A stretch of DNA of 64,000 nt, taken from contig JAIYAQ010000012.1 in assembly GCA_027488975.1 (NCBI GenBank), forward strand, positions 124,001 through 188,000, written 5' to 3'. Numbering within the stretch: position 1 is the stretch's first letter; the number at the start of each line of letters is the position of its first letter. This DNA is from Cyanobium sp. E1_MAG_00006. Lineage in GTDB: Bacteria; Cyanobacteriota; Cyanobacteriia; PCC-6307; Cyanobiaceae. The position numbers and the translations under genes are program-made. Positions 1-64,000 of this stretch are shown in pieces. Under the pieces are notes generated by a model. That model worked only from the letters and a program-made list of their open reading frames with translations, did no database searches and had not been told where the DNA came from.

Positions 1-1
1 T

Positions 2-352
2 GCAACCGGAGTCGATCTGCTGGTGATGGCCGGCTGGATGCGGATCGTCACCCGTGAGTTGATCGATGCCTTCCCACAGCGGTTGATCAACATCCACCCC
101 TCACTGCTGCCCAGCTTTCGCGGCGCCCGCGCCATCGAACAGGCGCTGGCGGCAGGCGTACGCCTCAGCGGCTGCACCGCCCATCTTGTGAGCCTGGAGG
201 TGGACACCGGGCCGATCCTGGCGCAGGCGGCGGTGCCGGTCCTGGCGGACGACGATGTCTCGACTCTGGCGGCGCGGATTCACCAGCACGAACACCGGAT
301 CCTGCCGCTGGCGGTGCAGCTGGCGGCAGAGCGGCTCGCTCGTCAGGGATAG
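2..352 (+). CDS. purN: phosphoribosylglycinamide formyltransferase (5' end missing)
   Basis: C-terminal part of GAR transformylase, which uses 10-formyl-THF to formylate GAR in purine synthesis. The reading frame is open from base 2, so the start lies before the window. The formyltransferase signature NIHPSLLPSFRG, with the catalytic His, and the later LEVDTGPILAQ segment with the catalytic Asp are both visible. The last 10 bases overlap the 3' end of argC on the other strand, so the two genes converge. Only about 116 of roughly 200 residues are present; nothing in them looks damaged. Confidence 0.93.
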   Translation, partial: ATGVDLLVMAGWMRIVTRELIDAFPQRLINIHPSLLPSFRGARAIEQALAAGVRLSGCTAHLVSLEVDTGPILAQAAVPVLADDDVSTLAARIHQHEHRILPLAVQLAAERLARQG

Positions 353-1407
353 AAGGGCAGCAGCGGCAGGCCGGTCTCTGCGGGCAGGCCCGCCAGCAGG
401 TTCAGGCATTGCACGCCCTGGCCCGCCTGACCCTTGATCATGTTGTCGATCACGCTCATCACAATCAGCTGGCCAGTGCGTCGATCCGCCTGTACCGAGA
501 GCAGGCAGCGATTGGTGTTCCGCACCCACTTGGTGGAGGGATAGGTGCCCACCGGCAATACCTGCACGCAGGGCGCGTGGCGATAGGCGGCCTCGAGCAG
601 GGTTGTGCAGTCCTCAGCGGTCAGCCCGGGGTCGCGCAGACGGCCGTAGACGGTGGCCAGCAGACCGCGCACCATCGGCATGAGATGGGGGGTGAACTGC
701 AGCTGGATGGGCTGGCCGGCGGCACGGCTGCAGAGCTGTTCGATTTCGCTGGTGTGCCGATGGCCAACCACGCCGTAGGGGGCAACACCCTCAGAGGCTT
801 CAGCCAGCAGCAGGTGCTCCTTGGCGGCACGACCGCCACCGCTGGTGCCCGTCTTGGCATCGATCACAATGCCATCGGGCTCGATCAGCCCCTGCTTGAG
901 GAAGGGCGTGAGGGCCAGCAGGCTGGCGGTGGGGAAGCATCCGGGGGCCGCGACAAGCCGGGCGTTGCGGAGGCGCTCCTCCTCCCACTCCACCAATCCG
1001 TACACCGCCTCAGCACAGAGATCGGCATCGCTGCGCGGGGTCTGGCGTGCCTCACTGGCGTACACCTCCTTCCAGTGCTCCAACGCGCTGTAGCGGTAGT
1101 CGGCGGAGAGATCCACCACCTTGACGCCCCGTTGCAGCAGGCCAGGCACCAGCTGAGAGGCCAGCCCATTGGGCAGGCTGAGAACGGCGAGATCGGCCGC
1201 GGCGGCGATGGCCTCCACATCCGGGCTCTGCACCACCGGATCGCCGGGGAGTGGCAGGAAGGGGGTGAGCTCGCTCCAGCGTTTGCCGCTGCTGCGCTCG
1301 CCGCCAAGGAAGCTCACCTCCAGGTTGGGATGGCCCTGCAACAGGCGCAGGGTCTGCAGCCCCCCGTAGCCGGAGGCTCCGATCACCGCAACGCGATTGC
1401 TGGCCAT
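343..1407 (-). CDS. argC: N-acetyl-gamma-glutamyl-phosphate reductase
   Basis: Third step of arginine synthesis: NADPH-dependent reduction of N-acetylglutamyl phosphate to the semialdehyde. The ATG at 1407 gives 354 residues starting MASNRVAVIGASGYGG, a Rossmann nucleotide loop at the very N-terminus. The catalytic cysteine lies in APGCFPTASLLALTP, and a KTGTSGGGRAA segment follows. A longer reading from 1851 is open, but its extra part is shadow sequence over ribBA and lacks family similarity. Divergent from ribBA with about 10 bases between starts, so the two promoters must overlap the opposite coding regions. Confidence 0.95.
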   Translation of the reverse strand: MASNRVAVIGASGYGGLQTLRLLQGHPNLEVSFLGGERSSGKRWSELTPFLPLPGDPVVQSPDVEAIAAAADLAVLSLPNGLASQLVPGLLQRGVKVVDLSADYRYSALEHWKEVYASEARQTPRSDADLCAEAVYGLVEWEEERLRNARLVAAPGCFPTASLLALTPFLKQGLIEPDGIVIDAKTGTSGGGRAAKEHLLLAEASEGVAPYGVVGHRHTSEIEQLCSRAAGQPIQLQFTPHLMPMVRGLLATVYGRLRDPGLTAEDCTTLLEAAYRHAPCVQVLPVGTYPSTKWVRNTNRCLLSVQADRRTGQLIVMSVIDNMIKGQAGQGVQCLNLLAGLPAETGLPLLPFYP

Positions 1408-1417
1408 GCCCGGCTGA

Positions 1418-3127
1418 GTGGAACGCCAGATCGTACCGGGCTTTATAAAAGTGCCAGTGCAGTGGCCTGCAGGCCTGTTTCCCCTGACCAAGCCCGTCTT
1501 CCAATTCGATTCCATCGCCGATGGCCTGGCGGCCGTCCGCAACGGCGAGATGGTGGTGGTGGTAGACGATGAAAATCGCGAGAACGAAGGCGATCTGATC
1601 TGCGCTGCCCAGTTCGCCACCCCCGAACAGATCAATTTCATGGCCACCGAGGCGCGGGGCCTGATCTGCCTGGCAATGGAGGGGGATCGGCTCGATGACC
1701 TGGATCTGCCGCTGATGGTGGATCGCAACACCGACAGCAACCAGACCGCCTTCACCGTGAGCGTGGATGCCGGACCGGAGAACGGGGTGAGCACCGGCAT
1801 CTCGGCCGAGGACCGCGCGCGCACGATCCAGGTGGCGATCCATCCCGCCACACGTCCGAACGACCTGCGGCGCCCCGGTCACATCTTCCCGTTGCGGGCC
1901 AAGCAGGGTGGCGTGCTGAAGCGGGCCGGCCACACCGAAGCCGCTGTCGATCTGGCACGCCTGGCAGGCCTGTACCCAGCAGGGGTGATCTGTGAGATCC
2001 AGAACAACGACGGGTCCATGGCCCGCTTGCCCCAGCTGGTGGACTACGCCCGTCTGCATGGTCTGCGGCTGATCAACATCGCGGATCTGATCCGGTACCG
2101 GCTCGACACGGAGCGATTCGTGCGGCGCCAGGCGGAGGCCAGCCTGCCCAGCGCCTTCGGACAGTTCCGTGCCATCGGCTATCGCAATGAGCTGGACGGC
2201 AGCGAGCATGTGGCGATTGTGAAAGGCAACCCGGAGGCGGCCGAGGCTGCTGTTCTGGTGCGGGTGCACAGCGAGTGCCTCACGGGCGATGCCTTCGGCT
2301 CCCTGCGCTGCGACTGCCGTCCTCAGCTGGAGGCGGCCCTGCGCATGATCGAAGCGGCTGGCGAGGGCGTGGTGGTTTACCTGAAGCAGGAGGGTCGCGG
2401 AATCGGCCTGATCAACAAGCTCAAGGCCTATTCCCTGCAGGACGGTGGCCTGGACACCGTGGAGGCCAATGAACGACTCGGCTTTCCGGCCGACCTGCGC
2501 AACTACGGCGTCGGCGCCCAGATCCTCAGCGATCTCGGCGTGCATCGGCTGCGGCTGATCACCAACAACCCGCGCAAGATCGCTGGCCTGGGTGGCTATG
2601 GCCTGCAGGTGGAGGACCGGGTGCCGCTGGTGATGGATGCGGGTCAGCACAATGCGGCCTACCTGCAGACAAAGCAGGAGAAGCTGGGCCATCTGATGGG
2701 ATCCGGCAGCGCCAGCCAGGGGCCTGCAGCCGTGCTGGCCTGGAAGCGCCCCTGGACGGCCGTGGGTGAGATCGCAGCTGCCCAGCTAGCACAGCAGCTG
2801 CAGGAACTGCGCCAGTGGGCGGCGGAGCGTGGCCTGGTGCTCGAACGGGAGGAGCACAACCGGGTTCTGGCTCTGCTGGATCAGCCTGACCTTGCGGTGG
2901 TGGTGTCCGGCGCCAGTGCGGAGCGGTTGGGCGAGGGGTTGCGGCGCATGGCGCTCTGGGAGGAGACCCAGAGCGTCAGCCTGCTGCTGGCGGCTGATGC
3001 CCAGCGCACGAGTCACCCCAGCAACACTCTGGAGGCTCGGCGGCGACCTCTGCAGGAGCTGGAGAGCACCAGGGGCGGTACTGAGGCCCTCAGCCTCGAA
3101 GCCGCCACGCTGGTGCGCTGGTGCTGA
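1418..3127 (+). CDS. ribBA: bifunctional DHBP synthase / GTP cyclohydrolase II
   Basis: Makes both riboflavin precursors: 3,4-dihydroxy-2-butanone 4-phosphate from ribulose 5-phosphate, and the pyrimidine from GTP. The N-terminal RibB domain (about residues 28-225) shows [15 protein letters not shown]. The RibA domain (about 230-430) shows the zinc-binding stretch [17 protein letters not shown] and [16 protein letters not shown] further C-terminal extension of about 140 residues has no catalytic motif and is of a type seen in cyanobacterial RibBA. The start is uncertain: GTG at 1418 is the longest choice, but GTG codons at 1451 or 1457 would sit closer to the usual N-terminus. Confidence 0.95.
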
Positions 3128-3133
3128 TGGAGA

Positions 3134-3577
3134 TCAGCCTTCGCTGATCGTCACCTTGTTGATGCGGCTGCCGGTCTTCAGCGCCAGCACAACGTCCATG
3201 TTGCCGGTGTGACCGAAGACGGTGTGCACGCCATCAAGGTGAGGCTGGGCCTCGTGGCAGATGTAGAACTGCGAGCCACCGGTGTTCTTACCGGCGTGAG
3301 CCATGGCCAGGGTTCCGGCCTGATGCTTCTGGCCGTTGATCTCGCAGTTGATGTGGTAGCCGGGGCCGCCGGTACCGGCCATGCCACGGGCTCCCTCTCG
3401 GCTGTTGGGGCAGCCGCCCTGAGCCATGAAGCCGGGGATCACACGGTGAAAGGCCAGGCCGTCGTAGAAGCCGTCCTGCGCCAGCTTCACGAAGTTGGCC
3501 ACGGTGTTGGGGGCGTCGGCGTCGAACAGCTCGAGTTCGATGCTGCCGGCGTCGGTCTCCATCACGGCTCGGGTCAC
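3134..3577 (-). CDS. cyclophilin-type peptidyl-prolyl cis-trans isomerase
   Basis: Single-domain cyclophilin of 147 residues, predicted cytosolic, speeding proline isomerisation during folding. Motifs include [32 protein letters not shown] and [12 protein letters not shown], so the active-site Arg, Gln and Phe are present. GTG at 3577 ([11 protein letters not shown]) is preferred because upstream sequence to 3646 overlaps the mtnP promoter region and looks non-coding. It converges with ribBA (6-base gap) and diverges from mtnP. Confidence 0.93.
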
Positions 3578-3653
3578 GGCGGTCTCGGGGAAGGGTGTTG
3601 GGATCCGATCAGTATGGGCGCTCCGGTAGAAGGGTTGCAGCAACAACGATGCG

Positions 3654-4565
3654 ATGGCTGGCAGCAGTGGGGTGAATCTCAGTGGGGCACGGCTTGGCGT
3701 GCTCGGCGGCAGCGGCCTCTACGCCATGGAGGGGCTGGAGGAGATCCAGGAACTCGAGCTGGATACACCCTTCGGCCCACCCTCCGACAGCCTGCGGCTC
3801 GGCCGCCTGGGAGGCATGGAGGTGGTCTTCCTGGCACGGCACGGCCGCCATCACACCTATCTGCCCACGGAGGTGCCCTATCGCGCCAACATCTGGGCCA
3901 TGCGCTCGCTGGGGGTGCGTTGGATCCTCTCCCCCTCGGCCGTGGGCTCCCTGCAGGAGACGGTGCGACCGCTCGACATGGTGGTGCCCGATCAGTTCAT
4001 CGACCGCACCCACCAGCGCCCGCTGAGCTTCTTCGGTCAGGGTGCCGTGGCCCATGTGGCCCTGGCGGATCCCTTCTGCCCTGGGTTGAGCCGCCTGCTG
4101 GCGGATGTGGCCGACAGCCTGATGCCGGCGGGTCGAACTCTGCACCGTGGCGGCACCTATCTGTGCATGGAGGGGCCGGCCTTCTCCACGCGCGCCGAAT
4201 CGAATCTCTACCGCAGCTGGGGCTGCACGGTGATCGGCATGACCAATCACACCGAAGCCCGCCTGGCCCGTGAGGCGGAGATCGCCTACGCCACCCTGGC
4301 CATGGCCACCGACTACGACTGCTGGTACGCCGATCACGACAGCGTCACCGTGGAGATGGTGATCGGCAACCTGCGGGCCAACGCGGAGCTGGCCACGCAG
4401 ATCGTGCGCACCACCGCCGAGCGGATCGGCGCCCTCAGGCCCGCGAGCACCGCCCACAACGCTCTGCGCGATGCCCTGATGACCCCGAAGGATCAGGTGC
4501 CGGCGAAGACCCGCCAGCAGCTGGATCTGTTCACCAGCCCGTATTGGGGGCCCTTCGAGGCCTGA
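3654..4565 (+). CDS. mtnP: S-methyl-5'-thioadenosine phosphorylase
   Basis: Phosphorolysis of methylthioadenosine, a polyamine by-product, to adenine and methylthioribose-1-phosphate. The 303-residue protein has the family N-terminus [15 protein letters not shown], a phosphate-binding RHG segment, the signature [17 protein letters not shown], and [15 protein letters not shown], which fits MTA rather than guanosine/inosine phosphorylases. The following minus-strand gene converges with it. The rest of the methionine salvage pathway is not in the window. Confidence 0.93.
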
Positions 4566-4597
4566 TCGCTTCGGCCTGATGCCTGAGAGCTGATGTC

Positions 4598-5521
4598 TCA
4601 GAGCTGATCCGTCAGGGCCCGCCGCAGCTGCCCGCCGCAGTGATCGAGGTGCTGGCGGGCCTCTCCAACACCAAGCTCACGGCTCGCCATCAGCAGGGCC
4701 AGCTTCACCGACCCGCCGCTGCGCTCCAGCAGGCTGCGAGCCTCGCTACGCGGCACAGCAGCCAGATCCTCAAGGATGCGCAGGGCCCTGTCCTCGAGCT
4801 TGGCGTTGGTGACCGCCACGTCAACCATCCGGTTGCCGTAGACCTTCCCGAGACGCACCATCACACCGGTGCTGAGGATGTTGAGGGCCATCTTGGTGGC
4901 GGTGCCCGCCTTGAGCCGCGTCGAGCCGGTGAGCAGTTCAGGCCCCGTGATCAGGCGAATGTCGATGTCGCAGGGCATCGGCACCTGGTCGGCCGGCACA
5001 CAGGCCATGGCGATGGCCAGGGCACCGATGGCGCGGGCATGCTCCAGAGCCCCGTGCACATAGGGCGTGGTGCCGCCGGCGGCGATCGCCACCAGCGCAT
5101 CAGCCGGACCGAAGCCCCGGGCTTCCAGATCCTCCCGGCCGGCATCAAACAGATCCTCCAGTCCTTCGGAACTGCGCAGCAGGGCCGGCGCTCCACCGGC
5201 CAGCACCCCCTGCACCAGCTCGGGATCACTGCAGAAGGTGGGCGGGCACTCGGCGGCATCCAGCACCCCGAGTCGACCGGAGGTGCCGGCCCCCAGGTAG
5301 AAGAGGCGGCCGCCCTGCCGCAGGCGGCCGGCGATCGCCTCCACCGCCTCGGCGAGGGCTGAGGCTGCGCCCGCCACCGCCTCCTGCGGACGGCGGTCCT
5401 CCTCACAGAACAGCTGCACCAGCTCGACACTGCTGAGTGTGTCGAGCGCAGTGCTGAGGGGATTGGCCTGTTCGGTGAGCAGATGGCCGCGACGCACCTC
5501 GCCGTTGGATCCGGTGCTCAC
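4598..5521 (-). CDS. murQ: N-acetylmuramic acid 6-phosphate etherase
   Basis: Cleaves the lactyl ether of MurNAc-6-phosphate to give GlcNAc-6-phosphate and D-lactate, recycling peptidoglycan sugars. The 307-residue protein carries the SIS-domain pattern LFYLGAGTSGRLGVLDAAEC, then IAAGGTTPYVHGAL and GTATKMALNILST. Its ATG overlaps the stop of the DUF3110 gene by four bases (ATGA), so the two are probably translationally coupled as the last two genes of the dnaK operon. No MurNAc phosphotransferase or AnmK kinase is nearby. Confidence 0.94.
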   Translation of the reverse strand: MSTGSNGEVRRGHLLTEQANPLSTALDTLSSVELVQLFCEEDRRPQEAVAGAASALAEAVEAIAGRLRQGGRLFYLGAGTSGRLGVLDAAECPPTFCSDPELVQGVLAGGAPALLRSSEGLEDLFDAGREDLEARGFGPADALVAIAAGGTTPYVHGALEHARAIGALAIAMACVPADQVPMPCDIDIRLITGPELLTGSTRLKAGTATKMALNILSTGVMVRLGKVYGNRMVDVAVTNAKLEDRALRILEDLAAVPRSEARSLLERSGGSVKLALLMASRELGVGEARQHLDHCGGQLRRALTDQL

Positions 5522-5952
5522 AGCAGCCCCTCGAGCCGGCGGCGGAAGGCTTCGAGCTCCGCATTGCCGCTGCTGATCGGCTCGCTCGCCGCTTCAGCCA
5601 CGCCGCCCGGCTGCTGTCCGGCCTCGACTTCAGCCTGCTCGCGCCAGGTGCTCACATCCATGTTCTTCTCCGGCGGTGCGATCAGCAGCCGATCTTCAGC
5701 GCTCTGCGGCAGGAAGCCCCCCGGCACGAAGCGGGCTTCGTAACCGGCGTTGGCACAGAACTCCTCCATCTCGGCGCGCTCGATGGACTCGACGCTGGGC
5801 ATCGGAAAGTCCTGCGCCTCCAGCAAGCCGGCGTAGCGCTCCGCGTCGTCGCGTTCCTCGAACAGCAGCACCACGGTGATGCCATTGAGTTCAAGGGAAT
5901 GAATCCCCTCGTTCTCGCTCCCCGCATCGAAGAGCAGCACATGCACCGCCAT
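5518..5952 (-). CDS. DUF3110 domain protein
   Basis: A 144-residue protein with a compact N-terminal alpha/beta domain (MAVHVLLFDAGSENEGIHSL, then a FEERDDAERYAGLLEAQ helix) matching DUF3110, a family found in cyanobacteria and plastid-bearing plants with no assigned function. The C-terminal third is acidic, low in hydrophobics and probably disordered. It lies 81 bases after the J-domain gene and overlaps murQ by four bases, so it is read as part of the dnaK cluster. Confidence 0.82.
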   Translation of the reverse strand: MAVHVLLFDAGSENEGIHSLELNGITVVLLFEERDDAERYAGLLEAQDFPMPSVESIERAEMEEFCANAGYEARFVPGGFLPQSAEDRLLIAPPEKNMDVSTWREQAEVEAGQQPGGVAEAASEPISSGNAELEAFRRRLEGLL

Positions 5953-6033
5953 GGTCTGAGGCTTGGACAGGGCTCAGTGTCTCACCGATCCCCGCTGACG
6001 CCTAGCGGTTGGCACTGGTTGCCACGCTGCCGA

Positions 6034-7068
6034 TCAGGCAGCACCGCGCTCGATCTCAGCCGCGAGCTGCTGCAGGCGCGCATAGAGGGCCTCCTCGGCC
6101 TCCGTGAGCGCCTGGGGCACCACCAGGCGGATCTCCACCAGCTGATCGCCCCGCTGGCCTGCGCGCTCCAGGCCCCGCCCGCGCAGGCGCAGCAACCGGC
6201 CACTGGAGGAGCCCGGAGGCACACGCAGCTGAACGGGGCCAGCGAGGGTGGGAACCACCACCGAACAGCCGAGGGCTCCGTCGGCTGGCGCGATCTCCAG
6301 TTGATAGAGAACCCGCAGGCCATCGATGCGCAGACCGTCGGGCGTGCGCACGCGAAGCTGCAGGAAATGGTCAGCACCGCCTGGCGCCACGCCGGCAAGT
6401 CGCAGCCGCCAGCCGTCACCGGCCAGCGGTGGCGTCCACACTTCAACGGTGGTGCCGTCCTGAAGCTCAAGCTCCACGCGCTCTCCCTCGAGAGCCTGCT
6501 CTGGGGTGAGTTCCACGAGGGTTTCGCTGTCGCTGCTGGCCGTCACCGGCGGCGGTGCCGGGGGTGAGGCGGTCACGCGGCCGCCGGGCTGTTGGCGCTG
6601 AAACGTATCCCCGGAGTTGTCACCCAGGGCGTCGTCATCCAGGGCGTCCTCATCCGCCGCATCATTCAGAGGCCGGCCATCGCGGCGCGGCTGGGCCTCG
6701 CGTTCCTGGTCCACCCGTCGAGGGGCCGCCTGCCGGGATCGCCTCTGCCTGCCGAACAGGGCCTCCACGTAGTCGTCGAACTCCGGAAAGCCGCTGGCGA
6801 AGGGATCCAGGCCGGCTTCGGCGGCAACGGCACCATCCAGGCCCGCCTCCCACTGCCGGCGACGCACCGGATCGCTGAGCACCGCATAGGCCTCATTGAC
6901 GGCCTTGAACTGCTCCTCGGCGTGAGGATCATTGCCATTGAGATCGGGATGCCAGCGCCGCGCCAGCTGGCGGAAGGTCCGTTTCAGGCTGGCGGCATCG
7001 GCACCCGGCGTGAGCCCGAGAACGGCCCAGTGGTTCACGGCCGCGGCTGAGGGTGCGGTGGAGGTCAC
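6034..7068 (-). CDS. DnaJ/CbpA-type co-chaperone
   Basis: A 344-residue Hsp40. The J domain is at about residues 13-72 with the HPD tripeptide in RRWHPDLNGND. A Gly/Asp/Arg-rich linker follows, then a DnaJ C-terminal substrate-binding domain (TLVELTPEQALEGERVELEL to the end). There is no zinc-finger CxxCxGxG region, so this is type II (CbpA-like) rather than canonical DnaJ. It starts five bases after the dnaK stop, so it is the co-chaperone partner of that Hsp70. Confidence 0.92.
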   Translation of the reverse strand: MTSTAPSAAAVNHWAVLGLTPGADAASLKRTFRQLARRWHPDLNGNDPHAEEQFKAVNEAYAVLSDPVRRRQWEAGLDGAVAAEAGLDPFASGFPEFDDYVEALFGRQRRSRQAAPRRVDQEREAQPRRDGRPLNDAADEDALDDDALGDNSGDTFQRQQPGGRVTASPPAPPPVTASSDSETLVELTPEQALEGERVELELQDGTTVEVWTPPLAGDGWRLRLAGVAPGGADHFLQLRVRTPDGLRIDGLRVLYQLEIAPADGALGCSVVVPTLAGPVQLRVPPGSSSGRLLRLRGRGLERAGQRGDQLVEIRLVVPQALTEAEEALYARLQQLAAEIERGAA

Positions 7069-7073
7069 AGGGC

Positions 7074-9242
7074 TCAGTCCTCAGCCCAGGGATCGTCGTC
7101 GTAGGCGGCTTGCTGCCGCGCAGGTGCGGGCGGGGCGCTGTAGCGGCGATCGGAATAGGAGCCCCGCTCCATGCCTTCACCCGCATAGCGATCGCCGGCG
7201 GGTTCGCGGTCGTCGTAGCTGGAGTAGCTGCCGGTGGCACCCCCCCAGGGGCGAACGGGTTCGCGATCCCAGCTGCTGTCCCGGCTGCCGGCCGACCAGG
7301 AGGGCTCGGACCAGGGGTCGCGGCTGCGGCCGCGGTCCCAGTCATCCCAATCGTCGTCGGCGAAGAGCTCATCCTTGATCGAGCCCAGGGTGTTCTTGAG
7401 ACCCTGGAGCGGATTGCTCTCCTGCTTGCGCTCGCTGGCCAGGCGACGGTTGAGGCCATAGAGAGCTTCCTGGAGCTGGCTCACGGCCAGATCGAGATCA
7501 CCCAGATCGCCGCCGGCCAGCTGCTCCTGCACATCGCGCACGGCGATCTCCACGGCCCGCTGCTGGCGCTCGGCGCCATAGGGCCCCAGTTCAAGGGCGG
7601 CATCACGCAGGCGGCGCTCCGCCTGGGCCACCAGGGTCTGGGCGCGGTTACGGCGGTCAATCTCGGCCTTGCGGCGCCGATCTTCCGTGGCCTTCTTCTC
7701 GGCTTCTTCGATGAGGGTCTTGATCTCCTCTTCGCTGAGATTCGAGCCACCCTGGATGCTCACGCTCTGCTGGCGGCCGGTGGTGCGGTCGGTGGCCGAC
7801 ACCTGCAGCAGGCCGTTGGCGTCGATGTCGAACGAGACCTGCACCTGGGGCACGCCGCGGGGGGCAGGCGGGATGCCGGAGAGGCGGAAACGGCCGAGGC
7901 TTTTGTTGCCCTCCGCCATCTGCCGTTCGCCCTGCAGCACGTGGATCTCCACCGAGCTCTGGTTGGCCTCGGAGGTGCTGAACACGTCGCTCTTGCGCAC
8001 GGGGATCGGCGTGTTGCGCGGGATCAGCACCTTCATCACGCCGCCGATCGTCTCCAGCCCCAGGGAGAGGGGGGTGACGTCGTTGAGCATCAGGTCGCGC
8101 AACTCGCCGGTGAGGATGCCGGCCTGCACCGCCGCACCGATCGCCACCACCTCATCGGGGTTCACCGACTGGCAGGGCTCCAGCGGAATCAGGGTGCGCA
8201 CCATCGCCTGCACCATCGGCATCCGGGTGGAACCGCCCACCAGCACCACGTCGTCGATGTCCTCGGCGGCCAGGCCGGAATCGCGCAGGGCGCGCTGCAC
8301 CGGCCGCAGCAGCCGGTCGAGCAGATCCGGGCAGAGGCCCTCGAAGACGCGCCGCTCGAGGGTGGTCTCGATATGGAGCGGGCCGCCGTCGCCGGTGGCG
8401 ATGAACGGCAGTGAAATGGGCGTGCTCTGCACACCGCTCAGTTCGATCTTGGCCTTCTCCGCCGCTTCGGTGAGCCGCTGCAGGGCCTGGCGATCGCGGC
8501 GCAGGTCAAGGCCATGCTCCTGCTGGAAGGCATCAGCCAGCCAATCCACGATGCGGCGATCCCAGTCGTTGCCGCCGAGCTGGGTGTCGCCGCTGGTGGC
8601 CTTCACATCAAAGACGCCCTGAGCCACCCGCAGTACGGACACGTCGAAGGTGCCGCCGCCCAGGTCGAACACCAGCACACGCTTGACGGTGCTGCGATCG
8701 AAGCCGTAGGCCAGGGCCGCCGCGGTGGGTTCATTGAGGATGCGCTCCACGCTGATGCCCGCCAGCCGGCCGGCATCACGGGTGGCCTGGCGCTGGGCAT
8801 CGTTGAAGTAGGCCGGCACGGTGATCACCGCCGCCTCCACCGGCTCACCGAGATAGGTGCTGGCATCGTCCACGAGCTTGCGCAGCACGCTCGCCACCAG
8901 CTCCTCCGGCGCGTATTCGCGCTCGGTGGCCGGACAGACCACGCGCACGTTGCCCTGCTCGTTGGCCCGCACGGTGTAGGGCACCGACAGGCTGCCGTCG
9001 TCGAGCTCGTCCCACTGGCGGCCAACGAAGCGCTTGAGGTTGGCGAAGGTGTTGCGCGGGTTGAGCACCAACTGGCGGCGGGCCAGCTGGCCCACCAGCA
9101 ACTCCTGGTCCTTGCTGAAACCCACCACCGATGGGGTCGTGCGCCCGCCTTCGGCACTGGCGATCACCTGGGGGCGTCCGCCCTCCAGCACTGCCACCAC
9201 CGAATTGGTGGTGCCGAGGTCGATGCCAACTATGCGCGCCAC
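7074..9242 (-). CDS. dnaK: Hsp70 chaperone DnaK (cyanobacterial DnaK1-like)
   Basis: ATP-dependent chaperone of about 722 residues. The nucleotide-binding domain begins ARIVGIDLGTTNS and contains DLGGGTFDVSVLRV and VLVGGSTRMPMVQAMV; the substrate-binding domain begins DVTPLSLGLETIGG. The last roughly 120 residues are unlike E. coli DnaK: acidic DDWDDWD followed by an Arg/Asp/Ser/Tyr-rich tail ending YDDDPWAED, which fits the divergent DnaK1 paralogue of cyanobacteria. GTG at 9242 is chosen over TTG at 9245 because it gives the usual V/M-A-R-I-V-G start. First gene of a four-gene minus-strand operon. Confidence 0.94.
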   Translation of the reverse strand: MARIVGIDLGTTNSVVAVLEGGRPQVIASAEGGRTTPSVVGFSKDQELLVGQLARRQLVLNPRNTFANLKRFVGRQWDELDDGSLSVPYTVRANEQGNVRVVCPATEREYAPEELVASVLRKLVDDASTYLGEPVEAAVITVPAYFNDAQRQATRDAGRLAGISVERILNEPTAAALAYGFDRSTVKRVLVFDLGGGTFDVSVLRVAQGVFDVKATSGDTQLGGNDWDRRIVDWLADAFQQEHGLDLRRDRQALQRLTEAAEKAKIELSGVQSTPISLPFIATGDGGPLHIETTLERRVFEGLCPDLLDRLLRPVQRALRDSGLAAEDIDDVVLVGGSTRMPMVQAMVRTLIPLEPCQSVNPDEVVAIGAAVQAGILTGELRDLMLNDVTPLSLGLETIGGVMKVLIPRNTPIPVRKSDVFSTSEANQSSVEIHVLQGERQMAEGNKSLGRFRLSGIPPAPRGVPQVQVSFDIDANGLLQVSATDRTTGRQQSVSIQGGSNLSEEEIKTLIEEAEKKATEDRRRKAEIDRRNRAQTLVAQAERRLRDAALELGPYGAERQQRAVEIAVRDVQEQLAGGDLGDLDLAVSQLQEALYGLNRRLASERKQESNPLQGLKNTLGSIKDELFADDDWDDWDRGRSRDPWSEPSWSAGSRDSSWDREPVRPWGGATGSYSSYDDREPAGDRYAGEGMERGSYSDRRYSAPPAPARQQAAYDDDPWAED

Positions 9243-9463
9243 CAAGCCTTCCCCATCCGATCGGGTCCCCCGGTGGCCCCGCTCCCGTAGCCCAATGCCT
9301 GCGCCAATGCCCGCACCGTCAGTCCGCTCGCCCCATTCATGGCTGATGCCACAACGCTAACGGCCCCAGGGGGTTCGGCCATCGGTCATGGGATCGGTGG
9401 CCCGATCGGTCCGCGGCTCGGCGGAGTGGCCCAACCCCAGATTTTGAACACGTTAAGAACCCA

Positions 9464-10204
9464 ATGGCCACCGGCACCTGCCTCGCGCTCGAGAATGTGA
9501 GCATCAGCTACGGCATGAGGCCGTGCGCGGGGTGTATGTGGAGATTCCCCATGGCCAGGTGACGACCTTCATCGGCCCTTCGGGCTGCGGCAAGAGCACG
9601 GTGCTGCGAGCGCTGAACCACATGAACGATCTGAACGAGGGCTGCACGCTGCGCGGGCGTGTGCTGTTCGATGGTCAGGATCTCTATGCCCGCGATGTGG
9701 ATCCGGTGGAGGTGCGGCGGCGGATCGGCATGGTGTTCCAGAAGCCGAATCCTTTCCCCAAGAGCATCGACGAGAACATCGCCTTCGGCGCGCGGATCAA
9801 CGGCTACCGCGGCGATCTGAGATGAAACCAAGGACACGCTCAAGCAGAGCAGCTATGCGCTATCGGGCGGCCTGCAGCAGCGCCTGTGCATCGCCCGTGC
9901 GATTGCGATCGAGCCGGAGGTGATCATGATGGATGAACCCTGCTCGGCACTGGATCTGATCTCCATGCTGAAGATCGAGGAGATGATGCACGAGCTGAAA
10001 AAGAGCTACACGATCGTGATCGTGACCCACAACATGCAGCAGGCGGTGCGTATGAGTGACATGACCGGTTTCTTCAATGTGACTGCCAATGCCGAGGGTG
10101 ACGTCAAGGTGGGCTGCCTCGAGGAGTTTGCCGAGACAGAAATGATCTTCAATTCCCCGCGTCAGCAGGCCACCCTCGACTACATGGCGGGGCGTTTCGG
10201 CTGA
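9464..10204 (+). pseudogene. pstB: phosphate ABC transporter ATPase, frameshifted and internally deleted
   Basis: Clear remains of PstB, the ATPase of the high-affinity phosphate importer. The first frame (9464-9520) reads [17 protein letters not shown], then the frame breaks, about four bases having been lost. A second frame (about 9523-9825) carries [17 protein letters not shown] and [13 protein letters not shown]. It stops where about 44 bases, coding the usual ELVERSLRQAALW stretch, are missing. The first frame then resumes with [22 protein letters not shown] through to GRFG. The signature Gln is Leu (SGGL), and CSALDPIST has become CSALDLISM. No pstS, pstC or pstA is adjacent. A functional product is very unlikely. 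Confidence 0.92.
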
Positions 10205-10238
10205 ACCGCTTGCGGCAACCAGCCGATCATTGAGGCAT

Positions 10239-10261
10239 AAAAAAACCGCCCCTAAAGGCGG
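10239..10261 (-). terminator. Rho-independent terminator of tRNA-Ser
   Basis: Read on the minus strand, a 5-bp CCGCC/GGCGG stem with a six-base loop is followed by seven T residues. It sits eight bases beyond the tRNA 3' end, in the gap after the decayed pstB. Confidence 0.8.
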
Positions 10262-10269
10262 AAGTTGAA

Positions 10270-10356
10270 CGGAGAGGGAGGGATTCGAACCCTCGATAGA
10301 GTTGCCCCTATACAGCATTTCCAGTGCTGCGCCTTCGACCACTCGGCCACCTCTCC
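10270..10356 (-). tRNA. tRNA-Ser (anticodon GGA)
   Basis: 87-nt class II tRNA. The acceptor stem GGAGAGG pairs with CCTCTCC, with discriminator G. The D arm begins GCCGAGTGG. The anticodon stem CAGCA/TGCTG encloses loop CTGGAAA, giving GGA for serine UCC/UCU codons. A long variable arm follows, and the T arm holds GGTTCGAATCC. CCA is not encoded. Confidence 0.97.
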
Positions 10357-10473
10357 GCGAGGGGCTTTTCGCTGCATCCAGCCCGGAATCCTGAGGGAAA
10401 CCTGGACGGACGCGGCTGCGCGGGGCAACGGTGAGAATGTAGCAGTCACCTCGTTCAGCGCCGGATTGCGGCC

Positions 10474-10839
10474 ATGCGTAGCCACCCGATCACGGTGCAC
10501 TGGCGCCAGGAACAGCGCACGATCCGCCTGGAGGTGCCCGAGGGCGAGTACATCCTGCGCAGCTTCGAGCAGCAGGGTGAGCCCCTGCCGTTCAGCTGCC
10601 GCAATGGCTGCTGCACCGCCTGCGCCGTGCGGGTGCTCGACGGTGAGATCGATCAGCGCGAGGCGCTCGGCCTCTCCCGCGATGTGCGCGGCCAGGGCTA
10701 TGGCCTGCTCTGCGTCGCCCGGGCCACCGGGCCGCTGGAGGTGGAAACCCAGGATGAGGATGAGGTCTACGACCTGCAGTTCGGCCGCTTCTTCGGCCGT
10801 GGCAAGGTGCGCCCCGGCATCCCCCTCGACGACGAATGA
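10474..10839 (+). CDS. 2Fe-2S plant-type ferredoxin
   Basis: A 121-residue ferredoxin with the plant-type cluster ligands: C-x4-C-x2-C in SCRNGCCTAC and a fourth Cys in GLLCVARATG. It is longer at the C-terminus than photosynthetic PetF and ends in a basic/acidic tail (GRFFGRGKVRPGIPLDDE), so it is more likely a specialised electron donor than the main photosystem I acceptor. Its stop overlaps the start of the next gene (ATGA), indicating translational coupling with the inositol-phosphatase family gene. Confidence 0.92.
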   Translation: MRSHPITVHWRQEQRTIRLEVPEGEYILRSFEQQGEPLPFSCRNGCCTACAVRVLDGEIDQREALGLSRDVRGQGYGLLCVARATGPLEVETQDEDEVYDLQFGRFFGRGKVRPGIPLDDE

Positions 10840-11753
10840 CAACCGTCCGACTCTCCGAGCGCAGCCTGGAACTCGCCGGCCTGGCAAGCGGTGAGCTGGA
10901 GCGTCTGTCGGCGGTGGCCCGGCGCGCGGCGAGCGCCGGTGCCGACCAGCTGAAGCACCACTTCGGCCAGCTGGAGCGCATCCGCGAGAAGGGCCGCGCC
11001 GGCGATCTGGTCACGGAGGCGGATCTGGCGGCGGAACAGGCCGTGCTGGCGGTGCTGGAAGCCGAAACACCGGAGCTCGGGGTGCTGGCGGAGGAGAGCG
11101 GCCGCCGGCCGGGCCAGGGCTCGCCGCTGGAGTGGTGCGTTGACCCCCTCGATGGCACCACCAACTACGCGCATCGTTATCCCTTCTTCGCCACCTCGAT
11201 CGGCCTCACCTGGAACGGCATGCCGCTGCTGGGGGCCCTGGCGGCACCGGCGCTGGACTGCCTCTACTGGGCCGCTCCGGGGCTCGGGGCCTGGTGCAAC
11301 GACGAAGCGATCGCCGTCAGCGACTGCAACGCGCTGAGCAGTTCCCTGCTCGTGACCGGTTTCGCCTACGACCGCCACACCCGGCTCGACAACAATTACG
11401 CCGAGTTCGCCTGGTTCACCCACCGCAGCCGCGGTGTGCGCCGCGGTGGCTCGGCCTCCATGGATCTGGCCTTTGTGGCTGAGGGACGGCTGGATGGCTA
11501 CTGGGAACGGGGCCTCTCGCCCTGGGATCTGGCGGCCGGCGTTGTGCTGGTGGAGCAGGCCGGCGGTGTGGTGTGCAGCTACGACGGCAGTCCGGCCGAT
11601 CTGAGCACGGGGCGGCTGATCGCCTGCACCCCAGGGCTTCAGCAGCCCCTGATCGAGGGACTCGCCAGCTGCCGGCCCCTGAGCGGCGCCAGCTTCGGCG
11701 CGCCGGAGCTGGATGGGGCTGGGCCAGAAGGCCCCGCGCTGGTCACTCCATAG
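10836..11753 (+). CDS. inositol monophosphatase family protein
   Basis: Mg2+-dependent sugar phosphatase fold. Metal ligands are visible in LAEESG, in the DPLDGTTN signature and in LSPWDLAAG near the C-terminus. The substrate could be inositol-1-phosphate, histidinol-phosphate or another phosphomonoester; sequence alone does not decide. The next gene downstream is hisZ, which makes a histidinol-phosphatase role worth considering, but this is only contextual. 305 residues; overlaps the ferredoxin gene by four bases. Confidence 0.9.
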   Translation: MTTVRLSERSLELAGLASGELERLSAVARRAASAGADQLKHHFGQLERIREKGRAGDLVTEADLAAEQAVLAVLEAETPELGVLAEESGRRPGQGSPLEWCVDPLDGTTNYAHRYPFFATSIGLTWNGMPLLGALAAPALDCLYWAAPGLGAWCNDEAIAVSDCNALSSSLLVTGFAYDRHTRLDNNYAEFAWFTHRSRGVRRGGSASMDLAFVAEGRLDGYWERGLSPWDLAAGVVLVEQAGGVVCSYDGSPADLSTGRLIACTPGLQQPLIEGLASCRPLSGASFGAPELDGAGPEGPALVTP

Positions 11754-11783
11754 GATCAGCGGCAGTCCGCCCTGCTGCGCTCG

Positions 11784-12959
11784 ATGGCCCTGCAACCCGC
11801 TGCCGGCGCCAGGGATCTCAATCCACGTGAGGTGGATGGCAACCGCTGGCTCTGCGACCAGCTGGCGGAGGTGTACCGGCTGTGGGGCTACGCCGAGGTG
11901 TCGCCGCCGCTGGTGGAGCGGCTGGAAACTCTCGAGGCTGGTGGCGGCATCAACGACCGGGAGCTGGTGCGTCTGGCGGCCGATGAACCCCTGGGCCTGC
12001 GGCCGGAGATGACCGCGTCGATCGCCCGGGCTGCCTGCACCCGCCTGGCCTCCCGGCCCCGGCCGCTGCGGCTGTGGAGCAGCGGAACCGTGTTCCGCAG
12101 CGCTCCGAGCGATTCCGGCCAGCCCCGCCTGGAAGAACGCCTGCAGAGCGGCGTGGAGCTGCTGGCGGCCGCCGATCAGAGCGTCAGCGCCGCCGATGTT
12201 GAACTGCTGGGGCTGCTGCTGGCCTGCCTGCGCCGGCTGGGCATCGGCGCCGCCCAGCAGCCCACCCTGCTGCTCGGCCATCACGCCGTGCTCACGGCCC
12301 TGCTCGATCAGGTGCCCGCCAGCCAGCGGCTGGCCACCCGCCAGGCCCTGATCAGCTACGACCCCCTGGCCCTGGCGAGCCTCGAGCTGCCCGCCCATCA
12401 ACGCCAGGGCCTGCAGCAGCTGATGCGGCTGCGCGGTGAACCGGAGAAGGTGCTCTACCAGCTTGAGCAGCAGCTCGGGCCCTCCCAGCTGCTCGATCAG
12501 CTGGCCGACACGCTCAAGGTGATGGCGCCGCTCGCCGCTGCCCAGGGGGTTCGCCTGCAGCTCGATCCCAGCTTTCAGCCCCATTTCGACCTCTACGACG
12601 GCCTGGTGCTGAAGCTGGTGTGCCAGGGGCCGGAGGCACCCGTGGCGATCGCCAGTGGTGGCCGGTACGACGCCCTGGTGACCCGTTTTGGTGGTGCGGC
12701 GGCAGGCCTGGGCTTCGGTTTCGACGTGGAGGCGATCCGCGAACTGCTGGGCACGGAGGCCACGGCGCCGCAACGGGCGGCCACCACGCTGGTGGCCTAC
12801 GGCGATGCAACGCCCCTGGCGGATGCCCTGGCCGCCCAGGAGGAGCTCCACGCCGAAGGCGTCCGGGCAGAACTGCTGCACCAGGGCTGCGCCAGCGAGG
12901 CGGAGGCCCAGGCCATCGCAGCAGAGCGGGGCTGTGCCTCGGTCCGCTGGCTGGATTGA
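11784..12959 (+). CDS. hisZ: ATP phosphoribosyltransferase regulatory subunit
   Basis: HisRS-like paralogue that forms a complex with the short HisG to catalyse and regulate the first step of histidine synthesis. 391 residues with class II synthetase motifs in degenerate form: LRPEMTASIARAACTRL, GTVFRSAPS and ASGGRYDALVTRFGG, which occupies the HisRS histidine-A position. There is no C-terminal anticodon-binding domain of HisRS length. hisG is not in the window. Confidence 0.9.
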   Translation: MALQPAAGARDLNPREVDGNRWLCDQLAEVYRLWGYAEVSPPLVERLETLEAGGGINDRELVRLAADEPLGLRPEMTASIARAACTRLASRPRPLRLWSSGTVFRSAPSDSGQPRLEERLQSGVELLAAADQSVSAADVELLGLLLACLRRLGIGAAQQPTLLLGHHAVLTALLDQVPASQRLATRQALISYDPLALASLELPAHQRQGLQQLMRLRGEPEKVLYQLEQQLGPSQLLDQLADTLKVMAPLAAAQGVRLQLDPSFQPHFDLYDGLVLKLVCQGPEAPVAIASGGRYDALVTRFGGAAAGLGFGFDVEAIRELLGTEATAPQRAATTLVAYGDATPLADALAAQEELHAEGVRAELLHQGCASEAEAQAIAAERGCASVRWLD

Positions 12960-13012
12960 AGCGTCGGCCGTAAGGCCCTGCCTAGGATCCGGGCCGCAAC
13001 GAATCAGCACCC

Positions 13013-13237
13013 ATGGCCCACACGATCGTCACCGACGTCTGCGAAGGCGTGGCCGATTGCGTGGATGCCTGCCCGGTGGCCTGCATCAACCCCGGCAGCG
13101 GCGCCAACGCCAAGGGCACAGCCTTCTACTGGATCGATTTCGACACCTGCATCGACTGCGGCATCTGCCTGCAGGTGTGCCCGGTGGCCGGAGCGATCGT
13201 GCCGGAGGAAAAGCCGGAACTGCAGAAGGCCGGCTGA
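13013..13237 (+). CDS. two-cluster [4Fe-4S]-type ferredoxin
   Basis: A 74-residue bacterial-type ferredoxin. The second cluster motif is canonical (CIDCGICLQVCP, C-x2-C-x2-C-x3-CP). The first is irregular (CEGVADCVDACPVAC), as in 7Fe/8Fe ferredoxins where one site may hold [3Fe-4S]. Small and soluble, so an electron carrier. It follows hisZ by 53 bases and converges with the DUF3598 gene. Confidence 0.92.
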   Translation: MAHTIVTDVCEGVADCVDACPVACINPGSGANAKGTAFYWIDFDTCIDCGICLQVCPVAGAIVPEEKPELQKAG

Positions 13238-13252
13238 CGCCTCGGCCCCGAA

Positions 13253-14080
13253 TCAGACCCGCTGCAGCAGCAGCTGGGTGGAGGCCCGCCAGGCCCCGCT
13301 GGCATCGAAGCGGCGGATCAGCCACTGCAACTGATCGGGGGCCGTCAGCCAGCCCGCCTGAACGCTGAAGGCCTGGCGATGGCTCACCTGCAGGGGCGTG
13401 AGGTGGCAGCCACCATCCGGCAGGAACTGCAGGCGGGCAGGAGCGTCTGCCTCCAGTAACAGCTGCCGCCCCTGGAGCTGGCCAGTGCTGGCCAGCCGCT
13501 CGGATCCGATCTGAAGATCCAGGGTCAGCCTGGCTGGCCCCGGGGCGCTGATGTTGAGATCAGCGCTGCTGTGGTCGGCCTCCGGCCAATCGGCCGTGAT
13601 CGTGGCCGCCTCACCCCGCCAGGCACCCAGCAGCTGCTCAGGCTCCAGCGGCGGCCGTTCCAGTGCCTCCGTGCCCGTGCGTGTTTCCCGGATCAGCACC
13701 AGGCCGTCGAGGGCACCGGCGGCGTTGTGCAGCTGCACCAGCCGGTGGCGACGATCGCCATCGATGAAGCCGAATTCACCGCCGAACGGCGTGCCGGGCG
13801 CCACCTGCAGGGTGCCCTTGCAGAAGGTGCCGCTGGCGAAGAACACCACCTGGCGGCCGAGGCTGCGGTAGTCCTCGCGGTTGTCGCTGATGGGTTCGCC
13901 CGCATAGCCGCCCGGGCCGAAGCGCCGCAGGCGGAAGCGCACCAGGCGATCCTCCTCAGCGCTCTCGAGGCTGAGAATCGAGGGCGTGCTCTGCCCCAGC
14001 TCACCAGCGGTGTTCACCCTGGTGAACGAGCCGCGCCACTCGCCGAGGTTGCGCAGGAAGTTCTGCCACTGGCTGGCCAT
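13253..14080 (-). CDS. DUF3598 family protein
   Basis: 275 residues from the ATG at 14080 (MASQWQNFLRNLGEWRGSF). The tandem beta-rich halves, with repeated WRGSF/WRGEA segments at about residues 13 and 150, suggest a lipocalin-like barrel as proposed for DUF3598 proteins, which are common in cyanobacteria. Function unknown; a link to bilin or lipid handling would be speculation. An upstream open extension to 14275 overlaps the next gene and is not supported. Confidence 0.8.
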   Translation of the reverse strand: MASQWQNFLRNLGEWRGSFTRVNTAGELGQSTPSILSLESAEEDRLVRFRLRRFGPGGYAGEPISDNREDYRSLGRQVVFFASGTFCKGTLQVAPGTPFGGEFGFIDGDRRHRLVQLHNAAGALDGLVLIRETRTGTEALERPPLEPEQLLGAWRGEAATITADWPEADHSSADLNISAPGPARLTLDLQIGSERLASTGQLQGRQLLLEADAPARLQFLPDGGCHLTPLQVSHRQAFSVQAGWLTAPDQLQWLIRRFDASGAWRASTQLLLQRV

Positions 14081-14176
14081 GCTGTGGGAGCTGAGAGCCG
14101 GGCTGATGCCGGAATGATGCGCGCATCCTGGCGCGCCCGCCGTGCCTAGACCGGAACTACCAAGCCGGAGGCCGCC

Positions 14177-14386
14177 ATGTTTCTCAAGACACGCCAGGAC
14201 GGTTCGCTGATGGAGGTGCTCAACCTGCAGCAGCTGTTCGACCCGTTTGCCGGCAGCGTTTCCGGCCGGCTGCACGCCGGCGAGGAGCTGCAGGACAGCG
14301 AGGCCTTCGCCAAGGCTGAGCTGCTGTTTCCCTCCGGTGAGGCGCTGCCGCGCTGCTGGGTGGACGCGGGCTACAGGCAGGGCTGA
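14177..14386 (+). CDS. conserved small protein, function unknown
   Basis: 69 residues starting MFLKTRQDGSLMEVLNLQQL, with an even spread of charged and hydrophobic residues and no membrane segment. It reads like a single small alpha/beta domain (LFDPFAGSVSGRLHAGEELQ). Its 3' end overlaps the convergent NUDIX gene by 16 bases. I do not recognise the family with certainty. Confidence 0.6.
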   Translation: MFLKTRQDGSLMEVLNLQQLFDPFAGSVSGRLHAGEELQDSEAFAKAELLFPSGEALPRCWVDAGYRQG

Positions 14387-14814
14387 ATCAGCCGTTCCAC
14401 GACCTCCTGCAGGGATGGAGCCAGGAGCCGGCGCTCCCCCAGGCGCGGGCTGAGCACCTGGCCACTGCTCAGCTCCTCGGTGCTTACCAGGGCCAGGTCT
14501 TGCCCCTCCAGCAGTTGCAGCCGCTCCAGGGGCACGGTGAGTGAACCCCGAAACACATGACGCACCCGGCCGTCGGTGGCGCTGCTGTACCAGGGGCTGA
14601 GCGGTCCGGCCTCGTAGCTGATCTCTTCGCGCAGCTCGCGGCGCAGGGCCTGCTCGGGCGTTTCACCCGGATCCATATGGCCACCGAACAGGCCCCAGCA
14701 GCCGGGCGCCACGATGCCGGCGATGTCGTCGCGCAGCTGCAGCAGCCAGAGGCCATCGCGCTCGAGCATCGCCAGGGCGACCTCAACGGGTGCGGGGGAT
14801 GGGGACGCCGACAT
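14371..14814 (-). CDS. NUDIX hydrolase
   Basis: 147 residues from the ATG at 14814. The Nudix box GxEx7REUxEExGU is present as GGHMDPGETPEQALRRELRE plus EISYEAG, so Mg2+-dependent cleavage of a nucleoside-diphosphate-linked substrate is expected. The precise substrate is not evident. A longer start at 14919 would overlap the htpG promoter and add a low-complexity Arg/Pro stretch, so it is not preferred. Divergent from htpG. Confidence 0.85.
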   Translation of the reverse strand: MSASPSPAPVEVALAMLERDGLWLLQLRDDIAGIVAPGCWGLFGGHMDPGETPEQALRRELREEISYEAGPLSPWYSSATDGRVRHVFRGSLTVPLERLQLLEGQDLALVSTEELSSGQVLSPRLGERRLLAPSLQEVVERLIQPCL

Positions 14815-14936
14815 CACGGGGCCACGGGCAGCGATGGCAATGCTGCCGCAGCGGCAGGACGGTTTCCTGCCCATCGATGCCCCTTGGCGGCAAGCCGGCA
14901 AACGGGGGAATCTGGCCACAGTTGATTTCCCATGTC

Positions 14937-16838
14937 GTGGTGCTGCAGGCGGAACAGGGCCAGATCCAGATCCATACCGAGAACATCTTTCCGATCATCA
15001 AGAAGGCCGTCTACAGCGGCCATGAGGTGTTCCTGCGGGAGCTGGTGAGCAACGGCGTGGATGCGATCAGCAAGCGCCGCATGGCCTCCATGGCCGGCGA
15101 CTGCAGCGAGGGCGCCGAGGGCCGGATCTCGATCCGCATCGACCGCGAGGCCAACACCCTCACCATCTCCGACAACGGCATCGGCATGAGCGCCGATGAG
15201 GTGAAGCGCTACATCAACCAGGTGGCGTTCTCCAGCGCGGAAGACTTCCTCGAGAAGTACAAGAGCGAGAGCGACGCGATCATCGGCCACTTCGGCCTGG
15301 GCTTCTACTCCAGCTTCATGGTGGCGAAGCAGGTGGAGCTGCTGACCCTCAGCGCCCGCGAGGGCAGCGAGGCGGTGCGCTGGAGCTGCGATGGCTCCCC
15401 GCGGTTCAACCTCGAGGCGGCGGAACGCAGCGAGCCCGGCACCGATGTGATTCTGCACCTGATGGAGGAGGAGCTCGAGTACATCGAACCGTCCCGCATC
15501 CGTACCCTGATCACCACCTACTGCGACTTCCTGCCGGTGGAGGTGCAGCTGGAGGGCGAGACCGTCAACAAGCGCGAGGCCCCCTGGCGCACGAGCCCGC
15601 GCGAGCTCACGGATAACGACTACATCGAGCTCTACCGCTACCTCTACCCCTTCCAGGGCGACCCGCTGCTGTGGGTGCACCTCAACACCGACTATCCCTA
15701 CAACCTGCAGGGCATCCTCTACTTCCCGAAATCCACCGGCCGGGCGGACTGGGAGAAGGGCGAGATCAAGCTCTACTGCAACAACGTGTTCGTGAGCGAT
15801 TCGATCAAGGAGGTGGTGCCCCGCTACCTGCTGCCACTGCGCGGTGTGATTGATTCGCCGGACATCCCCCTGAACGTGAGCCGCTCGGCCCTGCAGACCG
15901 ACCGGCGTGTGCGCTCGATCGGTGGCTTCGTGGCCAAGAAAGTGGCGGACCGGCTCACGCAGCTGCACCGCGATGAGCCGAAGCGCTACGCCGAGATCTG
16001 GGAATCGCTGGCCCCGTTCATCAAGATCGGCGCCATGGAGGACGACAAGTTCGCCGAGCAGGTGGCCGATCTGGTGCTGTTCGGCACCACGGCTGCAGCG
16101 GAAAGCCAGAGCCTTGACCCCATCCCCGCTGAAGGCGCCAAGGCCTACACCACCCTGGCCGGCTACCGCACCCGCCTGGCGGCCGACAACGACAAGCGCA
16201 TCCTGTACTGCACCGATGAGGCCGGACAGGCCGGTGCCCTGGCGCTCTGGAAAGGCCAGGGTGCCGAGGTGCTGCTGGCGGACACCTTCATCGACACCCA
16301 GTTCATTCCCTGGCTGGAGTACCGCCACGAGGAGCTCAAGTTCCAGCGGGTGGACAGCGAACTCGATGAGTCGCTGCAGGAGAAGGAGAGCGAACTGGCC
16401 GATGCCGACGGCAAGGACAGCTCCGGGAAGCTGCGCGACCTGTTCAAGACCGCCCTCGCCAACGACAAGGTGACGATCCAGGTGCAGGCGCTCAAGGGCG
16501 AGAACGCCCCCGCCGCCCTGATCCTGCTGCCGGAGCAGATGCGCCGCATCAACGACATGGGCGCCCTGATGGAGCAGCGCCTGCCCGGCCTGCCGGACCA
16601 CCACGTGCTGCTGGTGAACCGCAAGCACCCGCTGGTGGAGGGCCTGATCAAGCTCTCGGCCGGCGCCGTGATCACCGGCGCCGGCAGCTCCCCCAGCCAG
16701 CAGCTGGCGGATGACTTGACCCGCCACGTGTATGAGATGGCTCGTCTGACGGTGGGAGGTCTCGAACCGAATCAACTGGCCGGTTTCCAGCAGCGCAGTT
16801 GCGATCTGATGGGCAAGCTGATGGAGCGCGGCCTCTGA
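14937..16838 (+). CDS. htpG: Hsp90 chaperone HtpG
   Basis: 633 residues. The GHKL ATPase domain shows HTENIFPIIKKAVYS, VFLRELVSNGVDA, DNGIGMSADEV and GHFGLGFYSSFMVA. The middle domain and C-terminal dimerisation domain follow at normal length. The start is set at GTG 14937, because the QAEQGQIQIHTENIF stretch marks the normal N-terminus. GTG 14940 is equally possible, and the in-frame ATG at 14790 lies inside the divergent NUDIX gene. HtpG supports heat, oxidative and phycobilisome-related folding in cyanobacteria. Confidence 0.94.
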   Translation: MVLQAEQGQIQIHTENIFPIIKKAVYSGHEVFLRELVSNGVDAISKRRMASMAGDCSEGAEGRISIRIDREANTLTISDNGIGMSADEVKRYINQVAFSSAEDFLEKYKSESDAIIGHFGLGFYSSFMVAKQVELLTLSAREGSEAVRWSCDGSPRFNLEAAERSEPGTDVILHLMEEELEYIEPSRIRTLITTYCDFLPVEVQLEGETVNKREAPWRTSPRELTDNDYIELYRYLYPFQGDPLLWVHLNTDYPYNLQGILYFPKSTGRADWEKGEIKLYCNNVFVSDSIKEVVPRYLLPLRGVIDSPDIPLNVSRSALQTDRRVRSIGGFVAKKVADRLTQLHRDEPKRYAEIWESLAPFIKIGAMEDDKFAEQVADLVLFGTTAAAESQSLDPIPAEGAKAYTTLAGYRTRLAADNDKRILYCTDEAGQAGALALWKGQGAEVLLADTFIDTQFIPWLEYRHEELKFQRVDSELDESLQEKESELADADGKDSSGKLRDLFKTALANDKVTIQVQALKGENAPAALILLPEQMRRINDMGALMEQRLPGLPDHHVLLVNRKHPLVEGLIKLSAGAVITGAGSSPSQQLADDLTRHVYEMARLTVGGLEPNQLAGFQQRSCDLMGKLMERGL

Positions 16839-16842
16839 TCAC

Positions 16843-18135
16843 TTGCCGGCTGGCAGCCAGCCCCTTCGAATCGGCTTCGGCGGTCGGCGTCTGCGGGCGC
16901 TGACCGTTTGTTGCTGCGCACTCGCCCTGCTGTTCTGGGCGGGCGTTGGCCTGGCCAGCTGGGTTGGGTTGAGGCCGGTGGAGGTGTCGGTGCTGATGCC
17001 GGCACCGTTCGCCGATGCCACCGCACCGCTGGTGGCGGCCTTCAACCGCGAGCATCGCGATCTGCAGATCGCCGTGACCCGCGGCCCGCTCGACACCGAG
17101 GCCCTCTCGGATCTGGCGATCAGCAGCCTTCTGCTGGGGGACACCCCCTACGACCTGCTGCTGATGGACGTCACCTGGACGCCAAAATACGCCGCCGCCG
17201 GCTGGCTGGAGCCGCTGGAGCCCCTGCTGGGGGACGACGCCCTCACCGGCATGGCCCCCGGCGCCCAGCTGGGCAATGCCTTCGGTGGCCACCTCTGGCG
17301 GCTGCCCCTGCTGGCGGACATGGGCCTGATCTACTGGCGCACCGATCTGATGGACGCGCCACCCAGATCCCTGCAGGAGCTGGCAACCACGGCGGCGGAT
17401 CTCCGTCGGCGCGACGTGGTGACCTGGGGCTTCGTGTGGCAAGGGCGCCAATACGAAGGCTTGAGCTGCGTGTTCCTCGAGGTGCTGCGCGATTTCGGCG
17501 GCCATTGGCTCCAACCCGGAGACGATCGCCAGGCCGACCTCGACAGCCCGGAGGCGATCGCGGCGGCCGGCTGGCTGGCGGGGTTGGTGCGCAGCGGCGT
17601 GACGCCGGCGGCGGTGGCGAACGTCTCGGAATCGGAGTCGTTGCAGATCTTCGGCGCCGGTGAGGCGGCGTTCATGCGCAACTGGCCGTATGCCTGGGCG
17701 GAACTGCAGAAGCCCGGCAGTGCCGTGGCCGGCCGGGTGGGGGTGGTGAGCCTGGGCGACGGCACCCAGGGCAGCTGGGGCTTCTCGATGCTGCGGGGCA
17801 GCGCGCATCCCCAACAGGCGGCGGCGGTGATGCGCTGGTTCACCAGCGAACCCAGCAGCCGGGATCTGGCGGAACGCTTCGGCTACACCCCCGTGTGGCA
17901 ATCGCTGCTGAACGATCCCCAGCTGCAGGAGCGGCTGCCGCTGCTGCCGGTGCTGCGCCAGGCCCTGGAGCGCACGGCCCTGCGGCCGCTCACTCCGCTC
18001 TACGCCCAATTGAGCGATGTGCTGCAGCGCCAGCTCTCGGGGCTGATCACTGGCTCCGGCACCCCACAGGCAGCCATGGCGGAAGCCCAGCGCCAGAGCA
18101 CGCTGATCCTGCAAGCCGCGGGCCCAGCGGCATGA
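16843..18135 (+). CDS. ggtB: sugar/osmolyte ABC transporter substrate-binding protein (GgtB-like)
   Basis: 430 residues with an N-terminal hydrophobic anchor or signal (about residues 17-42, LTVCCCALALLFWAGVG) and a family 1 solute-binding fold (VSVLMPAPFADATAPLVAAF, then DVTWTPKYAAAGWLEPLEPL). The LPLLADMGLIYWRTDL segment is typical of maltose/trehalose/glucosylglycerol binders. First of four tightly packed genes, five bases after htpG. Glucosylglycerol, with sucrose or trehalose as secondary ligands, is inferred from the cyanobacterial ggt family and gene order, not proven. The TTG start at 16843 is the best available. Confidence 0.82.
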   Translation: MPAGSQPLRIGFGGRRLRALTVCCCALALLFWAGVGLASWVGLRPVEVSVLMPAPFADATAPLVAAFNREHRDLQIAVTRGPLDTEALSDLAISSLLLGDTPYDLLLMDVTWTPKYAAAGWLEPLEPLLGDDALTGMAPGAQLGNAFGGHLWRLPLLADMGLIYWRTDLMDAPPRSLQELATTAADLRRRDVVTWGFVWQGRQYEGLSCVFLEVLRDFGGHWLQPGDDRQADLDSPEAIAAAGWLAGLVRSGVTPAAVANVSESESLQIFGAGEAAFMRNWPYAWAELQKPGSAVAGRVGVVSLGDGTQGSWGFSMLRGSAHPQQAAAVMRWFTSEPSSRDLAERFGYTPVWQSLLNDPQLQERLPLLPVLRQALERTALRPLTPLYAQLSDVLQRQLSGLITGSGTPQAAMAEAQRQSTLILQAAGPAA

Positions 18136-18142
18136 GGCGGCC

Positions 18143-19009
18143 ATGACCCTGCTGCTGCTGCTCCCGGCCCTGGCCCTGGTGCTGGGCGTGTTCCTCTGGC
18201 CGCTGCTGCGCTACGGCTGGCTGAGCCTGCAGGCCAGCTCGGTGCTCACCGGCCTGGTGCCGATGCCCAACGGCGGCGCCAACTGGCAGCGGCTGCTGGC
18301 CGATGCGCGCTTCTGGCAGGACGCGGCTCAGACCCTGCGCTTCGCTGGCCTGTCGCTGGCGCTGGAGCTGCTGCTGGGGCTAGGCCTGGCCTTGCTGCTG
18401 CACCGGCCGCTGCCGCGGCGCGGCCTGGTGCGGGCCCTGGTGCTGCTGCCGTGGGCGCTGCCCACCACCGTGATGGCCCTGGGCTGGCGCTGGATCCTCA
18501 ACGATCCCTTCGGGCCGCTGAACGGCCTGCTGCAGAGCCTCGGCCTGCCGGCCTACGGCTTCCTCTCGCAGCCCGCCAGCACCTGGCTGTTCACCGTGCT
18601 GGCGGACGTGTGGAAGACCACCCCGTTCGTGGCCCTGCTGCTGCTGGCGGGCCTGCAGGCGATTCCCAGCGAGCTGGAGGAAGCGCTGCGGCTGGAAGGG
18701 GCAGGCCCCTGGCAGCGGCTGCGCCGGCTCACCCTGCCGCTGCTGGCGCCCTACCTGCTGCTGACGGCCCTGTTCCGCCTGGCCCAGGCGCTGGGGGTGT
18801 TCGATCTGATCCAGGTGCTCACCGGCGGCGGGCCGGCCAGCAGCACCGAAAGCCTGGCGCTCTACGCCTACCTGAACGCGATGCGTTTCCTCGATTTCGG
18901 CTACGCCGCCACCTTGATGCTCGGCATGTTCGCCCTGGTGCTCGGCCTCAGCGCCCTGGTGTTGCTGACCCAGGCCCTGCGCCGCCGCCTGGCGGAGGTG
19001 ACCCCATGA
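18143..19009 (+). CDS. ggtC: sugar ABC transporter permease (GgtC-like)
   Basis: MalF/UgpA-type inner-membrane permease of 288 residues with about six membrane segments. The cytoplasmic EAA loop that contacts the ATPase reads ELEEALRLEGAGPWQRLRRL. Starts seven bases after ggtB and overlaps the next permease by four bases. Works as a heterodimer with that gene. Confidence 0.85.
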   Translation: MTLLLLLPALALVLGVFLWPLLRYGWLSLQASSVLTGLVPMPNGGANWQRLLADARFWQDAAQTLRFAGLSLALELLLGLGLALLLHRPLPRRGLVRALVLLPWALPTTVMALGWRWILNDPFGPLNGLLQSLGLPAYGFLSQPASTWLFTVLADVWKTTPFVALLLLAGLQAIPSELEEALRLEGAGPWQRLRRLTLPLLAPYLLLTALFRLAQALGVFDLIQVLTGGGPASSTESLALYAYLNAMRFLDFGYAATLMLGMFALVLGLSALVLLTQALRRRLAEVTP

Positions 19010-19845
19010 GATCCGCCGCCCGAGGTCCGATGCCCATCGCCCTGCCGCTGCTGGCGGCCCTCATCTGGAGCCTGCTGCCTCTGCTCTGGCAGCTGCTCAC
19101 CTCCCTGCGCACGCCGGAGGCGCTGGTGCTGCAGGGGCCGGCGGCCTGGCTGCAGGGCTGGACCCTCGCCAACTACCGCCAGGTGCTGCAGGGGGATCCG
19201 CCCTTCTGGCGCTATCTGTTCAACAGCTGCCTGGTGGGTGCCGCCAGCACCGGGCTCACGCTGCTGCTGGCGATCCCGGCCGCCTACGGGCTGCAGCGGC
19301 AGCGGCCGGCTCTGCGGGGTGGCATCAGTCTGCTGCTGCTGGCGGCGGCAATGTTCCCCTACGTGCTGCTGTTCCTTGCCCTGCTGGAGCTGGCAAGGGC
19401 CCTGGGCTGGGGCAACCAGCTGCTGGCGCTGGCCCTGCCCTATGCGGGCCTGTCGCTGCCGCTGGCGGTGCTGCTGCTGCGGGCGGCGTTCGCCGATCTT
19501 CCGGCGGAACTGGAGGATGCCGCCCGGCTGGAGGGCCTCAACCTCTGGCAGCGGCTGCACCGGGTGCTGCTGCCCCTGCTGGCTCCGGCCGTCGCCAGCA
19601 CGGCGATCCTGGTGTTCCTGTTCAGCTGGAACGAGTACCCGATCGCCCTCACCTGGATCAGCCGCAATGACATGCTCACCCTGCCGGTGGCGATGGCGCG
19701 CATCGCCGGCTCCTCGGTGTATGCGGTGCCCTACGGGGCGTTTGCAGCGGCCACGGTGCTCGGCGGCCTGCCGCTGCTGGCTCTGGTGCTCGTGTTCCAG
19801 CGGCAGATCGTGAGCGGTCTCACCCAGGGGGCGGTGAAGGGATGA
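19006..19845 (+). CDS. ggtD: sugar ABC transporter permease (GgtD-like)
   Basis: MalG/UgpE-type permease of 279 residues. The EAA motif reads ELEDAARLEGLNLWQRLHRV, and the typical FSWNEYPIALTWI segment precedes the C-terminal helices. The ATG at 19006 overlaps the ggtC stop (ATGA), and its own end overlaps the ATPase start, so the operon is translationally coupled throughout. Confidence 0.85.
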   Translation: MRSAARGPMPIALPLLAALIWSLLPLLWQLLTSLRTPEALVLQGPAAWLQGWTLANYRQVLQGDPPFWRYLFNSCLVGAASTGLTLLLAIPAAYGLQRQRPALRGGISLLLLAAAMFPYVLLFLALLELARALGWGNQLLALALPYAGLSLPLAVLLLRAAFADLPAELEDAARLEGLNLWQRLHRVLLPLLAPAVASTAILVFLFSWNEYPIALTWISRNDMLTLPVAMARIAGSSVYAVPYGAFAAATVLGGLPLLALVLVFQRQIVSGLTQGAVKG

Positions 19846-20825
19846 CCACAGCCGGACTGCACTGCGAACAGCTGAGCCGCCGCGTCGGCGATCGCCTGCT
19901 GCTGGATGGCCTCAACCTTTCGGTGGCACCGGGCGAAAGCCTGGCGCTGCTGGGCCCAAGCGGCTGCGGCAAGACCACCACCCTGCGGCTGCTGGCGGGG
20001 CTCGATCCGGTGAGCGGCGGCCGCATCCGGCTGGACGGGCAGGACGTGACCCACAGCCCGGCGGGTGAGCGCCAGGTGGCGATGGTCTTCCAGAGCTATG
20101 CGCTCTATCCGCACCTGAGCGTGCTGGCCAACCTGGAGCTGGGGCTGGAGGTGCGGCGCGTGCCGGCGCCGGAACGGCGGCAGCGGATCGCCGAGGTGCT
20201 GGCACTGCTGCAGCTGGAGGGCCTGGAGCGGCGCCGGCCGGCCCAGCTCTCGGGCGGCCAGCGCCAGCGGGTGGCCCTGGCCCGGGCGCTGCTGCGGCAG
20301 CCGCGGCTGATGCTGCTGGATGAGCCCATGAGCAATCTCGATGCCCAGCTGCGCGATCAGCTGCGGCCGGAGCTGCGCGCCCTGCTGCACCGGGCCGGCC
20401 ACCCCGTGATCCACGTGACCCACGACCAGCAGGAGGCGATGGGCCTGGCCGATCGCATCGCCGTGCTCGAGAGCGGCGTGCTGCAGCAGGTGGGCACCCC
20501 CCAGGAGCTGTATCACCGGCCCGCCAACCTGTTCGTGGCCCGCTTCCTCGGGCGCCCCGGCATCAACCTGCTGGCCGGCGAGGCCGGCGTGCAACTGGGC
20601 ATCCGCCCGGAACAGTTGCGCCTGGTGGAGAGCGGCGGGCTGCCGGCGCGGCTGCTGCGGCGCGAATGGCAGGGCAGCCAGCAGCTGCTCTGGCTGGACA
20701 CCAGCCGCGGCGAACTGCTGCTGCTGGCGGAGGCGAGCCTTAGCCCCGGTGAGCAGCTGCAGGTGAGTTGGCGCCCGGAGGACGAACTGCGCTTCAGCAG
20801 CGCCTCAGGGGAGCGGCTGGCCTGA
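19842..20825 (+). CDS. ggtA: sugar ABC transporter ATP-binding protein (GgtA-like)
   Basis: 327 residues. Walker [12 protein letters not shown]-loop [11 protein letters not shown], signature [15 protein letters not shown], Walker [13 protein letters not shown] and the H-loop HVTHDQQEA are all intact. A C-terminal TOBE-type domain follows from about residue 240, as in MalK/UgpC/MsmX importers. It energises the two upstream permeases. Together the four genes form a complete importer, probably for compatible solutes leaking from the cell. Confidence 0.88.
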
Positions 20826-20836
20826 GCACCGGCGCG

Positions 20837-21217
20837 TCATTTCGCGAGGCTGGTGGGAAGGTTCGGGCTGGCGGGATTCACGGTGAGCTGCTGAAGCTGC
20901 GGTTGCAGCACCAGATCCATGTCCTCCATCGGGATGGCACCGAGCAGCACCTCGTCTCCAAGCACCATCGCGCCGGTGAAGCAGCGGCGATTGGCAAAGC
21001 GCACCTCCACCGGGCCCATGTAGGGAACGGAACGGCGATGGCCATCGGCCAGCACCACCTCGCGGCGCTCCAGTTCCCGCAGCTGCAACTGCAGGGCCAG
21101 ATGCTCGGGGATGCAGAGGTGCACGGCACCGGAATCGGCCAGGGCCGACACCTCCAGGCCATGGAGGCCCGGTTCGGTGGGATTCAGCAGGGTGACACTG
21201 GCGCGAATGAGGCCCAT
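20837..21217 (-). CDS. retropepsin-like aspartic protease domain protein
   Basis: 126 residues, a single clan AA domain. The catalytic D-S-G triad sits in ALADSGAVHLCIPEHLA. The VVLADGHRRSVPYMGPVEVRF strand pair and the late LGAIPMEDMDLVLQP segment (hydrophobic-hydrophobic-Gly motif) follow the gag-pol-like fold. There is no signal peptide, and it presumably acts as a dimer. Stand-alone cyanobacterial members have no settled role. Converges with ggtA, 11 bases apart. Confidence 0.75.
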   Translation of the reverse strand: MGLIRASVTLLNPTEPGLHGLEVSALADSGAVHLCIPEHLALQLQLRELERREVVLADGHRRSVPYMGPVEVRFANRRCFTGAMVLGDEVLLGAIPMEDMDLVLQPQLQQLTVNPASPNLPTSLAK

Positions 21218-21352
21218 GGCAGAACGCTAGGCAGAGGGCAACAGGGCGGAGCCCTGCAGCAAGGGTTCCCGGCTTTGGCAGTGAAGGTTCCCTCTGTTTG
21301 ATAGGCTCCGAAGGTGGCTCATGGCCACATCGTTTTCGTTTGGTTGAAGGTC

Positions 21353-21589
21353 ATGTCCCGGGTCTGCCAGCTCACCGGCAAGCGCGCCAACAACGGCATG
21401 GCCGTCTCGCACTCCCACGTGCGCACCAAGAAGCTGCAGCAGGTGAACCTGCAGGAACGCCGCCTGTGGTGGGCCGAGGGCAACCGCTTCGTGAAGCTGC
21501 GCGTGTCCACACGCGCCCTCAAGACCATCCAGAAGAAGGGTCTGGGCGCCTACGCCAAGGAACTGGGCGTCAACCTGGCCAAGATCTGA
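21353..21589 (+). CDS. rpmB: 50S ribosomal protein L28
   Basis: 78 residues, [20 protein letters not shown], with the conserved [13 protein letters not shown] and the basic C-terminal part ([19 protein letters not shown]). A structural protein of the large subunit. The ATG at 21353 is the family start; the in-frame ATG at 21314 is not. htpG and rpmB are separated here by the ggt operon and the aspartic-protease gene. Confidence 0.95.
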
Positions 21590-21607
21590 GCGAGAACCTC
21601 ATCCGTC

Positions 21608-22171
21608 ATGAACCGACGCCAGCTGCTACGCGGCCTCGGCATCAGCACCCTGGGCCTGCTGGCGATTCCGCCGCAGGCCCTTGCCATTGGCGGCATCCTG
21701 CCGGAGCTGGATCAGGCGGCTCCGGGCTTCAGCCTGGGCGGCGTGGCCCCCGATGCCAGTGGTGAGGCGGTTGAGGCAACCCTGAGCCTGGCCGACTTCG
21801 CCGGCCAGTGGCTGGTGCTGTACTTCTACCCGCGCGACTTCACCGAGGGCTGCACCCTCGAAGCGCGCGGCTTTCAGCGGGATCTCGCAGCCTTCCGCCA
21901 GGCCGGTGCCGCTGTGGCGGGCATCAGCGCCGACGACGCCGATTCCCACAGCCGCTTCTGCGGCAGCGAATCCCTGTCCTTCCCGCTGCTCTCCGATCCG
22001 GGCGGCCGGGTGAGCAAGGCCTACGGCAGTTGGATTGCACCGTTCTCCCAGCGCCACACCTTCCTGATCGACCCCAGCGGCACCCTGCGGGCGCGCTGGA
22101 CTGCCGTGCGCCCGAGCGGCCACAGCCAGGAGGTGCTGGCGGAGCTGAAACAGCTACAGCAACAGGCCTGA
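21608..22171 (+). CDS. exported peroxiredoxin, BCP/PrxQ type
   Basis: 187 residues with a twin-arginine-like N-terminus (MNRRQLLRGLGISTLGLLAI) ending near ALA-IGG, so export to the thylakoid lumen or periplasm is likely. The AhpC/TSA fold carries the peroxidatic Cys in FYPRDFTEGCTLEARGF. A second Cys occurs at RFCGSESLSFPLL. Reduces peroxides using a thiol partner. 18 bases after rpmB. Confidence 0.88.
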   Translation: MNRRQLLRGLGISTLGLLAIPPQALAIGGILPELDQAAPGFSLGGVAPDASGEAVEATLSLADFAGQWLVLYFYPRDFTEGCTLEARGFQRDLAAFRQAGAAVAGISADDADSHSRFCGSESLSFPLLSDPGGRVSKAYGSWIAPFSQRHTFLIDPSGTLRARWTAVRPSGHSQEVLAELKQLQQQA

Positions 22172-22174
22172 AGC

Positions 22175-22227
22175 ACCGGGAGTTCTGCAACGCCGGCGGC
22201 GTGTGCCACTACGGCTGGTCGTCCTGA
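22175..22227 (+). pseudogene. orphan C-terminal tail resembling the SelO tail
   Basis: Directly after the peroxiredoxin stop, another frame reads HREFCNAGGVCHYGWSS and stops at 22225-22227. The last residues of selO at 57.9 kb read [16 protein letters not shown], identical at 11 of 16 places. There is no SelO body upstream, so this is either a 3' scrap of a second selO-type gene or a short recombined tail. Its end overlaps the 3' end of the C39-like gene on the other strand by about 19 bases. Confidence 0.5.
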
Positions 22228-22799
22228 GCATCGGCGCGGCGGAAGCTCATGCACCAGCCGCTGCCCGGGCCCTCCACCTCCCAGCGCGGCAACCAGTGGC
22301 GCCAGCTGTAGGCCACACCCTGGCCGCCGGAGCCGATGCGCACGTAGCCGCCGTTGATCGTGTCGAGCTCGCCGTAGGGGTCGTTGAACAGGCAGAAGCC
22401 TGGGGCGAGCCCCACGCTGAGGATCCAGTGGCCGCCGCCGCGGGGTGCCGATGAGGGGCCGTGGTGCAGGAAGCCAGTGGCCAGGGGATAGCCGCTGCGC
22501 AGTTCACGCTCCAGCAGGGCGCGATCACCGCGGGTGCTGAAGCGGGCCAGCACGCCGTAGTCCGCGCAGGCGCGGATCTGGGCCTGGGGGGAGGTGGTGT
22601 CGCCGTAGCGGCGCACGGTGTGCAGGTAGGCGTCGTCGGCGTTGGAGCCGAGCAGAGCGGCCGGCCGCAGATACTTCACCGCCATGGCGCAGGTGGAGGA
22701 GAAGCACATGCGCGAGGCCTGGCCGGGCACACGGCTGTCGGTCTGCACGTAGTACTGCCGCACCGGCAGCAGCAGGCGCGCTCCGGTGGCAGGGGGCAT
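22209..22799 (-). CDS. C39-like cysteine peptidase family protein
   Basis: 196 residues with a papain-like C39 fold. A candidate catalytic triad is Cys32 (SRMCFSSTCAM), His124 (GGGHWILSVG) and Asp140 (LFNDPYGEL). No signal peptide or ABC-transporter domain is attached, so it is not a bacteriocin exporter of the usual kind. Related proteins occur in cyanobacteria and their phages; the substrate is unknown. No RiPP precursor is directly adjacent. Confidence 0.7.
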   Translation of the reverse strand: MPPATGARLLLPVRQYYVQTDSRVPGQASRMCFSSTCAMAVKYLRPAALLGSNADDAYLHTVRRYGDTTSPQAQIRACADYGVLARFSTRGDRALLERELRSGYPLATGFLHHGPSSAPRGGGHWILSVGLAPGFCLFNDPYGELDTINGGYVRIGSGGQGVAYSWRHWLPRWEVEGPGSGWCMSFRRADAQDDQP

Positions 22800-22940
22800 G
22801 GGATGGGCACGACTCTCCCCGCTGGTAGCAAGGACACGGCCCGCCGTCAGGCCGCTTCAGCTGGGGAAAGAGCTGATCAGCTCTTCTACGGCCATGGTGG
22901 CGTCTAAGGCTGTACAAGAGTCCGTTGCACACCAGAAGCC

Positions 22941-23165
22941 ATGGCGATCGGCGTTCGGATGGCAGCGGCAATGGAAGAGCGTCTTAATGCGGTGGCCAAG
23001 CGGCTGGGCAAAAGCCGCAGTGCCTGCATCCGTGAGGCCATCGATCACGACCTGCTGCGTCATGGCGATGGTGATGAGGCCCGCCGACAGTCCGAGCACA
23101 TCGCCCAGCTCGAGCAGACGCACTGGAGCGAGCAGGTGCCCAACTGGAGCGACTGGACCGCATGA
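22941..23165 (+). CDS. ribbon-helix-helix (CopG-like) protein
   Basis: 74 residues. The N-terminal part VRMAAAMEERLNAVAKRLGK plus SRSACIREAIDHDLL has the strand-helix-helix pattern of RHH DNA-binding antitoxins. The C-terminal part (HIAQLEQTHWSEQVPNWSDW) resembles a toxin-binding tail. No toxin gene follows: the next gene is a TspO homologue. It is therefore an orphan antitoxin or a small autonomous regulator. Confidence 0.65.
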   Translation: MAIGVRMAAAMEERLNAVAKRLGKSRSACIREAIDHDLLRHGDGDEARRQSEHIAQLEQTHWSEQVPNWSDWTA

Positions 23166-23242
23166 CCCGCCACGCGCTTCGGCGGGAAACGTGGTGACCG
23201 TGACCAGCCGGCGCCAGGCTGGGGGTAGTTCCGGACGATCCC

Positions 23243-23689
23243 ATGGCGGCCGCAGTGGTGATCCTGCTGGTGATGGTGGCGGTGGGCGTGCTGCTGAACC
23301 CCAGCCGCGAGCAGTTCGCCTGGTTCCTGCGGCTGCGGCGGCCGGCCTGGCTCACGTTTGAGGGCCTGATCCCGCTGATCTGGATCGCCATCTATGCCTG
23401 CTTCTACGCCTCTGCGCTGCTCAGCTGGAACGCCAGCTGGAGCTGGGGCCTGATGGCGGGCTATCTGGTGCTGCTGCTGCTGGTGCAGAGCTACACCTGG
23501 CTGATCTGCCGCAGCCGGAGGCTGGCCAACGGAACGGCCGTCGGCCTGGCGGGCTGGCTGTGGGGCGTGGCCCTGGCGGTGCTGGTGCAGCCGCACTCCG
23601 CGGTCGCGGTGGTGCTGCTGATCCCTTTCCTGCTCTGGAGCCCGGTGGGAACACTCGTCACCTGGCAGATGCAGCGGTTGAACCGGTGA
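23243..23689 (+). CDS. TspO/MBR family membrane protein
   Basis: 148 residues with five membrane spans. RRPAWLTFEGLIPLIWIAIY followed by ACFYAS resembles the TspO loop and second helix. The family binds tetrapyrroles and is linked to stress and light regulation in bacteria. Several conserved Trp positions can be followed, but similarity is modest, so this is a family-level call. Confidence 0.65.
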   Translation: MAAAVVILLVMVAVGVLLNPSREQFAWFLRLRRPAWLTFEGLIPLIWIAIYACFYASALLSWNASWSWGLMAGYLVLLLLVQSYTWLICRSRRLANGTAVGLAGWLWGVALAVLVQPHSAVAVVLLIPFLLWSPVGTLVTWQMQRLNR

Positions 23690-23708
23690 GGCACGGGGTG
23701 CGGCGGGC

Positions 23709-23921
23709 TCAGAGAAGCTCCCGAAACTCCTGAGGGGTCAGGCCTGCATCACGAGCAATAGCGCCCATGGTGATCGCGTTGATCGGGTCATGGCGGGGAA
23801 TCACCAGGCGCCTGGAGCCATTGCTCATAATCAAATGCCCGGATTCGCGCACGACGCGATAGCCAAGCTTCTGAAAGACCTTCACCGCCTCTTTCTGACT
23901 GATCCCCGGCAGCCTTGGCAT
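23709..23921 (-). CDS. hicA: HicA mRNA interferase toxin
   Basis: 70-residue double-stranded-RNA-binding-like toxin: MPRLPGISQKEAVKVFQKLG, then the active-site His in RESGHLIMSNGSRRLVIPRH, and DPINAITMGAIARDAGLT. Translation of this gene is coupled to hicB by a TAATG junction, which places the antitoxin first, opposite to the classic hicA-hicB order. Looks intact. Confidence 0.9.
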   Translation of the reverse strand: MPRLPGISQKEAVKVFQKLGYRVVRESGHLIMSNGSRRLVIPRHDPINAITMGAIARDAGLTPQEFRELL

Positions 23922-24118
23922 TACACAGCCAACTCCAGCGTTTCCACACTTTTCACACCAGCTTCCTCAGCCTCGACTTCCAACCAGAGGGAAATGGCCT
24001 CGCGGATGTTGCTGAGGGCGTCGTCACGGGTTGAACCCTGGGAATGGCAGCCGGGCAGATCAAGGCAGCTGACGGACCAGCCTTCATCGGTTTCCAGCAG
24101 GCGGATGCGGTAGGTCAT
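23921..24118 (-). CDS. hicB: HicB-type antitoxin
   Basis: 65 residues starting MTYRIRLLETDEGWSVSCLD, with the partial RNase H fold signature LPGCHSQGSTRDDALSNIRE. It is the short form without a DNA-binding domain, so autoregulation may need another factor. The stop codon shares its last A with the hicA ATG. The in-frame upstream extension to 24277 is not typical and is excluded. Confidence 0.88.
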   Translation of the reverse strand: MTYRIRLLETDEGWSVSCLDLPGCHSQGSTRDDALSNIREAISLWLEVEAEEAGVKSVETLELAV

Positions 24119-24275
24119 GGTGCCGGCACCTGGTTTGAACAGTCTGGCGCCCCAAACCGCCAGTACCATCACCGGCATCAACACTCTGACTGTGCCGGTG
24201 AACACCCAAGGAAGGGGGTAGTCGCCCACCCCAGAAAACCCCGGTGGAGCAAGCTGAAGGCAAGCAAGAGGCCTC

Positions 24276-24668
24276 ATGCCTCAGACCACCGTGGAACAGG
24301 ATTCCGTTCGGCTCACCACCACCAGGAGCACATCCCAGCAGCAGCGCCCAGCCTCAGAGGCGGCAGCGAGCAAAGGGTTCGGGGGCGGCGGGACGAGCAA
24401 AAGCCGCAAACGCAAGGCCGGCGGCAAGCGCAGTCCGGCCCTCAGCAAGGCGGACTGGGGTCCGCTCGGCAAACACCCCGACCTCGATGCGATCGTGGCG
24501 CGCCAACGCCTGCAACTGCCCCTCTCGGGGCGCCTGAGCGAAAGCCAGGTGAACCAGGCCTGGAAGCGTTGTGCCAGCGAACATCACCCCGACCGTGGCG
24601 GCGCGCACGACACGATGCAGCTGGTGAACGGTGCGCGGGATCTGCTGCTGGGCCGTTCCCTCAGCTGA
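24276..24668 (+). CDS. small J-domain-like protein
   Basis: 130 residues. The first 55 are Ser/Thr/Gln/Lys-rich and probably disordered. The C-terminal 70 contain a degenerate J domain with helix QVNQAWKRCASEHHPDRGG (HPD at residues 104-106) and a final helix MQLVNGARDLLLG. It could stimulate an Hsp70, possibly the DnaK encoded at 7-9 kb. It borders the accessory block. Confidence 0.7.
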   Translation: MPQTTVEQDSVRLTTTRSTSQQQRPASEAAASKGFGGGGTSKSRKRKAGGKRSPALSKADWGPLGKHPDLDAIVARQRLQLPLSGRLSESQVNQAWKRCASEHHPDRGGAHDTMQLVNGARDLLLGRSLS

Positions 24669-24744
24669 GCGCCAGCACGCCTGGGAGGCGCCAATGGCGT
24701 GGGCTGGGTTGAATCGCCTTGAGGCGCTGAGGGGTGGCGGGTCT

Positions 24745-24857
24745 TAAACCGCCAACGCCATTCCCTGCATCCACCCCGCCGGGTTCTCCCGGTCTGGCTG
24801 GCTGGGTCGTGCCAGAGCACGCCTTCGCGGTGGATCCAGGGGGCGTCGTCGCGCAGG
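24745..24857 (-). pseudogene. partial copy of the DUF3427 helicase 3' end
   Basis: Two short blocks repeat the neighbouring helicase gene. Bases 24745-24791 match about 25444-25490, the last codons of the gene. Bases 24798-24857 match about 25791-25851, the APWIHREGVLWHEP region, with one base lost. About 300 bases between the blocks are missing. It lies on the same strand as the real gene and on the other side of the MNT/HEPN genes, so the toxin-antitoxin module sits between two copies of the helicase 3' end. Confidence 0.75.
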
Positions 24858-24906
24858 GGCACTTGCCAGAGGGGGACCCTGGCCATGAATGGGAAGGCTG
24901 TTCGTC

Positions 24907-25121
24907 TCAAGCCAGTACGACCTTGAGCTGAGTGATCAGCAAAGGCAGCTCCACCTGAACGACATCCCAGACCACATCTGCGCAAGCCTTGCGTCAGATG
25001 GGATGCGGGCTGCTGCTTCGCCGATGAGCTCGATGTTGCGGAGAACCGCGTCCTGAATCAGTTGGTTTTGGGCGAACTGGTCGCGGTTCCGGCCAGACGG
25101 GCGATCAGATGCTGATGGCAT
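24907..25121 (-). pseudogene. HEPN (DUF86-type) toxin, broken
   Basis: The ATG at 25121 overlaps the MNT stop and reads into a normal HEPN start region, QFAQNQLIQDAVLRNIELIG plus EAAARIPSDARLA. The conserved middle, including the R-x4-H catalytic motif expected after PWREM, is missing. A different frame then gives the usual C-terminal helix VWDVVQVELPLLITQLKVVL and stops at 24907. The RNase or AMP-acceptor site is thus lost and the product should be inactive. Confidence 0.75.
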
Positions 25122-25401
25122 CAGCCTCCACGCTCTGCCGCAATTCCTGCCTGAGGGCCTGTTCCGTCACCAGGTCCACGGGCCTTCCAAGAAGATCCTC
25201 CAGGAACACCTGCAGGCCATAGAACTGCCTGGCGGTGGAGGGGGCTGAGAACGCCACAAGCAGATCCACATCGCTCTCGGGAGTGGCCGATCCCCGTGCC
25301 CATGAACCGAAGATCCGGAGGCTGCTGACGCCGAAGCGCTCGCTCCAAGCGGGCGCGTGCTCTCTCAGCAGGCGGATCAGGTCGTCGGCGGTCTCAGCCA
25401 T
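25105..25401 (-). CDS. MNT-type nucleotidyltransferase antitoxin
   Basis: 98 residues with the minimal nucleotidyltransferase signature GSWARGSATPESDVDLLVAF: Gly-Ser at 32-33, metal ligands Asp44 and Asp46. MNT partners adenylylate and neutralise HEPN toxins. The start at 25401 (MAETADDLIRLLREH) lies 41 bases after the helicase stop on the same strand, so it may be cotranscribed with it. It appears intact although its HEPN partner is damaged. Confidence 0.85.
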   Translation of the reverse strand: MAETADDLIRLLREHAPAWSERFGVSSLRIFGSWARGSATPESDVDLLVAFSAPSTARQFYGLQVFLEDLLGRPVDLVTEQALRQELRQSVEADAISI

Positions 25402-25442
25402 TGCGCAGGAGTTGTGGGCGACGATCGGCACCGGATCGAACG

Positions 25443-28400
25443 CTAAACCGCCAACGCCATCCCCTGCAGCCATACCGCCGGGATCTCCCGCTCCAGCCGC
25501 CAGCGGATCGCCATCGGCCGTTCGCCTGCATGGCTCTCGTAGTTCACGAAGCCCAGACACCGGAACGGCTCGGTGACCGTGCCCTGCCTGCGGTGCTCGC
25601 GCACAAACAGCAGCACCCGCGAACCGCGCGCCTCGTGGTGGATGTAGCGCTGGCCGGTGGATGAGGCGGCGGTGGTGGTGCTCTGGCTCTCCCAGTGGAA
25701 CAGCGCGGGGCCCAGGGCCAGGTCGCGATAGCGGGTGGTGGTGGAGAAGAGCGACTCGCTCTTGTTGAGGGTCACAAACAGCAGATCGGTCTGGCTGGGT
25801 TCGTGCCAGAGCACACCCTCGCGGTGGATCCAGGGGGCGTCATCGCGCAGGATGCCGAACGCTGCTTCGATCTCGGCGCGGCTGTAGCGGCCGTGGACGC
25901 GCAGGGGCACCGGCAGCGCCCAGGGCAGCGGATGGAGGCGGTGATCGGCGGCTTCGGCCAGCAGCTCCAGCAGCTGGCGCAGTTCCTCGCGCCAGGCGTC
26001 CGCCTGCCAGAGCAGGGCCAGGGCCTCGGGCAAGGGACACCAGCGGCGGCCGGTGCCGAACAACTGCACGGCAAGCATCAGCCACTGGCGCCGCTCGCGC
26101 TCGCCCAGGCCGGCGGGATCGGGGGGTGTGGCGGACTGGAGCTCTGCGGCCAGCCAGCGCAGGCGATCGGGATCGTCGGGGTGGAGCAGGCCGGCGGCGA
26201 TGGCGCGCGTGAGCCGCTCCTCCTCCGGATGGGAAGCACCTGGGAGCCAGCCGAGGTCGCGCCGCAGGGCGGTGAAGCCGGCGCCGCGTACGCCATAGAA
26301 CTCGGCCGGCTCCATCCCCAGCGCCTCGAGCCAGGCGGCCAGGCCTGAGGCGGGGCGGATCACCCCCTCGGCGGCCAGGGCCCGCAGCTCCTCGAGCAAC
26401 TGGGGGCGGCGGCTGGGCAGGCTCTGGCGCAGGTTCGTGAGCACCCGATCCGACGCCACCCGATCGAGCACCAGCCGGCAGCCGGCTGGCAGAAACGGGC
26501 AGCCCTGTTGGAGCTGGGTTTCCAGCTGGCGGCGGCTGCCCCCCAGCAGGGCGCGGTAGCGCAGATCGAAGCGGAAGCGGCGGTGCTGCTGGCCGATGAA
26601 ATCCAGCACCGCGAGGCAGCTTTTGCCGGTTTCGGGGGAGAGACGCAGACCCCGGCCCAGCTGCTGCAGAAACACCACGGCGCTCTCGGTGGGACGCAGC
26701 AACAGCACGGTGTCAATGGCGGGGATGTCGAGCCCCTCGTTGAACAGGTCCACCGCGAAGAGGATCTGCAGCTCGCCGTTCTTCAGGCGCCGCAGGGCAT
26801 CGCGGCGCTGATCAACTGGGCTGCTGGCATCGAGGGCTTCGGCCTTCAGGCCACGGGCGCGGAAGCGCTCGGCCATAAAGCGGGCGTGCTCCACGCTCAC
26901 GCAGAAGCCCAATGCGCGCATCTGGGCCGGATCGGCGAGCGTCTTGTCGAGCTCGCTGAGGATCAGGTCCACCCGCCGGTGATCGCCGGTGTAGAGGGTG
27001 CTGAGCTCGGCCGGCACGTAGCCACCGCGGCGCCATTTCAGGGCGGAGAGGTCGGTGGCGTCGGCCACGGCGAAGTAGTGGAACGGGCTGACCAGGCCCT
27101 GGTCGAGGGCGCTCCAGAGGCGCAGCTCGGCGGCGATGCGACCATCGAACCAGTGGAGGATGTCGAGTCCGTCGGCCCGCTCGGGGGTGGCGGTGAGGCC
27201 CAGCAGGAGCTTGGGGGTGAGGTGATCGAGCCAGCGCCGGTAGCTGGAGGCAGCGGCGTGGTGGAACTCATCCACGATCACCACGTCGAACAGATCGGTT
27301 CGGATCGCAGCGGTGTCCTGCTGGCTGAGGGACTGCACGGAGGCGAACACATGGCGCCACTGGCTGGGCCGCTCGCCATCCACCCACAGCTCCCCGAAGG
27401 AGGGATCGCGCAGCACCTGGCGGAAGGTCTGCAGGGCCTGCAGCAGGATCTCCTTGCGGTGGGCGATCAGCAGCAGCGGCGGCGGATCGGGCGAGGGGAA
27501 CCTCTCGGGGAAGTCGGCATGGAGGCGCGCCACATCGAAGGCGGCGAGCACGGTCTTGCCGGTGCCGGTGGCGGCCAACACGAGGTTGTGCCAGCGGTGG
27601 TGCAGCGAACGCTCGGCCGCCAGCTGATCGAGCATCTCGCGCTGGTAGGCGTAGGGGCGCAGGTCGAACCACACTGGTGACGCGCCGCCGCCGGCCGCTG
27701 GATCGTCGCCACGGGCGAGGGCGAGCTGGTGGTCGATGCGGGCCTGCTGCTCGGCGGTGGCGGCATAGGGCTCGAATTCGCCCTCCTCCCAGTAGGCGTC
27801 GAACGTGTCCTGAAACTTGCGCAGCATCGCCGGGGTTTCCAGGGCCGCCAGGCGCACGTTCCACTCCAGGCCATCGAGCAGAGCGGCACTGGAGAGGTTG
27901 GACGAGCCGATATAGGCGGTAGTGGTGCCGCTGGCGCGATGGAACAGCCAGGCCTTGGCGTGCAGGCGGGTTCGGCGTGTGTCGGTGCTGACGCGCACCT
28001 GGGCCCCGCGTGCCACCAGCCAGTCGAGCGCTTTGCGATCGGTGGCGCCCATATAGACGGTGGTGAGGACGCGCAGGGGGCGGCCGGAATCCAGATGGGC
28101 GCTCAGCTGCTCCTGCAGCAGTCGGAGCCCGCTCCACTTGATGAAGGCGCAGAGCAGATCGATGCGATCGGCTGAGGGGCATTCCGCCTGAAGGGCCAGG
28201 CCGACGCTTGGCTCGCTGGGGGCGTTGATCAGCAGGGTGCCGTCGGCCAGGGGAATCAGGGGCCTGGTGATGGGGGGCTGGCCCGGGAGCAGGGGAGCCG
28301 TGCGCAGTTCCTGCAGGAGCTGGGCACTGGGGTGCAGTTGGTCGCCGGGGTGGATGGCGGTGGGTACCTGCTGGTGGAGCAGGGCCACGATCTGATTCAC

Positions 28401-28616
28401 CAGGGCCAGCTGCTGCTGTTGCCGCTGTGCTTCTGGCAGGGAGGCCAGAGCTGTTTCGCTGAGCTGGTGCAGGTAGCGGGCCAGGCGCTGGGGGGCTTCG
28501 GCAGGGTCGAGTGGCTCGAGGTGGTGAAGTGAGGCAGGAAGGGACGAGAGCACCTGGTGGGTTGCTCCGCTAAGTGGGTGGTCGTAGAGGCCAAGTGGTA
28601 GTGCCTGCTTAGCCAT
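25443..28616 (-). CDS. PLD-nuclease / SF2 helicase / DUF3427 protein
   Basis: 1057 residues. From the N-terminus: a leading region of about 145 residues; a phospholipase-D-like nuclease domain (about 147-290) with one HxK motif in RLHAKAWLFHRASGTTTAYI, then GSSNLSS; an SF2 helicase core (about 310-690) with Walker A ATGTGKTVLAAFD, DEAH-like VDEFHH, GLTATPERADG and a motif VI QQLGRGLR; then a long C-terminal part with DUF3427 features (APWIHREGVLWHEPSQTDLL, HHEARGSRVLLFVREHR). Such proteins occur in restriction- and defence-like loci; nucleic-acid translocation and cleavage are inferred. Followed by an MNT antitoxin gene on the same strand. Confidence 0.85.
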   Translation of the reverse strand: MAKQALPLGLYDHPLSGATHQVLSSLPASLHHLEPLDPAEAPQRLARYLHQLSETALASLPEAQRQQQQLALVNQIVALLHQQVPTAIHPGDQLHPSAQLLQELRTAPLLPGQPPITRPLIPLADGTLLINAPSEPSVGLALQAECPSADRIDLLCAFIKWSGLRLLQEQLSAHLDSGRPLRVLTTVYMGATDRKALDWLVARGAQVRVSTDTRRTRLHAKAWLFHRASGTTTAYIGSSNLSSAALLDGLEWNVRLAALETPAMLRKFQDTFDAYWEEGEFEPYAATAEQQARIDHQLALARGDDPAAGGGASPVWFDLRPYAYQREMLDQLAAERSLHHRWHNLVLAATGTGKTVLAAFDVARLHADFPERFPSPDPPPLLLIAHRKEILLQALQTFRQVLRDPSFGELWVDGERPSQWRHVFASVQSLSQQDTAAIRTDLFDVVIVDEFHHAAASSYRRWLDHLTPKLLLGLTATPERADGLDILHWFDGRIAAELRLWSALDQGLVSPFHYFAVADATDLSALKWRRGGYVPAELSTLYTGDHRRVDLILSELDKTLADPAQMRALGFCVSVEHARFMAERFRARGLKAEALDASSPVDQRRDALRRLKNGELQILFAVDLFNEGLDIPAIDTVLLLRPTESAVVFLQQLGRGLRLSPETGKSCLAVLDFIGQQHRRFRFDLRYRALLGGSRRQLETQLQQGCPFLPAGCRLVLDRVASDRVLTNLRQSLPSRRPQLLEELRALAAEGVIRPASGLAAWLEALGMEPAEFYGVRGAGFTALRRDLGWLPGASHPEEERLTRAIAAGLLHPDDPDRLRWLAAELQSATPPDPAGLGERERRQWLMLAVQLFGTGRRWCPLPEALALLWQADAWREELRQLLELLAEAADHRLHPLPWALPVPLRVHGRYSRAEIEAAFGILRDDAPWIHREGVLWHEPSQTDLLFVTLNKSESLFSTTTRYRDLALGPALFHWESQSTTTAASSTGQRYIHHEARGSRVLLFVREHRRQGTVTEPFRCLGFVNYESHAGERPMAIRWRLEREIPAVWLQGMALAV

Positions 28617-28643
28617 AAGAGGTCAGCCGTATGACTAGAGAGG

Positions 28644-28660
28644 CTGCCGATGATCGGCAG
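28644..28660. promoter_or_regulatory. perfect 8+1+8 palindrome upstream of the helicase gene
   Basis: CTGCCGATGATCGGCAG is a perfect inverted repeat with a single central base, centred about 36 bases before the helicase start codon. That is the size and place of a dimeric repressor operator. No T-run follows on either side, so a terminator is less likely. Which protein might bind is unknown. Confidence 0.4.
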
Positions 28661-28902
28661 GCAAAACCGTGTATGGCCATGTTATGCAGACCCGCATACA
28701 ATGGAAGGAGCTGGGGATACCAGGAGCAAATGCCCTCTTCCCGACATAGCTCTTTCAGCGTCACTCTTCATCAATCTGCTTCTTATGCGGAATATCGAGC
28801 TCAAGAAGAGGATTTTAGGCGGCTCCGCCCAATGACAAGTTGGGCTGTCTGACGACGGCAAACTACAAGGCCAGAACGGATGCATAGCTTTTCTGTTGAA
28901 AC

Positions 28903-29235
28903 CTATAGGGGAGAAGGACTCTCATTTCCATACCATTCCACTGCATATTCATAAAGACTGTCAAGAACCTCAGAAAGCTGTTTCCCGCGCTCAGTCAATC
29001 TGTATGCAACTCTTGGAACCGTGCCTTCCTCCACTTGTCTGCTAACAAGCTGAATTGACTCTAATAAGCGCAGTCTATCTGCAAGGACCTTTGTAGATAT
29101 TCCATTGACCTTCCGCTTCAGTTCACCGAAGTGTAATTCGCCATGTGTGCTTAGGATCCACAAGATGTAGATGGTCCACTGTGCAGAAATATGTCCCATT
29201 AACAGTTCAAGCGGGCAGCACATCTGCTTGACCAT
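28903..29235 (-). CDS. HxlR-family transcriptional regulator
   Basis: 110-residue winged-helix regulator: CPLELLMGHISAQWTIYILW, HFGELKRKVNGISTKVLADR and VAYRLTERGKQLSEVLDSL. HxlR proteins sense electrophiles or aldehydes, often through an N-terminal cysteine; here Cys6 and Cys7 are both present. Transcribed divergently from the azoreductase gene, the usual arrangement in which the regulator controls both. The pair is clearly AT-richer, with more A/T-ending codons than its neighbours, suggesting recent acquisition. Confidence 0.88.
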   Translation of the reverse strand: MVKQMCCPLELLMGHISAQWTIYILWILSTHGELHFGELKRKVNGISTKVLADRLRLLESIQLVSRQVEEGTVPRVAYRLTERGKQLSEVLDSLYEYAVEWYGNESPSPL

Positions 29236-29330
29236 TGGACGGAGTAGGTAGTTACCAAATGGAAGCTAATTGACTTTTGCGTCGGATGGCGCGAGGTTTG
29301 CGCTGTCCCGAACAGGCCCAACGCTAGTCC

Positions 29331-29951
29331 ATGGGAACGCTACTGCACATTGACTCAAGTCCTCGCGGCGAAAATTCCAGCTCGCGACTACTTGCCGGCA
29401 CCTTTACTGCAGCATGGAAGGAGATCCATCCTGACGACAAAGTTATCTATCGCGACCTTAGGAACACGTCCATACCTCATATTACAGAAGAATGGATTGC
29501 CGCAGATTTCACTCCAAGGGATGCATTGACAGCGGAGCAGCGCAAGGTTCTTGGGCTGTCCGACATATTGGTAGATGAGTTCCTTGCAGCAGACAGATGT
29601 TTATACAGCGTTCCGATGTATAATTTCGGTATACCATCCAACTTCAAAGCATATATCGACAATCTTGTTCGCTTTGGTCGAACATTTACATCTGAGCAAG
29701 GATGCTACCAAGGGCTTGCTAAAGAGAAAAAGGTTCTTTTTGTCACCGCTCGCGGCGTTGAGTATGGCTCAGGCTCGCCCTATCGGGGATGGGATGCGCA
29801 AGAGCCTGGGCTAAGGTATGCATTCCAGTTCATGGGAGTTTCTGACATCAGCTTTATTCATGCATGTGGTCTTGACTTGGGAGAGGAGTCTCGGCGCAGC
29901 AGTCTTGAGAAGGCCAAGCGCGAGTTGATGAGCATTTTATCTTCCTGGTAG
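29331..29951 (+). CDS. azoR: FMN-dependent NADH-azoreductase family protein
   Basis: 206-residue flavodoxin-like NAD(P)H:quinone reductase. The FMN phosphate loop is IDSSPRGENSSSR, and the family SVPMYNFGIPSNFKAYIDNL with VRFGRTF is intact. AzoR reduces quinones and azo compounds, giving protection from thiol-reactive quinones. It is divergent from the HxlR gene, with a 95-base intergenic region that should hold both promoters. Codon use matches the regulator, not the flanks, so they moved together. Confidence 0.9.
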   Translation: MGTLLHIDSSPRGENSSSRLLAGTFTAAWKEIHPDDKVIYRDLRNTSIPHITEEWIAADFTPRDALTAEQRKVLGLSDILVDEFLAADRCLYSVPMYNFGIPSNFKAYIDNLVRFGRTFTSEQGCYQGLAKEKKVLFVTARGVEYGSGSPYRGWDAQEPGLRYAFQFMGVSDISFIHACGLDLGEESRRSSLEKAKRELMSILSSW

Positions 29952-29989
29952 TTGACGAGCAGCCCAACATCAAGATGCAGCGGACGAGA

Positions 29990-30130
29990 TCAGTAGAGTG
30001 TCCAAGTCGTCCATCTAGTGCTCGCCGCTGATCTTGAGCGTTCGGCGTAGCACTGCCGCACCACCTCCTCAAAGCGCTGCTCCAGTACCTGCTGAAGGAA
30101 CTCCTCCCGGGTAGCGAGATAGATGATCAC
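29990..30130 (-). pseudogene. short N-terminal fragment, possibly of a DUF2075-type ATPase
   Basis: A 46-codon frame from GTG 30130 reads VIIYLATREEFLQQVLEQRF, then EEVVRQCYAERS, before losing family character and stopping. The start resembles the N-terminus of DUF2075 P-loop proteins (MIxYxATKxEFLxxV pattern), but no P-loop is present. It abuts the inverted-repeat element at 30142. Family assignment is from memory and tentative; that it is a gene scrap is more secure. Confidence 0.35.
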
Positions 30131-30141
30131 GACGGAGGATG

Positions 30142-30218
30142 GTGACGTGGACCCCGGCCCAGTCTGGCCGGCTGAGGACTCTCATTCACCCTGGACCGAT
30201 TGCCGGGGTCCACGTCAC
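30142..30218. repeat. 77-bp element bounded by perfect 17-bp inverted repeats
   Basis: GTGACGTGGACCCCGGC at 30142-30158 is exactly complementary to GCCGGGGTCCACGTCAC at 30202-30218, with 43 bases between. A T-run is absent, and the loop is too long for a standard terminator. A related 8-bp pair (TGACGTGG/CCACGTCA) occurs at 33441-33478. The pattern suits a small non-autonomous mobile element or the fused ends of a deleted insertion sequence. Confidence 0.6.
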
Positions 30219-30430
30219 TGGCGCCCACCCAGACCCTGCTGGATCAGGAAGGAGGCCAGGGCTGTCTGGATCTGAATGCATGCAGTTCCTGGCAGCCGGC
30301 GAAGCCCACGCGTGGCTGTCGAGCAGATCGCCCGACGAGTCGCGCATGGCTGCCGTCACTCAGACACGTGAGCCGCGGACTCCCAGCTGGCCAGCTCGTC
30401 TGCGGGCATCGGCTCCAGAAGGCAACGTTG

Positions 30431-30473
30431 GATGTCGCTGCGGACACCGAAAAGCCGAGATCCTGTGCCGGCC
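30431..30473 (-). pseudogene. Nif11 gene remnant
   Basis: Bases 30431-30473 match 32281-32324, inside the intact Nif11 gene, with one base lost and three changed. On the minus strand this gives AQDLGFSVSA against AQDLGFSVSG. No start or flanking Nif11 sequence remains. The stretch 30219-30530 otherwise shows no gene I can support. Confidence 0.65.
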
Positions 30474-30532
30474 GACACCTAGGGGATGCCTGATCCCGCG
30501 CCTAGCTTCTCCAGGAGACCGACTCTCCACCC

Positions 30533-31210
30533 ATGGTCATCCGCACGCGCCTCGTTGAACTCTCCAGCCTGGAGGCCGTGGCCTACCGCCAGAAGCTGAG
30601 GGACGGTCAATCGGGAGTGGTGATCCTGCGCTCCGACACCGCCCAGCCAGGCCTCGCACTGCTCAACCACCAGACCGGAGAGCCCGATCCCGCCGCCAAC
30701 ACCCCCGCCGATCTCTACCCGCTGGAGGCGTTCCAGGAGGCCCTGGAACTCACCTCCGGGCTGCCTTACAGCAGCCGTGGCCCGTTGCGTTCGCCTGCAG
30801 CGGTGCACGGCGCTCCGGCCTCTGCCCCCCTGCAGGCACCAATCGCCCCAGAGCTGGCCGAGCAACCATCCGGCGCCGATCTGGCCACAGTGAACAGCGC
30901 CGATTACCAGGCGATCGTGAAGGCCTACACCAACAAGAAGGGTGAGATCTCCTATGACCTGCTCAACAAGGCCCTGATCCAGGCCGCCCGCTCCAATCCC
31001 TACGTGTCCGAAATGGTCGGTCGCGGTGCCAGCGAAGCGGAGATCCGCGACCATGTGGTGAAGGCCAACTTTGAAGCGGTCACGGGCAACCGCGCCATCA
31101 CCCAGGCCGAGGTGACGGCCATCCTGGAGTTGCTGGATGCGGTGAGCCCCCGCTCGGTGCTGCGCGATCTCAACGAGGAGCTGCGCCGCATCCTGGCGGA
31201 GGCCCGCTGA
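30533..31210 (+). CDS. conserved cyanobacterial protein, function unknown
   Basis: 225 residues. An N-terminal globular part (MVIRTRLVELSSLEAVAYRQ), a Pro/Ala-rich linker (about 80-110), then a helical C-terminal domain with NSADYQAIVKAYTNKKGEIS and YDLLNKALIQAA. Charged and regular, with no membrane segment. The two-part layout suggests a scaffold or regulatory protein, but I do not recognise a named family. Codon use fits the host. Confidence 0.65.
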   Translation: MVIRTRLVELSSLEAVAYRQKLRDGQSGVVILRSDTAQPGLALLNHQTGEPDPAANTPADLYPLEAFQEALELTSGLPYSSRGPLRSPAAVHGAPASAPLQAPIAPELAEQPSGADLATVNSADYQAIVKAYTNKKGEISYDLLNKALIQAARSNPYVSEMVGRGASEAEIRDHVVKANFEAVTGNRAITQAEVTAILELLDAVSPRSVLRDLNEELRRILAEAR

Positions 31211-31443
31211 GGCCACCCCCTCACACCAACCGCGCCCCCGGCGCCCAGCGCTGGTCGGCCAAGGGCGATACCCGCAATCGAGGGCGCTCACTGATGCCAC
31301 GCCGCGTGCCTGGCGTTCGCCCACAAGCAGTGCAAGAGCATGCTCCAGGCGCTGCTGGCTGACAGCCCGGCGGGTGAATTCTTGATGGCAGCCCACCCTG
31401 TGGGCGTGGCTACGCTGAGAGAGTCCCGGAGCGGGGAGCCGTC

Positions 31444-31680
31444 ATGGCTTCACATGCCGATCTCGGTTGGGCGGACTGTTCCGCCGTGGAGCGCGACCCG
31501 CAGCGCGTGAGTGGCGCCTGGGTGTTTCGCGGCACCCGCATCCCCGTTGCCGCCCTGTTCGAGAACCTGGAAGACGGGGTCTCGCTATCGGAATTCGTCG
31601 AGCTCTTCCCAGGTGTGTCCCAGGTGCAGGCACGGAGTGTTCTCGAGCATGTGGCCAGAAGCACGGTGTCCGCAGCCTGA
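31444..31680 (+). CDS. DUF433 antitoxin-like protein
   Basis: 78 residues: VERDPQRVSGAWVFRGTRIP, then VAALFENLEDGVSLSEFVEL and FPGVSQVQARSVLEHV. The GTRIPV motif and winged-helix pattern define DUF433, which commonly pairs with DUF5615 PIN-like toxins. It ends at 31680 and the toxin ATG starts at 31681, so the two abut with no gap. Confidence 0.85.
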   Translation: MASHADLGWADCSAVERDPQRVSGAWVFRGTRIPVAALFENLEDGVSLSEFVELFPGVSQVQARSVLEHVARSTVSAA

Positions 31681-31962
31681 ATGCGGATCCTGGACGCCCA
31701 CGAGGTGGCAACGGCCTATGAGCTGGGGTGGTCGACCGTCACCAATGGCGACCTGATTCGGCTCGCCGAGCAGGAAGGCTACGAGTTGTTGATCACCACA
31801 GACACGAATCTCCGATATCAGCAAAATCTCGAGAACCGCAACATCGCCATTCTGGTACTCACAACAACCAGTTGGCCAAGGATTCGTCTCGTCGCCGATC
31901 GCGTCGCAACCGTCATTGCAACGATGCAAGACAGGTCCTACCAGGAGCTGGAGATTCCCTGA
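31681..31962 (+). CDS. DUF5615 PIN-like protein lacking its N-terminal active-site segment
   Basis: 93 residues. The family hallmarks AYELGWSTVTNGDLIRLAEQ, ITTDTNLRYQQNLENRNIAI and VLTTTSWPRIR are intact. The normal N-terminus of about 15-18 residues (MRILxDExVPxxLRxxL) is shortened to MRILDAHEV, removing the first PIN acidic pair and the following helix. It is probably a disarmed toxin, although the remaining acidic residues might allow binding to the antitoxin. Confidence 0.75.
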   Translation: MRILDAHEVATAYELGWSTVTNGDLIRLAEQEGYELLITTDTNLRYQQNLENRNIAILVLTTTSWPRIRLVADRVATVIATMQDRSYQELEIP

Positions 31963-32196
31963 ATCAGCCGTTCAGATTTGCAAGAGATCTGATGATTCCC
32001 CGCTGACGGAAGCTGCTGGAAGAGATGGGTCTTGCCTGGCGCACGTTCACCAAGCGCTCGTCGGACAAGGGGCGATGCGTCTGGGGCCCTTCGTGACGGC
32101 CATGGGATTCCCCTTGGGCTAAGGCTTCGTTCAGTTCTGCAGGAAAGCCTCGGCAGAGCTGCGCTGGAGCCAGACCGATCCCGGGCGCGGGCTGTG

Positions 32197-32424
32197 TCAG
32201 TAGTAGCGGCCGGGGTACTCACCCGGATGGTCGATGCGCTGCACGCGCACACCCGCGGCCGTTTGGCCGGAAAAGCGCAGGATGTCGCTGCCGGACACCG
32301 AAAAGCCGAGATCCTGAGCCAGCCGCGCCACCTCGTCTGCCGTGATCGCCTCCTGCACCTGCTGCTTCAGGGCGGGATCCCGCTGCACCCGCGAGAGGAA
32401 GTGTCTGAGCTGCTCGAGCGTCAC
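32197..32424 (-). CDS. Nif11-domain small protein
   Basis: 75 residues: MTLEQLRHFLSRVQRDPALK, an AITADEVARLAQDLGFSVSG stretch, then DILRF and a tail ending HPGEYPGRYY. The Nif11 helical domain is also the leader of some peptide natural products, but the tail here lacks a Gly-Gly cleavage site and Cys/Ser/Thr-rich core, so a RiPP precursor role is unlikely. Function unknown. Confidence 0.85.
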   Translation of the reverse strand: MTLEQLRHFLSRVQRDPALKQQVQEAITADEVARLAQDLGFSVSGSDILRFSGQTAAGVRVQRIDHPGEYPGRYY

Positions 32425-32498
32425 AGCGGCTCCCTACTGTTGCGAACCCTACGGCGGCTTGTGCTTGCATCAGTGCCCGCACCCACTCAGCACCCCCC

Positions 32499-33023
32499 AT
32501 GTCCGTCCTCGGACGCCAAGCCATCCTGGAAGCGATCGAGCAGGGTGCCATTGCGATCACGCCGTTCGAGTCTGACCGGGTCGGGCCGGCCTCGGTGGAT
32601 CTCACCCTCGCCCCCACCTTCCGCGTGTTCCGCAAGGTGCACCAGGTGGTGGAGGTGCGCGAACACACCGACTACCGCGAATTCACAGACAAGATCGTGG
32701 TGCCCGAGGGGCAACACATCCTGATCATGCCGGGCGAAACGGTGCTCGGGATCACCCGTGAACGGCTGCGCCTCGGCCCTGGCCTGTGCGGCTGGCTCGA
32801 GGGCCGCAGCCGCTTCGCGCGCCTTGGCCTGATGGTGCACATCAGCGCCCCGTTCATGGGGCCGGGGATCAACAGCCAGCAGGTGCTGGAGATGAGCAAC
32901 TTCGGTCCCGCACCGCTGGCCGTGGTGCCGGGCATCGCCATCTGCCAGTTCGTGTTTCAACGGCTCGACGGCTCCGAGAGCTACGCCGGCCTGTTCGCCG
33001 GGCAAACGGAGGAGTCGTTCTAG
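32499..33023 (+). CDS. dcd: dCTP deaminase family protein
   Basis: 174 residues. Deaminates dCTP to dUTP (or bifunctionally to dUMP). Motifs: GPASVDLTLAPTFRVF, the nucleotide-binding EGRSRFARLGLMVHISAPF, and GINSQQVLEMSNFGPAPLAV. Length and motif order follow Dcd rather than trimeric dUTPase. Supplies thymidylate precursors. Three bases from the convergent tautomerase gene. Confidence 0.9.
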   Translation: MSVLGRQAILEAIEQGAIAITPFESDRVGPASVDLTLAPTFRVFRKVHQVVEVREHTDYREFTDKIVVPEGQHILIMPGETVLGITRERLRLGPGLCGWLEGRSRFARLGLMVHISAPFMGPGINSQQVLEMSNFGPAPLAVVPGIAICQFVFQRLDGSESYAGLFAGQTEESF

Positions 33024-33026
33024 GGG

Positions 33027-33371
33027 TCAGCCAAAGGTGCCGCCGTTCCAGCCCCAGAGGCGACCCGGCACATCCTCGAAGCCGATGTAGGTGCGCTCGG
33101 CCGGGATGCCCAGGTGCTGCTCGATCAGGGCGCACACCGCCTGGCTCACCTGGCGGGTGCGGTCGCCATCCAGGGCGCCGATGCTCTTCACCTCCACGTA
33201 GCAGGCGGGCGCCGGATCACCGGCGAAGGTCATCGGCAGCTCGGTTTCAAGCAGCGTCATCACATAACGCTCCGGTTTGCCCAGCAGCATCGCCAGTGAG
33301 CTCGACAACTCCGTGAGCAGGGCCTCGTCCGCAGCGGCGGCAGCCGAGGTTCTGACGCTGATCAGGGGCAT
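33027..33371 (-). CDS. MIF-like tautomerase
   Basis: 114 residues from the ATG at 33371, giving MPLISVRTSAAAAADEALLT. The second-position proline becomes the catalytic N-terminal base after Met removal. The MIF signature with LETELPMTFAGDPAPACYVE and IPAERTYIGFEDVPGRLWGW is complete. A longer frame to 33491 would bury the catalytic Pro and is rejected. The natural substrate is unknown. Confidence 0.88.
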   Translation of the reverse strand: MPLISVRTSAAAAADEALLTELSSSLAMLLGKPERYVMTLLETELPMTFAGDPAPACYVEVKSIGALDGDRTRQVSQAVCALIEQHLGIPAERTYIGFEDVPGRLWGWNGGTFG

Positions 33372-33440
33372 CGGTTCAGGGGTGTCGCTTGCCCCATGTT
33401 GGCCGTCAAACGGCGCCACATCCAGCAACCCATCGGGCCG

Positions 33441-33478
33441 TGACGTGGCCCCAGGAAAACGATCCAGAGTCCACGTCA
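33441..33478. repeat. short inverted repeat related to the 30.1 kb element
   Basis: TGACGTGG at 33441-33448 and CCACGTCA at 33471-33478 form a perfect 8-bp inverted pair with 22 bases between. The outer eight bases equal those of the 30142-30218 element. It lies 70 bases upstream of the tautomerase start. It could be a worn copy of the same element; a chance match or G-box-like operator is also possible. Confidence 0.35.
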
Positions 33479-33503
33479 AGTTGATCCTCAAAGGCCGGAT
33501 GCC

Positions 33504-33731
33504 TCAAGGAGTTTGCTGATACAACTGCTCGAGACGTTCCCGACTGAGGTCGACATAGAGAACTTCTTCTCCGGGCTGGGGAGCCTCTGGGTGGCTTCTG
33601 CCGCGGTTGCGAGGAGATGGGGAGGAATCCCGGCCTCCGATGCCGCGCAGGCTCTGGTTCATCAGGGCAGCAGTACCTCCAACAATCGCCGCAAAGCAGA
33701 TCAGATAAGCCACAGCCAGAAGGTCATTCAT
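33504..33731 (-). CDS. small single-span membrane protein
   Basis: 75 residues. One membrane helix at about residues 3-24 (LLAVAYLICFAAIVGGTAAL), then a basic, Pro-rich cytosolic stretch and the conserved-looking end EEVLYVDLSRERLEQLYQQ. A clear Shine-Dalgarno GGAG stands six bases before the ATG, supporting this start. It resembles small cyanobacterial DUF2973-like membrane proteins, but the family call is uncertain. Confidence 0.7.
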   Translation of the reverse strand: MNDLLAVAYLICFAAIVGGTAALMNQSLRGIGGRDSSPSPRNRGRSHPEAPQPGEEVLYVDLSRERLEQLYQQTP

Positions 33732-33809
33732 TTGCAGCTCCTTTTTTCCACACTCTAATGTGAAGAAATATGAAACGCGGCTTCCTTCCGCTTTCGCCTC
33801 GGATCCTGT

Positions 33810-34802
33810 TCAGCCGCTGATGATCTGGGCACTTAGATCCCAGAGCTGCCGGGCCAGGGTGTCTGAGCAGGCTTCTGCACTGGGCTGGCTGGCCTCAAAA
33901 CGCAGTCGCCCCGGGCCCAGCACCCGATTGCTCCAGTACTGGAATCCGCTGGCTTGCGGCGGTGAGGTGCTGGCCAGGCCGGCCAGCAGGGTTCCAGCCC
34001 GCTCCGGCGTTTCACTGAGCCGCAGCAGGTCGCGGGCAACCAGGGCAAACAGAGCCTGCCCCAGCGGGTTGTGGCTGCGGCTGTAGCGGAAGAAGCCGCC
34101 ATCACTGCGCGGGATCACCAGCCCCGGGCTCCAGGCGAGCACCGTCAGGGGCGTGCCCTGCTCCTGCAGCCGCCGCTCCACCTCCCGTGCCATCAGCAGG
34201 TTGCAGAGCTTGCTGTCTTTGTAGGCCTTCTCGGCATTGAAGCTGCTGTTGCCATCCAGCATCGGTGCCCCAGGACCCTGCCGCAGCCCGGCAAGATCAC
34301 CCAGGCCGGCCGGCAGGCCCACCTTCCCTCCGGCTGTGCTCGGATCGTGCACTTCCGAGGCCGTGACCACCAGCCGTGGTGCCGTACCCCGCAGCAGCAG
34401 AGGCAAGAGCTGTTGCAGCAGAGCCTGGTGGCCCAGGTGGCTCACCGCCATGGTGAGTTCATATCCCTGGGCCGACCAGCGGGGCTCGGCACCGCCGCTG
34501 TACTGCAGGCCGGCGTTGAGCACCAAGGTGTCGATCGGCTCGCCCTTTGTCAGCAGGGATGCAGCGCAGCGATCGATGCTGCTCAGATCGGCCAGATCGC
34601 AGATGGGGGTTTCAATCCGGCCACCCAGGCGCTCGCGCAGGGCCGCGGCGGTGGTGGCATCCCGGCAGGGCAGGGTGAGGCGGTGACCGGCCTTGAGCAG
34701 CAGGGTCGCGGCCTCAAACCCGATCCCCGAACTGCCACCCGTGAGCAGGATGCGCCGGGTCGCCCCGGCGCTGCGCTCCTCAACCACCCGGCTGAAATGC
34801 AT
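33810..34802 (-). CDS. short-chain dehydrogenase, protochlorophyllide-reductase-like
   Basis: 330 residues from the ATG at 34802. Rossmann motif LLTGGSSGIGFEAA, NAG motif LVLNAGLQYSGG, and catalytic Y-x3-K in AYKDSKLCNLLMA. The long C-terminal part and the VSHLGHQALLQQLLPLLLRG pattern place it near POR/retinol-dehydrogenase-type SDRs. Whether it reduces protochlorophyllide is unclear; the set of POR substrate residues is not obviously complete. Overlaps the next upstream small gene by 23 bases. Confidence 0.82.
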   Translation of the reverse strand: MHFSRVVEERSAGATRRILLTGGSSGIGFEAATLLLKAGHRLTLPCRDATTAAALRERLGGRIETPICDLADLSSIDRCAASLLTKGEPIDTLVLNAGLQYSGGAEPRWSAQGYELTMAVSHLGHQALLQQLLPLLLRGTAPRLVVTASEVHDPSTAGGKVGLPAGLGDLAGLRQGPGAPMLDGNSSFNAEKAYKDSKLCNLLMAREVERRLQEQGTPLTVLAWSPGLVIPRSDGGFFRYSRSHNPLGQALFALVARDLLRLSETPERAGTLLAGLASTSPPQASGFQYWSNRVLGPGRLRFEASQPSAEACSDTLARQLWDLSAQIISG

Positions 34803-34989
34803 GTGTCGCCACCGTCCGCAGGCCGCCTGGCCCCTCCTCCACCAGCGACAGGCCGCGCATCGTGCCGTCGGCATTGCACCAGCGATCGGCGCAGAGGGCG
34901 TCGAACACCTCGCGGGCCTGCTCCAGGGCCGGGAAGCTGCTCACATTGGTGCTGCCCCAGGCGTCGTGGGTGTAAACGATGTAGGTCAT
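34780..34989 (-). CDS. small conserved-looking protein
   Basis: 69 residues, MTYIVYTHDAWGSTNVSSFP then ALEQAREVFDALCADRWCNA, mixed alpha/beta and soluble. The end overlaps the SDR start by 23 bases, which suggests translational coupling. Its start codon lies immediately after a terminator-like hairpin (see 34993-35024), so its expression is unusual. Function unknown. Confidence 0.6.
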   Translation of the reverse strand: MTYIVYTHDAWGSTNVSSFPALEQAREVFDALCADRWCNADGTMRGLSLVEEGPGGLRTVATHAFQPGG

Positions 34990-34992
34990 GAC

Positions 34993-35024
34993 AAAACCCC
35001 CGTGGCGGCTTATTACCACGGGGG
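34993..35024 (-). terminator. terminator-like hairpin abutting a start codon
   Basis: On the minus strand CCCCCGTGG pairs perfectly with CCACGGGGG (9 bp) around a 10-base loop and runs straight into TTTT. The ATG of the 69-residue gene follows three bases later. It could be an attenuator that controls that gene and the SDR gene, or a plain terminator for an upstream transcript. There is no room for a promoter between hairpin and ATG. Confidence 0.65.
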
Positions 35025-35232
35025 CAGACGTGAACGGGTCTGTAAGGCGGGTCGGAGCTGCTGAGGGAGGCTCACCTGGGCTGAGGCGGTGCAGATGGAG
35101 TGCCGAGGGATCAGACGCACCGTTTGTTGTCCGATCCCACGACCCACTCACGATCAGAAGAGACTGTTGGAGCAGGAGATTGGTAGCCCTGTGCCCGAAA
35201 AACGGGCATCGGCGGGGCAGAGCTGCGCCAAC

Positions 35233-35412
35233 TCAGGCGGCCTGGCGGGCCGCCAGCCGCTCCATGCGGTTCAGATGGGCCAGTCCCACATGCAGGCTCT
35301 CGCAGAACAGGCAGGTGCCCTCAAAACACACCTGGAACAGTTCGCCGCTGCTGGCGCTCTTCTGGTGGATGGTGCCGGCGCGCGCACCGACAGCAATGGG
35401 GTCGCTCACCAT
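35233..35412 (-). CDS. possible small protein
   Basis: 59 residues from the ATG at 35412. A C-x2-C pair lies in FEGTCLFCESLHVGLAHLNR, and the end is basic (MERLAARQAA). The Cys pair and helix pattern look protein-like, but there is no further support and no recognised family. Confidence 0.35.
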   Translation of the reverse strand: MVSDPIAVGARAGTIHQKSASSGELFQVCFEGTCLFCESLHVGLAHLNRMERLAARQAA

Positions 35413-35528
35413 GAATGGCCTCTGGGGTCGGCCAGAGGATGACGAAGCGCCGAGGCCATCGCCATAGGTGTAACGACGCAATGGCACCACGCCGTTGCTA
35501 CCGCCGCCGTGCCATTCCCCCTGGATGA

Positions 35529-36830
35529 TCAACCATCCAGCCCCGTACGACTCTCCCAGCCGGTCACCTCGCTGCGGTGGGCCGTCCACTGCCGCCGTCG
35601 AAGGCGCTCATAGGACTGACAGAACGGCTCACCCAGGGCCGAGCGCAGCACGCCATCGGCGGCGAAGGCATCGAGCGCTTCCCCCAGCGAGGCGGGCAGC
35701 GGCATGCAGGTGCCGGCAGCCAGGGGGTTGGCGTAGTTGTCGTTGTCGTGGCGGGGGCCGGGATCGAGCTGGCGCTGCACCCCATCCAGGCCCGCCGCCA
35801 GCACAGCCGCCTGCAGCAGGTAGGGATGGGCGGAGCCATCCGGCAGGCGCAGCTCCAGGCGCTGGCCATCGGGGATGCGCACCATGTGGGTGCGGTTGTT
35901 GCCCGTGTAGCTCACGCCGGCCGGACTCCAGGTGGCGCCGGAGGTGGTGGGCGGCGCCGCCAGCCGCCGATAGCTGTTCACCGTGGGGTTGGTGAGGCAG
36001 CAGAGGGCGGGCGCATGGGCGATCAGACCACCCAGGAAGTGATAGGCCAGCGGCGAGAGGCCCAGCGGGCCGCTGGCGTCGTGGAAGGCGTTGCGCCCCT
36101 CGTGGTCCCACAGCGAGAGGTGGGTGTGGCAGCCGTTGCCGGTGAGCGCACCGAACGGCTTGGGCATGAAGCTGGCGCGCATGCCCTGGGCCTCCGCCAG
36201 CGTCTTCACCATCACCTTGAAGAAGGCATGGCGATCGGCGGTGCTGAGGGCATCGGCGTAGGTCCAGTTCAGCTCGAACTGACCATTGGCATCCTCGTGA
36301 TCAGCCTGATACGGGCCCCAGCCGAGCTGCTCCATGCCGGTGAGCAAGTCGGCGATCAGCGGATAACGGCGCATCAGGGCCAGCTGGTCGTAGCAGGGCT
36401 TCTCCTGGGTGTCGGCCGGATCGGCGATGGCGCTGCCATCCCCCAGCAACAGGAAGAACTCCGCCTCCACACCGCTGCGCAGCTGATAGCCCAGCTCGGC
36501 GGCCCGCTGCTGCTGGCGGCGCAGCAGACGCCGCGGGCATTGCTCCATCGGCTCGCCGTTGAGGGTGAGTTCGGCGGCCACCCAGCCCACCTCCGGCTGC
36601 CAGGGCAGGCGCATCAGGCTGCTCGGATCGGGGATCGCCATCACATCGCCATCGGCGGGGCTCAGATCCAGCCAGGCGGCGAACCCGGCGAAGCCGGCAC
36701 CGTCGGCGGCCATGGCGGCGATGGCCGAGGCGGGCACGAGCTTGGCCCGCTGCATGCCGAACAGGTCGGTGAAGGAAACGAGCAGGAAGCGCAGGTCCTG
36801 TTCGCGGGCCAGGCTGGCGAGATCGGTCAT
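35529..36830 (-). CDS. glnT: type III glutamate-ammonia ligase (GlnT-like)
   Basis: 433 residues, a glutamine synthetase superfamily enzyme shorter than GlnA. Metal and substrate motifs are visible: SGVEAEFFLLLGD, TGNGCHTHLSLWD, NPTVNSYRRL and NNRTHMVRIPDG. The adenylylation-loop Tyr region of GSI is not evident. Members of this clade may make glutamine or gamma-glutamyl amides such as gamma-glutamylmethylamide, so the amine substrate is open. First gene of a minus-strand block separate from the hydrolase/desaturase pair, which lies 73 bases upstream. Confidence 0.85.
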   Translation of the reverse strand: MTDLASLAREQDLRFLLVSFTDLFGMQRAKLVPASAIAAMAADGAGFAGFAAWLDLSPADGDVMAIPDPSSLMRLPWQPEVGWVAAELTLNGEPMEQCPRRLLRRQQQRAAELGYQLRSGVEAEFFLLLGDGSAIADPADTQEKPCYDQLALMRRYPLIADLLTGMEQLGWGPYQADHEDANGQFELNWTYADALSTADRHAFFKVMVKTLAEAQGMRASFMPKPFGALTGNGCHTHLSLWDHEGRNAFHDASGPLGLSPLAYHFLGGLIAHAPALCCLTNPTVNSYRRLAAPPTTSGATWSPAGVSYTGNNRTHMVRIPDGQRLELRLPDGSAHPYLLQAAVLAAGLDGVQRQLDPGPRHDNDNYANPLAAGTCMPLPASLGEALDAFAADGVLRSALGEPFCQSYERLRRRQWTAHRSEVTGWESRTGLDG

Positions 36831-36903
36831 GGGGTCAGAGCGGCGCAAGGGTTGCGGTGGAGCGGTGCAGGGGAGCGAGGCAGGGGAGCGGTGTCGAGGC
36901 GTG

Positions 36904-37884
36904 TCAGCCGCTCAGCAGCTGATCGACGATCCGGCGCAGCTGCTGCTGCTCCGCAGGGCTGCTGTGGGGGTTGCCGGCGCGGTGGCCGAGGGTCGAGTGC
37001 AGCACCGCAAGCGCTGCCCCCGGAATCGCCGCGGCATCGGCGGCCATGTCGTCAACCGTGAAGTAGAGGTCGTGGTCGCAGGCCACCACGGCGGCGCGGG
37101 CCTGGATGCCGGCGAGCGTGCCGGCCAGGTCGCCACCGGCGGCCACATCGTTGGCCAGCCAGGTGTCGAGCATGGCGATCAGGTCGCGCGGATCGTGGCG
37201 GCGGTAGTGGGGGAGCCATTGCTGCTCCACATGCACCTCCACCGGTTCCTCGATGCCACGGAACCAGGGTTGGCTGGCGGCCCAGCTGGCGTAGATCAGC
37301 GCGTAGGTGCGCAGACCCTGCTCCGGATCGCCGCTGAAACCGCTGCCGGTCCAGTGGGGATCGGCGGTGAGGGCCTGGCGCAGGCTGAGCAGGAACAGGC
37401 GGTTGTGGGGGGAGGTGCGGGCGGTGCCGCAGACGCAGCAGATCCGCTCCACCAGATCCGGATGGCTCACGGCCCACTGATACGCCTGCTGCGCCCCCAT
37501 CGACCAGCCGTAGATCAGCGGCAGCCGGCTCACGCCGAAGCGCTCCACCAGCAGCCGTTTCTGGGCGGCGACGTTGTCGGCATGGCTCACCACCCAGCCC
37601 TGCTCCGCCAGCCCCATCGCCCCATGGCTCGGACTGCTCGACACCCCATTGCCGAAGGCGCCGGTAATCACGATGCACCAGCGCTGCGGATCCAGCACCG
37701 GCCCGGCGATCCAGGCCAGATCAGCCGGCCGGGCGCCGTAGGAGCTGGGCACCAGCACCAGATTGGAGCGATCGGCGTTGAGCTCGCCGACCTGCAGGTA
37801 GCCGATGCGGGCATCGGGGATGGTGCGACCGCAGCGCAGCGGCAGATCGCCGAGCTCAAACAGCTCGGTGGCCGGGGCATTCAT
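36904..37884 (-). CDS. alpha/beta hydrolase, homoserine acetyltransferase-like
   Basis: 326 residues from the ATG at 37884, which overlaps the desaturase stop (ATGA). The nucleophile elbow is YGWSMGAQQAYQW; an Asp (ACDHDLYFTVDD) and a His (STLGHRAGN) stand where the triad requires. The overall pattern LVPSSYGARPADLAWIAGPV is MetX-like, but several MetX-specific substrate residues are not obvious, so the acyl substrate is unknown. Coupled to the desaturase, it may act in lipid or carotenoid tailoring (inference). Confidence 0.8.
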   Translation of the reverse strand: MNAPATELFELGDLPLRCGRTIPDARIGYLQVGELNADRSNLVLVPSSYGARPADLAWIAGPVLDPQRWCIVITGAFGNGVSSSPSHGAMGLAEQGWVVSHADNVAAQKRLLVERFGVSRLPLIYGWSMGAQQAYQWAVSHPDLVERICCVCGTARTSPHNRLFLLSLRQALTADPHWTGSGFSGDPEQGLRTYALIYASWAASQPWFRGIEEPVEVHVEQQWLPHYRRHDPRDLIAMLDTWLANDVAAGGDLAGTLAGIQARAAVVACDHDLYFTVDDMAADAAAIPGAALAVLHSTLGHRAGNPHSSPAEQQQLRRIVDQLLSG

Positions 37885-38798
37885 GCCGGCTGGCCGAGGC
37901 TGGCGAGCCGGCCCAGCAGATCGCGGTGCACGGCGAGGTAGCCGCGATCGAGGTGCTGCAGCCGCGGGCCGATCCAGCGGTGGGCGGCCGGCAAGGCGTG
38001 GAAGGGCAGGGAGGGATAGAGGTGGTGCTCGGCGTGGAACGGCATGTTCCACATCAACCAGCGCACGGGGGCCAGGGTGAGGGTGGTGCGGGTGTTGACG
38101 AGGCCGTCGCCGCCGTAGGCGCAGCCCGTGTGTTCCGCCAGCAGCAGCAGCCGCAGCACGGGTTGGCCGATCGCCAGCGGCAGCAGCCAGCTCCACAACA
38201 GAAAGCCATTGGCGGCGATCAGCGAAACCGCCGCCAACACGCCGTAAACGGCGAACTGCAGCCGGATCGAGCGCCGGATCTGCGGGATCAGCTCCGGGCT
38301 CATGTAGGGGATCGCGCTCAGATCACCCCAGAGCAGCCGGGCATGGCCGCGGAGTTTGCCGGTCCACCAGTTCCAGCCGCTGATCTCGCGCAGGTAGCCC
38401 GCGAGCGTGGTAGGCACGGGATCCTCCAGCTCGGGATCAAGGCCCGGCTGGTGGGTGTAGCGGTGGTGCCACTGGTGGTAGCGGCGATAGAAGGTGGAGT
38501 TGTAGAAGCTCAGCAACCCCATCAGCCAGGCCACACCATCGTTCAGCCGCTTGCTGCGGAAGGCGGTGCGGTGGCCGCACTCATGCAGCGGTGCAAAGCA
38601 GGTAGCCAGGCCAGTGCCGCTCACCACCAGGCCAAGCAGGCGCAGCGCCCAGGGCAGGCCGTCGAGCCGCCAGAGCACGCCCCCCAGCAGGACCGTGGCC
38701 AGGTGGGACGCCAGCCGCCTCCAGCCGGGGCCATCCCGCAGGGTGTTCAGCTCCGCCAGGGGCTGACGATCAATCAGGGGTGCCGTTGTCTGTGCCAT
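37881..38798 (-). CDS. membrane fatty-acid desaturase family protein
   Basis: 305 residues with four to five membrane spans and the three histidine boxes: HECGH, HQWHHRYTH and HAEHH. These bind the di-iron centre. The form is that of acyl-lipid desaturases or beta-carotene hydroxylase/ketolase-like enzymes; the substrate cannot be set from sequence. Translationally coupled to the hydrolase downstream. Confidence 0.88.
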   Translation of the reverse strand: MAQTTAPLIDRQPLAELNTLRDGPGWRRLASHLATVLLGGVLWRLDGLPWALRLLGLVVSGTGLATCFAPLHECGHRTAFRSKRLNDGVAWLMGLLSFYNSTFYRRYHQWHHRYTHQPGLDPELEDPVPTTLAGYLREISGWNWWTGKLRGHARLLWGDLSAIPYMSPELIPQIRRSIRLQFAVYGVLAAVSLIAANGFLLWSWLLPLAIGQPVLRLLLLAEHTGCAYGGDGLVNTRTTLTLAPVRWLMWNMPFHAEHHLYPSLPFHALPAAHRWIGPRLQHLDRGYLAVHRDLLGRLASLGQPA

Positions 38799-38849
38799 CC
38801 CCCCATCCCATCAGCGCGGGCGGGTGATTTCGGTATGCGTTGACACGCT

Positions 38850-39875
38850 TCAGGGCCAACCGGCCAGTACCAGCTTGCCGATCGTGGCCTGGCTCTCGAT
38901 GCGCTGATGGGCCAGGCGCAGGTTGGCGGCGTTGATCACGCCGAGCACCTGCTGCAGGGTGCTGCGCAACCGGCCGGCCTCCACCAGCTCCGCCACCCGA
39001 GCCAGCAGCTGCCCTTGGGCCGCCATGTCGTCCGTCTGGAACAGCGAACGGGTGAACATCAGCTCCCAGTGCAGCGACAGGCTCTTGCGCTTCAGCGCCA
39101 GCACGTTGATCGCCGCAGGATCCGGATCGTCGATCAGGGCCAGGGCGCCCTGGGGGGCTAGCACCTCCACCAGCTGATTGAAGTGCTGGTCGGTGTGGGT
39201 GAGGCTCACCGCCCGCTGCACGGCATTGATGCCCAGGGCCTGCAACTGGGGCGCAAACGGCTGGTGGTGATCGATCACGTGCTGCACCCCCAGCTCCTGC
39301 AGCCAGGCACGGCTCTCGGGCCGCGAGGCGGTGGCCACCACGATCTGCCCCGTGAGTTGCAGAGCCAGTTGCACCAGGATCGAGCCCACACCCCCCGAGC
39401 CGCCCACCACAAGCAGCACCTCACCGCGGTGGGCCTCCGGGCCCTGGCTCAGGCGCAGGCGATCAAACAGCAACTCCCAGGCGGTGATCGCCGTGAGCGG
39501 CAGGGCTGCTGCAGCCTCCACGGCCAGGTTGGCCGGCCGGCGCGCCACCAGCCGCGCATCCACAAGCTGCAGCTCGCTGTTGCAGCCGGGGCGGTTCAGG
39601 GCACCGGCGTACCAGACCCGATCGCCGGGGGCAAAACCCGTCACAGCAGCTCCGACTGCCTCCACGGTCCCGGCCGCATCCCAGCCCAACACCGTCCAGG
39701 AGCCGTCGGCCGGGGCATCGCGGCGGCGCACCTTGGTATCCACGGGGTTCACCGCGATCGCCTCCACTCGCACCAGCAGATCACCGGGGCCGGGGGAGGG
39801 ATCGGGCAGTGCAATGTCGACCAGGGCGAGCGGATCCTCCGCCGACCGCGACTCTTGGTAGCCGATGGCGCGCAT
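38850..39875 (-). CDS. zinc-type alcohol dehydrogenase-like / quinone oxidoreductase
   Basis: 341 residues of the MDR superfamily. GroES-like N-terminal half (VRVEAIAVNPVDTKVRRR), then a Rossmann domain with LLVVGGSGGVGSILVQLALQ. The zinc-binding Cys/His set is absent, so it is a zinc-free NADPH:quinone or enone reductase type. Twelve bases separate its start from the csaB stop, consistent with cotranscription. Confidence 0.88.
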   Translation of the reverse strand: MRAIGYQESRSAEDPLALVDIALPDPSPGPGDLLVRVEAIAVNPVDTKVRRRDAPADGSWTVLGWDAAGTVEAVGAAVTGFAPGDRVWYAGALNRPGCNSELQLVDARLVARRPANLAVEAAAALPLTAITAWELLFDRLRLSQGPEAHRGEVLLVVGGSGGVGSILVQLALQLTGQIVVATASRPESRAWLQELGVQHVIDHHQPFAPQLQALGINAVQRAVSLTHTDQHFNQLVEVLAPQGALALIDDPDPAAINVLALKRKSLSLHWELMFTRSLFQTDDMAAQGQLLARVAELVEAGRLRSTLQQVLGVINAANLRLAHQRIESQATIGKLVLAGWP

Positions 39876-39887
39876 GGGGCTTGCAGA

Positions 39888-41000
39888 TCAGGGGATGAGC
39901 GTGTCCAGCAGCTGGCGGTGCACGGCGGTGCTCTGCTGCAGCGCGGCGATGGCCGCCGCCGCAGGGGGTTGATCGAGGGCGGCGCCCCAGCTCTCCAGCA
40001 GATCGCCGGCGGTCACAGCGCCGTCGCCGAGATCCACGCAGCCACAACCGATCGCGGCGGCGGCGGCGCGCACCTTGGGGTCGTAGCTCAGGGCCGCCAG
40101 GGGGGCGCCGGCCAGGCCCGCCAGGATCAGGGCGTGCAGCCGCATCGCCAGCACCAGGCCGGCGCTGCGGAACACCGCCGTGGCCTCCTGCGGCAGCAGG
40201 GCCTCCAGCTCGCGGCTGCGCCGCCGCAGGCCCTCGCCCAGCAGACCCTGGGCGCTGAGCTGATTCAGCAAGCCCTTGTCCTGCTCGAGGTGGAAGGGCA
40301 GCCACAGCACCTCACGGTTCTGCTGCTCCGCCAGCCGTTCCAGGGCCTGCAGATAGGGCCGCCAGGCCTCACCGGCCAGCAGCGGCGTCGGCCGCCAGCA
40401 CACCACGATCGGGCCGCCGTTGCCGAGCCAGGGCTGTCGCGGCAGCGACCACACCGCGTCCGCCCCGTGGGGGGCCCGCCGGCCGAGCCGCGCCGCCAGG
40501 GCGGCGGAATCAGGGTCGCGCCAGCTGATGGCCGTGATCGCCGGCAGCAGCGCCTGCACCAGCAGCCGGCTGCGGTGGCGGCGCAGCGGCCCGAGCCCCT
40601 GGGCCCACAGCAGCACCGGCTTGCCCTGCAGGCGCGCCGCACTGATCAGGGCGCCGTAATACACAAGGCTGCGGAAGCTGGTGGCGTCCTGCAGCAGGCT
40701 GCCTCCCCCGAGCACCAGGGCACGGCAGCGGCCCAGGGCGGCGAGCACCACCTTGAGCCGGCGCCGCGGCACCGTGGCCACACCGAAGCGGGCCTGCACC
40801 TGGGTTTCGTCGTGGGCAGTGACCAGCGGAGTCACGCTGGCGGGCAACTGGCCCAGCAGCGCCTCCAGCAGGGCATCGTCGCCGAGGTTGTGCTCGCCGT
40901 AGTAGCCGCACAGCAGCACGGGCCGGCTCGCGGCCGGGCCATGAACGGTGATCGGATGCGCCGCCAACGAACCGCCGTCATCTGCGGCGCAGCTTGGCAT
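39888..41000 (-). CDS. csaB: polysaccharide pyruvyl transferase, CsaB-type
   Basis: 370 residues from the ATG at 41000. LLCGYYGEHNLGDDALLEAL, LVLGGGSLLQDATSFRSLVY and LAMRLHALILAGLAGAPL are family hallmarks. CsaB adds pyruvate ketals to cell-wall polysaccharide, creating ligands for SLH-domain proteins; in cyanobacteria it may mark the outer-membrane anchoring polymer. A longer start at 41078 adds a Cys/Arg-rich non-homologous piece and is not used. Confidence 0.88.
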   Translation of the reverse strand: MPSCAADDGGSLAAHPITVHGPAASRPVLLCGYYGEHNLGDDALLEALLGQLPASVTPLVTAHDETQVQARFGVATVPRRRLKVVLAALGRCRALVLGGGSLLQDATSFRSLVYYGALISAARLQGKPVLLWAQGLGPLRRHRSRLLVQALLPAITAISWRDPDSAALAARLGRRAPHGADAVWSLPRQPWLGNGGPIVVCWRPTPLLAGEAWRPYLQALERLAEQQNREVLWLPFHLEQDKGLLNQLSAQGLLGEGLRRRSRELEALLPQEATAVFRSAGLVLAMRLHALILAGLAGAPLAALSYDPKVRAAAAAIGCGCVDLGDGAVTAGDLLESWGAALDQPPAAAAIAALQQSTAVHRQLLDTLIP

Positions 41001-41098
41001 CACTGCAGCCTTCGTAACGGTGCCGTAATGAAGAGCGCCGCATGGCCAGCAGCGAAGCCCAGCGGCGGATCGGCGCAACTGGCGGATCAGGCAGCGAA

Positions 41099-41302
41099 CT
41101 AGGCGGTCGCCACGAGGCGCTGCCGCACCAGCACGATGCGTGCGTCGATCAGCTCCCTGGCCGCACTCAGGCTGGGCGCGCAGCCGATCAGCTCACCACT
41201 GTTGTGGTGAATCTCGTAGGCGTCGTCGCACAGTGGATGGCCCACCAGCCGCACCCGGCAGCCGCGATGGGTCCAGCAGGGTGTCAGCGGGGTGGAAGCC
41301 AT
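41099..41302 (-). CDS. small hypothetical protein
   Basis: 67 residues: an N-terminal beta-rich part with GHPLCDDAYEIHHNSGELIG, then a helix LSAARELIDARIVLVRQRL. Looks like a compact soluble domain with host codon use. No family recognised. Confidence 0.5.
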   Translation of the reverse strand: MASTPLTPCWTHRGCRVRLVGHPLCDDAYEIHHNSGELIGCAPSLSAARELIDARIVLVRQRLVATA

Positions 41303-41375
41303 CCGGTGGAGCGACCGAGGAACGGACGGTGCTCAGTCGCACTGAACCGCGGCCCGGGCCTGACGGCAAGGGGCG

Positions 41376-41681
41376 TCAGGCCGGCAGCAGCGCGCTGAGC
41401 TTGGTGCGGAAATCGCCCTTGGGCATGCCGCCGCGGATTTCACCGTGAATGGTGAAGTCGCCCTCGGGATCAGTCACGAGCAGGTAAGTGGGCCAGCCCA
41501 TGCCCTCCTTGTCGGGGTACTGGGCCAGCAGCACGCGCCGGTAGCGGCGGTAGAGCTGGGTGTCCTGCAGCATCACGCTCACGAACGTGCAGCCGAGTTC
41601 ATCGCACACCGTTGCGTCGTAGTGGCTCATCCGGTGGCAGGTGCCGCAGTCCTCAGAGCTGAACTTGAGCACGTGCAACAT
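41376..41681 (-). CDS. thioredoxin-like protein with CGTC motif
   Basis: 101 residues. Redox motif in LKFSSEDCGTCHRMSHYDAT, and the cis-Pro loop GMGWPTYLLV. The middle is unusual for thioredoxin, with an extra Cys (ELGCTFVSVML) and a basic YRRYRRVLL helix. It probably acts as a soluble dithiol reductase; partners unknown. Confidence 0.82.
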   Translation of the reverse strand: MLHVLKFSSEDCGTCHRMSHYDATVCDELGCTFVSVMLQDTQLYRRYRRVLLAQYPDKEGMGWPTYLLVTDPEGDFTIHGEIRGGMPKGDFRTKLSALLPA

Positions 41682-42011
41682 GGGCTGAAGGCGACGGTGC
41701 TGCCGTCGGCGATGAATGGTCTGGCGGACCTTAGACAGATCGGCCGATGTGTCGACCGATCTTGACCATGGCGTGCGGAACGGTTCAGCCCCGCGTGGGC
41801 GGGCGATGGATCGGGCGGGCCTTCAGGGGGATGGTGGCGGTGCCGGGAGACTGGGGTTGGGCTGGCTGAGACATGGCCGAGACAGCGGTGGAACAGGGGT
41901 GAATCCGGGCGCACTGTGCAGCCGGCACTCCTGGTCTGCTGTAGCCGAACACACCACTGCCTTCAACGGTCCTGGGGGGCGCCATTGTTGCGAGGGGTTC
42001 GAGCGGATTCG
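41682..42011. other. 330-base stretch without a supported gene
   Basis: Lies between the divergent thioredoxin-like and EamA genes. Open frames here lack family features; a 29-codon minus-strand frame (41785-41874) is too short to support. Promoters for both flanking genes must lie here, but I see no convincing -35/-10 pair. Confidence 0.4.
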
Positions 42012-42440
42012 ATGCTGAGCTGGCAACTGTGGGCTGGGGCAGCCGCTCTGTTCGCCGCCATCACGGCCGTTCTGTCCAAGCTGGGTGTGCAGGGGATCGA
42101 CGCCAACCTGGCCACCCTGCTGCGCACCCTGGTTGTGGCCGTGGCCCTCAGCCTGCTCCTGCTTGCCAGGGGGCAGCTGCAGTTGGGCCAACTGCAGGGC
42201 CTGCCGGCAGCGAGTGTGGTCGCCCTGGTGCTCTCCGGGCTGGCCACGGGTGTGTCCTGGCTCTGTTACTTCCAGGCGCTGCAGCTGGGTCCCGTGTCGC
42301 GGGTGGCACCGATCGACAAGCTCAGCGTGGTGCTGGTGGCAGTGCTTGGCGTTCTGGTGCTGGGCGAAGAGTTGAGCCCGCGCAGCTGGATCGGGGTGCT
42401 GCTGATGGGCATCGGTGCGGCCCTGGTGGCCTGGCCCTGA
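42012..42440 (+). CDS. single-domain EamA/DMT transporter
   Basis: 142 residues with five predicted membrane helices (LWAGAAALFAAITAVLSKLG first). The EamA end pattern VAVLGVLVLGEELSPRSWIG plus VLLMGIGAALVAW is complete. Most DMT transporters have two such domains; single-domain members work as dimers or with a partner. A terminator follows at 42513. Substrate unknown. Confidence 0.85.
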   Translation: MLSWQLWAGAAALFAAITAVLSKLGVQGIDANLATLLRTLVVAVALSLLLLARGQLQLGQLQGLPAASVVALVLSGLATGVSWLCYFQALQLGPVSRVAPIDKLSVVLVAVLGVLVLGEELSPRSWIGVLLMGIGAALVAWP

Positions 42441-42512
42441 ATGGTCCTTGACCGGCCACAGCCCCATTCTTAGCGTGCAATCGAGCACCTGTGGGGTGCA
42501 TGGGGGACCTGA

Positions 42513-42535
42513 GGCGGGCTAGACACCCGCCTTTT
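42513..42535 (+). terminator. Rho-independent terminator after the EamA gene
   Basis: GGCGGG pairs with CCCGCC around a seven-base loop and is followed by TTTT. It stands 72 bases after the EamA stop, on the same strand. Confidence 0.7.
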
Positions 42536-42579
42536 CCATGTCGCCGCGTTGGGAGCGTTGCGAACGCCGATCCACTGAC

Positions 42580-42602
42580 AAAAAACAGCCCCGGAGGGGC
42601 TG
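42580..42602 (-). terminator. Rho-independent terminator, minus strand
   Basis: On the minus strand CAGCCCC pairs with GGGGCTG around a TCC loop, then six T residues. It would end transcripts from the 42803-43347 gene pair, about 200 bases downstream of their last stop. Confidence 0.75.
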
Positions 42603-42603
42603 T

Positions 42604-42855
42604 GTGAGGAGGCTTCAGCAGCAGGAAACCAGACGCAACAACGCGCGACCATGGCTGCAAATACCTAGGCAGACGCCTAGAACAGAGATTGCTGAAGCGG
42701 ATCTGTTGCGCTGGGTCGGGCTCACCCTCTGCCTCCTGTGGATGAGCCATCAGCTCAGCCGCCTGATCACATGGCTGCGCCAGTGGGGCCAGCGCGATCC
42801 GCTCAGCCAGGCGTTTCAACAGGAACTGCTGCGGCGGGGTCTGCTCCTGCGTTGA
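42604..42855 (+). CDS. possible small membrane protein
   Basis: An 83-codon frame from GTG 42604. The first half is Gln/Arg-rich and not convincing. The second half has a plausible membrane helix (LLRWVGLTLCLLWMSHQLSR) and an amphipathic end. It overlaps the convergent rhodanese-like gene by 53 bases. The true start could be the ATG at 42748 or nearby. Weak call. Confidence 0.3.
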   Translation: MRRLQQQETRRNNARPWLQIPRQTPRTEIAEADLLRWVGLTLCLLWMSHQLSRLITWLRQWGQRDPLSQAFQQELLRRGLLLR

Positions 42856-43159
42856 CCACCACCACGCACGAATAGCCGCGGAGCTGCAGATCGGCAGCCG
42901 CCTCCATGCCAACGGGCAGGTCGCTGGCCAGCAGCAGGATGAGCTGATCCAGTGCCGCGCCGCTCACCGCCACGCGCTCCGGCAGGGCCTCCACACCAGG
43001 CGCTTCACTGCGCAGATCCAGCACGGTGCCGCCGTAGGCCATCAGCGTTTTGAGGGCAGCGGGACCGACCACGCGGACGGACGAGCTGGCCATGGTGCGA
43101 ACTGCGTGGGTGCCGGGATCCTGCAGGCGACGGCCTTGCCAGTCGGTGGCCGTTGTCAC
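42803..43159 (-). CDS. rhodanese-fold-like protein
   Basis: 118 residues from GTG 43159, whose codon overlaps the stop of the preceding small gene (GTGA). An alpha/beta pattern with VRVVGPAALKTLMAYGGTVL, DLRSE and a late MEAAADLQLRGYSCVVVVN resembles a rhodanese domain, but the active-site loop cysteine is missing, so it would be catalytically inactive. An alternative start is ATG 43093. Family call is tentative. Confidence 0.5.
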   Translation of the reverse strand: MTTATDWQGRRLQDPGTHAVRTMASSSVRVVGPAALKTLMAYGGTVLDLRSEAPGVEALPERVAVSGAALDQLILLLASDLPVGMEAAADLQLRGYSCVVVVNAGADPAAAVPVETPG

Positions 43160-43347
43160 ATCGCATGAGCCGTCTGACGTTTGCCCTGCCGGCCGATGCG
43201 GCGGCTGATGCTGCGCCTGCGCTCCTGGTAGGCATGCACGATCGGCATGCGGTCGCACGCGTAGCGGAGCAGCGCGGCCTGCAGATCGCCGGGGCAGGCC
43301 GGCCGACAACAGCAACCGGCTGAGATAGAGGCCTGTACTGCCTCCAT
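43156..43347 (-). CDS. small basic protein upstream of and coupled to the rhodanese-like gene
   Basis: 63 residues. A Cys-rich N-terminal part (SAGCCCRPACPGDLQAALLR) and a strongly basic C-terminal part (YQERRRSISRRIGRQGKRQT). It ends in an overlapping GTGA junction with the next gene, the main argument that both are translated. Basic charge suggests nucleic-acid or phospholipid contact. No family recognised. Confidence 0.4.
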   Translation of the reverse strand: MEAVQASISAGCCCRPACPGDLQAALLRYACDRMPIVHAYQERRRSISRRIGRQGKRQTAHAM

Positions 43348-43395
43348 TCAGCCCCAGACGGGAACCGGCTCCGGGGTGCACCGCAGCAGTCGCCT

Positions 43396-43857
43396 CTACA
43401 ACCAGGCCACCAGCAGGGTGACGAGCAGGGCGATCAGCACGACAACGCCAACCCCTGTGAGGGCGAGGGCGACAACCGTGAGACGGCGGGTGGTGCGCGG
43501 AAACAGCAGGTAGGCCGTCAGCACCAGGGCCAGCGGCCAGAACGGGGGCAGCAGCAGCGACACCACCAGCAGGATGAACAGTGAACGGCGCCGTTGCTGG
43601 TCAGCGATGGCGCCCTGCTGCAGCTGCAGCCGTTCCGCCAGCAGCTCCTGGCGCTCGTCGTCGCTGAGCCAGCGGCCATCGCGGCGGGCCTGCTCCAGCT
43701 CCCGCTCGAGGCTCAGCTGCCGCTGGCTGGGGCTCGGATCCGCCTGCAGCTGCTCGAGGCCATCGCGGATGCCACCGGCCGCCTCCCGCAGCAGCCCACC
43801 ACCCGCCACAACGGCAGAACGCAGCTGCAGGCGGAGCGTGGAGGAGAGGTCAGCCAT
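43396..43857 (-). CDS. membrane protein with N-terminal helical domain
   Basis: 153 residues. A charged coiled-coil-like region at about 30-88 (LERELEQARRDGRWLSDDER) precedes two C-terminal membrane helices (SLFILLVVSLLLPPFWPLAL and VALALTGVGVVVLIALLVTL). Probably anchored by its C-terminus with the helical part in the cytosol. Function unknown. Confidence 0.7.
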   Translation of the reverse strand: MADLSSTLRLQLRSAVVAGGGLLREAAGGIRDGLEQLQADPSPSQRQLSLERELEQARRDGRWLSDDERQELLAERLQLQQGAIADQQRRRSLFILLVVSLLLPPFWPLALVLTAYLLFPRTTRRLTVVALALTGVGVVVLIALLVTLLVAWL

Positions 43858-43964
43858 GGATCGCAGCCGCAGCTGGGGGCAGCAGAGCCTGTTTCAGCTG
43901 TTCACGCTATCGACTGTCAGCGCCGCGGAGGTGTGGGAAACCCTCAGCTCTGCGGCAAGAATCC

Positions 43965-44741
43965 TCACCACGCCAGGGCCTTGAACAGAAGCGACGCCCC
44001 CATCAGCAGCGAGAGCACCTCGAAGCAACGTTTCACCAACCTGCTTCCCCGGGCGATCGCCAGATGGGCGCCGAGGTAGCCCCCCACAACCGAGCCGAGC
44101 AAAAGGGTCGGCACCCAGCGCCAGGCGATCTGCCCCTGCAGGCCGAGGGTGAGCGCACCGGTGCCGTTCCAGAACAATCCCACCAGGATCAGGGTGTAGG
44201 CCACGGCGCGGCCGTAATCAAGGCCGAACCAACCCACCAGCCAGAGCGTCACAAACAGACCCGTACCGGAGGTGAGGGAGCCGTTGAGCACGCCGATGGC
44301 GAACAGCACCAGTCCCCCCAGCAGCAAACCCGCCGGGCCATGGGAGCGTGCCTGCGGCTGGGTACCCAGCTCGGGGCGGCTGAGCGAATAGATCCCCAGG
44401 CCGATGGTGAGCGGTCCCAGCAGCAGGGTGCAGAGGCGGTGCGGCACGGCCAGCACCAGGCGCGCCCCGAGCCACACCCCGGGCAGCCCGCTGATCAGGA
44501 TCAGCAGCGCAAAGCGCAGGTTGAGGCTGCGCTCGCGGGCATGGCGCAACGTGGCTCCCACGCCGAGGGCGACGCTGGCCAGCTTGTGGGTGGCGAGGGC
44601 GAGAGGAAAGGGCAGCCCGAGCATGATGAGCAAGGGCAACTGCACCAGGCCGGCGCCGCCACCCGCCAGGGCCGAGAGCAGGTTGGCCAGTAGTGCTCCG
44701 GCGAACAGGGCCAGTTGCAGCAGCAGGTCAGGGGCGGTCAT
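43965..44741 (-). CDS. TauE/SafE family permease
   Basis: 258 residues with about eight membrane helices. LLANLLSALAGGGAGLVQLP and the second-half repeat GVLNGSLTSGTGLFVTLWLV are the family's paired glycine-rich signatures. Members export sulfite, sulfonates or other small anions; the substrate here is unknown. ATG 44741 is used since upstream residues to 44777 are not hydrophobic. Confidence 0.88.
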   Translation of the reverse strand: MTAPDLLLQLALFAGALLANLLSALAGGGAGLVQLPLLIMLGLPFPLALATHKLASVALGVGATLRHARERSLNLRFALLILISGLPGVWLGARLVLAVPHRLCTLLLGPLTIGLGIYSLSRPELGTQPQARSHGPAGLLLGGLVLFAIGVLNGSLTSGTGLFVTLWLVGWFGLDYGRAVAYTLILVGLFWNGTGALTLGLQGQIAWRWVPTLLLGSVVGGYLGAHLAIARGSRLVKRCFEVLSLLMGASLLFKALAW

Positions 44742-44770
44742 GGCCAGTCGGGTAGCCAGTCGGGCCAGCG

Positions 44771-45052
44771 GTGTCAACCGATACGTGTGCCGGCGCGAGC
44801 CAAGGGGCAGGCTCAGCCATCCCGATTGATGGCCCCGTGCAGACCTGTCTCTACCGGAATAGCCGGGATCGGATGGTGATCCTGCGCTGCGTCGGACCCC
44901 AGAGCTACTTCCTTGAGAAGGTGATCTTCCCGTTTGAGAGCTGGAGCTTCCTGGCTCCCGCGGATGCGGATGTGGAGCTGTGGTGCCATGGCATCGGTGG
45001 CGCCGAACTGCTGGAGCGGCACAGCAGCCAGACCCTCCAGGCGATCACCTGA
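44771..45052 (+). CDS. DUF1830 family protein
   Basis: Up to 93 residues. The core LYRNSRDRMVILRCVGPQSY, FLEKVIFPFESWSFLAPADA and DVELWCHG matches DUF1830, found widely in cyanobacteria and of unknown function. The start is uncertain: GTG 44771 gives the longest form, and GTG 44837 would begin directly at the domain. Confidence 0.75.
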   Translation: MSTDTCAGASQGAGSAIPIDGPVQTCLYRNSRDRMVILRCVGPQSYFLEKVIFPFESWSFLAPADADVELWCHGIGGAELLERHSSQTLQAIT

Positions 45053-45146
45053 AGCACTCTGCATCACGTTTGATGTGGGACCGCCGCAACAGGGCCACCG
45101 CCGCACTTAAGGTTTTGTTCAGGTTCCCACTGCAGGTTCAGGCCCG

Positions 45147-45305
45147 GTGAACGACAACCATCCCGTGCTCCAGGCCATGTGTCATCAGCTGGATGAGCTG
45201 AAGCACCTCTACCAGCACCAGCCTTCCGACTTCAACCGCTATCAGTTGGTTCGCCAGGAGCAGCGCCTGGCCCAAGTGCGTCCCGACGCGCTGTTGAGCC
45301 TCTGA
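45147..45305 (+). CDS. small soluble helical protein
   Basis: 52 residues from GTG 45147: NDNHPVLQAMCHQLDELKHL, then YQHQPSDFNRYQLVRQEQRL, ending in DALLSL. A strongly helical amphipathic pattern without stops in a short gap, six bases before the PPC-glutaredoxin gene. Probably cotranscribed with it. No family recognised. Confidence 0.55.
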   Translation: MNDNHPVLQAMCHQLDELKHLYQHQPSDFNRYQLVRQEQRLAQVRPDALLSL

Positions 45306-45311
45306 GCGGGC

Positions 45312-45893
45312 ATGCACGCGGCGGCCATCCACCTCAGCGCCGGCAGCGACCTGCGCCGCAGCCTTGAAGAGCTGAGCCGCCAGCACAACGCCAGCGGCTT
45401 CGTGCTGAGCGTGGTGGGCAACCTCAGCGAAGCCTGCTTCGCCTGCCCGGGCCGCACCGCGCCCACGCGGCTGACCGGGGAGCTGGAGATCATCACCTTG
45501 CAGGGCTCCCTCAGCCCGGAGGGGGTACACCTGCATCTCAGCGTTTCCGATTCCGACTGCCAGGTCTGGGGCGGTCACCTGGAGCACGGCAGCCTTGTGC
45601 TCAAGGGAGCCGATCTGCTGGTGGGCTGGCTGACCAGTGAGACCCAGCAGCGGGCAACGCTGCAGGCGAATCCAGGGCATGGCCGGGTCACCATCGCTGT
45701 GGCAGAGGGATGTCCCTGGTCTGCGCGCGCCCTGCGCATGTTGCGCACCCTGCAGATCCCCTTCGAGCAGATCCCAGCGACAACGGGCGGCACCCTGCCA
45801 CAGGTGTTCATCGACGGCGAACCGATCGGCGGCTACAGCGAACTGGCGGAGCTGCACGGCAGCGGCCAGTTGGAGTGGCTGCGGCATGGCTGA
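45312..45893 (+). CDS. PPC (DUF296) domain fused to a monothiol-type glutaredoxin
   Basis: 193 residues, two domains. Residues 1 to about 115 form a PPC/DUF296 domain (SGFVLSVVGNLSEACFACPG, LTGELEIITLQGSLSPEGVH and VWGGHLEHGSLV), a fold also found in AT-hook proteins and some decarboxylases. Residues about 125-193 are a glutaredoxin: active site CPWS (single Cys), TLPQVFIDGEPIGGYSEL for glutathione binding. Monothiol glutaredoxins often carry [2Fe-2S] clusters. The joining of these domains is unusual; a redox-controlled PPC function is an inference. Confidence 0.85.
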   Translation: MHAAAIHLSAGSDLRRSLEELSRQHNASGFVLSVVGNLSEACFACPGRTAPTRLTGELEIITLQGSLSPEGVHLHLSVSDSDCQVWGGHLEHGSLVLKGADLLVGWLTSETQQRATLQANPGHGRVTIAVAEGCPWSARALRMLRTLQIPFEQIPATTGGTLPQVFIDGEPIGGYSELAELHGSGQLEWLRHG

Positions 45894-46470
45894 GGCGCCC
45901 GCCGCCGCCGGCCCGAGCCTGCAGCTGTCCACCCTCGACGGTTGCGGCCTGGTGATCGGCCGTTACCCACGCTTCCGCTACAACGCCAGCGGCGGCGGCG
46001 GCACCAGCGATGCGCGCCTTGATGGCGACAGCGTGCAGTTTCCTCCCGGGCAACTCACGATTCCCCCACTGGACTGGCGCTCCACCCGCTTTCTGGGACT
46101 GCCCCTGCCCCCGGGCCTCTCGATCCGCATCCAGCCCGAGCAGCTGGAGGGCCAGATCGACAGCCACAGCGGTGCGGTGTGCCTGCGTTTCCGCGCGCGC
46201 TTCCGCTTTCGGATCCAGCTGGGAGCAACTGAGCTCTACCAGGCCCCGGATCTGCTGGTGGACACCGAGCTCCGCAGCGACCGCTGCCAGGGCCGGCGCC
46301 ATCGCGCCAGCGGCCGATCCCTCGATGGCAGCGGCGCGGCACTGCTGGTGGGCGTAGCCACGGTGCCGCCTTGCGGGGATGCCTGGCTCGACCGCTTCCT
46401 CGGCCTGCCGGATGAGGCCCTGGCGGTTCTGCGCTGCAGGATCACGAGCGTGGCGGAACAGCCGGCATGA
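45886..46470 (+). CDS. hypothetical beta-rich protein
   Basis: 194 residues from the ATG at 45886, overlapping the previous gene by eight bases. The sequence alternates short strands (LQLSTLDGCGLVIGRYPRFR, SIRIQPEQLEGQIDSHSGAV and CLRFRARFRFRIQLG), suggesting a beta sandwich or barrel. No membrane helix or signal peptide. Its stop overlaps the rhomboid start by four bases, so it is in the same operon. Confidence 0.7.
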   Translation: MAEAPAAAGPSLQLSTLDGCGLVIGRYPRFRYNASGGGGTSDARLDGDSVQFPPGQLTIPPLDWRSTRFLGLPLPPGLSIRIQPEQLEGQIDSHSGAVCLRFRARFRFRIQLGATELYQAPDLLVDTELRSDRCQGRRHRASGRSLDGSGAALLVGVATVPPCGDAWLDRFLGLPDEALAVLRCRITSVAEQPA

Positions 46471-47039
46471 GCGAATCGATCACCAAGCGGCTGGATCGCG
46501 GACTGGCCCGGCTGGGGAGCACCCTGTTGATTCCCCCGTTGATCCTGGCGATCCCCTGGACCCAGGAGCTGATCGATCAGCTGCTGTTCGGCGGCCGCTG
46601 GAATCTGCCGATGCTGCCGGGCGGATCGTTCCTCGGCGTGCTCACGGCCCCCTTCAGCCACAGCGGCTTCGGCCATCTGCTGGCCAACAGCCTGATGTTC
46701 CTGCCCCTCTCCTGGCTGGTGCTGGCCAAGAGTCGGCGCGACTACCTGGCGGTCTGGCTGGGTGTGTACGCCACGGCGATCCCCGTGTGGCTGCTCTGGC
46801 CCTCGGGTAGCCATGGCCTCTCCGGTGTGGTGTACGGCCTGCTGGGATACCTGCTGCTGATCGGCTGGCTGGAGAAACGCCCCTGGCCCCTGGCGCTCTC
46901 GCTGCTCTGCCTGATCAGCTACGGCGGTGTTCTGCCCAGCCTGATTCCGTTGTTCTCCCCGGCCGGGGTGAGCTGGATCGGCCATGCCAGCGGCTTCGCT
47001 GGCGGGCTGCTGGCGGCCTGGGCCGTGCACCGCGACTGA
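46467..47039 (+). CDS. rhomboid-family intramembrane serine protease
   Basis: 190 residues with six membrane helices. H70-x3-N74 in the FGHLLANSL helix, catalytic Ser119 in the GxSG loop (SHGLSGVVYGLLG), and catalytic His173 in IGHASGFAGG are all present. It cleaves membrane helices of unknown partners. Last of a coupled series starting at about 45.1 kb. Confidence 0.9.
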   Translation: MSESITKRLDRGLARLGSTLLIPPLILAIPWTQELIDQLLFGGRWNLPMLPGGSFLGVLTAPFSHSGFGHLLANSLMFLPLSWLVLAKSRRDYLAVWLGVYATAIPVWLLWPSGSHGLSGVVYGLLGYLLLIGWLEKRPWPLALSLLCLISYGGVLPSLIPLFSPAGVSWIGHASGFAGGLLAAWAVHRD

Positions 47040-47044
47040 GCCTC

Positions 47045-47203
47045 TCAGTGCAGCCGGTAACTCAACTCAAGCTGCAGACGATCCGCCAGATTCGCGTCGA
47101 TGGCACGGAACTGAGCCAGGGCGCGGCTGCGCTGATGGGGATGTAACTGACGTAGGTCGGCGACGGCGAGCTCCAGGCAACGACGATCCAGATCCGGATT
47201 CAC
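47045..47203 (-). CDS. small soluble protein
   Basis: 52 residues from GTG 47203: NPDLDRRCLELAVADLRQLH, PHQRSRALAQFRAIDANLAD, ending QLELSYRLH. A clean helical pattern fills the gap after the rhomboid gene on the other strand. No family recognised. Confidence 0.5.
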   Translation of the reverse strand: MNPDLDRRCLELAVADLRQLHPHQRSRALAQFRAIDANLADRLQLELSYRLH

Positions 47204-47267
47204 AGCAGTTCTTCAGCGCCCGGATCAGAACGCCCCCCAGGCGGGGGAGCCAGGAAACGTGGCCAGA

Positions 47268-47519
47268 TCAGCAGCTAGCCCTGCGGCCCTTGCCGGCCGC
47301 TCCGCTCGGGCGAGCGGCCTGGCACAGCGCCTGCTGCTGTTCCAGTTCCAGCTGATGCTCCTGCCAGGCCTGCTGCAGGTCGACCCGGGTGATGCGGTAG
47401 CCGAGCTTCCGGGCACGCAAGAGCAGCTCCACATCGTTGCGGCAGCCGCGCAGACCCATTCGCACCTCAGGCCGAGCATCGCCATCACGCACCAACCGCT
47501 CCAGTTCACGCCAGCTCAT
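47268..47519 (-). CDS. Nif11-domain-like small protein
   Basis: 83 residues from ATG 47519. MSWRELERLVRDGDARPEVR and LLLRARKLGYRITRVDLQQA follow the Nif11 helix layout. The basic tail (GAAGKGRRASC) has no Gly-Gly cleavage site of the leader type, although it ends in Cys. No RiPP modification gene is close. Upstream sequence to 47648 is open but is not Nif11-like. Confidence 0.6.
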   Translation of the reverse strand: MSWRELERLVRDGDARPEVRMGLRGCRNDVELLLRARKLGYRITRVDLQQAWQEHQLELEQQQALCQAARPSGAAGKGRRASC

Positions 47520-47783
47520 CGGCCCAGGCCCGGGTTCTGAACCATGCCAGAGGCCAAGGGGTGGCACCAGAGTTTGCAGGCGAGTCTCCCGAGCCTCCTG
47601 AGGCTCAGCCAGGCCACGCCCGGCGGCGGCTGGGATCTGAGCCGCCATGGTTCAGCGCAACGGCGCAGCCCTGATGGCGACATGAGATTGGCCGGCAGCA
47701 GCGCTGGTTTTGCAACGAGGTGTGTCCTGATCAGCCGTGGGGCAGGCTGATCTCTTAGCAACGCTGAATGCCGTCCAACGGGC

Positions 47784-49277
47784 GTGGGCTTCTTCGTCCA
47801 ACTCACTGAAGCCATCGCCGAGCGCCAGTCGCTCCTGATGACCGGGCTCGACCCGAATCCGGAGATGCTGCAGAGCTGGGCGCAGCGCCGCGGCATGGCC
47901 AACCGCTCCTTCCTCAGCCAGGCGCGCCACTGGATCAAGGCGGTGGTGGAGGAAACGAGCCCCCACGTCTGCGCCATCAAGGCCAGCCTCGGCTTCTACC
48001 AGGCCCTGGGTCCGCTCGGCCTGGAACTGCTGCTGGAGGTGCGCGACCTGGTGCCGCGCGATCTGCCGCTGATCATCGATGCCAAGCACGGCGACCTCAA
48101 CTCCTCCACCGCCCTCGCTCACTACCTCTTCAAGGATCTGGGAGTCGATGGGGTGACCCTCTCGCCGCTGGCCGGGCAGGACATCGCAGCACCGTTCCTG
48201 CTCTACGCCGACAAGGCCGTGGTGATCACCTGCCGCAGCTCCAACCCGGCGGCCAAGCGCATCCAGTACCACCCCAGTGAGGCTGATCCGCTGTTCCTGC
48301 AGATCGTGCGCGAATGCCAGCTGTGGGGCACGCCCGATCAGCTGCTGCTGGAGGTGGGCACCAGCGATCCTGACGTGCTGGGGCTGGTGCGGCAGGCCGC
48401 ACCGGAGCGGGTGCTGATGCTGCGCAGCATCTGGAGCGAGGAGGAGCGGCTTGATGGGCTGCTGCAGGCGGGGCTGAACCCGGCGGCCGATGGCCTGCTG
48501 TTGCCGCTGCCGCAGAACCTCCTGGTGGAGGACGATCTGGGCCCCAAAGCCGAGGCGCTCAAGGCGATGATCAATCGCCGGCGCCAGCGCTGGCTGGATC
48601 AGCAGGGGCAGGAGCAGGCCGAGAGCTGCGCCGTGTGGCTTCCTGATGCCTCAGGTGCCGGCGACGCCGGCAGCAGGGAGCCGGCTGCCGATCCCCTCGA
48701 GAGCCTGATCGTCGACCTGTTCGACATCGGCTGCCTGCTGTTCGGCGAGTACGTGCAGGCCTCGGGAGCCGTTTTCAACTACTACATCGACCTGCGCCAG
48801 ATCATCTCCGACCCGAACCTGTTCCATCGCGTGCTGCACGCCTACTGCGGCCTGTTGGAGCAGCTGAGCTTCGATCGCATCGCCGGCATTCCCTACGGCT
48901 CGCTGCCCACCGCCACGGGGCTGTCGCTGCAGCTGCACAAACCGCTGATCTACCCACGCAAGGAGGTGAAGGCCCACGGCGCGCGCCGCCTGATCGAGGG
49001 CGATTTCAACGAGGGCGACACGGTGGTGGTGGTGGACGACATCCTGATCACCGGCGGCAGCGTGCTGGAGGGCATCGGCAAGCTGGAGAGCTCGGGGCTG
49101 GTGGTGCAGGACGTGGTGGTGTTCATCGACCATGGCGGCGAACGCGACCGCCATGCCAGCGAGCGGCTGGCGGGGGCGGGCTACCGCACCCATGCCGTGC
49201 TCGACATCGCCCGCATCACCCGTGTGCTGGTGGGGGCGGGCCGGCTGACGCCGGAGCAGGCTGCGGCGCTGGGTTGA
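47784..49277 (+). CDS. fused OMP decarboxylase - orotate phosphoribosyltransferase
   Basis: 497 residues, UMP synthase with the order PyrF then PyrE. The decarboxylase part (1 to about 275) has the catalytic D-x-K-x2-D set Asp99, Lys101, Asp104 in IIDAKHGDLNSS. A variable linker follows, and the phosphoribosyltransferase part (about 305-497) has the PRPP motif VVVVDDILITGGS. It converts orotate to UMP in one polypeptide. The order is opposite to animal UMPS and known in some cyanobacteria and kinetoplastids. Confidence 0.92.
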   Translation: MGFFVQLTEAIAERQSLLMTGLDPNPEMLQSWAQRRGMANRSFLSQARHWIKAVVEETSPHVCAIKASLGFYQALGPLGLELLLEVRDLVPRDLPLIIDAKHGDLNSSTALAHYLFKDLGVDGVTLSPLAGQDIAAPFLLYADKAVVITCRSSNPAAKRIQYHPSEADPLFLQIVRECQLWGTPDQLLLEVGTSDPDVLGLVRQAAPERVLMLRSIWSEEERLDGLLQAGLNPAADGLLLPLPQNLLVEDDLGPKAEALKAMINRRRQRWLDQQGQEQAESCAVWLPDASGAGDAGSREPAADPLESLIVDLFDIGCLLFGEYVQASGAVFNYYIDLRQIISDPNLFHRVLHAYCGLLEQLSFDRIAGIPYGSLPTATGLSLQLHKPLIYPRKEVKAHGARRLIEGDFNEGDTVVVVDDILITGGSVLEGIGKLESSGLVVQDVVVFIDHGGERDRHASERLAGAGYRTHAVLDIARITRVLVGAGRLTPEQAAALG

Positions 49278-49281
49278 CCAC

Positions 49282-50340
<1,059 letters not shown>

Positions 50341-50364
50341 GCACGATCAGCCTGTGTTCCAACC

Positions 50365-50916
50365 ATGGCCCGCAGCAATCCCAGCGGCGATTTCGTTCAG
50401 TTCCTGATCGGCGGCTGCCTGTTCGGAGCCGGGGGTTTTCTGCTGGCCAACCAGGTGCTGGTGCGTTCGGAGCTGCTGCTGCAGCGAACCCCCGGCGGCT
50501 TTGGGCGCTGGGGTGGATGGGGTGGCTGGGGCGGTGCTGGCGCCGCCATGCCATTCGGCACGCCGGGGATGGGGCTGCTGATGCTGCCGCTGGGCATCGG
50601 CGTGTGCCTGCTGTTCGCCGGCAGCTATCGCCGCTGGGCGAACCTCCTGATCTGGGCCTCCCTGGCGGCGCTGTTGGTGGGGGTGCTCAACAGCCTGCGC
50701 ATGAGCTTCATGCCCACCACCCTCTGGCAGCTGGTGGTTTACATCGTGATGATCGCGGCCGGTGGTGGCTTGATGTTTCGTGGCCTCAACGCCTACGACT
50801 CCGACGGTCAGACCCTTGCCGACAAGAACGACGCCACCAAGCAGCAGGCTGATGATCTGCGCCGGGAGATCGAGGCCCTGAAGGCACGGCTGGATGAACG
50901 CAACGGCGAGCGTTGA
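50365..50916 (+). CDS. Gly/Trp-rich membrane protein
   Basis: 183 residues. Membrane helices at about 11-29, 70-86, 90-107 and 115-132, a flexible Gly/Trp loop (GGFGRWGGWGGWGGAG) between the first two, and a charged C-terminal coiled-coil (QQADDLRREIEALKARLDER). Function unknown; it could accompany the ATPase upstream but lacks ABC permease motifs. Confidence 0.7.
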   Translation: MARSNPSGDFVQFLIGGCLFGAGGFLLANQVLVRSELLLQRTPGGFGRWGGWGGWGGAGAAMPFGTPGMGLLMLPLGIGVCLLFAGSYRRWANLLIWASLAALLVGVLNSLRMSFMPTTLWQLVVYIVMIAAGGGLMFRGLNAYDSDGQTLADKNDATKQQADDLRREIEALKARLDERNGER

Positions 50917-50951
50917 CGCAGGGGTCACATCAGCAGCGGGTCACCTTCAGC

Positions 50952-51494
50952 TCAGAGCGGCAGCAGATCGGCGGGATCCAGATCTGGTCGGCGCAGCAGG
51001 GCGAAGATCGTGCCGGCATTGCCGCGGCAGAGGCGCAGCTGGGGTGTGAGCACGGTGATGTCGAGCCAGGCGGGGAAGCTCTGGCGGATGCGGGCCAGCA
51101 GCTCGGGGCGCAGGGCACCCAGGCGCGGGCCGATCCAGCCACCGCGCTCGAAGGTCACGTTGATGCGCTGGGGGTTGGGCTCAGCCTCCGCCCGCTCCAG
51201 GTGCGCCACCACGCTCACCGCCACCAGCGAGGCCAGCGGCCCCTTGAGCCGCAGCAGATTCATGCCGCGCTGCCGCTCGGGATCGAGCACCTGCAGGTTT
51301 TCCAGCCAGGGGCCCTCACGCAACCAGGGCTTCGCTGAGCTGCTCCAGCGCAGCTCCCAGACACCGGCCAGCAGCGCGGCATCACGCTCGAGATCGGCGG
51401 GCTGCAGCCGTTCCAGCTCCTCCACCAGGGGTCGGATACGGGCTGAAGCGGGCGCGGATCGCAGCAGCTGAACGAGCTCCTCCAGCTCAGCCAT
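50952..51494 (-). CDS. PAP/fibrillin family protein
   Basis: 180 residues with the plastid lipid-associated/fibrillin pattern: LLAGVWELRWSSSAKPWLRE, then INVTFERGGWIGPRLG and a C-terminal DITVLTPQLRLCRGNAGTIF strand pair. Fibrillins bind lipids or quinones at thylakoid membranes. Its start overlaps the MAPEG stop by eight bases on the same strand. Confidence 0.82.
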   Translation of the reverse strand: MAELEELVQLLRSAPASARIRPLVEELERLQPADLERDAALLAGVWELRWSSSAKPWLREGPWLENLQVLDPERQRGMNLLRLKGPLASLVAVSVVAHLERAEAEPNPQRINVTFERGGWIGPRLGALRPELLARIRQSFPAWLDITVLTPQLRLCRGNAGTIFALLRRPDLDPADLLPL

Positions 51495-51885
51495 GGCCGA
51501 ACTGGCTGATCGCCCCCACCACGGCCATCACCAGCAGCGCCACACCGCTGATGAAACTGATGCTGAACCCAGGGCCCCGCTTCTCCGTTGCCTGGATGTA
51601 ACCCACGGCGTAGGCCAGCCGACCCGCCACCCAGACGATGCCCAGCACGGCAGCAGCCGAGGGTTGGCCCAGGAGGCTGGCGAGCCAGAAGGCGGGCAGG
51701 AAGAACACCAGCTGTTCAAGGGTGTTCTGCTGCACCCGCAGCACCCGCTCGAACTCCGGCGGGCCGCTGGTGGCCGGCGGCATCACCTTGTGCTTGTAGC
51801 GGGACTTGCTCACGGCGATGGCTGTGCCCTGGAAAAGGGCAAGAGCCGCCACCGTGATCAGGGCGGGAATCGCGAGGTTGGTCAT
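51487..51885 (-). CDS. MAPEG family membrane protein
   Basis: 132 residues with four membrane helices. RVLRVQQNTLEQLVFFLPAF is the MAPEG core (E/N-x2-E pattern that binds glutathione) and GRLAYAVGYIQATEKRGPGF its second signature. Bacterial members are glutathione transferases or peroxidases in the membrane. Overlaps the fibrillin-like gene by eight bases. Confidence 0.88.
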   Translation of the reverse strand: MTNLAIPALITVAALALFQGTAIAVSKSRYKHKVMPPATSGPPEFERVLRVQQNTLEQLVFFLPAFWLASLLGQPSAAAVLGIVWVAGRLAYAVGYIQATEKRGPGFSISFISGVALLVMAVVGAISQFGHG

Positions 51886-51974
51886 GGCTTGATTCTGGGG
51901 CGGTGGCCAACACTCTCATCTGCTTCACGTTTCTTTACCGGAATCGCCAGAGTGGATGTCCTGCCAATCGGGCC

Positions 51975-52688
51975 ATGGCCATTCCTCTGCCTCTGGAAAT
52001 CGTTGCGGGCGTCTCGGCCGCCTCGCTCACCATCGGTCTGCTGCGGGGCAGCGTGGATGACGCAGCCCTTGCCCAGCAGCCCAACGAATCCACCACCTGG
52101 GCACCGTTGTCGGCCCTGCCGGCAGGCCTGGTTCAGAGCCTGCGCCAGGGCCTGCGCACCTACCTGCTCGGCCAGGGACGCCTGCAGAGCGTCGGCTTGC
52201 TGCTGCTGCGCCTGGCAGTGGGGATGATGATGATCCACCACGGCCAGGACAAGCTCGCCGATCCCCAGGGCTTTGCCACCAACTACGTAGCAGCGCTGCA
52301 CCTGCCCTTCCCGCTGCTGATGGCCTATGCGGCGGGCTATGCCGAGATCATCGGCTCGTGGTTGCTGATCTTCGGCCTGTTCACCCCCTTCGGCGCCCTG
52401 GCCCTGAGCGGCACCATGGCGGTCGCGGGCTACCACCACATCCTCACCAGCGGGCTGAACATCTACGTGCTGGAGCTGGTGGTGTTGTATCTCGGCGGCA
52501 GCCTCGGCCTGCTGCTGCTGGGGCCAGGCCGGTTCTCCTTCGATGCCGGCATCGCCCGCGAACTGCTTCAGGACGACGACGGAAGCGAGAGCGAGGCCAA
52601 TCAAGTTGCCACTGAAGTTGCCACTGCCGCCGTCGCTGGCTCCAGCGCCGTTCTCAGGCCGATCCCCGTGGCGGTGAATGGGCGCTGA
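51975..52688 (+). CDS. DoxX family membrane protein
   Basis: 237 residues. A 65-residue N-terminal lead, then four membrane helices starting LLLLRLAVGMMMIHHGQDKL; the latter is the DoxX signature, followed by ADPQGF and LPFPLLMAYAAGYAEIIGSW. The C-terminal 50 residues are acidic and flexible. DoxX proteins are linked to redox and sulfur-oxidation stress; function here unknown. Confidence 0.85.
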   Translation: MAIPLPLEIVAGVSAASLTIGLLRGSVDDAALAQQPNESTTWAPLSALPAGLVQSLRQGLRTYLLGQGRLQSVGLLLLRLAVGMMMIHHGQDKLADPQGFATNYVAALHLPFPLLMAYAAGYAEIIGSWLLIFGLFTPFGALALSGTMAVAGYHHILTSGLNIYVLELVVLYLGGSLGLLLLGPGRFSFDAGIARELLQDDDGSESEANQVATEVATAAVAGSSAVLRPIPVAVNGR

Positions 52689-52728
52689 CCACTGAAGTGA
52701 GACTTCAGACCAACCTCCACCTCCAGCC

Positions 52729-53403
52729 GTGACCACGTTTCTGGTGACCGGTGCCAACCGCGGCATCGGCCTTGACTACTGCCGACAGCTGCTTGACCGC
52801 GGCGATCGGGTGATTGCCGTCTGCCGCACGGCGACGCCGGAGCTGGAAGCGCTGGGCCAGCAGGGGGCGCAGGTTGAGGTCGGCATCGATCTCACCAGCG
52901 AGGCCGACCTCGCCGCGCTGACGAAGCGTTTGGCCGGCGTGGCCCTCGACGGCGTGATCCTCAACGCCGGTTTGCTGGAGAACAACCGCCTCGACACGCT
53001 CGATGCCGAGAGCGTGCGCCGCCAGTTCGAGGTGAATGCCCTGGCGCCGCTGCGCCTCAGCCAGGCCCTGCTGCCGAACCTGCCGCCGGGCTCAAAGCTC
53101 GTGCTGATGACCAGCCGCATGGGCTCGATCGACGACAACACATCCGGCGGCTCCTACGGCTACCGGATGTCGAAAGTGGCGCTCAACATGGCCGGGCGCT
53201 CCCTGGCGATCGATCTGAAACCGCGCGGCATCGCCGTGGCGATCCTGCATCCGGGGCTGGTGCGCACGCGCATGATCAACTTCAACCCCCAGGGCATCAG
53301 CACCGAGCAGGCGGTGCAGGGCCTGCTGGCCCGCATCGACGCCCTCACACTGGAAACCAGCGGCACGTTCTGGCATGCCAACGGCGAGCTGCTGCCCTGG
53401 TGA
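52729..53403 (+). CDS. short-chain dehydrogenase/reductase
   Basis: 224 residues of classical SDR type: TGANRGIG nucleotide loop, ILNAGLL, catalytic Ser in MTSRMGS and Y-x3-K in GYRMSKVALN. It resembles C-factor/sniffer-like carbonyl reductases. The substrate is not evident. Start GTG 52729. Converges with the GH57 gene. Confidence 0.9.
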   Translation: MTTFLVTGANRGIGLDYCRQLLDRGDRVIAVCRTATPELEALGQQGAQVEVGIDLTSEADLAALTKRLAGVALDGVILNAGLLENNRLDTLDAESVRRQFEVNALAPLRLSQALLPNLPPGSKLVLMTSRMGSIDDNTSGGSYGYRMSKVALNMAGRSLAIDLKPRGIAVAILHPGLVRTRMINFNPQGISTEQAVQGLLARIDALTLETSGTFWHANGELLPW

Positions 53404-53414
53404 GGGGCAAAAAA

Positions 53415-54932
53415 TCAGGCCGGCAGCGGTGACGATTCGAGCAAGGCCATCCCACGCCGATGGATCTCGCGGGCGTAATCGGTCCACTCGCCCTGGCCCC
53501 AGTAGCGGAAGCAGCTGGTTTCCAGCAGCAGCAGGTGCAGCAGAGCCTCCTGATAAGCGGAGGTGGACGTGATGGCGGGATCGGCCGCCACCAGGGGATC
53601 GAAGTGCTGGTGGAAACGGGCGCTCAGCTGGTTCATCGGTTCGAGCACGTTGGCGTAGCCCTCCACCCAGCTGAGGTTGTTGGTCCAGGAGGCACCGGTC
53701 ATGGCGAAGGAGGGATCGTCGGCCTGCAGATCGGCGATGGCGGCGGCAACGTCGAACGGCGCCGCGGCGTTGGCCTCGCGGTATTGCCAGAGCCTGTGCT
53801 GCTGCACCGCCTGGATCGGCGGCAGGTCCGCCTCGCTCACACCGGCGGCCTCGAGAAGATCAAGGTATTCACTGCCGTTGAGGGCCACGGTGGCGTCCTC
53901 GGCAACGGGGCCAGCGCCGGCAAGGCGCTGGTGCGCCTGAATGAAGGCCTGCGGGAACTCGTTCATCATCACGCCACCGTTTTCGCCATCAGCGATCTGG
54001 GACACGAGCGGCGGCACAACGCGGTTGCCCAGCTGCAGCCGGCCCAGGCTCAGAGCCTCGTAGCAGGGCTGCATCTGCCCCACCAGCTTCGTGTCGGAGC
54101 CCTGGGTCTTGATCAGGGCGGTGATCGTGGCCACGGCACCGCTGGAACTGCGGGCCACCAGCAGGTTGGGCAGCAGCGCCTGCTCGCGGCTCAGGGGAGT
54201 TCCATCGGGATTCTCAACGCTGTGCTCCTGCACCAGCAGCCAGCGGTAGCCGCACTCACGCAGGGCGCTCACGAAGGCGAACAGCGTGTCGGGGTGATTG
54301 GGCAGCGCCATCTCCGGCGGCGAGAAGCCACGCACCCGCTGCAGGGCAGCGTCGCCGAACAGCCCGGCGAAGTGCTGCTGCCAGGCCTGAATCTGCAGCT
54401 TGAGATCAGGGATCGGCGTGGAAGGGGCCACGGCGTGGCTCCAGAAGGTGCCGAGCCACTCCACATGGGGCTGCAGCGCGGGATTGCCGGCCAGCTCGCG
54501 CAGCGCCGCGAGAATGTCGTGGCGGCCCATCTGCTCGAAGCCCCAGAGGAGATTGCCGGAGTAATCGAGCATGATCCGCGGGTTGCAGCCCTCGCCGATC
54601 AGCTGGGGAAGGATCTCCGCCAGGCGGCGGTAGCAGTGGGCGAAGGGCTCGGCGTTGTGGTTGTCGCCCTGGCCGGGATGCTCGAGCATCCACTGCAGAT
54701 GAGAGATGAGCCCGCCATCGGCCCCGGCGGGGATGGTGGGCTGATGCATGTGCAGGGCACAGGCGAAGGCTGAGCGAATCGTCTCCAGCGGGGGAGAGAT
54801 GGCGGCACCAGTCGGCGGGCTGGGCTGCGCCATCAGGGCCTGCAGCTCGGCTTCACGCCCCGCGATCGGCGGCAGGGGGAGCGGCATCGGCGTTGGCATC
54901 GGCATGGGGCTCAGGGCAGCGGAGCGGGCCAT
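53415..54932 (-). CDS. glycoside hydrolase family 57 protein
   Basis: 505 residues from ATG 54932. Family 57 marks: LHMHQPTIPAG near the N-terminus, EWLGTFWSHAVAP, the likely nucleophile Glu in GFSPPEMALPNHP and VSQIADGENGGVMMNEFP. GH57 enzymes are alpha-amylases, amylopullulanases or branching enzymes, so a role in glycogen is plausible. A Pro/Met-rich N-terminal stretch (MPMPTPMPLPLPP) precedes the domain. Confidence 0.85.
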   Translation of the reverse strand: MARSAALSPMPMPTPMPLPLPPIAGREAELQALMAQPSPPTGAAISPPLETIRSAFACALHMHQPTIPAGADGGLISHLQWMLEHPGQGDNHNAEPFAHCYRRLAEILPQLIGEGCNPRIMLDYSGNLLWGFEQMGRHDILAALRELAGNPALQPHVEWLGTFWSHAVAPSTPIPDLKLQIQAWQQHFAGLFGDAALQRVRGFSPPEMALPNHPDTLFAFVSALRECGYRWLLVQEHSVENPDGTPLSREQALLPNLLVARSSSGAVATITALIKTQGSDTKLVGQMQPCYEALSLGRLQLGNRVVPPLVSQIADGENGGVMMNEFPQAFIQAHQRLAGAGPVAEDATVALNGSEYLDLLEAAGVSEADLPPIQAVQQHRLWQYREANAAAPFDVAAAIADLQADDPSFAMTGASWTNNLSWVEGYANVLEPMNQLSARFHQHFDPLVAADPAITSTSAYQEALLHLLLLETSCFRYWGQGEWTDYAREIHRRGMALLESSPLPA

Positions 54933-54960
54933 GGTCTGCAGCGCGCTGCCCCCAGCTTGC

Positions 54961-54996
54961 CCGCAGTGCCCGCCTTGCCCGCCTTGCCCGCCTTGC
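54961..54996. repeat. 9-bp tandem repeat before the GH57 gene
   Basis: CCGCCTTGC occurs three times in a row at 54970-54996, preceded by a variant unit CCGCAGTGC at 54961-54969. It lies 29 bases upstream of the GH57 start codon, in its 5' leader. If translation began farther upstream, it would encode GGQ repeats. Confidence 0.75.
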
Positions 54997-55108
54997 CGTC
55001 GCCGCGAGGCGAGCCAGGGTTCGGGATCCCGCCGCTGGCGCGCCCGCAGCAACCCCGCTCAACCCCGTAACGTTTTGTGAAGTCCATCCCGTTTGCGCCT
55101 TCTTTCCC

Positions 55109-55288
55109 ATGGCTGAGCTTGAACTGGCACGCCGCTTCGCCATGGAATCCCAGTCCCGGGCGATCGACGAGTGCAACGACATCGACCAACTGCGCCAGCT
55201 CACCAAGAAGCTGCTGGTGGCCTGGTATCAGCAGTCGGACATGACCCGTCACTACGGCGCCCAGGTCATGGGTCTGAACCTGAGGTGA
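55109..55288 (+). CDS. small conserved cyanobacterial protein
   Basis: 59 residues, MAELELARRFAMESQSRAID, DECNDIDQLRQLTKKLLVAW and YQQSDMTRHYGAQV. Two helices in a layout common to a small uncharacterised cyanobacterial family. No catalytic motif; likely an adaptor-size protein. ATG 55109 is the sensible start. Confidence 0.7.
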   Translation: MAELELARRFAMESQSRAIDECNDIDQLRQLTKKLLVAWYQQSDMTRHYGAQVMGLNLR

Positions 55289-55368
55289 TCTGAACCTGAG
55301 GTGACATGTTGCCCAGCGGGCAGGTCAAGACACCAGCGGCATCATGGGCCCGCAGCAGCACACCGGCG

Positions 55369-56037
55369 ATGCGCCAACTCTCAACGCTGGCCCTGGTTGG
55401 GCTCTGCCTGGCGCTCAGCGGCTGCGGCGCCAGCACGGAGGCAGGCAAGCAGGGCAACAGAGCGACGGCGCAGGCCACCGGGCCGATCCGGATCGAGCTC
55501 GACCCGAGCGATCCATCGCTGAGCTTTGGGGTGCTGCCCCGCGGTGAGCAGCGCACCATCTTCAAGGTGGGTTTCGGGCGCAAGGGCGTCACCTGCGCCG
55601 GCAAACGTTTCGAAGAGGGCTACACGCCGCTGGGCCGCTTCCGGGTGAACGCGATCCTCAGTGGCGATCGCTTCGTGATGGATCCAGCGTTGATCGCCAG
55701 CTCGGGCAAGCGCGAAGCGGAGCTGCGCCGCACACTCTTCGCCAACATGGACGCGATCGACTTCGACGGCGATGGCGAAACCGGCGAGTACGGCATCGGC
55801 TACGTGAGCCTGGCGCCGGTGGGTGGCGTGAAGCAGCCGTTCACCTTCAACACCTACAACGGTCGCTTCCGCTGGTACAGCTTCGCCATCCACGGCAGCA
55901 ACAACGACAAGCGCATCGGCCAGAAAGTGACCGGCGGCTGCATCAATGTGAGCGAGCCCGAGCTCAAGACCCTCCTCTCCGCCCTGAAGCTGGGCGATGA
56001 GGTGGTGGTGAACACCAACGGCCCCTGCACACCCTGA
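55369..56037 (+). CDS. L,D-transpeptidase-type lipoprotein
   Basis: 222 residues from ATG 55369. Signal peptide with lipobox LALSGC (lipidated Cys at about residue 18), then a YkuD-like domain with FAIHGSNNDKRIGQKVTGGC, in which His and Cys form the active site, and the following INVSEPE. It cross-links peptidoglycan or anchors proteins to it. The ATG at 55306 would place the lipobox too far in. Confidence 0.85.
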   Translation: MRQLSTLALVGLCLALSGCGASTEAGKQGNRATAQATGPIRIELDPSDPSLSFGVLPRGEQRTIFKVGFGRKGVTCAGKRFEEGYTPLGRFRVNAILSGDRFVMDPALIASSGKREAELRRTLFANMDAIDFDGDGETGEYGIGYVSLAPVGGVKQPFTFNTYNGRFRWYSFAIHGSNNDKRIGQKVTGGCINVSEPELKTLLSALKLGDEVVVNTNGPCTP

Positions 56038-56252
56038 TGCGCGCGTCTCCCCGTCCACTACCCAGCACCGGCGCCATCACCGGCGTGCTGGAGGCGCTGG
56101 CCTTCTTCCGCGATGCGGACTTCGCCCGGGCCCGCTTCGAACGGTTCGGCGATGTGTTCGTCACCAAGCTGGTGGGCCAGCCGCTGGTGTTCATCCGCGG
56201 CGAGCGGGCGATCACGGCGGCCTGGATGCCGGTGATGGCGTTGGCGGCCTAG
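56037..56252 (+). pseudogene. cytochrome P450 N-terminal fragment (CYP120-like)
   Basis: 71 codons. ALAFFRDADFARARFERFGD and VFVTKLVGQPLVFIRGERA follow the start of CYP120-type P450s. The frame stops after about 60 residues of homology. The heme-binding Cys region, I-helix and ExxR are absent downstream. It overlaps the last base of the transpeptidase gene. Confidence 0.7.
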
Positions 56253-56295
56253 CCTCTGATCAAATCCCTCAGCGCACGACAGGCCTCGAGCGCCC

Positions 56296-56583
56296 ATGCG
56301 TCTCGCCGAACTGCAGCAGTTGGCCCCCCAGCTCCATGAGCTGCTTGCCCGCCATGGCGCCAGCAATCCGGCGGTGTTCGGTTCCGTGGCGCGGGATCAG
56401 GCCACCCCCGGCAGCGATGTGGATCTGCTCGTGGACCTCCCGGCCGGCACCAGCTTGTTTGACCGTGTCAATCTGAAATCTGCCTTGGAGGATCTACTCC
56501 TCACCCGGGTTGATCTGATCCGCCGCCGCAACCTCAAGCCCGATCTCAAAGCCACGGTAGAAGCCGAAGCCATCCCCTTGTGA
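56296..56583 (+). CDS. MNT nucleotidyltransferase antitoxin
   Basis: 95 residues. Signature GSVARDQATPGSDVDLLVDL with Gly-Ser at 29-30 and metal-binding Asp41/Asp43. It is the first gene of an intact MNT/HEPN pair; its stop TGA shares its A with the HEPN ATG. It neutralises HEPN toxins by adding AMP to a tyrosine near the catalytic site in studied pairs. Confidence 0.9.
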   Translation: MRLAELQQLAPQLHELLARHGASNPAVFGSVARDQATPGSDVDLLVDLPAGTSLFDRVNLKSALEDLLLTRVDLIRRRNLKPDLKATVEAEAIPL

Positions 56584-56915
56584 TGGACGCAAGAGATCGC
56601 CAGGCTCTGGTCGATATCCGAGGTGTGCTGGATCGGGCCCTTGGCTATCCGATTCACAACGAAGAGACATTCGTCGCCAAGGATTATTTCCAGGATGCCG
56701 TAATACGTTGTCTTGAGATTCTTGGCGAGGCGACCAAGCGTCTCAGCCCGGAATTCCGTTGTCGTCACCCCGATCTTCCGTGGCGGGCCATGGCAGGGAT
56801 GCGAGATGTCCTGATTCACGCTTACGACCAGGTGGATCTCGAAGAAGTCTGGATGGCCTATCTGCGCTTTGCGGAGATCCGTCGCGAGATCAACGGCATC
56901 CTCAATCAGAGCTGA
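56583..56915 (+). CDS. HEPN-domain (DUF86) RNase toxin
   Basis: 110 residues, all helical. The RNase motif R-x4-H is intact at Arg74-His79 (GMRDVLIHAYDQVDLEEVW). ATG 56583 is used; a TTG three bases earlier is also possible. A normal length and complete C-terminus contrast with the broken relative at 24.9 kb. Confidence 0.9.
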   Translation: MDARDRQALVDIRGVLDRALGYPIHNEETFVAKDYFQDAVIRCLEILGEATKRLSPEFRCRHPDLPWRAMAGMRDVLIHAYDQVDLEEVWMAYLRFAEIRREINGILNQS

Positions 56916-57017
56916 GGACGCCAGCCAGCGGTACATCCACTACCCCCACGCAATGGCCCGCAAGCTGCTGGGCAGCACCGACAGCACCGACGGAGGCGAC
57001 GCACCGGGCTGGGGAGC

Positions 57018-57776
57018 TCAGATGGTGGCCATTCGTTGGCGAATCAGAGGCACCGTTGCGCTTGCATGCTGATGCTGAGAGAGAATGAACTGACCGCGTT
57101 CCCAGGCAGATCGACGCGACAGGAGTTCCAAATCATCAAACCATGCTGATTTGGTCATCTGTCCAACATGGAGGCGTATGTGATAGACGTAATCAGCAAT
57201 CAACACTCCCGGCGCTGTGCTGGTGACGGCGATCATCATGCCCAGATCTTCACCTTGAGGTAGGCCCATCCAGCCGCCGACCCGCTTGAGCAAGGCAGCC
57301 TCAACAAGCAGGGTAGTTGGGCCCAGGGGAATGCTGTCATGGGGAGATGGCCATGCACGCCAGACATCACCTGCCAGGCATGGTCCTGCAGCAACGATGG
57401 CCGGATCGTTCTTGAGGTCGTCGGTGCAATAGCCGGCTGCCCACAGGGCCCCGGCCTGGTCATCGATCGCAGCCAGGCGTTGGTCGATGGAGCGGGGATA
57501 GAGCCAGTCGTCATCGTCGGCGCTGGTGATCCACTCACCCCGTGCAACAAGCAGACCAAGATTGCGAGCTGCTGCCTGACCAATGGGCCGCGCGGAAGCG
57601 ATCACAGTGGCGTTGGCCGCAAGATCCGGAGGAAGCGATTCGATGCCGTTGCCATCAACGACAATCACGTGTTCCGTCTTGCAGTTATTATCAGCGAGGC
57701 TACGGTTTAAATCGCTCAACATAGGCAAGCGATCCGGCAAAAGCCTGGTCGGCGTGATGACGCTTACGGTTGTCAA
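57018..57776 (-). CDS. family 2 glycosyltransferase
   Basis: 252 residues, GT-A fold: MTTVSVITPTRLLPDRLPML, then the acidic metal site in WITSADDDDWLYPRSIDQRL (Asp87-Asp90). No membrane segment. It transfers a sugar from a nucleotide donor; acceptor unknown. No polysaccharide cluster is adjacent. Codon use is slightly AT-richer than in its neighbours. Confidence 0.88.
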   Translation of the reverse strand: MTTVSVITPTRLLPDRLPMLSDLNRSLADNNCKTEHVIVVDGNGIESLPPDLAANATVIASARPIGQAAARNLGLLVARGEWITSADDDDWLYPRSIDQRLAAIDDQAGALWAAGYCTDDLKNDPAIVAAGPCLAGDVWRAWPSPHDSIPLGPTTLLVEAALLKRVGGWMGLPQGEDLGMMIAVTSTAPGVLIADYVYHIRLHVGQMTKSAWFDDLELLSRRSAWERGQFILSQHQHASATVPLIRQRMATI

Positions 57777-57878
57777 ATGGGAGGCGTCATTGCGAGCTCC
57801 ACCACGCTAGTTGAGCCTGTTGGACTGAATGGACCATTCACCGGCCTTATGTGGCAGGTGGATGGCGGCCGCGAGGCC

Positions 57879-59564
57879 TCACGAGGAACAGCTGTAGTGC
57901 GACACGCCGCCAGCATTGAAGAACTCCCTGGGCTTGAGGCGGTCGTAGGTGGCCGCAAGCTCCGGAGCCAACGCCTCGTAGGGATGGCGAAACACCGCCT
58001 GCAGCTCACTGATCGCTGTGGTGTCGCCCTGCGCTGCCTGCTCGTAGGCCGGGGCGATCAACCATTCGCGCCAGGTGATGGCTGGGTTCACACGTTGCAT
58101 CACAGCAGATGTGGCACTGAGGTCGCCGTCGGCCGTGATCTGATCGCGCCAGAGCTCCAGCCATTGGATCCATTGCGCATCAAGCGCGTCGGAACTCGGC
58201 ACGTAGAAGCTCTCCTTCAGGGCTGCAAGGTGCTCTGAGAGATCCGCCGGAATGGCCGACAGCCTGCGGAAGACCATCGTGTAGTCGGCCCTGGAGCTCA
58301 CCAGCAGCTGCAGCAGCTCGTTCACAAGCGCGGCATTGGGGCTGCTCAGACCGAGCTTGCGGGCCCACATCGTGTCGAGCTGCTGCTGCATCGCTGCGGC
58401 AAATTCTTCGCGGATCTGATCCAGCCGGGCCAGGGCCTCGCTATTGCCTGCAAGCAGCGGCCGCAGAGCCGTCCAGAACATCTGGAAGTTGGTCTCGGCC
58501 GCCTGCGGTTGGTTGAAGAAACTGAAATGCTCGCCACCACCGGTCCAGGGCTGAAAGCGGGGATCGAACAGTTCGCAGAAGCCGAAGGGGCCGTAGTCGA
58601 GCGTGTAGCCGCCGGCGGCGCAGTTGTCGCTGTTGAAATTGCCTTGGCAGTAGCCAACCCGGATCCAGTTCGCCACCAGGGCCGTGAGCCGAGAACGGAA
58701 CAACCCCGCCAGCTCCACCACCTGCTCGCTGAACGGCAGCGCCGGATTGATCTCCGGCCGGTAGTTGCGATCGATCAGGTGCTGAACGATCAGCTGCAGC
58801 TCATGCAGCGCCTTCGGGTGGGCCTGGCTGCGGGCGCGGCGGGCGAACAGCTCCAACTGCCCCACCCGCAGGAACGACGGCGCCACCCGGGTCGTGATCG
58901 CCGCCGGGTTGTCGACCATCACGTCGGGATCGAACGAGCGTGAATTCGGCGAGTACCAGGGCCTGCGCACTGTTTCCGCGTGCGAGGCATACAGCGTCAG
59001 CGAGCGAGATGTAGGCACCCCAAGGGCGTGCATGAACTCCTGTGCCAGAAATTCGCGCACGCTGGAGCGCAGCACAGCGCGCCCGTCGGCGCCGCGGCAA
59101 TAGGGGGTGGGGCCGCCGCCTTTGAGCTGCATCTCCCAGCGGCGGCCGTTGAACACGCCTTCGAACACCGAGATGGCGCGCCCGTCGCCGTAGCCATTGC
59201 CGGTGCCGAACGGGCACTGCTGGATGTATTCCGTGCCATAGATCGAGAGGGCATAGCCGGTGGCCCAGCCGAACGGCCGCATCGGCGCCTGCGCCACCGT
59301 GATGTCGCCGGAGAACAGACGCCGGAACTGGTCATCGTGAGCCAGCGCCTCGCTCAGCCCCAGCTCAGCAAACAGGTCGCTGCTGTGGGCCACGTACTCC
59401 GGCGCCGGCAGCGGAGAGGGTGTCACCGGCACGTAATGGCCGGAGAACACCTGGCGCGGCCGATGATCGTGGCCATCGCCGCTGGCCTGAGGATCCGGCT
59501 TCAGCGCCTCCAGCAGCGAGTAGTCGGCCTGTTGCGCAAAGGCCGCGAAGCTGGTGGTCGGCAC
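57879..59564 (-). CDS. selO: SelO/YdiU-family protein adenylyltransferase
   Basis: 561 residues from GTG 59564. SelO is a pseudokinase that attaches AMP to protein hydroxyls, especially on redox proteins. Motifs: [20 protein letters not shown], then [13 protein letters not shown]; the [14 protein letters not shown] segment; and the metal-binding [15 protein letters not shown]. It ends [16 protein letters not shown], with the CSS tail that is UxSS-like in selenoprotein versions. An ATG at 59729 that overlaps the rsmE stop is also possible, but its 55 extra residues are Arg/Pro-rich and unlike the family. Confidence 0.88.
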
Positions 59565-59725
59565 TGTGCCCAAACGCTGCTGGCACCATCCTGGCGGCGC
59601 AGGCGGCTTCAACGAGACCAGGGCTGTACGGGCGAGCCTTGGCCAGCAAGGCTTTGATCCGGCAGACATCGAAGCCGCAAAGCGGACGGGACGGCCCTGG
59701 TGGTTGTTGCCAGCAACAGCCTGGC

Positions 59726-60448
59726 TCATCTGCTTCTGCCAGGCAGCGCCTGGGCCAGCACCGTGATCAACGCTGTATCCACGCTCAGAATCCGTTCACC
59801 CAAACCCACGCGCTGAGCGATCACCGCTTCAGCAAGTTGGACTTCAAAGGGCACGAAGCCGCCCTCCGGGCCGATCATCACGACCGCGGGCACCGGCGGC
59901 GCTTCTGCCAGCGTTATCGGCGCACCCATGTCGGCGATCCAGCAGGGACGGCCCGCACACAGTCCCGGCAACTGGTCCTCCACAAAGGGGCGAAACCGTT
60001 TGTGCAGATGGACCGTTGGGGCCATCGTGTCGCGTGAGCGCTCCATGCCCGCCAGCAGCGCCTCCTGCAGCCTGGCCGGTCGCAGCAGCGGGCTCTGCCA
60101 GTAGCTCTTCTCCACCCTGGCGCTGTTGATCAGGTGCAACTCGGCGACGCCGAACTCGGCGCACTGCCGCAGGATGCGGCGCAACATCTTCGGGCGCGGC
60201 AGGGCCAGCACCAGGTCGAAGCGGTGCCGGGGCGGTGGTGGCTCACTGAGCCGAACCGTCAGCTGAACGCCAGTCGGATCCACCGCCTCGATCACCCCCT
60301 GGCCGCAGAGCCCACCGAGCAGGCCCACCCGCAGGCTGTCGCCTACATCGGCATTGAGCACAGTCCGGATATGCACCGCACGCTGATCGCGCAGCACGAC
60401 GACATCGCCCGCAATCCAGTCGTCCGGATGCAACAGAACGATGTTCAT
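59726..60448 (-). CDS. rsmE: 16S rRNA m3U1498 methyltransferase
   Basis: 240 residues. A PUA-like N-terminal part, then a SPOUT methyltransferase domain with [15 protein letters not shown] and a late [17 protein letters not shown], both typical of RsmE. It methylates U1498 in helix 44 of 16S rRNA. Likely expressed with selO downstream. Confidence 0.9.
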
Positions 60449-61122
60449 CCGTTCAGCAGAGAGGGTGTGGAGGCGGGCAGCAGGACGCGGGGGGAAAGGG
60501 GGATTCTCGTTCAGATGAGAGCCAGCGCCGCAGGAGCTACCGCTGAAGGGGCACCCGGGAGGGGCACCCGCTGATCAACCCAGGCCGCTCCCCCATGAAG
60601 CCCCCTTCATGAAGTCTGATGGCCCGCGGTGAAGAGCGGTGTCGATCGTCCTGCAGAGCTTGCCGAGCCGTGCAGGCCGCTTCATGGTGGCTGCAACGGG
60701 ATTCGGAGGCTCCATTGATGGACGACACCCCCCCTGAGCACCAGCCAGGAGCGCGCTGACGATCCGGCCCCTGCTCCAACACTTTCAACGGATCACTGAT
60801 GTTCCTGGCGTGAAACGGTTGCGTCTTGCAGCCCAGCGCCGTCCACTGCGCCGTTCACCGCTGCCTGCCTCACGGCTCAGCATCAGGTGCCCCGGACCCT
60901 ACGGAACGTCCCCCTAGACACCTGGCCCCAGGTGCCAGCGCCGGCAGCTCCGACCCCACAACCGAAGACACACCGATCGGACACGATCAAAGACCGCGCA
61001 GCTGCGCCCTGCCCCACCGGCAGGCACCACGGCTGAGCAGACAAGAGCCCGGGGCGGATGCTCCGGGCTTTGTTGTTGGCGCCTGGTCTGCCTGTCAGAG
61101 TGCTGCGGTTGCTGGAACAGTC
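60449..61122. other. 674-base stretch without a supported protein gene
   Basis: Open frames here are Arg/Pro-rich shadows. It holds several inverted repeats, for example CATGAAG/CTTCATG around 60594-60612 and CACCTGG/CCAGGTG around 60920-60935, and an orphan plus-strand terminator at 61046. It may encode a structured RNA, but I recognise no family (not rnpB, SRP RNA or tmRNA). Confidence 0.35.
61046..61078 (+). terminator. orphan Rho-independent terminator
   Basis: AGCCCGG pairs with CCGGGCT around a ten-base loop and is followed by TTGTTGTT. No protein gene lies upstream on this strand for over 1 kb, so a non-coding transcript may end here. Confidence 0.6.
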
Positions 61123-61356
61123 ATGCGCTTCTCTCTGATCTGTGCCGGTGCAACACTTCTCGCCTGCACGGCACCCCTCGGCGCCAGGGCTGTGTCACTC
61201 GATCAGGCCTGCCAGATGTTCGCCGGCAAGCTGAGCGCCGCGCAGGCAGCGGGCGACAGCCAGAAGGCGCAGACCATCTACAAGGAAGGCAACCAGCGCA
61301 TCGCCTCCCGGTTCAACGGCGCCACCTGCCCGAACATCAAACCGCCCACGCCCTGA
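61123..61356 (+). CDS. small exported protein
   Basis: 77 residues from ATG 61123. Signal peptide MRFSLICAGATLLACTAPLG with cleavage likely after ARA. The mature part has two Cys (LDQACQMFAGK and NGATCPNI) that could form one disulfide. No family recognised. Converges with the nuclease gene by seven bases. Confidence 0.65.
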   Translation: MRFSLICAGATLLACTAPLGARAVSLDQACQMFAGKLSAAQAAGDSQKAQTIYKEGNQRIASRFNGATCPNIKPPTP

Positions 61357-61363
61357 ACGTCCG

Positions 61364-61897
61364 TCAGAGCCCGGCCTGTCGGCGCCTGTGGCGAAAGTCC
61401 CACGGGCGCGTGATGCCACCGTTCACCTGCCACACGCCGTAGCGCCGCCGACTGGCGCGGTGCTCCGCCTCGAGATAATCCTGGGCATCGCAGCCGGAGA
61501 GGTAGCGGCGATAGGCGAAGGCCTTGCCGTCCTCCACCATCACCAGGCCGATGTTGAGCTCGCCGATCACCTCGGCCACCAGCCGGCCATAGCGATCCAC
61601 CGCCTTGCGTTGCAGCGTCACCACACTGCCAAGCGGCAGACGCTCCTGCAGGTAGTGGCGGGCCAGCGGACCCCAGGGGCGCTGGGTCAGTTCCGGAGCA
61701 TCAATGCAGGCCAGCCGCACCGTGAGCAGCCGGCCGGCCTGCCGCAGTCGCAGCGTGTCACCATCGCCAATGGACATCACCGTGGCGGTCGTTTGCTCTG
61801 GCTCCGACCACGCAGCTGGAGCAGCCAGGCCCGGCAACAGGGCGATGACTAGGGGCAGAAGGACCGCCAGGGCCGCCCGGGCTCGAGCGCGCTGCAC
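61364..61897 (-). CDS. secreted thermonuclease-like (SNase) protein
   Basis: 177 residues. Signal peptide (ALAVLLPLVIALLPGLAAPA), then the staphylococcal nuclease fold: MSIGDGDTLRLRQAGRLLTV, RLACIDAPELTQRPWG and KAVDRYGRLVAEVIG supply the metal-binding Asp and catalytic Arg/Glu. Expected to cut DNA and RNA in the periplasm. Eleven bases follow the preceding gene. Confidence 0.9.
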   Translation of the reverse strand: MQRARARAALAVLLPLVIALLPGLAAPAAWSEPEQTTATVMSIGDGDTLRLRQAGRLLTVRLACIDAPELTQRPWGPLARHYLQERLPLGSVVTLQRKAVDRYGRLVAEVIGELNIGLVMVEDGKAFAYRRYLSGCDAQDYLEAEHRASRRRYGVWQVNGGITRPWDFRHRRRQAGL

Positions 61898-61908
61898 GCC
61901 GGAACGCC

Positions 61909-62205
61909 TCAGCTGTCAGCCCGCACCCGTTTCACCGCCAGGCCGGCTTCGGTGGCGGTCACGCCCGCCAGCAGCAGCAGGCCGAGCAGCCCCACCAGCT
62001 GGTTCTGAGCCTCGGCGGCGGCATCGGCGTTCTGTGCCAACACCGCACCAGCCACGAACCAGCCGCTGGCCAGCAGCGAGGTGATCCAGTAGGCACGCCA
62101 ACGACGCTGATACAGGTAGCCCGCTCCCAAACCGGGGAGCACGTTGAGCAGCACCGCCACCCAGCCGGCGGAGGCGGCGAGGATCTGCTCTCGGGATGGA
62201 GTCAT
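61909..62205 (-). CDS. small two-to-three-span membrane protein
   Basis: 98 residues from ATG 62205. Hydrophobic segments at about 10-30 (WVAVLLNVLPGLGAGYLYQR), 38-55 and 70-88. The PGLGAGYLYQRRWRAYW segment resembles TM2-type small proteins. Likely cotranscribed with the nuclease. Function unknown. Confidence 0.65.
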   Translation of the reverse strand: MTPSREQILAASAGWVAVLLNVLPGLGAGYLYQRRWRAYWITSLLASGWFVAGAVLAQNADAAAEAQNQLVGLLGLLLLAGVTATEAGLAVKRVRADS

Positions 62206-62251
62206 GCTGGCGGGTGGTGGCTGGCGGGACACTCTGGCAACGCTCGGCCGC

Positions 62252-62356
62252 TCAGCGCTGCCGTGAGCGCCCCATCGACGACCAGATCCAGGCCATCAGG
62301 GTGCTCACAGCAGCACCGAAGGCCAGAAAGGCGATCAGCAGATCAGTCCGTTGCAT
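62252..62356 (-). CDS. very small single-span membrane protein
   Basis: 34 residues from ATG 62356: MQRTDLLIAFLAFGAAVSTL then MAWIWSSMGRSRQR. One helix, short N-terminus out or in, basic C-terminus. The size is like photosystem or cytochrome b6f small subunits, but it matches none that I know. Confidence 0.45.
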   Translation of the reverse strand: MQRTDLLIAFLAFGAAVSTLMAWIWSSMGRSRQR

Positions 62357-62438
62357 CGCCCTCCGCAAGCGTTGTGGCCAAGACCCTAAAAGCGCGCTGA
62401 CGCAATGGCGTAGCCGGAGGTACAGCTGAGGCCGGGTG

Positions 62439-63110
62439 TCAGCGTTTCGGCGCAGGCTGCAGCTGATCCGCGGGCAGGTAACCGCGCAGAGCACCACCCC
62501 GCTGCTGCACCTGGCACCAGAGGCGGCCCTGGCTGCGCTGGCAGCCGAGCCTGTCCACCAGCGTGTCGCTGGCCAGGCGGCCCAGCACCTCGGCCGACCA
62601 GGCCGGTTGCTGGCGCAGCAGCACCGGCCCGCTCACCTGCCAGCTGCCCGCAGGCTCCCAGACGACGATGCCGCCGTCCGCCAGCAGGCTGAGCATCAGG
62701 CGGCCGTCCTTCAGCAGATACGACCTGATGTTGGCGGCCTGGGCCAGCAGCACCGCATCCAGGGTCGGCGGCGGACAGAAGGCCCGCGTGGCGGCCAGGG
62801 GCCCGAAGCGGAAGCCACCGCTGCTGCCCTCGGTGCTCCCCTGGGCAGACCAGGTGCCGCGGGCGCGGTTGCAGTTGAGCTGCATGGTCACGCTGCCGTC
62901 GCGGCTCAGCTCCATCGTGTAGGTGGTGCCGGGGCTGGGGCGGGTGGTGCCCTGGGCCGAATCCATCGACTGGACCTCAACCAGCCGCCACTGGCTCTCG
63001 GCCAGCTGGGCGGGCAGGGCAGCAGCCGGTGACACATTCAGCGGCACGGCAAGGAGCGCCGCAACCGCCATCACCGCTGGATTCAGCTGCATGAACAGCA
63101 CGCGCATCAT
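62439..63110 (-). CDS. exported META-domain protein
   Basis: 223 residues. Signal peptide (MQLNPAVMAVAALLAVPLNV...AALPAQ). A META/HslJ-like domain follows: SQWRLVEVQSMD, SVTMQLNCNRARGTW and LAATRAFCPPPTLDA. The C-terminal 75 residues (WQVSGPVLLRQQPAWSAEVL onward) resemble an SH3-like module. Probably periplasmic and binding-type. Ends 82 bases upstream of the next minus gene. Confidence 0.75.
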   Translation of the reverse strand: MMRVLFMQLNPAVMAVAALLAVPLNVSPAAALPAQLAESQWRLVEVQSMDSAQGTTRPSPGTTYTMELSRDGSVTMQLNCNRARGTWSAQGSTEGSSGGFRFGPLAATRAFCPPPTLDAVLLAQAANIRSYLLKDGRLMLSLLADGGIVVWEPAGSWQVSGPVLLRQQPAWSAEVLGRLASDTLVDRLGCQRSQGRLWCQVQQRGGALRGYLPADQLQPAPKR

Positions 63111-63119
63111 GGCCGCAAC

Positions 63120-63703
63120 TTAGCCGTGGGAGGCCACAACCTGAGCCGCTTCCAGCACAGCGATCGACACCGAAATAAAGAAACCGAGAACCGTGAAGAT
63201 GCCAGCCAGCTTGCCGGCATGGTCATACGATTCGGAAATCATCGAATTGGTCAGCATCACCAGAATCGCGCCACCGGCGAAGGCCTGAATCAGCGACAAC
63301 CAAGCCTTCGGCGCGTCCTCGAACAGCCCGTAGCCAAGGGCCGAGGCCGAGGCACACACCAGGGCGATCACCATCCACAGCAGCAGGATCCGGCCCGCAC
63401 TCCAGCCACTGCTCTTCATGCCCACCGTGCCAGCCACCGCCTCCGGCAGGTTGGAGAGAAAGATCGCCACCAGCATCGCCACCAGCACCGACAGGTTCGG
63501 AGCCCGGCGGTGGCACTGCTGAATGGCTTCGATCCAGCGATCGCAGAAGTAGAAGCACAACGCACCGGCGAGATCAGAGTGCCAGCACCGAACGCCATCA
63601 ACAGCCCGAGGGTGCGCCGGCTCAGCGCAAACCGGCAGGCCAGCCAGCCGCCCAGCAGGAGCGACGATGTCGCCAGCGCTCCCCACATCCAGGCCTCGAG
63701 CAT
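63120..63703 (-). pseudogene. ZIP-family metal transporter, internally deleted and frameshifted
   Basis: One frame from ATG 63703 gives the ZIP first helix and LGLLMAFGAGTLIS, then loses homology. A second frame resumes at FYFCDRWIEAIQQ and runs with AMLVAIFLSNLPEAVAG to the end, IAVLEAAQVVASHG. Between them, and after the CHRR segment, the parts that in ZIP proteins hold the metal-binding helix (DGIPES-type motif) are missing. About half of the protein is lost. Confidence 0.75.
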
Positions 63704-63757
63704 TCAGCTGACACCGCTGCCATGAATCCTGATCACGCTCCCAGCATCCGGCCAGCG

Positions 63758-63925
63758 ATGCCGAACCACTACCGCATCGTGCGCGACGACGGAATCAGCG
63801 ACAGCATCGCCGGGCGCAGCTTCACCAGCTACAACGACGCCTACGACGTGCTCGAGCGCTACTACGGCGACCTCTGCTGCTCCGACGATCGCGAGCACTA
63901 CCGAATCATCGAGGAGACGATCTGA
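63758..63925 (+). CDS. small conserved-looking protein
   Basis: 55 residues: MPNHYRIVRDDGISDSIAGR, SFTSYNDAYDVLERYYGDLC and CSDDREHYRIIEETI. Symmetric-looking strands (HYRIV and HYRII) around a helix; acidic; Cys-Cys near the end. Its stop overlaps the next ATG (TGATG junction). Function unknown. Confidence 0.65.
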   Translation: MPNHYRIVRDDGISDSIAGRSFTSYNDAYDVLERYYGDLCCSDDREHYRIIEETI

Positions 63926-64000
63926 TGCGGCGTTCACGTGATCGTGCTCGCCGCAGCTGGCGCATCGCCCGCGCCCTGCTCTCGAGCCAGTACGCCACCA
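63925..64000 (+). CDS. start of a basic protein (3' end outside the window)
   Basis: The ATG at 63925 shares a base with the previous stop. The visible 25 residues (MRRSRDRARRSWRIARALLS) are very basic. It continues beyond the window; family unknown. Confidence 0.5.
   Translation, partial: MRRSRDRARRSWRIARALLSSQYAT

Follow-up and report, generated by a model that had tools for sequence, protein, structure and literature searches.

The locus described here raises two questions: whether a PPC (DUF296) domain and a glutaredoxin (Grx) are genuinely joined in a single cyanobacterial polypeptide and, if so, what a glutaredoxin may do when it is tethered to such a partner. The gene lies in a 64,000-nucleotide stretch of contig JAIYAQ010000012.1 of Cyanobium sp. 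E1_MAG_00006, referred to below as the window; positions are those of this stretch, and the fusion gene with its sub-features, as well as the three neighboring ORFs, are located on the forward (+) strand.

A Genuine Two-Domain Protein

The fusion gene (45312–45893; ATG at 45312, TGA at 45891–45893) encodes, in one stop-free frame, a protein of 193 aa. The first-pass annotation, made from the letters of the sequence, had described a single frame composed of a PPC-type half and a glutaredoxin half, and this was confirmed by Pfam: residues 5–100 (45324–45611) matched the PPC/DUF296 domain PF03479 (74.3 bits, 1.3e-20, gathering score of 25 exceeded) and residues 126–154 matched PF00462 (27.7 bits, 3.2e-6, gathering score of 22.9 exceeded). 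Judged by Pfam, alignment, and fold, the whole glutaredoxin domain spans residues 124–192 (45681–45887) and has no helix separating strand 2 from the cis-Pro. Its active site, CPWS (Cys134–Ser137, 45711–45722), was read from the translation and the family alignment, and the earlier observation that solely the first Cys is present holds for the window protein. In a sequence search of the PDB, the first half matched PPC structures (2p6y, 2.8e-15) and the second half matched E. coli Grx3 (4.9e-6). The nearest solved structures were 2p6y for the PPC body (Z 19.8) and glutaredoxins for the Grx body (4mje, Z 10.2), the Grx half giving Z of about 10 against Grx structures.

The AlphaFold model of the fusion (59 sequences) had a mean pLDDT of 89.4 and a pTM of 0.58, with a pLDDT of about 51 in the residue block 111–120. 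This block belongs to a weakly predicted linker (residues about 111–123, 45642–45680), which is also variable among the relatives. The protein is thus modeled as two confident domains with a weak linker between them and without a fixed mutual placement.

In the class sample described below, 64 stop-free ORFs with both halves were found. A sequencing error joining two genes, considered during the first pass, is ruled out by these 64 single frames in family relatives, and the PPC-Grx fusion is genuine, not an artefact.

Neighboring Genes

As initially described, the neighbors of the fusion gene in the window abut or overlap. A 52-aa ORF (45147–45305) is located just upstream, a 194-aa beta-rich ORF with no Pfam or NCBIfam match (45886–46470) overlaps the end of the fusion gene by 8 bases, and a 190-aa ORF of the rhomboid family (PF01694; 46467–47039) overlaps the 194-aa ORF by 4 bases. 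The suggestion that these genes form a small redox operon failed in the comparison of 114 loci, as their homologs (counted when present within the same fetched locus) accompanied the fusion in only 8, 62, and 17 of them, respectively. In the marine group of loci, the fusion gene has a different, convergent neighbor; the clustering of neighboring ORFs, which shadow ORFs in the high-GC sequence made less clear and in which the fused gene was picked in only 58/114 loci, was relied on for this group only. There is no conserved redox operon, and the arrangement is local only.

That the 194-aa gene recurs close to the fusion deserves mention. This gene swaps side and strand relative to the fusion among the loci, and within 145 sampled genomes it was present in 7 of 14 belonging to the window's family and in none of 131 outside it. 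A separate observation concerns positions 47784–49277 of the window, where a 497-aa frame combines an OMP decarboxylase-like part, scoring just below the Pfam cut-off, with a phosphoribosyltransferase part behind it, i.e., a PyrF-PyrE-like fusion.

Distribution of the Fusion

The 60 nearest genomes include 37 from the window's family, and 26 of these (the window's own counted) have the full-length fusion, the remaining 25 full-length copies showing 45–65% identity; a repeat search again revealed no full-length match in the other 11. An even sample of the class (388 genomes) gave a sharp boundary: all 64 genomes of the same family encode the fusion, compared with none of the 324 genomes of other families, where each match is confined to one half, either PPC or Grx. 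Among other members of the phylum, the fusion was present in 1 of 59 genomes, and that one is from the window's own family.

A wider search of the family, covering genomes of 95% or more completeness, indicated the fusion in 200 of 222 genomes (judged by an E-value of 1e-50 or better, not every match being itemized), with the best E-values of the other 22 between 2.7e-31 and 8.2e-10. The latter group consists of G004, G007, G461, G462, G463, G482, G483, G487, G495, G500, G523, G552, G560, G570, G601, and all seven genomes of genus g9 (G032 and G580–G585), whose best matches are short and, in G032, confined to the Grx half. Two of the fusion-less genomes (G463 and G560) are single-contig and 99% complete. 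The view of the fusion as a universal core gene of the family, which the even sample might suggest, was therefore rejected; because these 22 genomes have no full-length match, the fusion is common but dispensable.

Named loci carrying the fusion include those of Synechococcus, Cyanobium, Prochlorococcus, Vulcanococcus, Aphanothece cf. minutissima, and uncultured cyanobacteria, and the gene is present even in genomes of 1.6–1.7 Mb. One further locus (L099), titled 'MAG: Bifidobacterium breve', holds a picocyanobacterial fusion gene (57% identity) and represents a mislabelled bin. Since the fusion was found in 64/64 and 200/222 family genomes versus 0/324 others, it is a vertically inherited trait dating back to the ancestor of the picocyanobacterial family, with scattered losses. 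Judging by the names of the loci, this family is taken to be Cyanobiaceae.

A phage origin was also considered and rejected, as the whole fusion was found in none of 50,697 phage records (in seven records just one of the halves has a match), and of 40 pattern matches in viral contigs not one codes for a relative. It was observed separately that cyanophages S-TIM5, S-TIM54, S-TIM61, and S-TIM66 carry a Grx-like stretch (matching residues 125–180) within the annotated large subunit of ribonucleotide reductase (NrdA).

Class VI glutaredoxins, which we take to be the DUF296 fusion, were reportedly defined by Couturier et al. in 2009. A paper from 2013 cites, in its accessible text, six glutaredoxin classes, of which class VI is limited to cyanobacteria (PMC3816324). 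In the available part of another study, Alves et al. (2009) list a DUF296-GRX architecture specific to bacteria, whose two domains and their order agree with the window protein, and propose DNA binding (PMC2679010). The PPC-Grx architecture has therefore been known since 2009. Those authors speak of a Grx of the 'CPYC class', whereas the window protein and most of its relatives have CPxS, with CPWC/CPYC in 22 of 64; the accessible portion of their paper makes no mention of the PPC cysteines, the range within cyanobacteria, or the loss of a helix. The first-pass annotation had stated that many cyanobacterial entries with this architecture and a known function would count against its view. The entries do exist, the architecture being widespread, whereas a known function was not found: no functional study of the fusion protein (expression, biochemistry, mutant) was found in the open-access literature. 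What is added here is the sharply bounded range, three fixed cysteines, a three-histidine site common to both kinds of PPC, and the helix loss in the window's group.

The PPC Half and Its Putative Metal Site

Three histidines of the PPC half, His73, His75, and His89 (45528–45578), form a putative metal site, in line with the fold matches. They are present in all 64 fused proteins and, together with D13, G36, and E59, in all 44 rows of PPC without Grx used for comparison (43 distinct genes, L027 and L191 being one gene of G047; these are the best-scoring part of the class-sample matches plus four nearest-genome loci, a subset of the PPC genes in the class). The rows derive from other families and from paralogs in fusion-bearing genomes, and five of them (L028, L185, L187, L210, and L213) are from genomes with PPC in frame behind a GlmU-like enzyme. 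The latter is a different PPC fusion, in which PPC follows, in one frame, a hexapeptide-repeat sugar nucleotidyltransferase resembling GlmU (L028:31–1974, G039); it was also found in G064, G078, G103, G114, and G146, six of the eight tested genomes of family f4 having most of its length and three of the six rows counting stops inside the matched range.

The bacterial PPC/DUF296 proteins of known structure (2p6y, 2hx0, and 2h6l) share with the fusion the PPC fold, the three histidines, and Glu59, but they lack the Grx as well as C45 and C83. One of these fold matches, AF0104 (2h6l), contains metal. The PPC half also matched acetolactate decarboxylase 6j92 (Foldseek 2.3e-4, Z 9.7), and this is a match of fold alone, without a Pfam or other sequence match in the searches of the fusion protein. 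PPC and the acetolactate decarboxylase/PTD012-type enzymes constitute one structural superfamily (SCOP), the members of the latter group being, however, larger enzymes. According to the accessible text of the source, PTD012 holds Zn on three His and has a fold related to acetolactate decarboxylases (PMC12435205), and the PPC fold is described, in the part of the paper available, as forming trimers (PMC4209074).

The conserved three-histidine site probably holds a metal. Since the histidines are kept, 2h6l is metal-containing, and the fold matches a decarboxylase, a metal-dependent ligand or enzyme site in the PPC half seems more plausible than a contact with DNA. No settled function for prokaryotic PPC/DUF296 proteins was found in the open-access literature.

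Three Invariant Cysteines and a Proposed Tethered Thiol Switch

The alignment of the 64 family fusions (pairwise identity 31–98%) revealed three invariant cysteines, i.e., the catalytic C134 and two in the PPC half, C45 (codon 45444–45446) and C83 (codon 45558–45560). Neither of the PPC cysteines occurs in the 44 rows without Grx, in all of which position 83 is Gly. In a set of 80 named loci plus the window (having some species in common with the 64-member set), C45, C83, and C134 were each found in 81/81 sequences, and every other column had fewer than eight Cys. Each of the three sites is encoded by TGC in some members and by TGT in others (TGC/TGT 49/15 for C45, 30/34 for C83, and 27/37 for C134), which indicates that the residue is kept rather than the DNA. 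Cysteines at other positions do occur in PPC without Grx (residue 94 in 28/44 rows, residue 30 in 17/44); judging by these alignments, what is special is not the presence of a cysteine in PPC but its location at positions 45 and 83. As far as aligned sequences tell, C45 and C83 are specific to the fusion and absent from the 43 distinct Grx-less PPC domains examined. Because the fused PPC domains are treated as one clade, the gain of cysteines counts as a single event, not independent of the fusion: one coincidence in time, followed by strict retention. To the extent that the open-access literature was searched, the three invariant cysteines, two of them fusion-specific, are new. Strand pairing derived from the DSSP string suggests that C45 and C83 are not neighbors within one chain.

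These observations may be combined into the following scheme. A PPC trimer with a metal-bearing three-histidine site would be the body of the protein, which would have acquired C45 (adjacent to P46) and C83 at roughly the time when a class-I-like glutaredoxin was added to it. C83 would sit in the turn between the two strands carrying the histidines. The tethered C134 may then reduce, glutathionylate, or otherwise exchange thiols with C45 and/or C83, within the same chain or across the trimer, and the ligand or metal site of PPC would in this way follow the glutathione/thiol state. The tethered thiol switch, in which the Grx services or senses the PPC cysteines, is supported by the invariance of C45, C83, and C134 and by the occurrence of C45 and C83 only together with Grx, and we regard it as the most likely working idea, with a probability of about 0.42. 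A far more specific version, namely a self-contained enzyme-substrate switch in nearly all picocyanobacteria, in which the Grx cysteine of each chain cycles both PPC cysteines and turns a histidine-metal PPC enzyme with a zinc-decarboxylase-related fold on and off with the photosynthetic glutathione state, is improbable as a whole.

The best surviving alternative, which we nonetheless consider doubtful, gives C45 and C83 a structural or metal-binding role within the PPC trimer (e.g., at a second zinc or an intersubunit cluster), with the Grx as an independent passenger acting on other proteins. It would agree with the PPC core and its histidines being present in all rows, with the fold match to zinc-dependent acetolactate decarboxylases, and with the weakly predicted, variable linker; a free passenger, however, would not predict that both cysteines occur only alongside Grx.

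The Glutaredoxin Half

The fold of the Grx half, its CPxC/S site, the cis-Pro, and GG are shared with class I glutaredoxins such as E. coli Grx3 and Synechocystis GrxA. Among the 64 fusions, Pro at +1 of the catalytic Cys occurs in 63, and the cis-Pro and GG in all; the window protein has these class I marks, with Ser137 in place of the second Cys of a dithiol enzyme. The active sites are CPWS (32), CPWC (21), CPFS (8), CAWS (1), CPYS (1), and CPYC (1), so that a second Cys is present in 22 fusions and Ser is the last residue of the motif in 42. 'Monothiol' describes the window protein, not the family.

Ten of the 64 proteins, including that of the window, represent a short form in which the helix that follows strand 2, ahead of the cis-Pro, is missing; the other 54 keep it. 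The helix is missing from the AlphaFold model of the window protein and present in that of a Prochlorococcus orthologue (residues 157–167). Loss of the helix as one event was not upheld by a quick tree of the PPC columns, which asks for at least two changes, and for two in the case of the second Cys, although these numbers are weak given the few columns and long branches. Moreover, none of the fusions has Lys at −3 of the catalytic Cys (Leu in 52, Arg in 4). The short forms differ from class I glutaredoxins in the helix and in this Lys, which E. coli Grx3 has. The stand-alone CPFC Grx of the window genome has no Lys at −3 either, and the lost Lys was accordingly rejected as a mark peculiar to the fusion.

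The Lys at −3 is described as a glutathione activator, and a Lys-deficient Grx was reported not to accept GSH (PMC7138851, accessible text). Together with the helix loss in 10/64 proteins, its lack could mean weak glutathione chemistry. A second alternative builds on this: the Grx half would have decayed into a sensor or docking module that binds glutathione and has little oxidoreductase activity. It would apply above all to short forms like that of the window, which have lost the helix carrying part of the glutathione scaffold. The invariance of C134, the cis-Pro, and GG speaks against such decay, as do the equally Lys-free CPFC Grx of the same genome, the 54 proteins that keep the helix, and, for the Lys itself, the four cases of Arg; we find this reading unlikely.

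A third alternative takes up an idea of the first-pass annotation: a monothiol Grx would bind a [2Fe-2S] cluster, here with glutathione as a ligand, and the cluster would regulate the PPC half. The step from monothiol to cluster was not sustained, as a second Cys occurs in 22/64 relatives and the +1 Pro in 63/64; according to the part of the literature source available (PMC8161271), substitution to Pro at this position impaired cluster binding by human GLRX2 and poplar GRXC1. The same text names CrGRX2 and TbGRX1 as CPYC exceptions that do bind clusters, and CPxS in 41/64 fusions and CAWS in one might be read in favor of a cluster, but the C30S variant of CrGRX2 (CPYS) had none (PMC8161271). 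Furthermore, none of the 64 fusions has the class II motif CGFS, and the NCBIfam Grx4 model scored 19.3 bits on the window protein versus a cut-off of 117.1. Because of the Pro at +1 and the terminal Ser in 42 proteins, a classical iron-sulfur cluster appears to be the less likely reading, and cluster-based control of PPC is quite improbable. In the original proposal of redox or iron-sulfur control, the redox part remains sensible and is strengthened by the two fusion-specific cysteines, whereas the iron-sulfur part is not favored.

The assumption that PPC binds DNA turned out to be unsupported. The term 'DNA-binding' for PPC structures is a label on structural-genomics entries, and in plant AHL proteins, according to the accessible text, it is a separate AT-hook with an Arg-Gly-Arg core that contacts DNA (PMC4209074); no such RGR core was found in the 193-aa translation. 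A redox-controlled DNA-binding regulator, as proposed by Alves et al. for DUF296-GRX (PMC2679010, available part) and in keeping with entries named 'Putative DNA-binding protein', is thus very improbable, given the absent AT-hook core, fold neighbors that include metal enzymes, and no test of DNA binding by a prokaryotic PPC found in the open-access literature.

Significance for Picocyanobacteria

The fusion is present in 200 of 222 sampled genomes of the family, including Prochlorococcus and marine Synechococcus. Its three invariant cysteines and three histidines make a built-in thiol switch testable by point mutants and, if the two domains prove to interact, the PPC fold could gain its first defined redox function.
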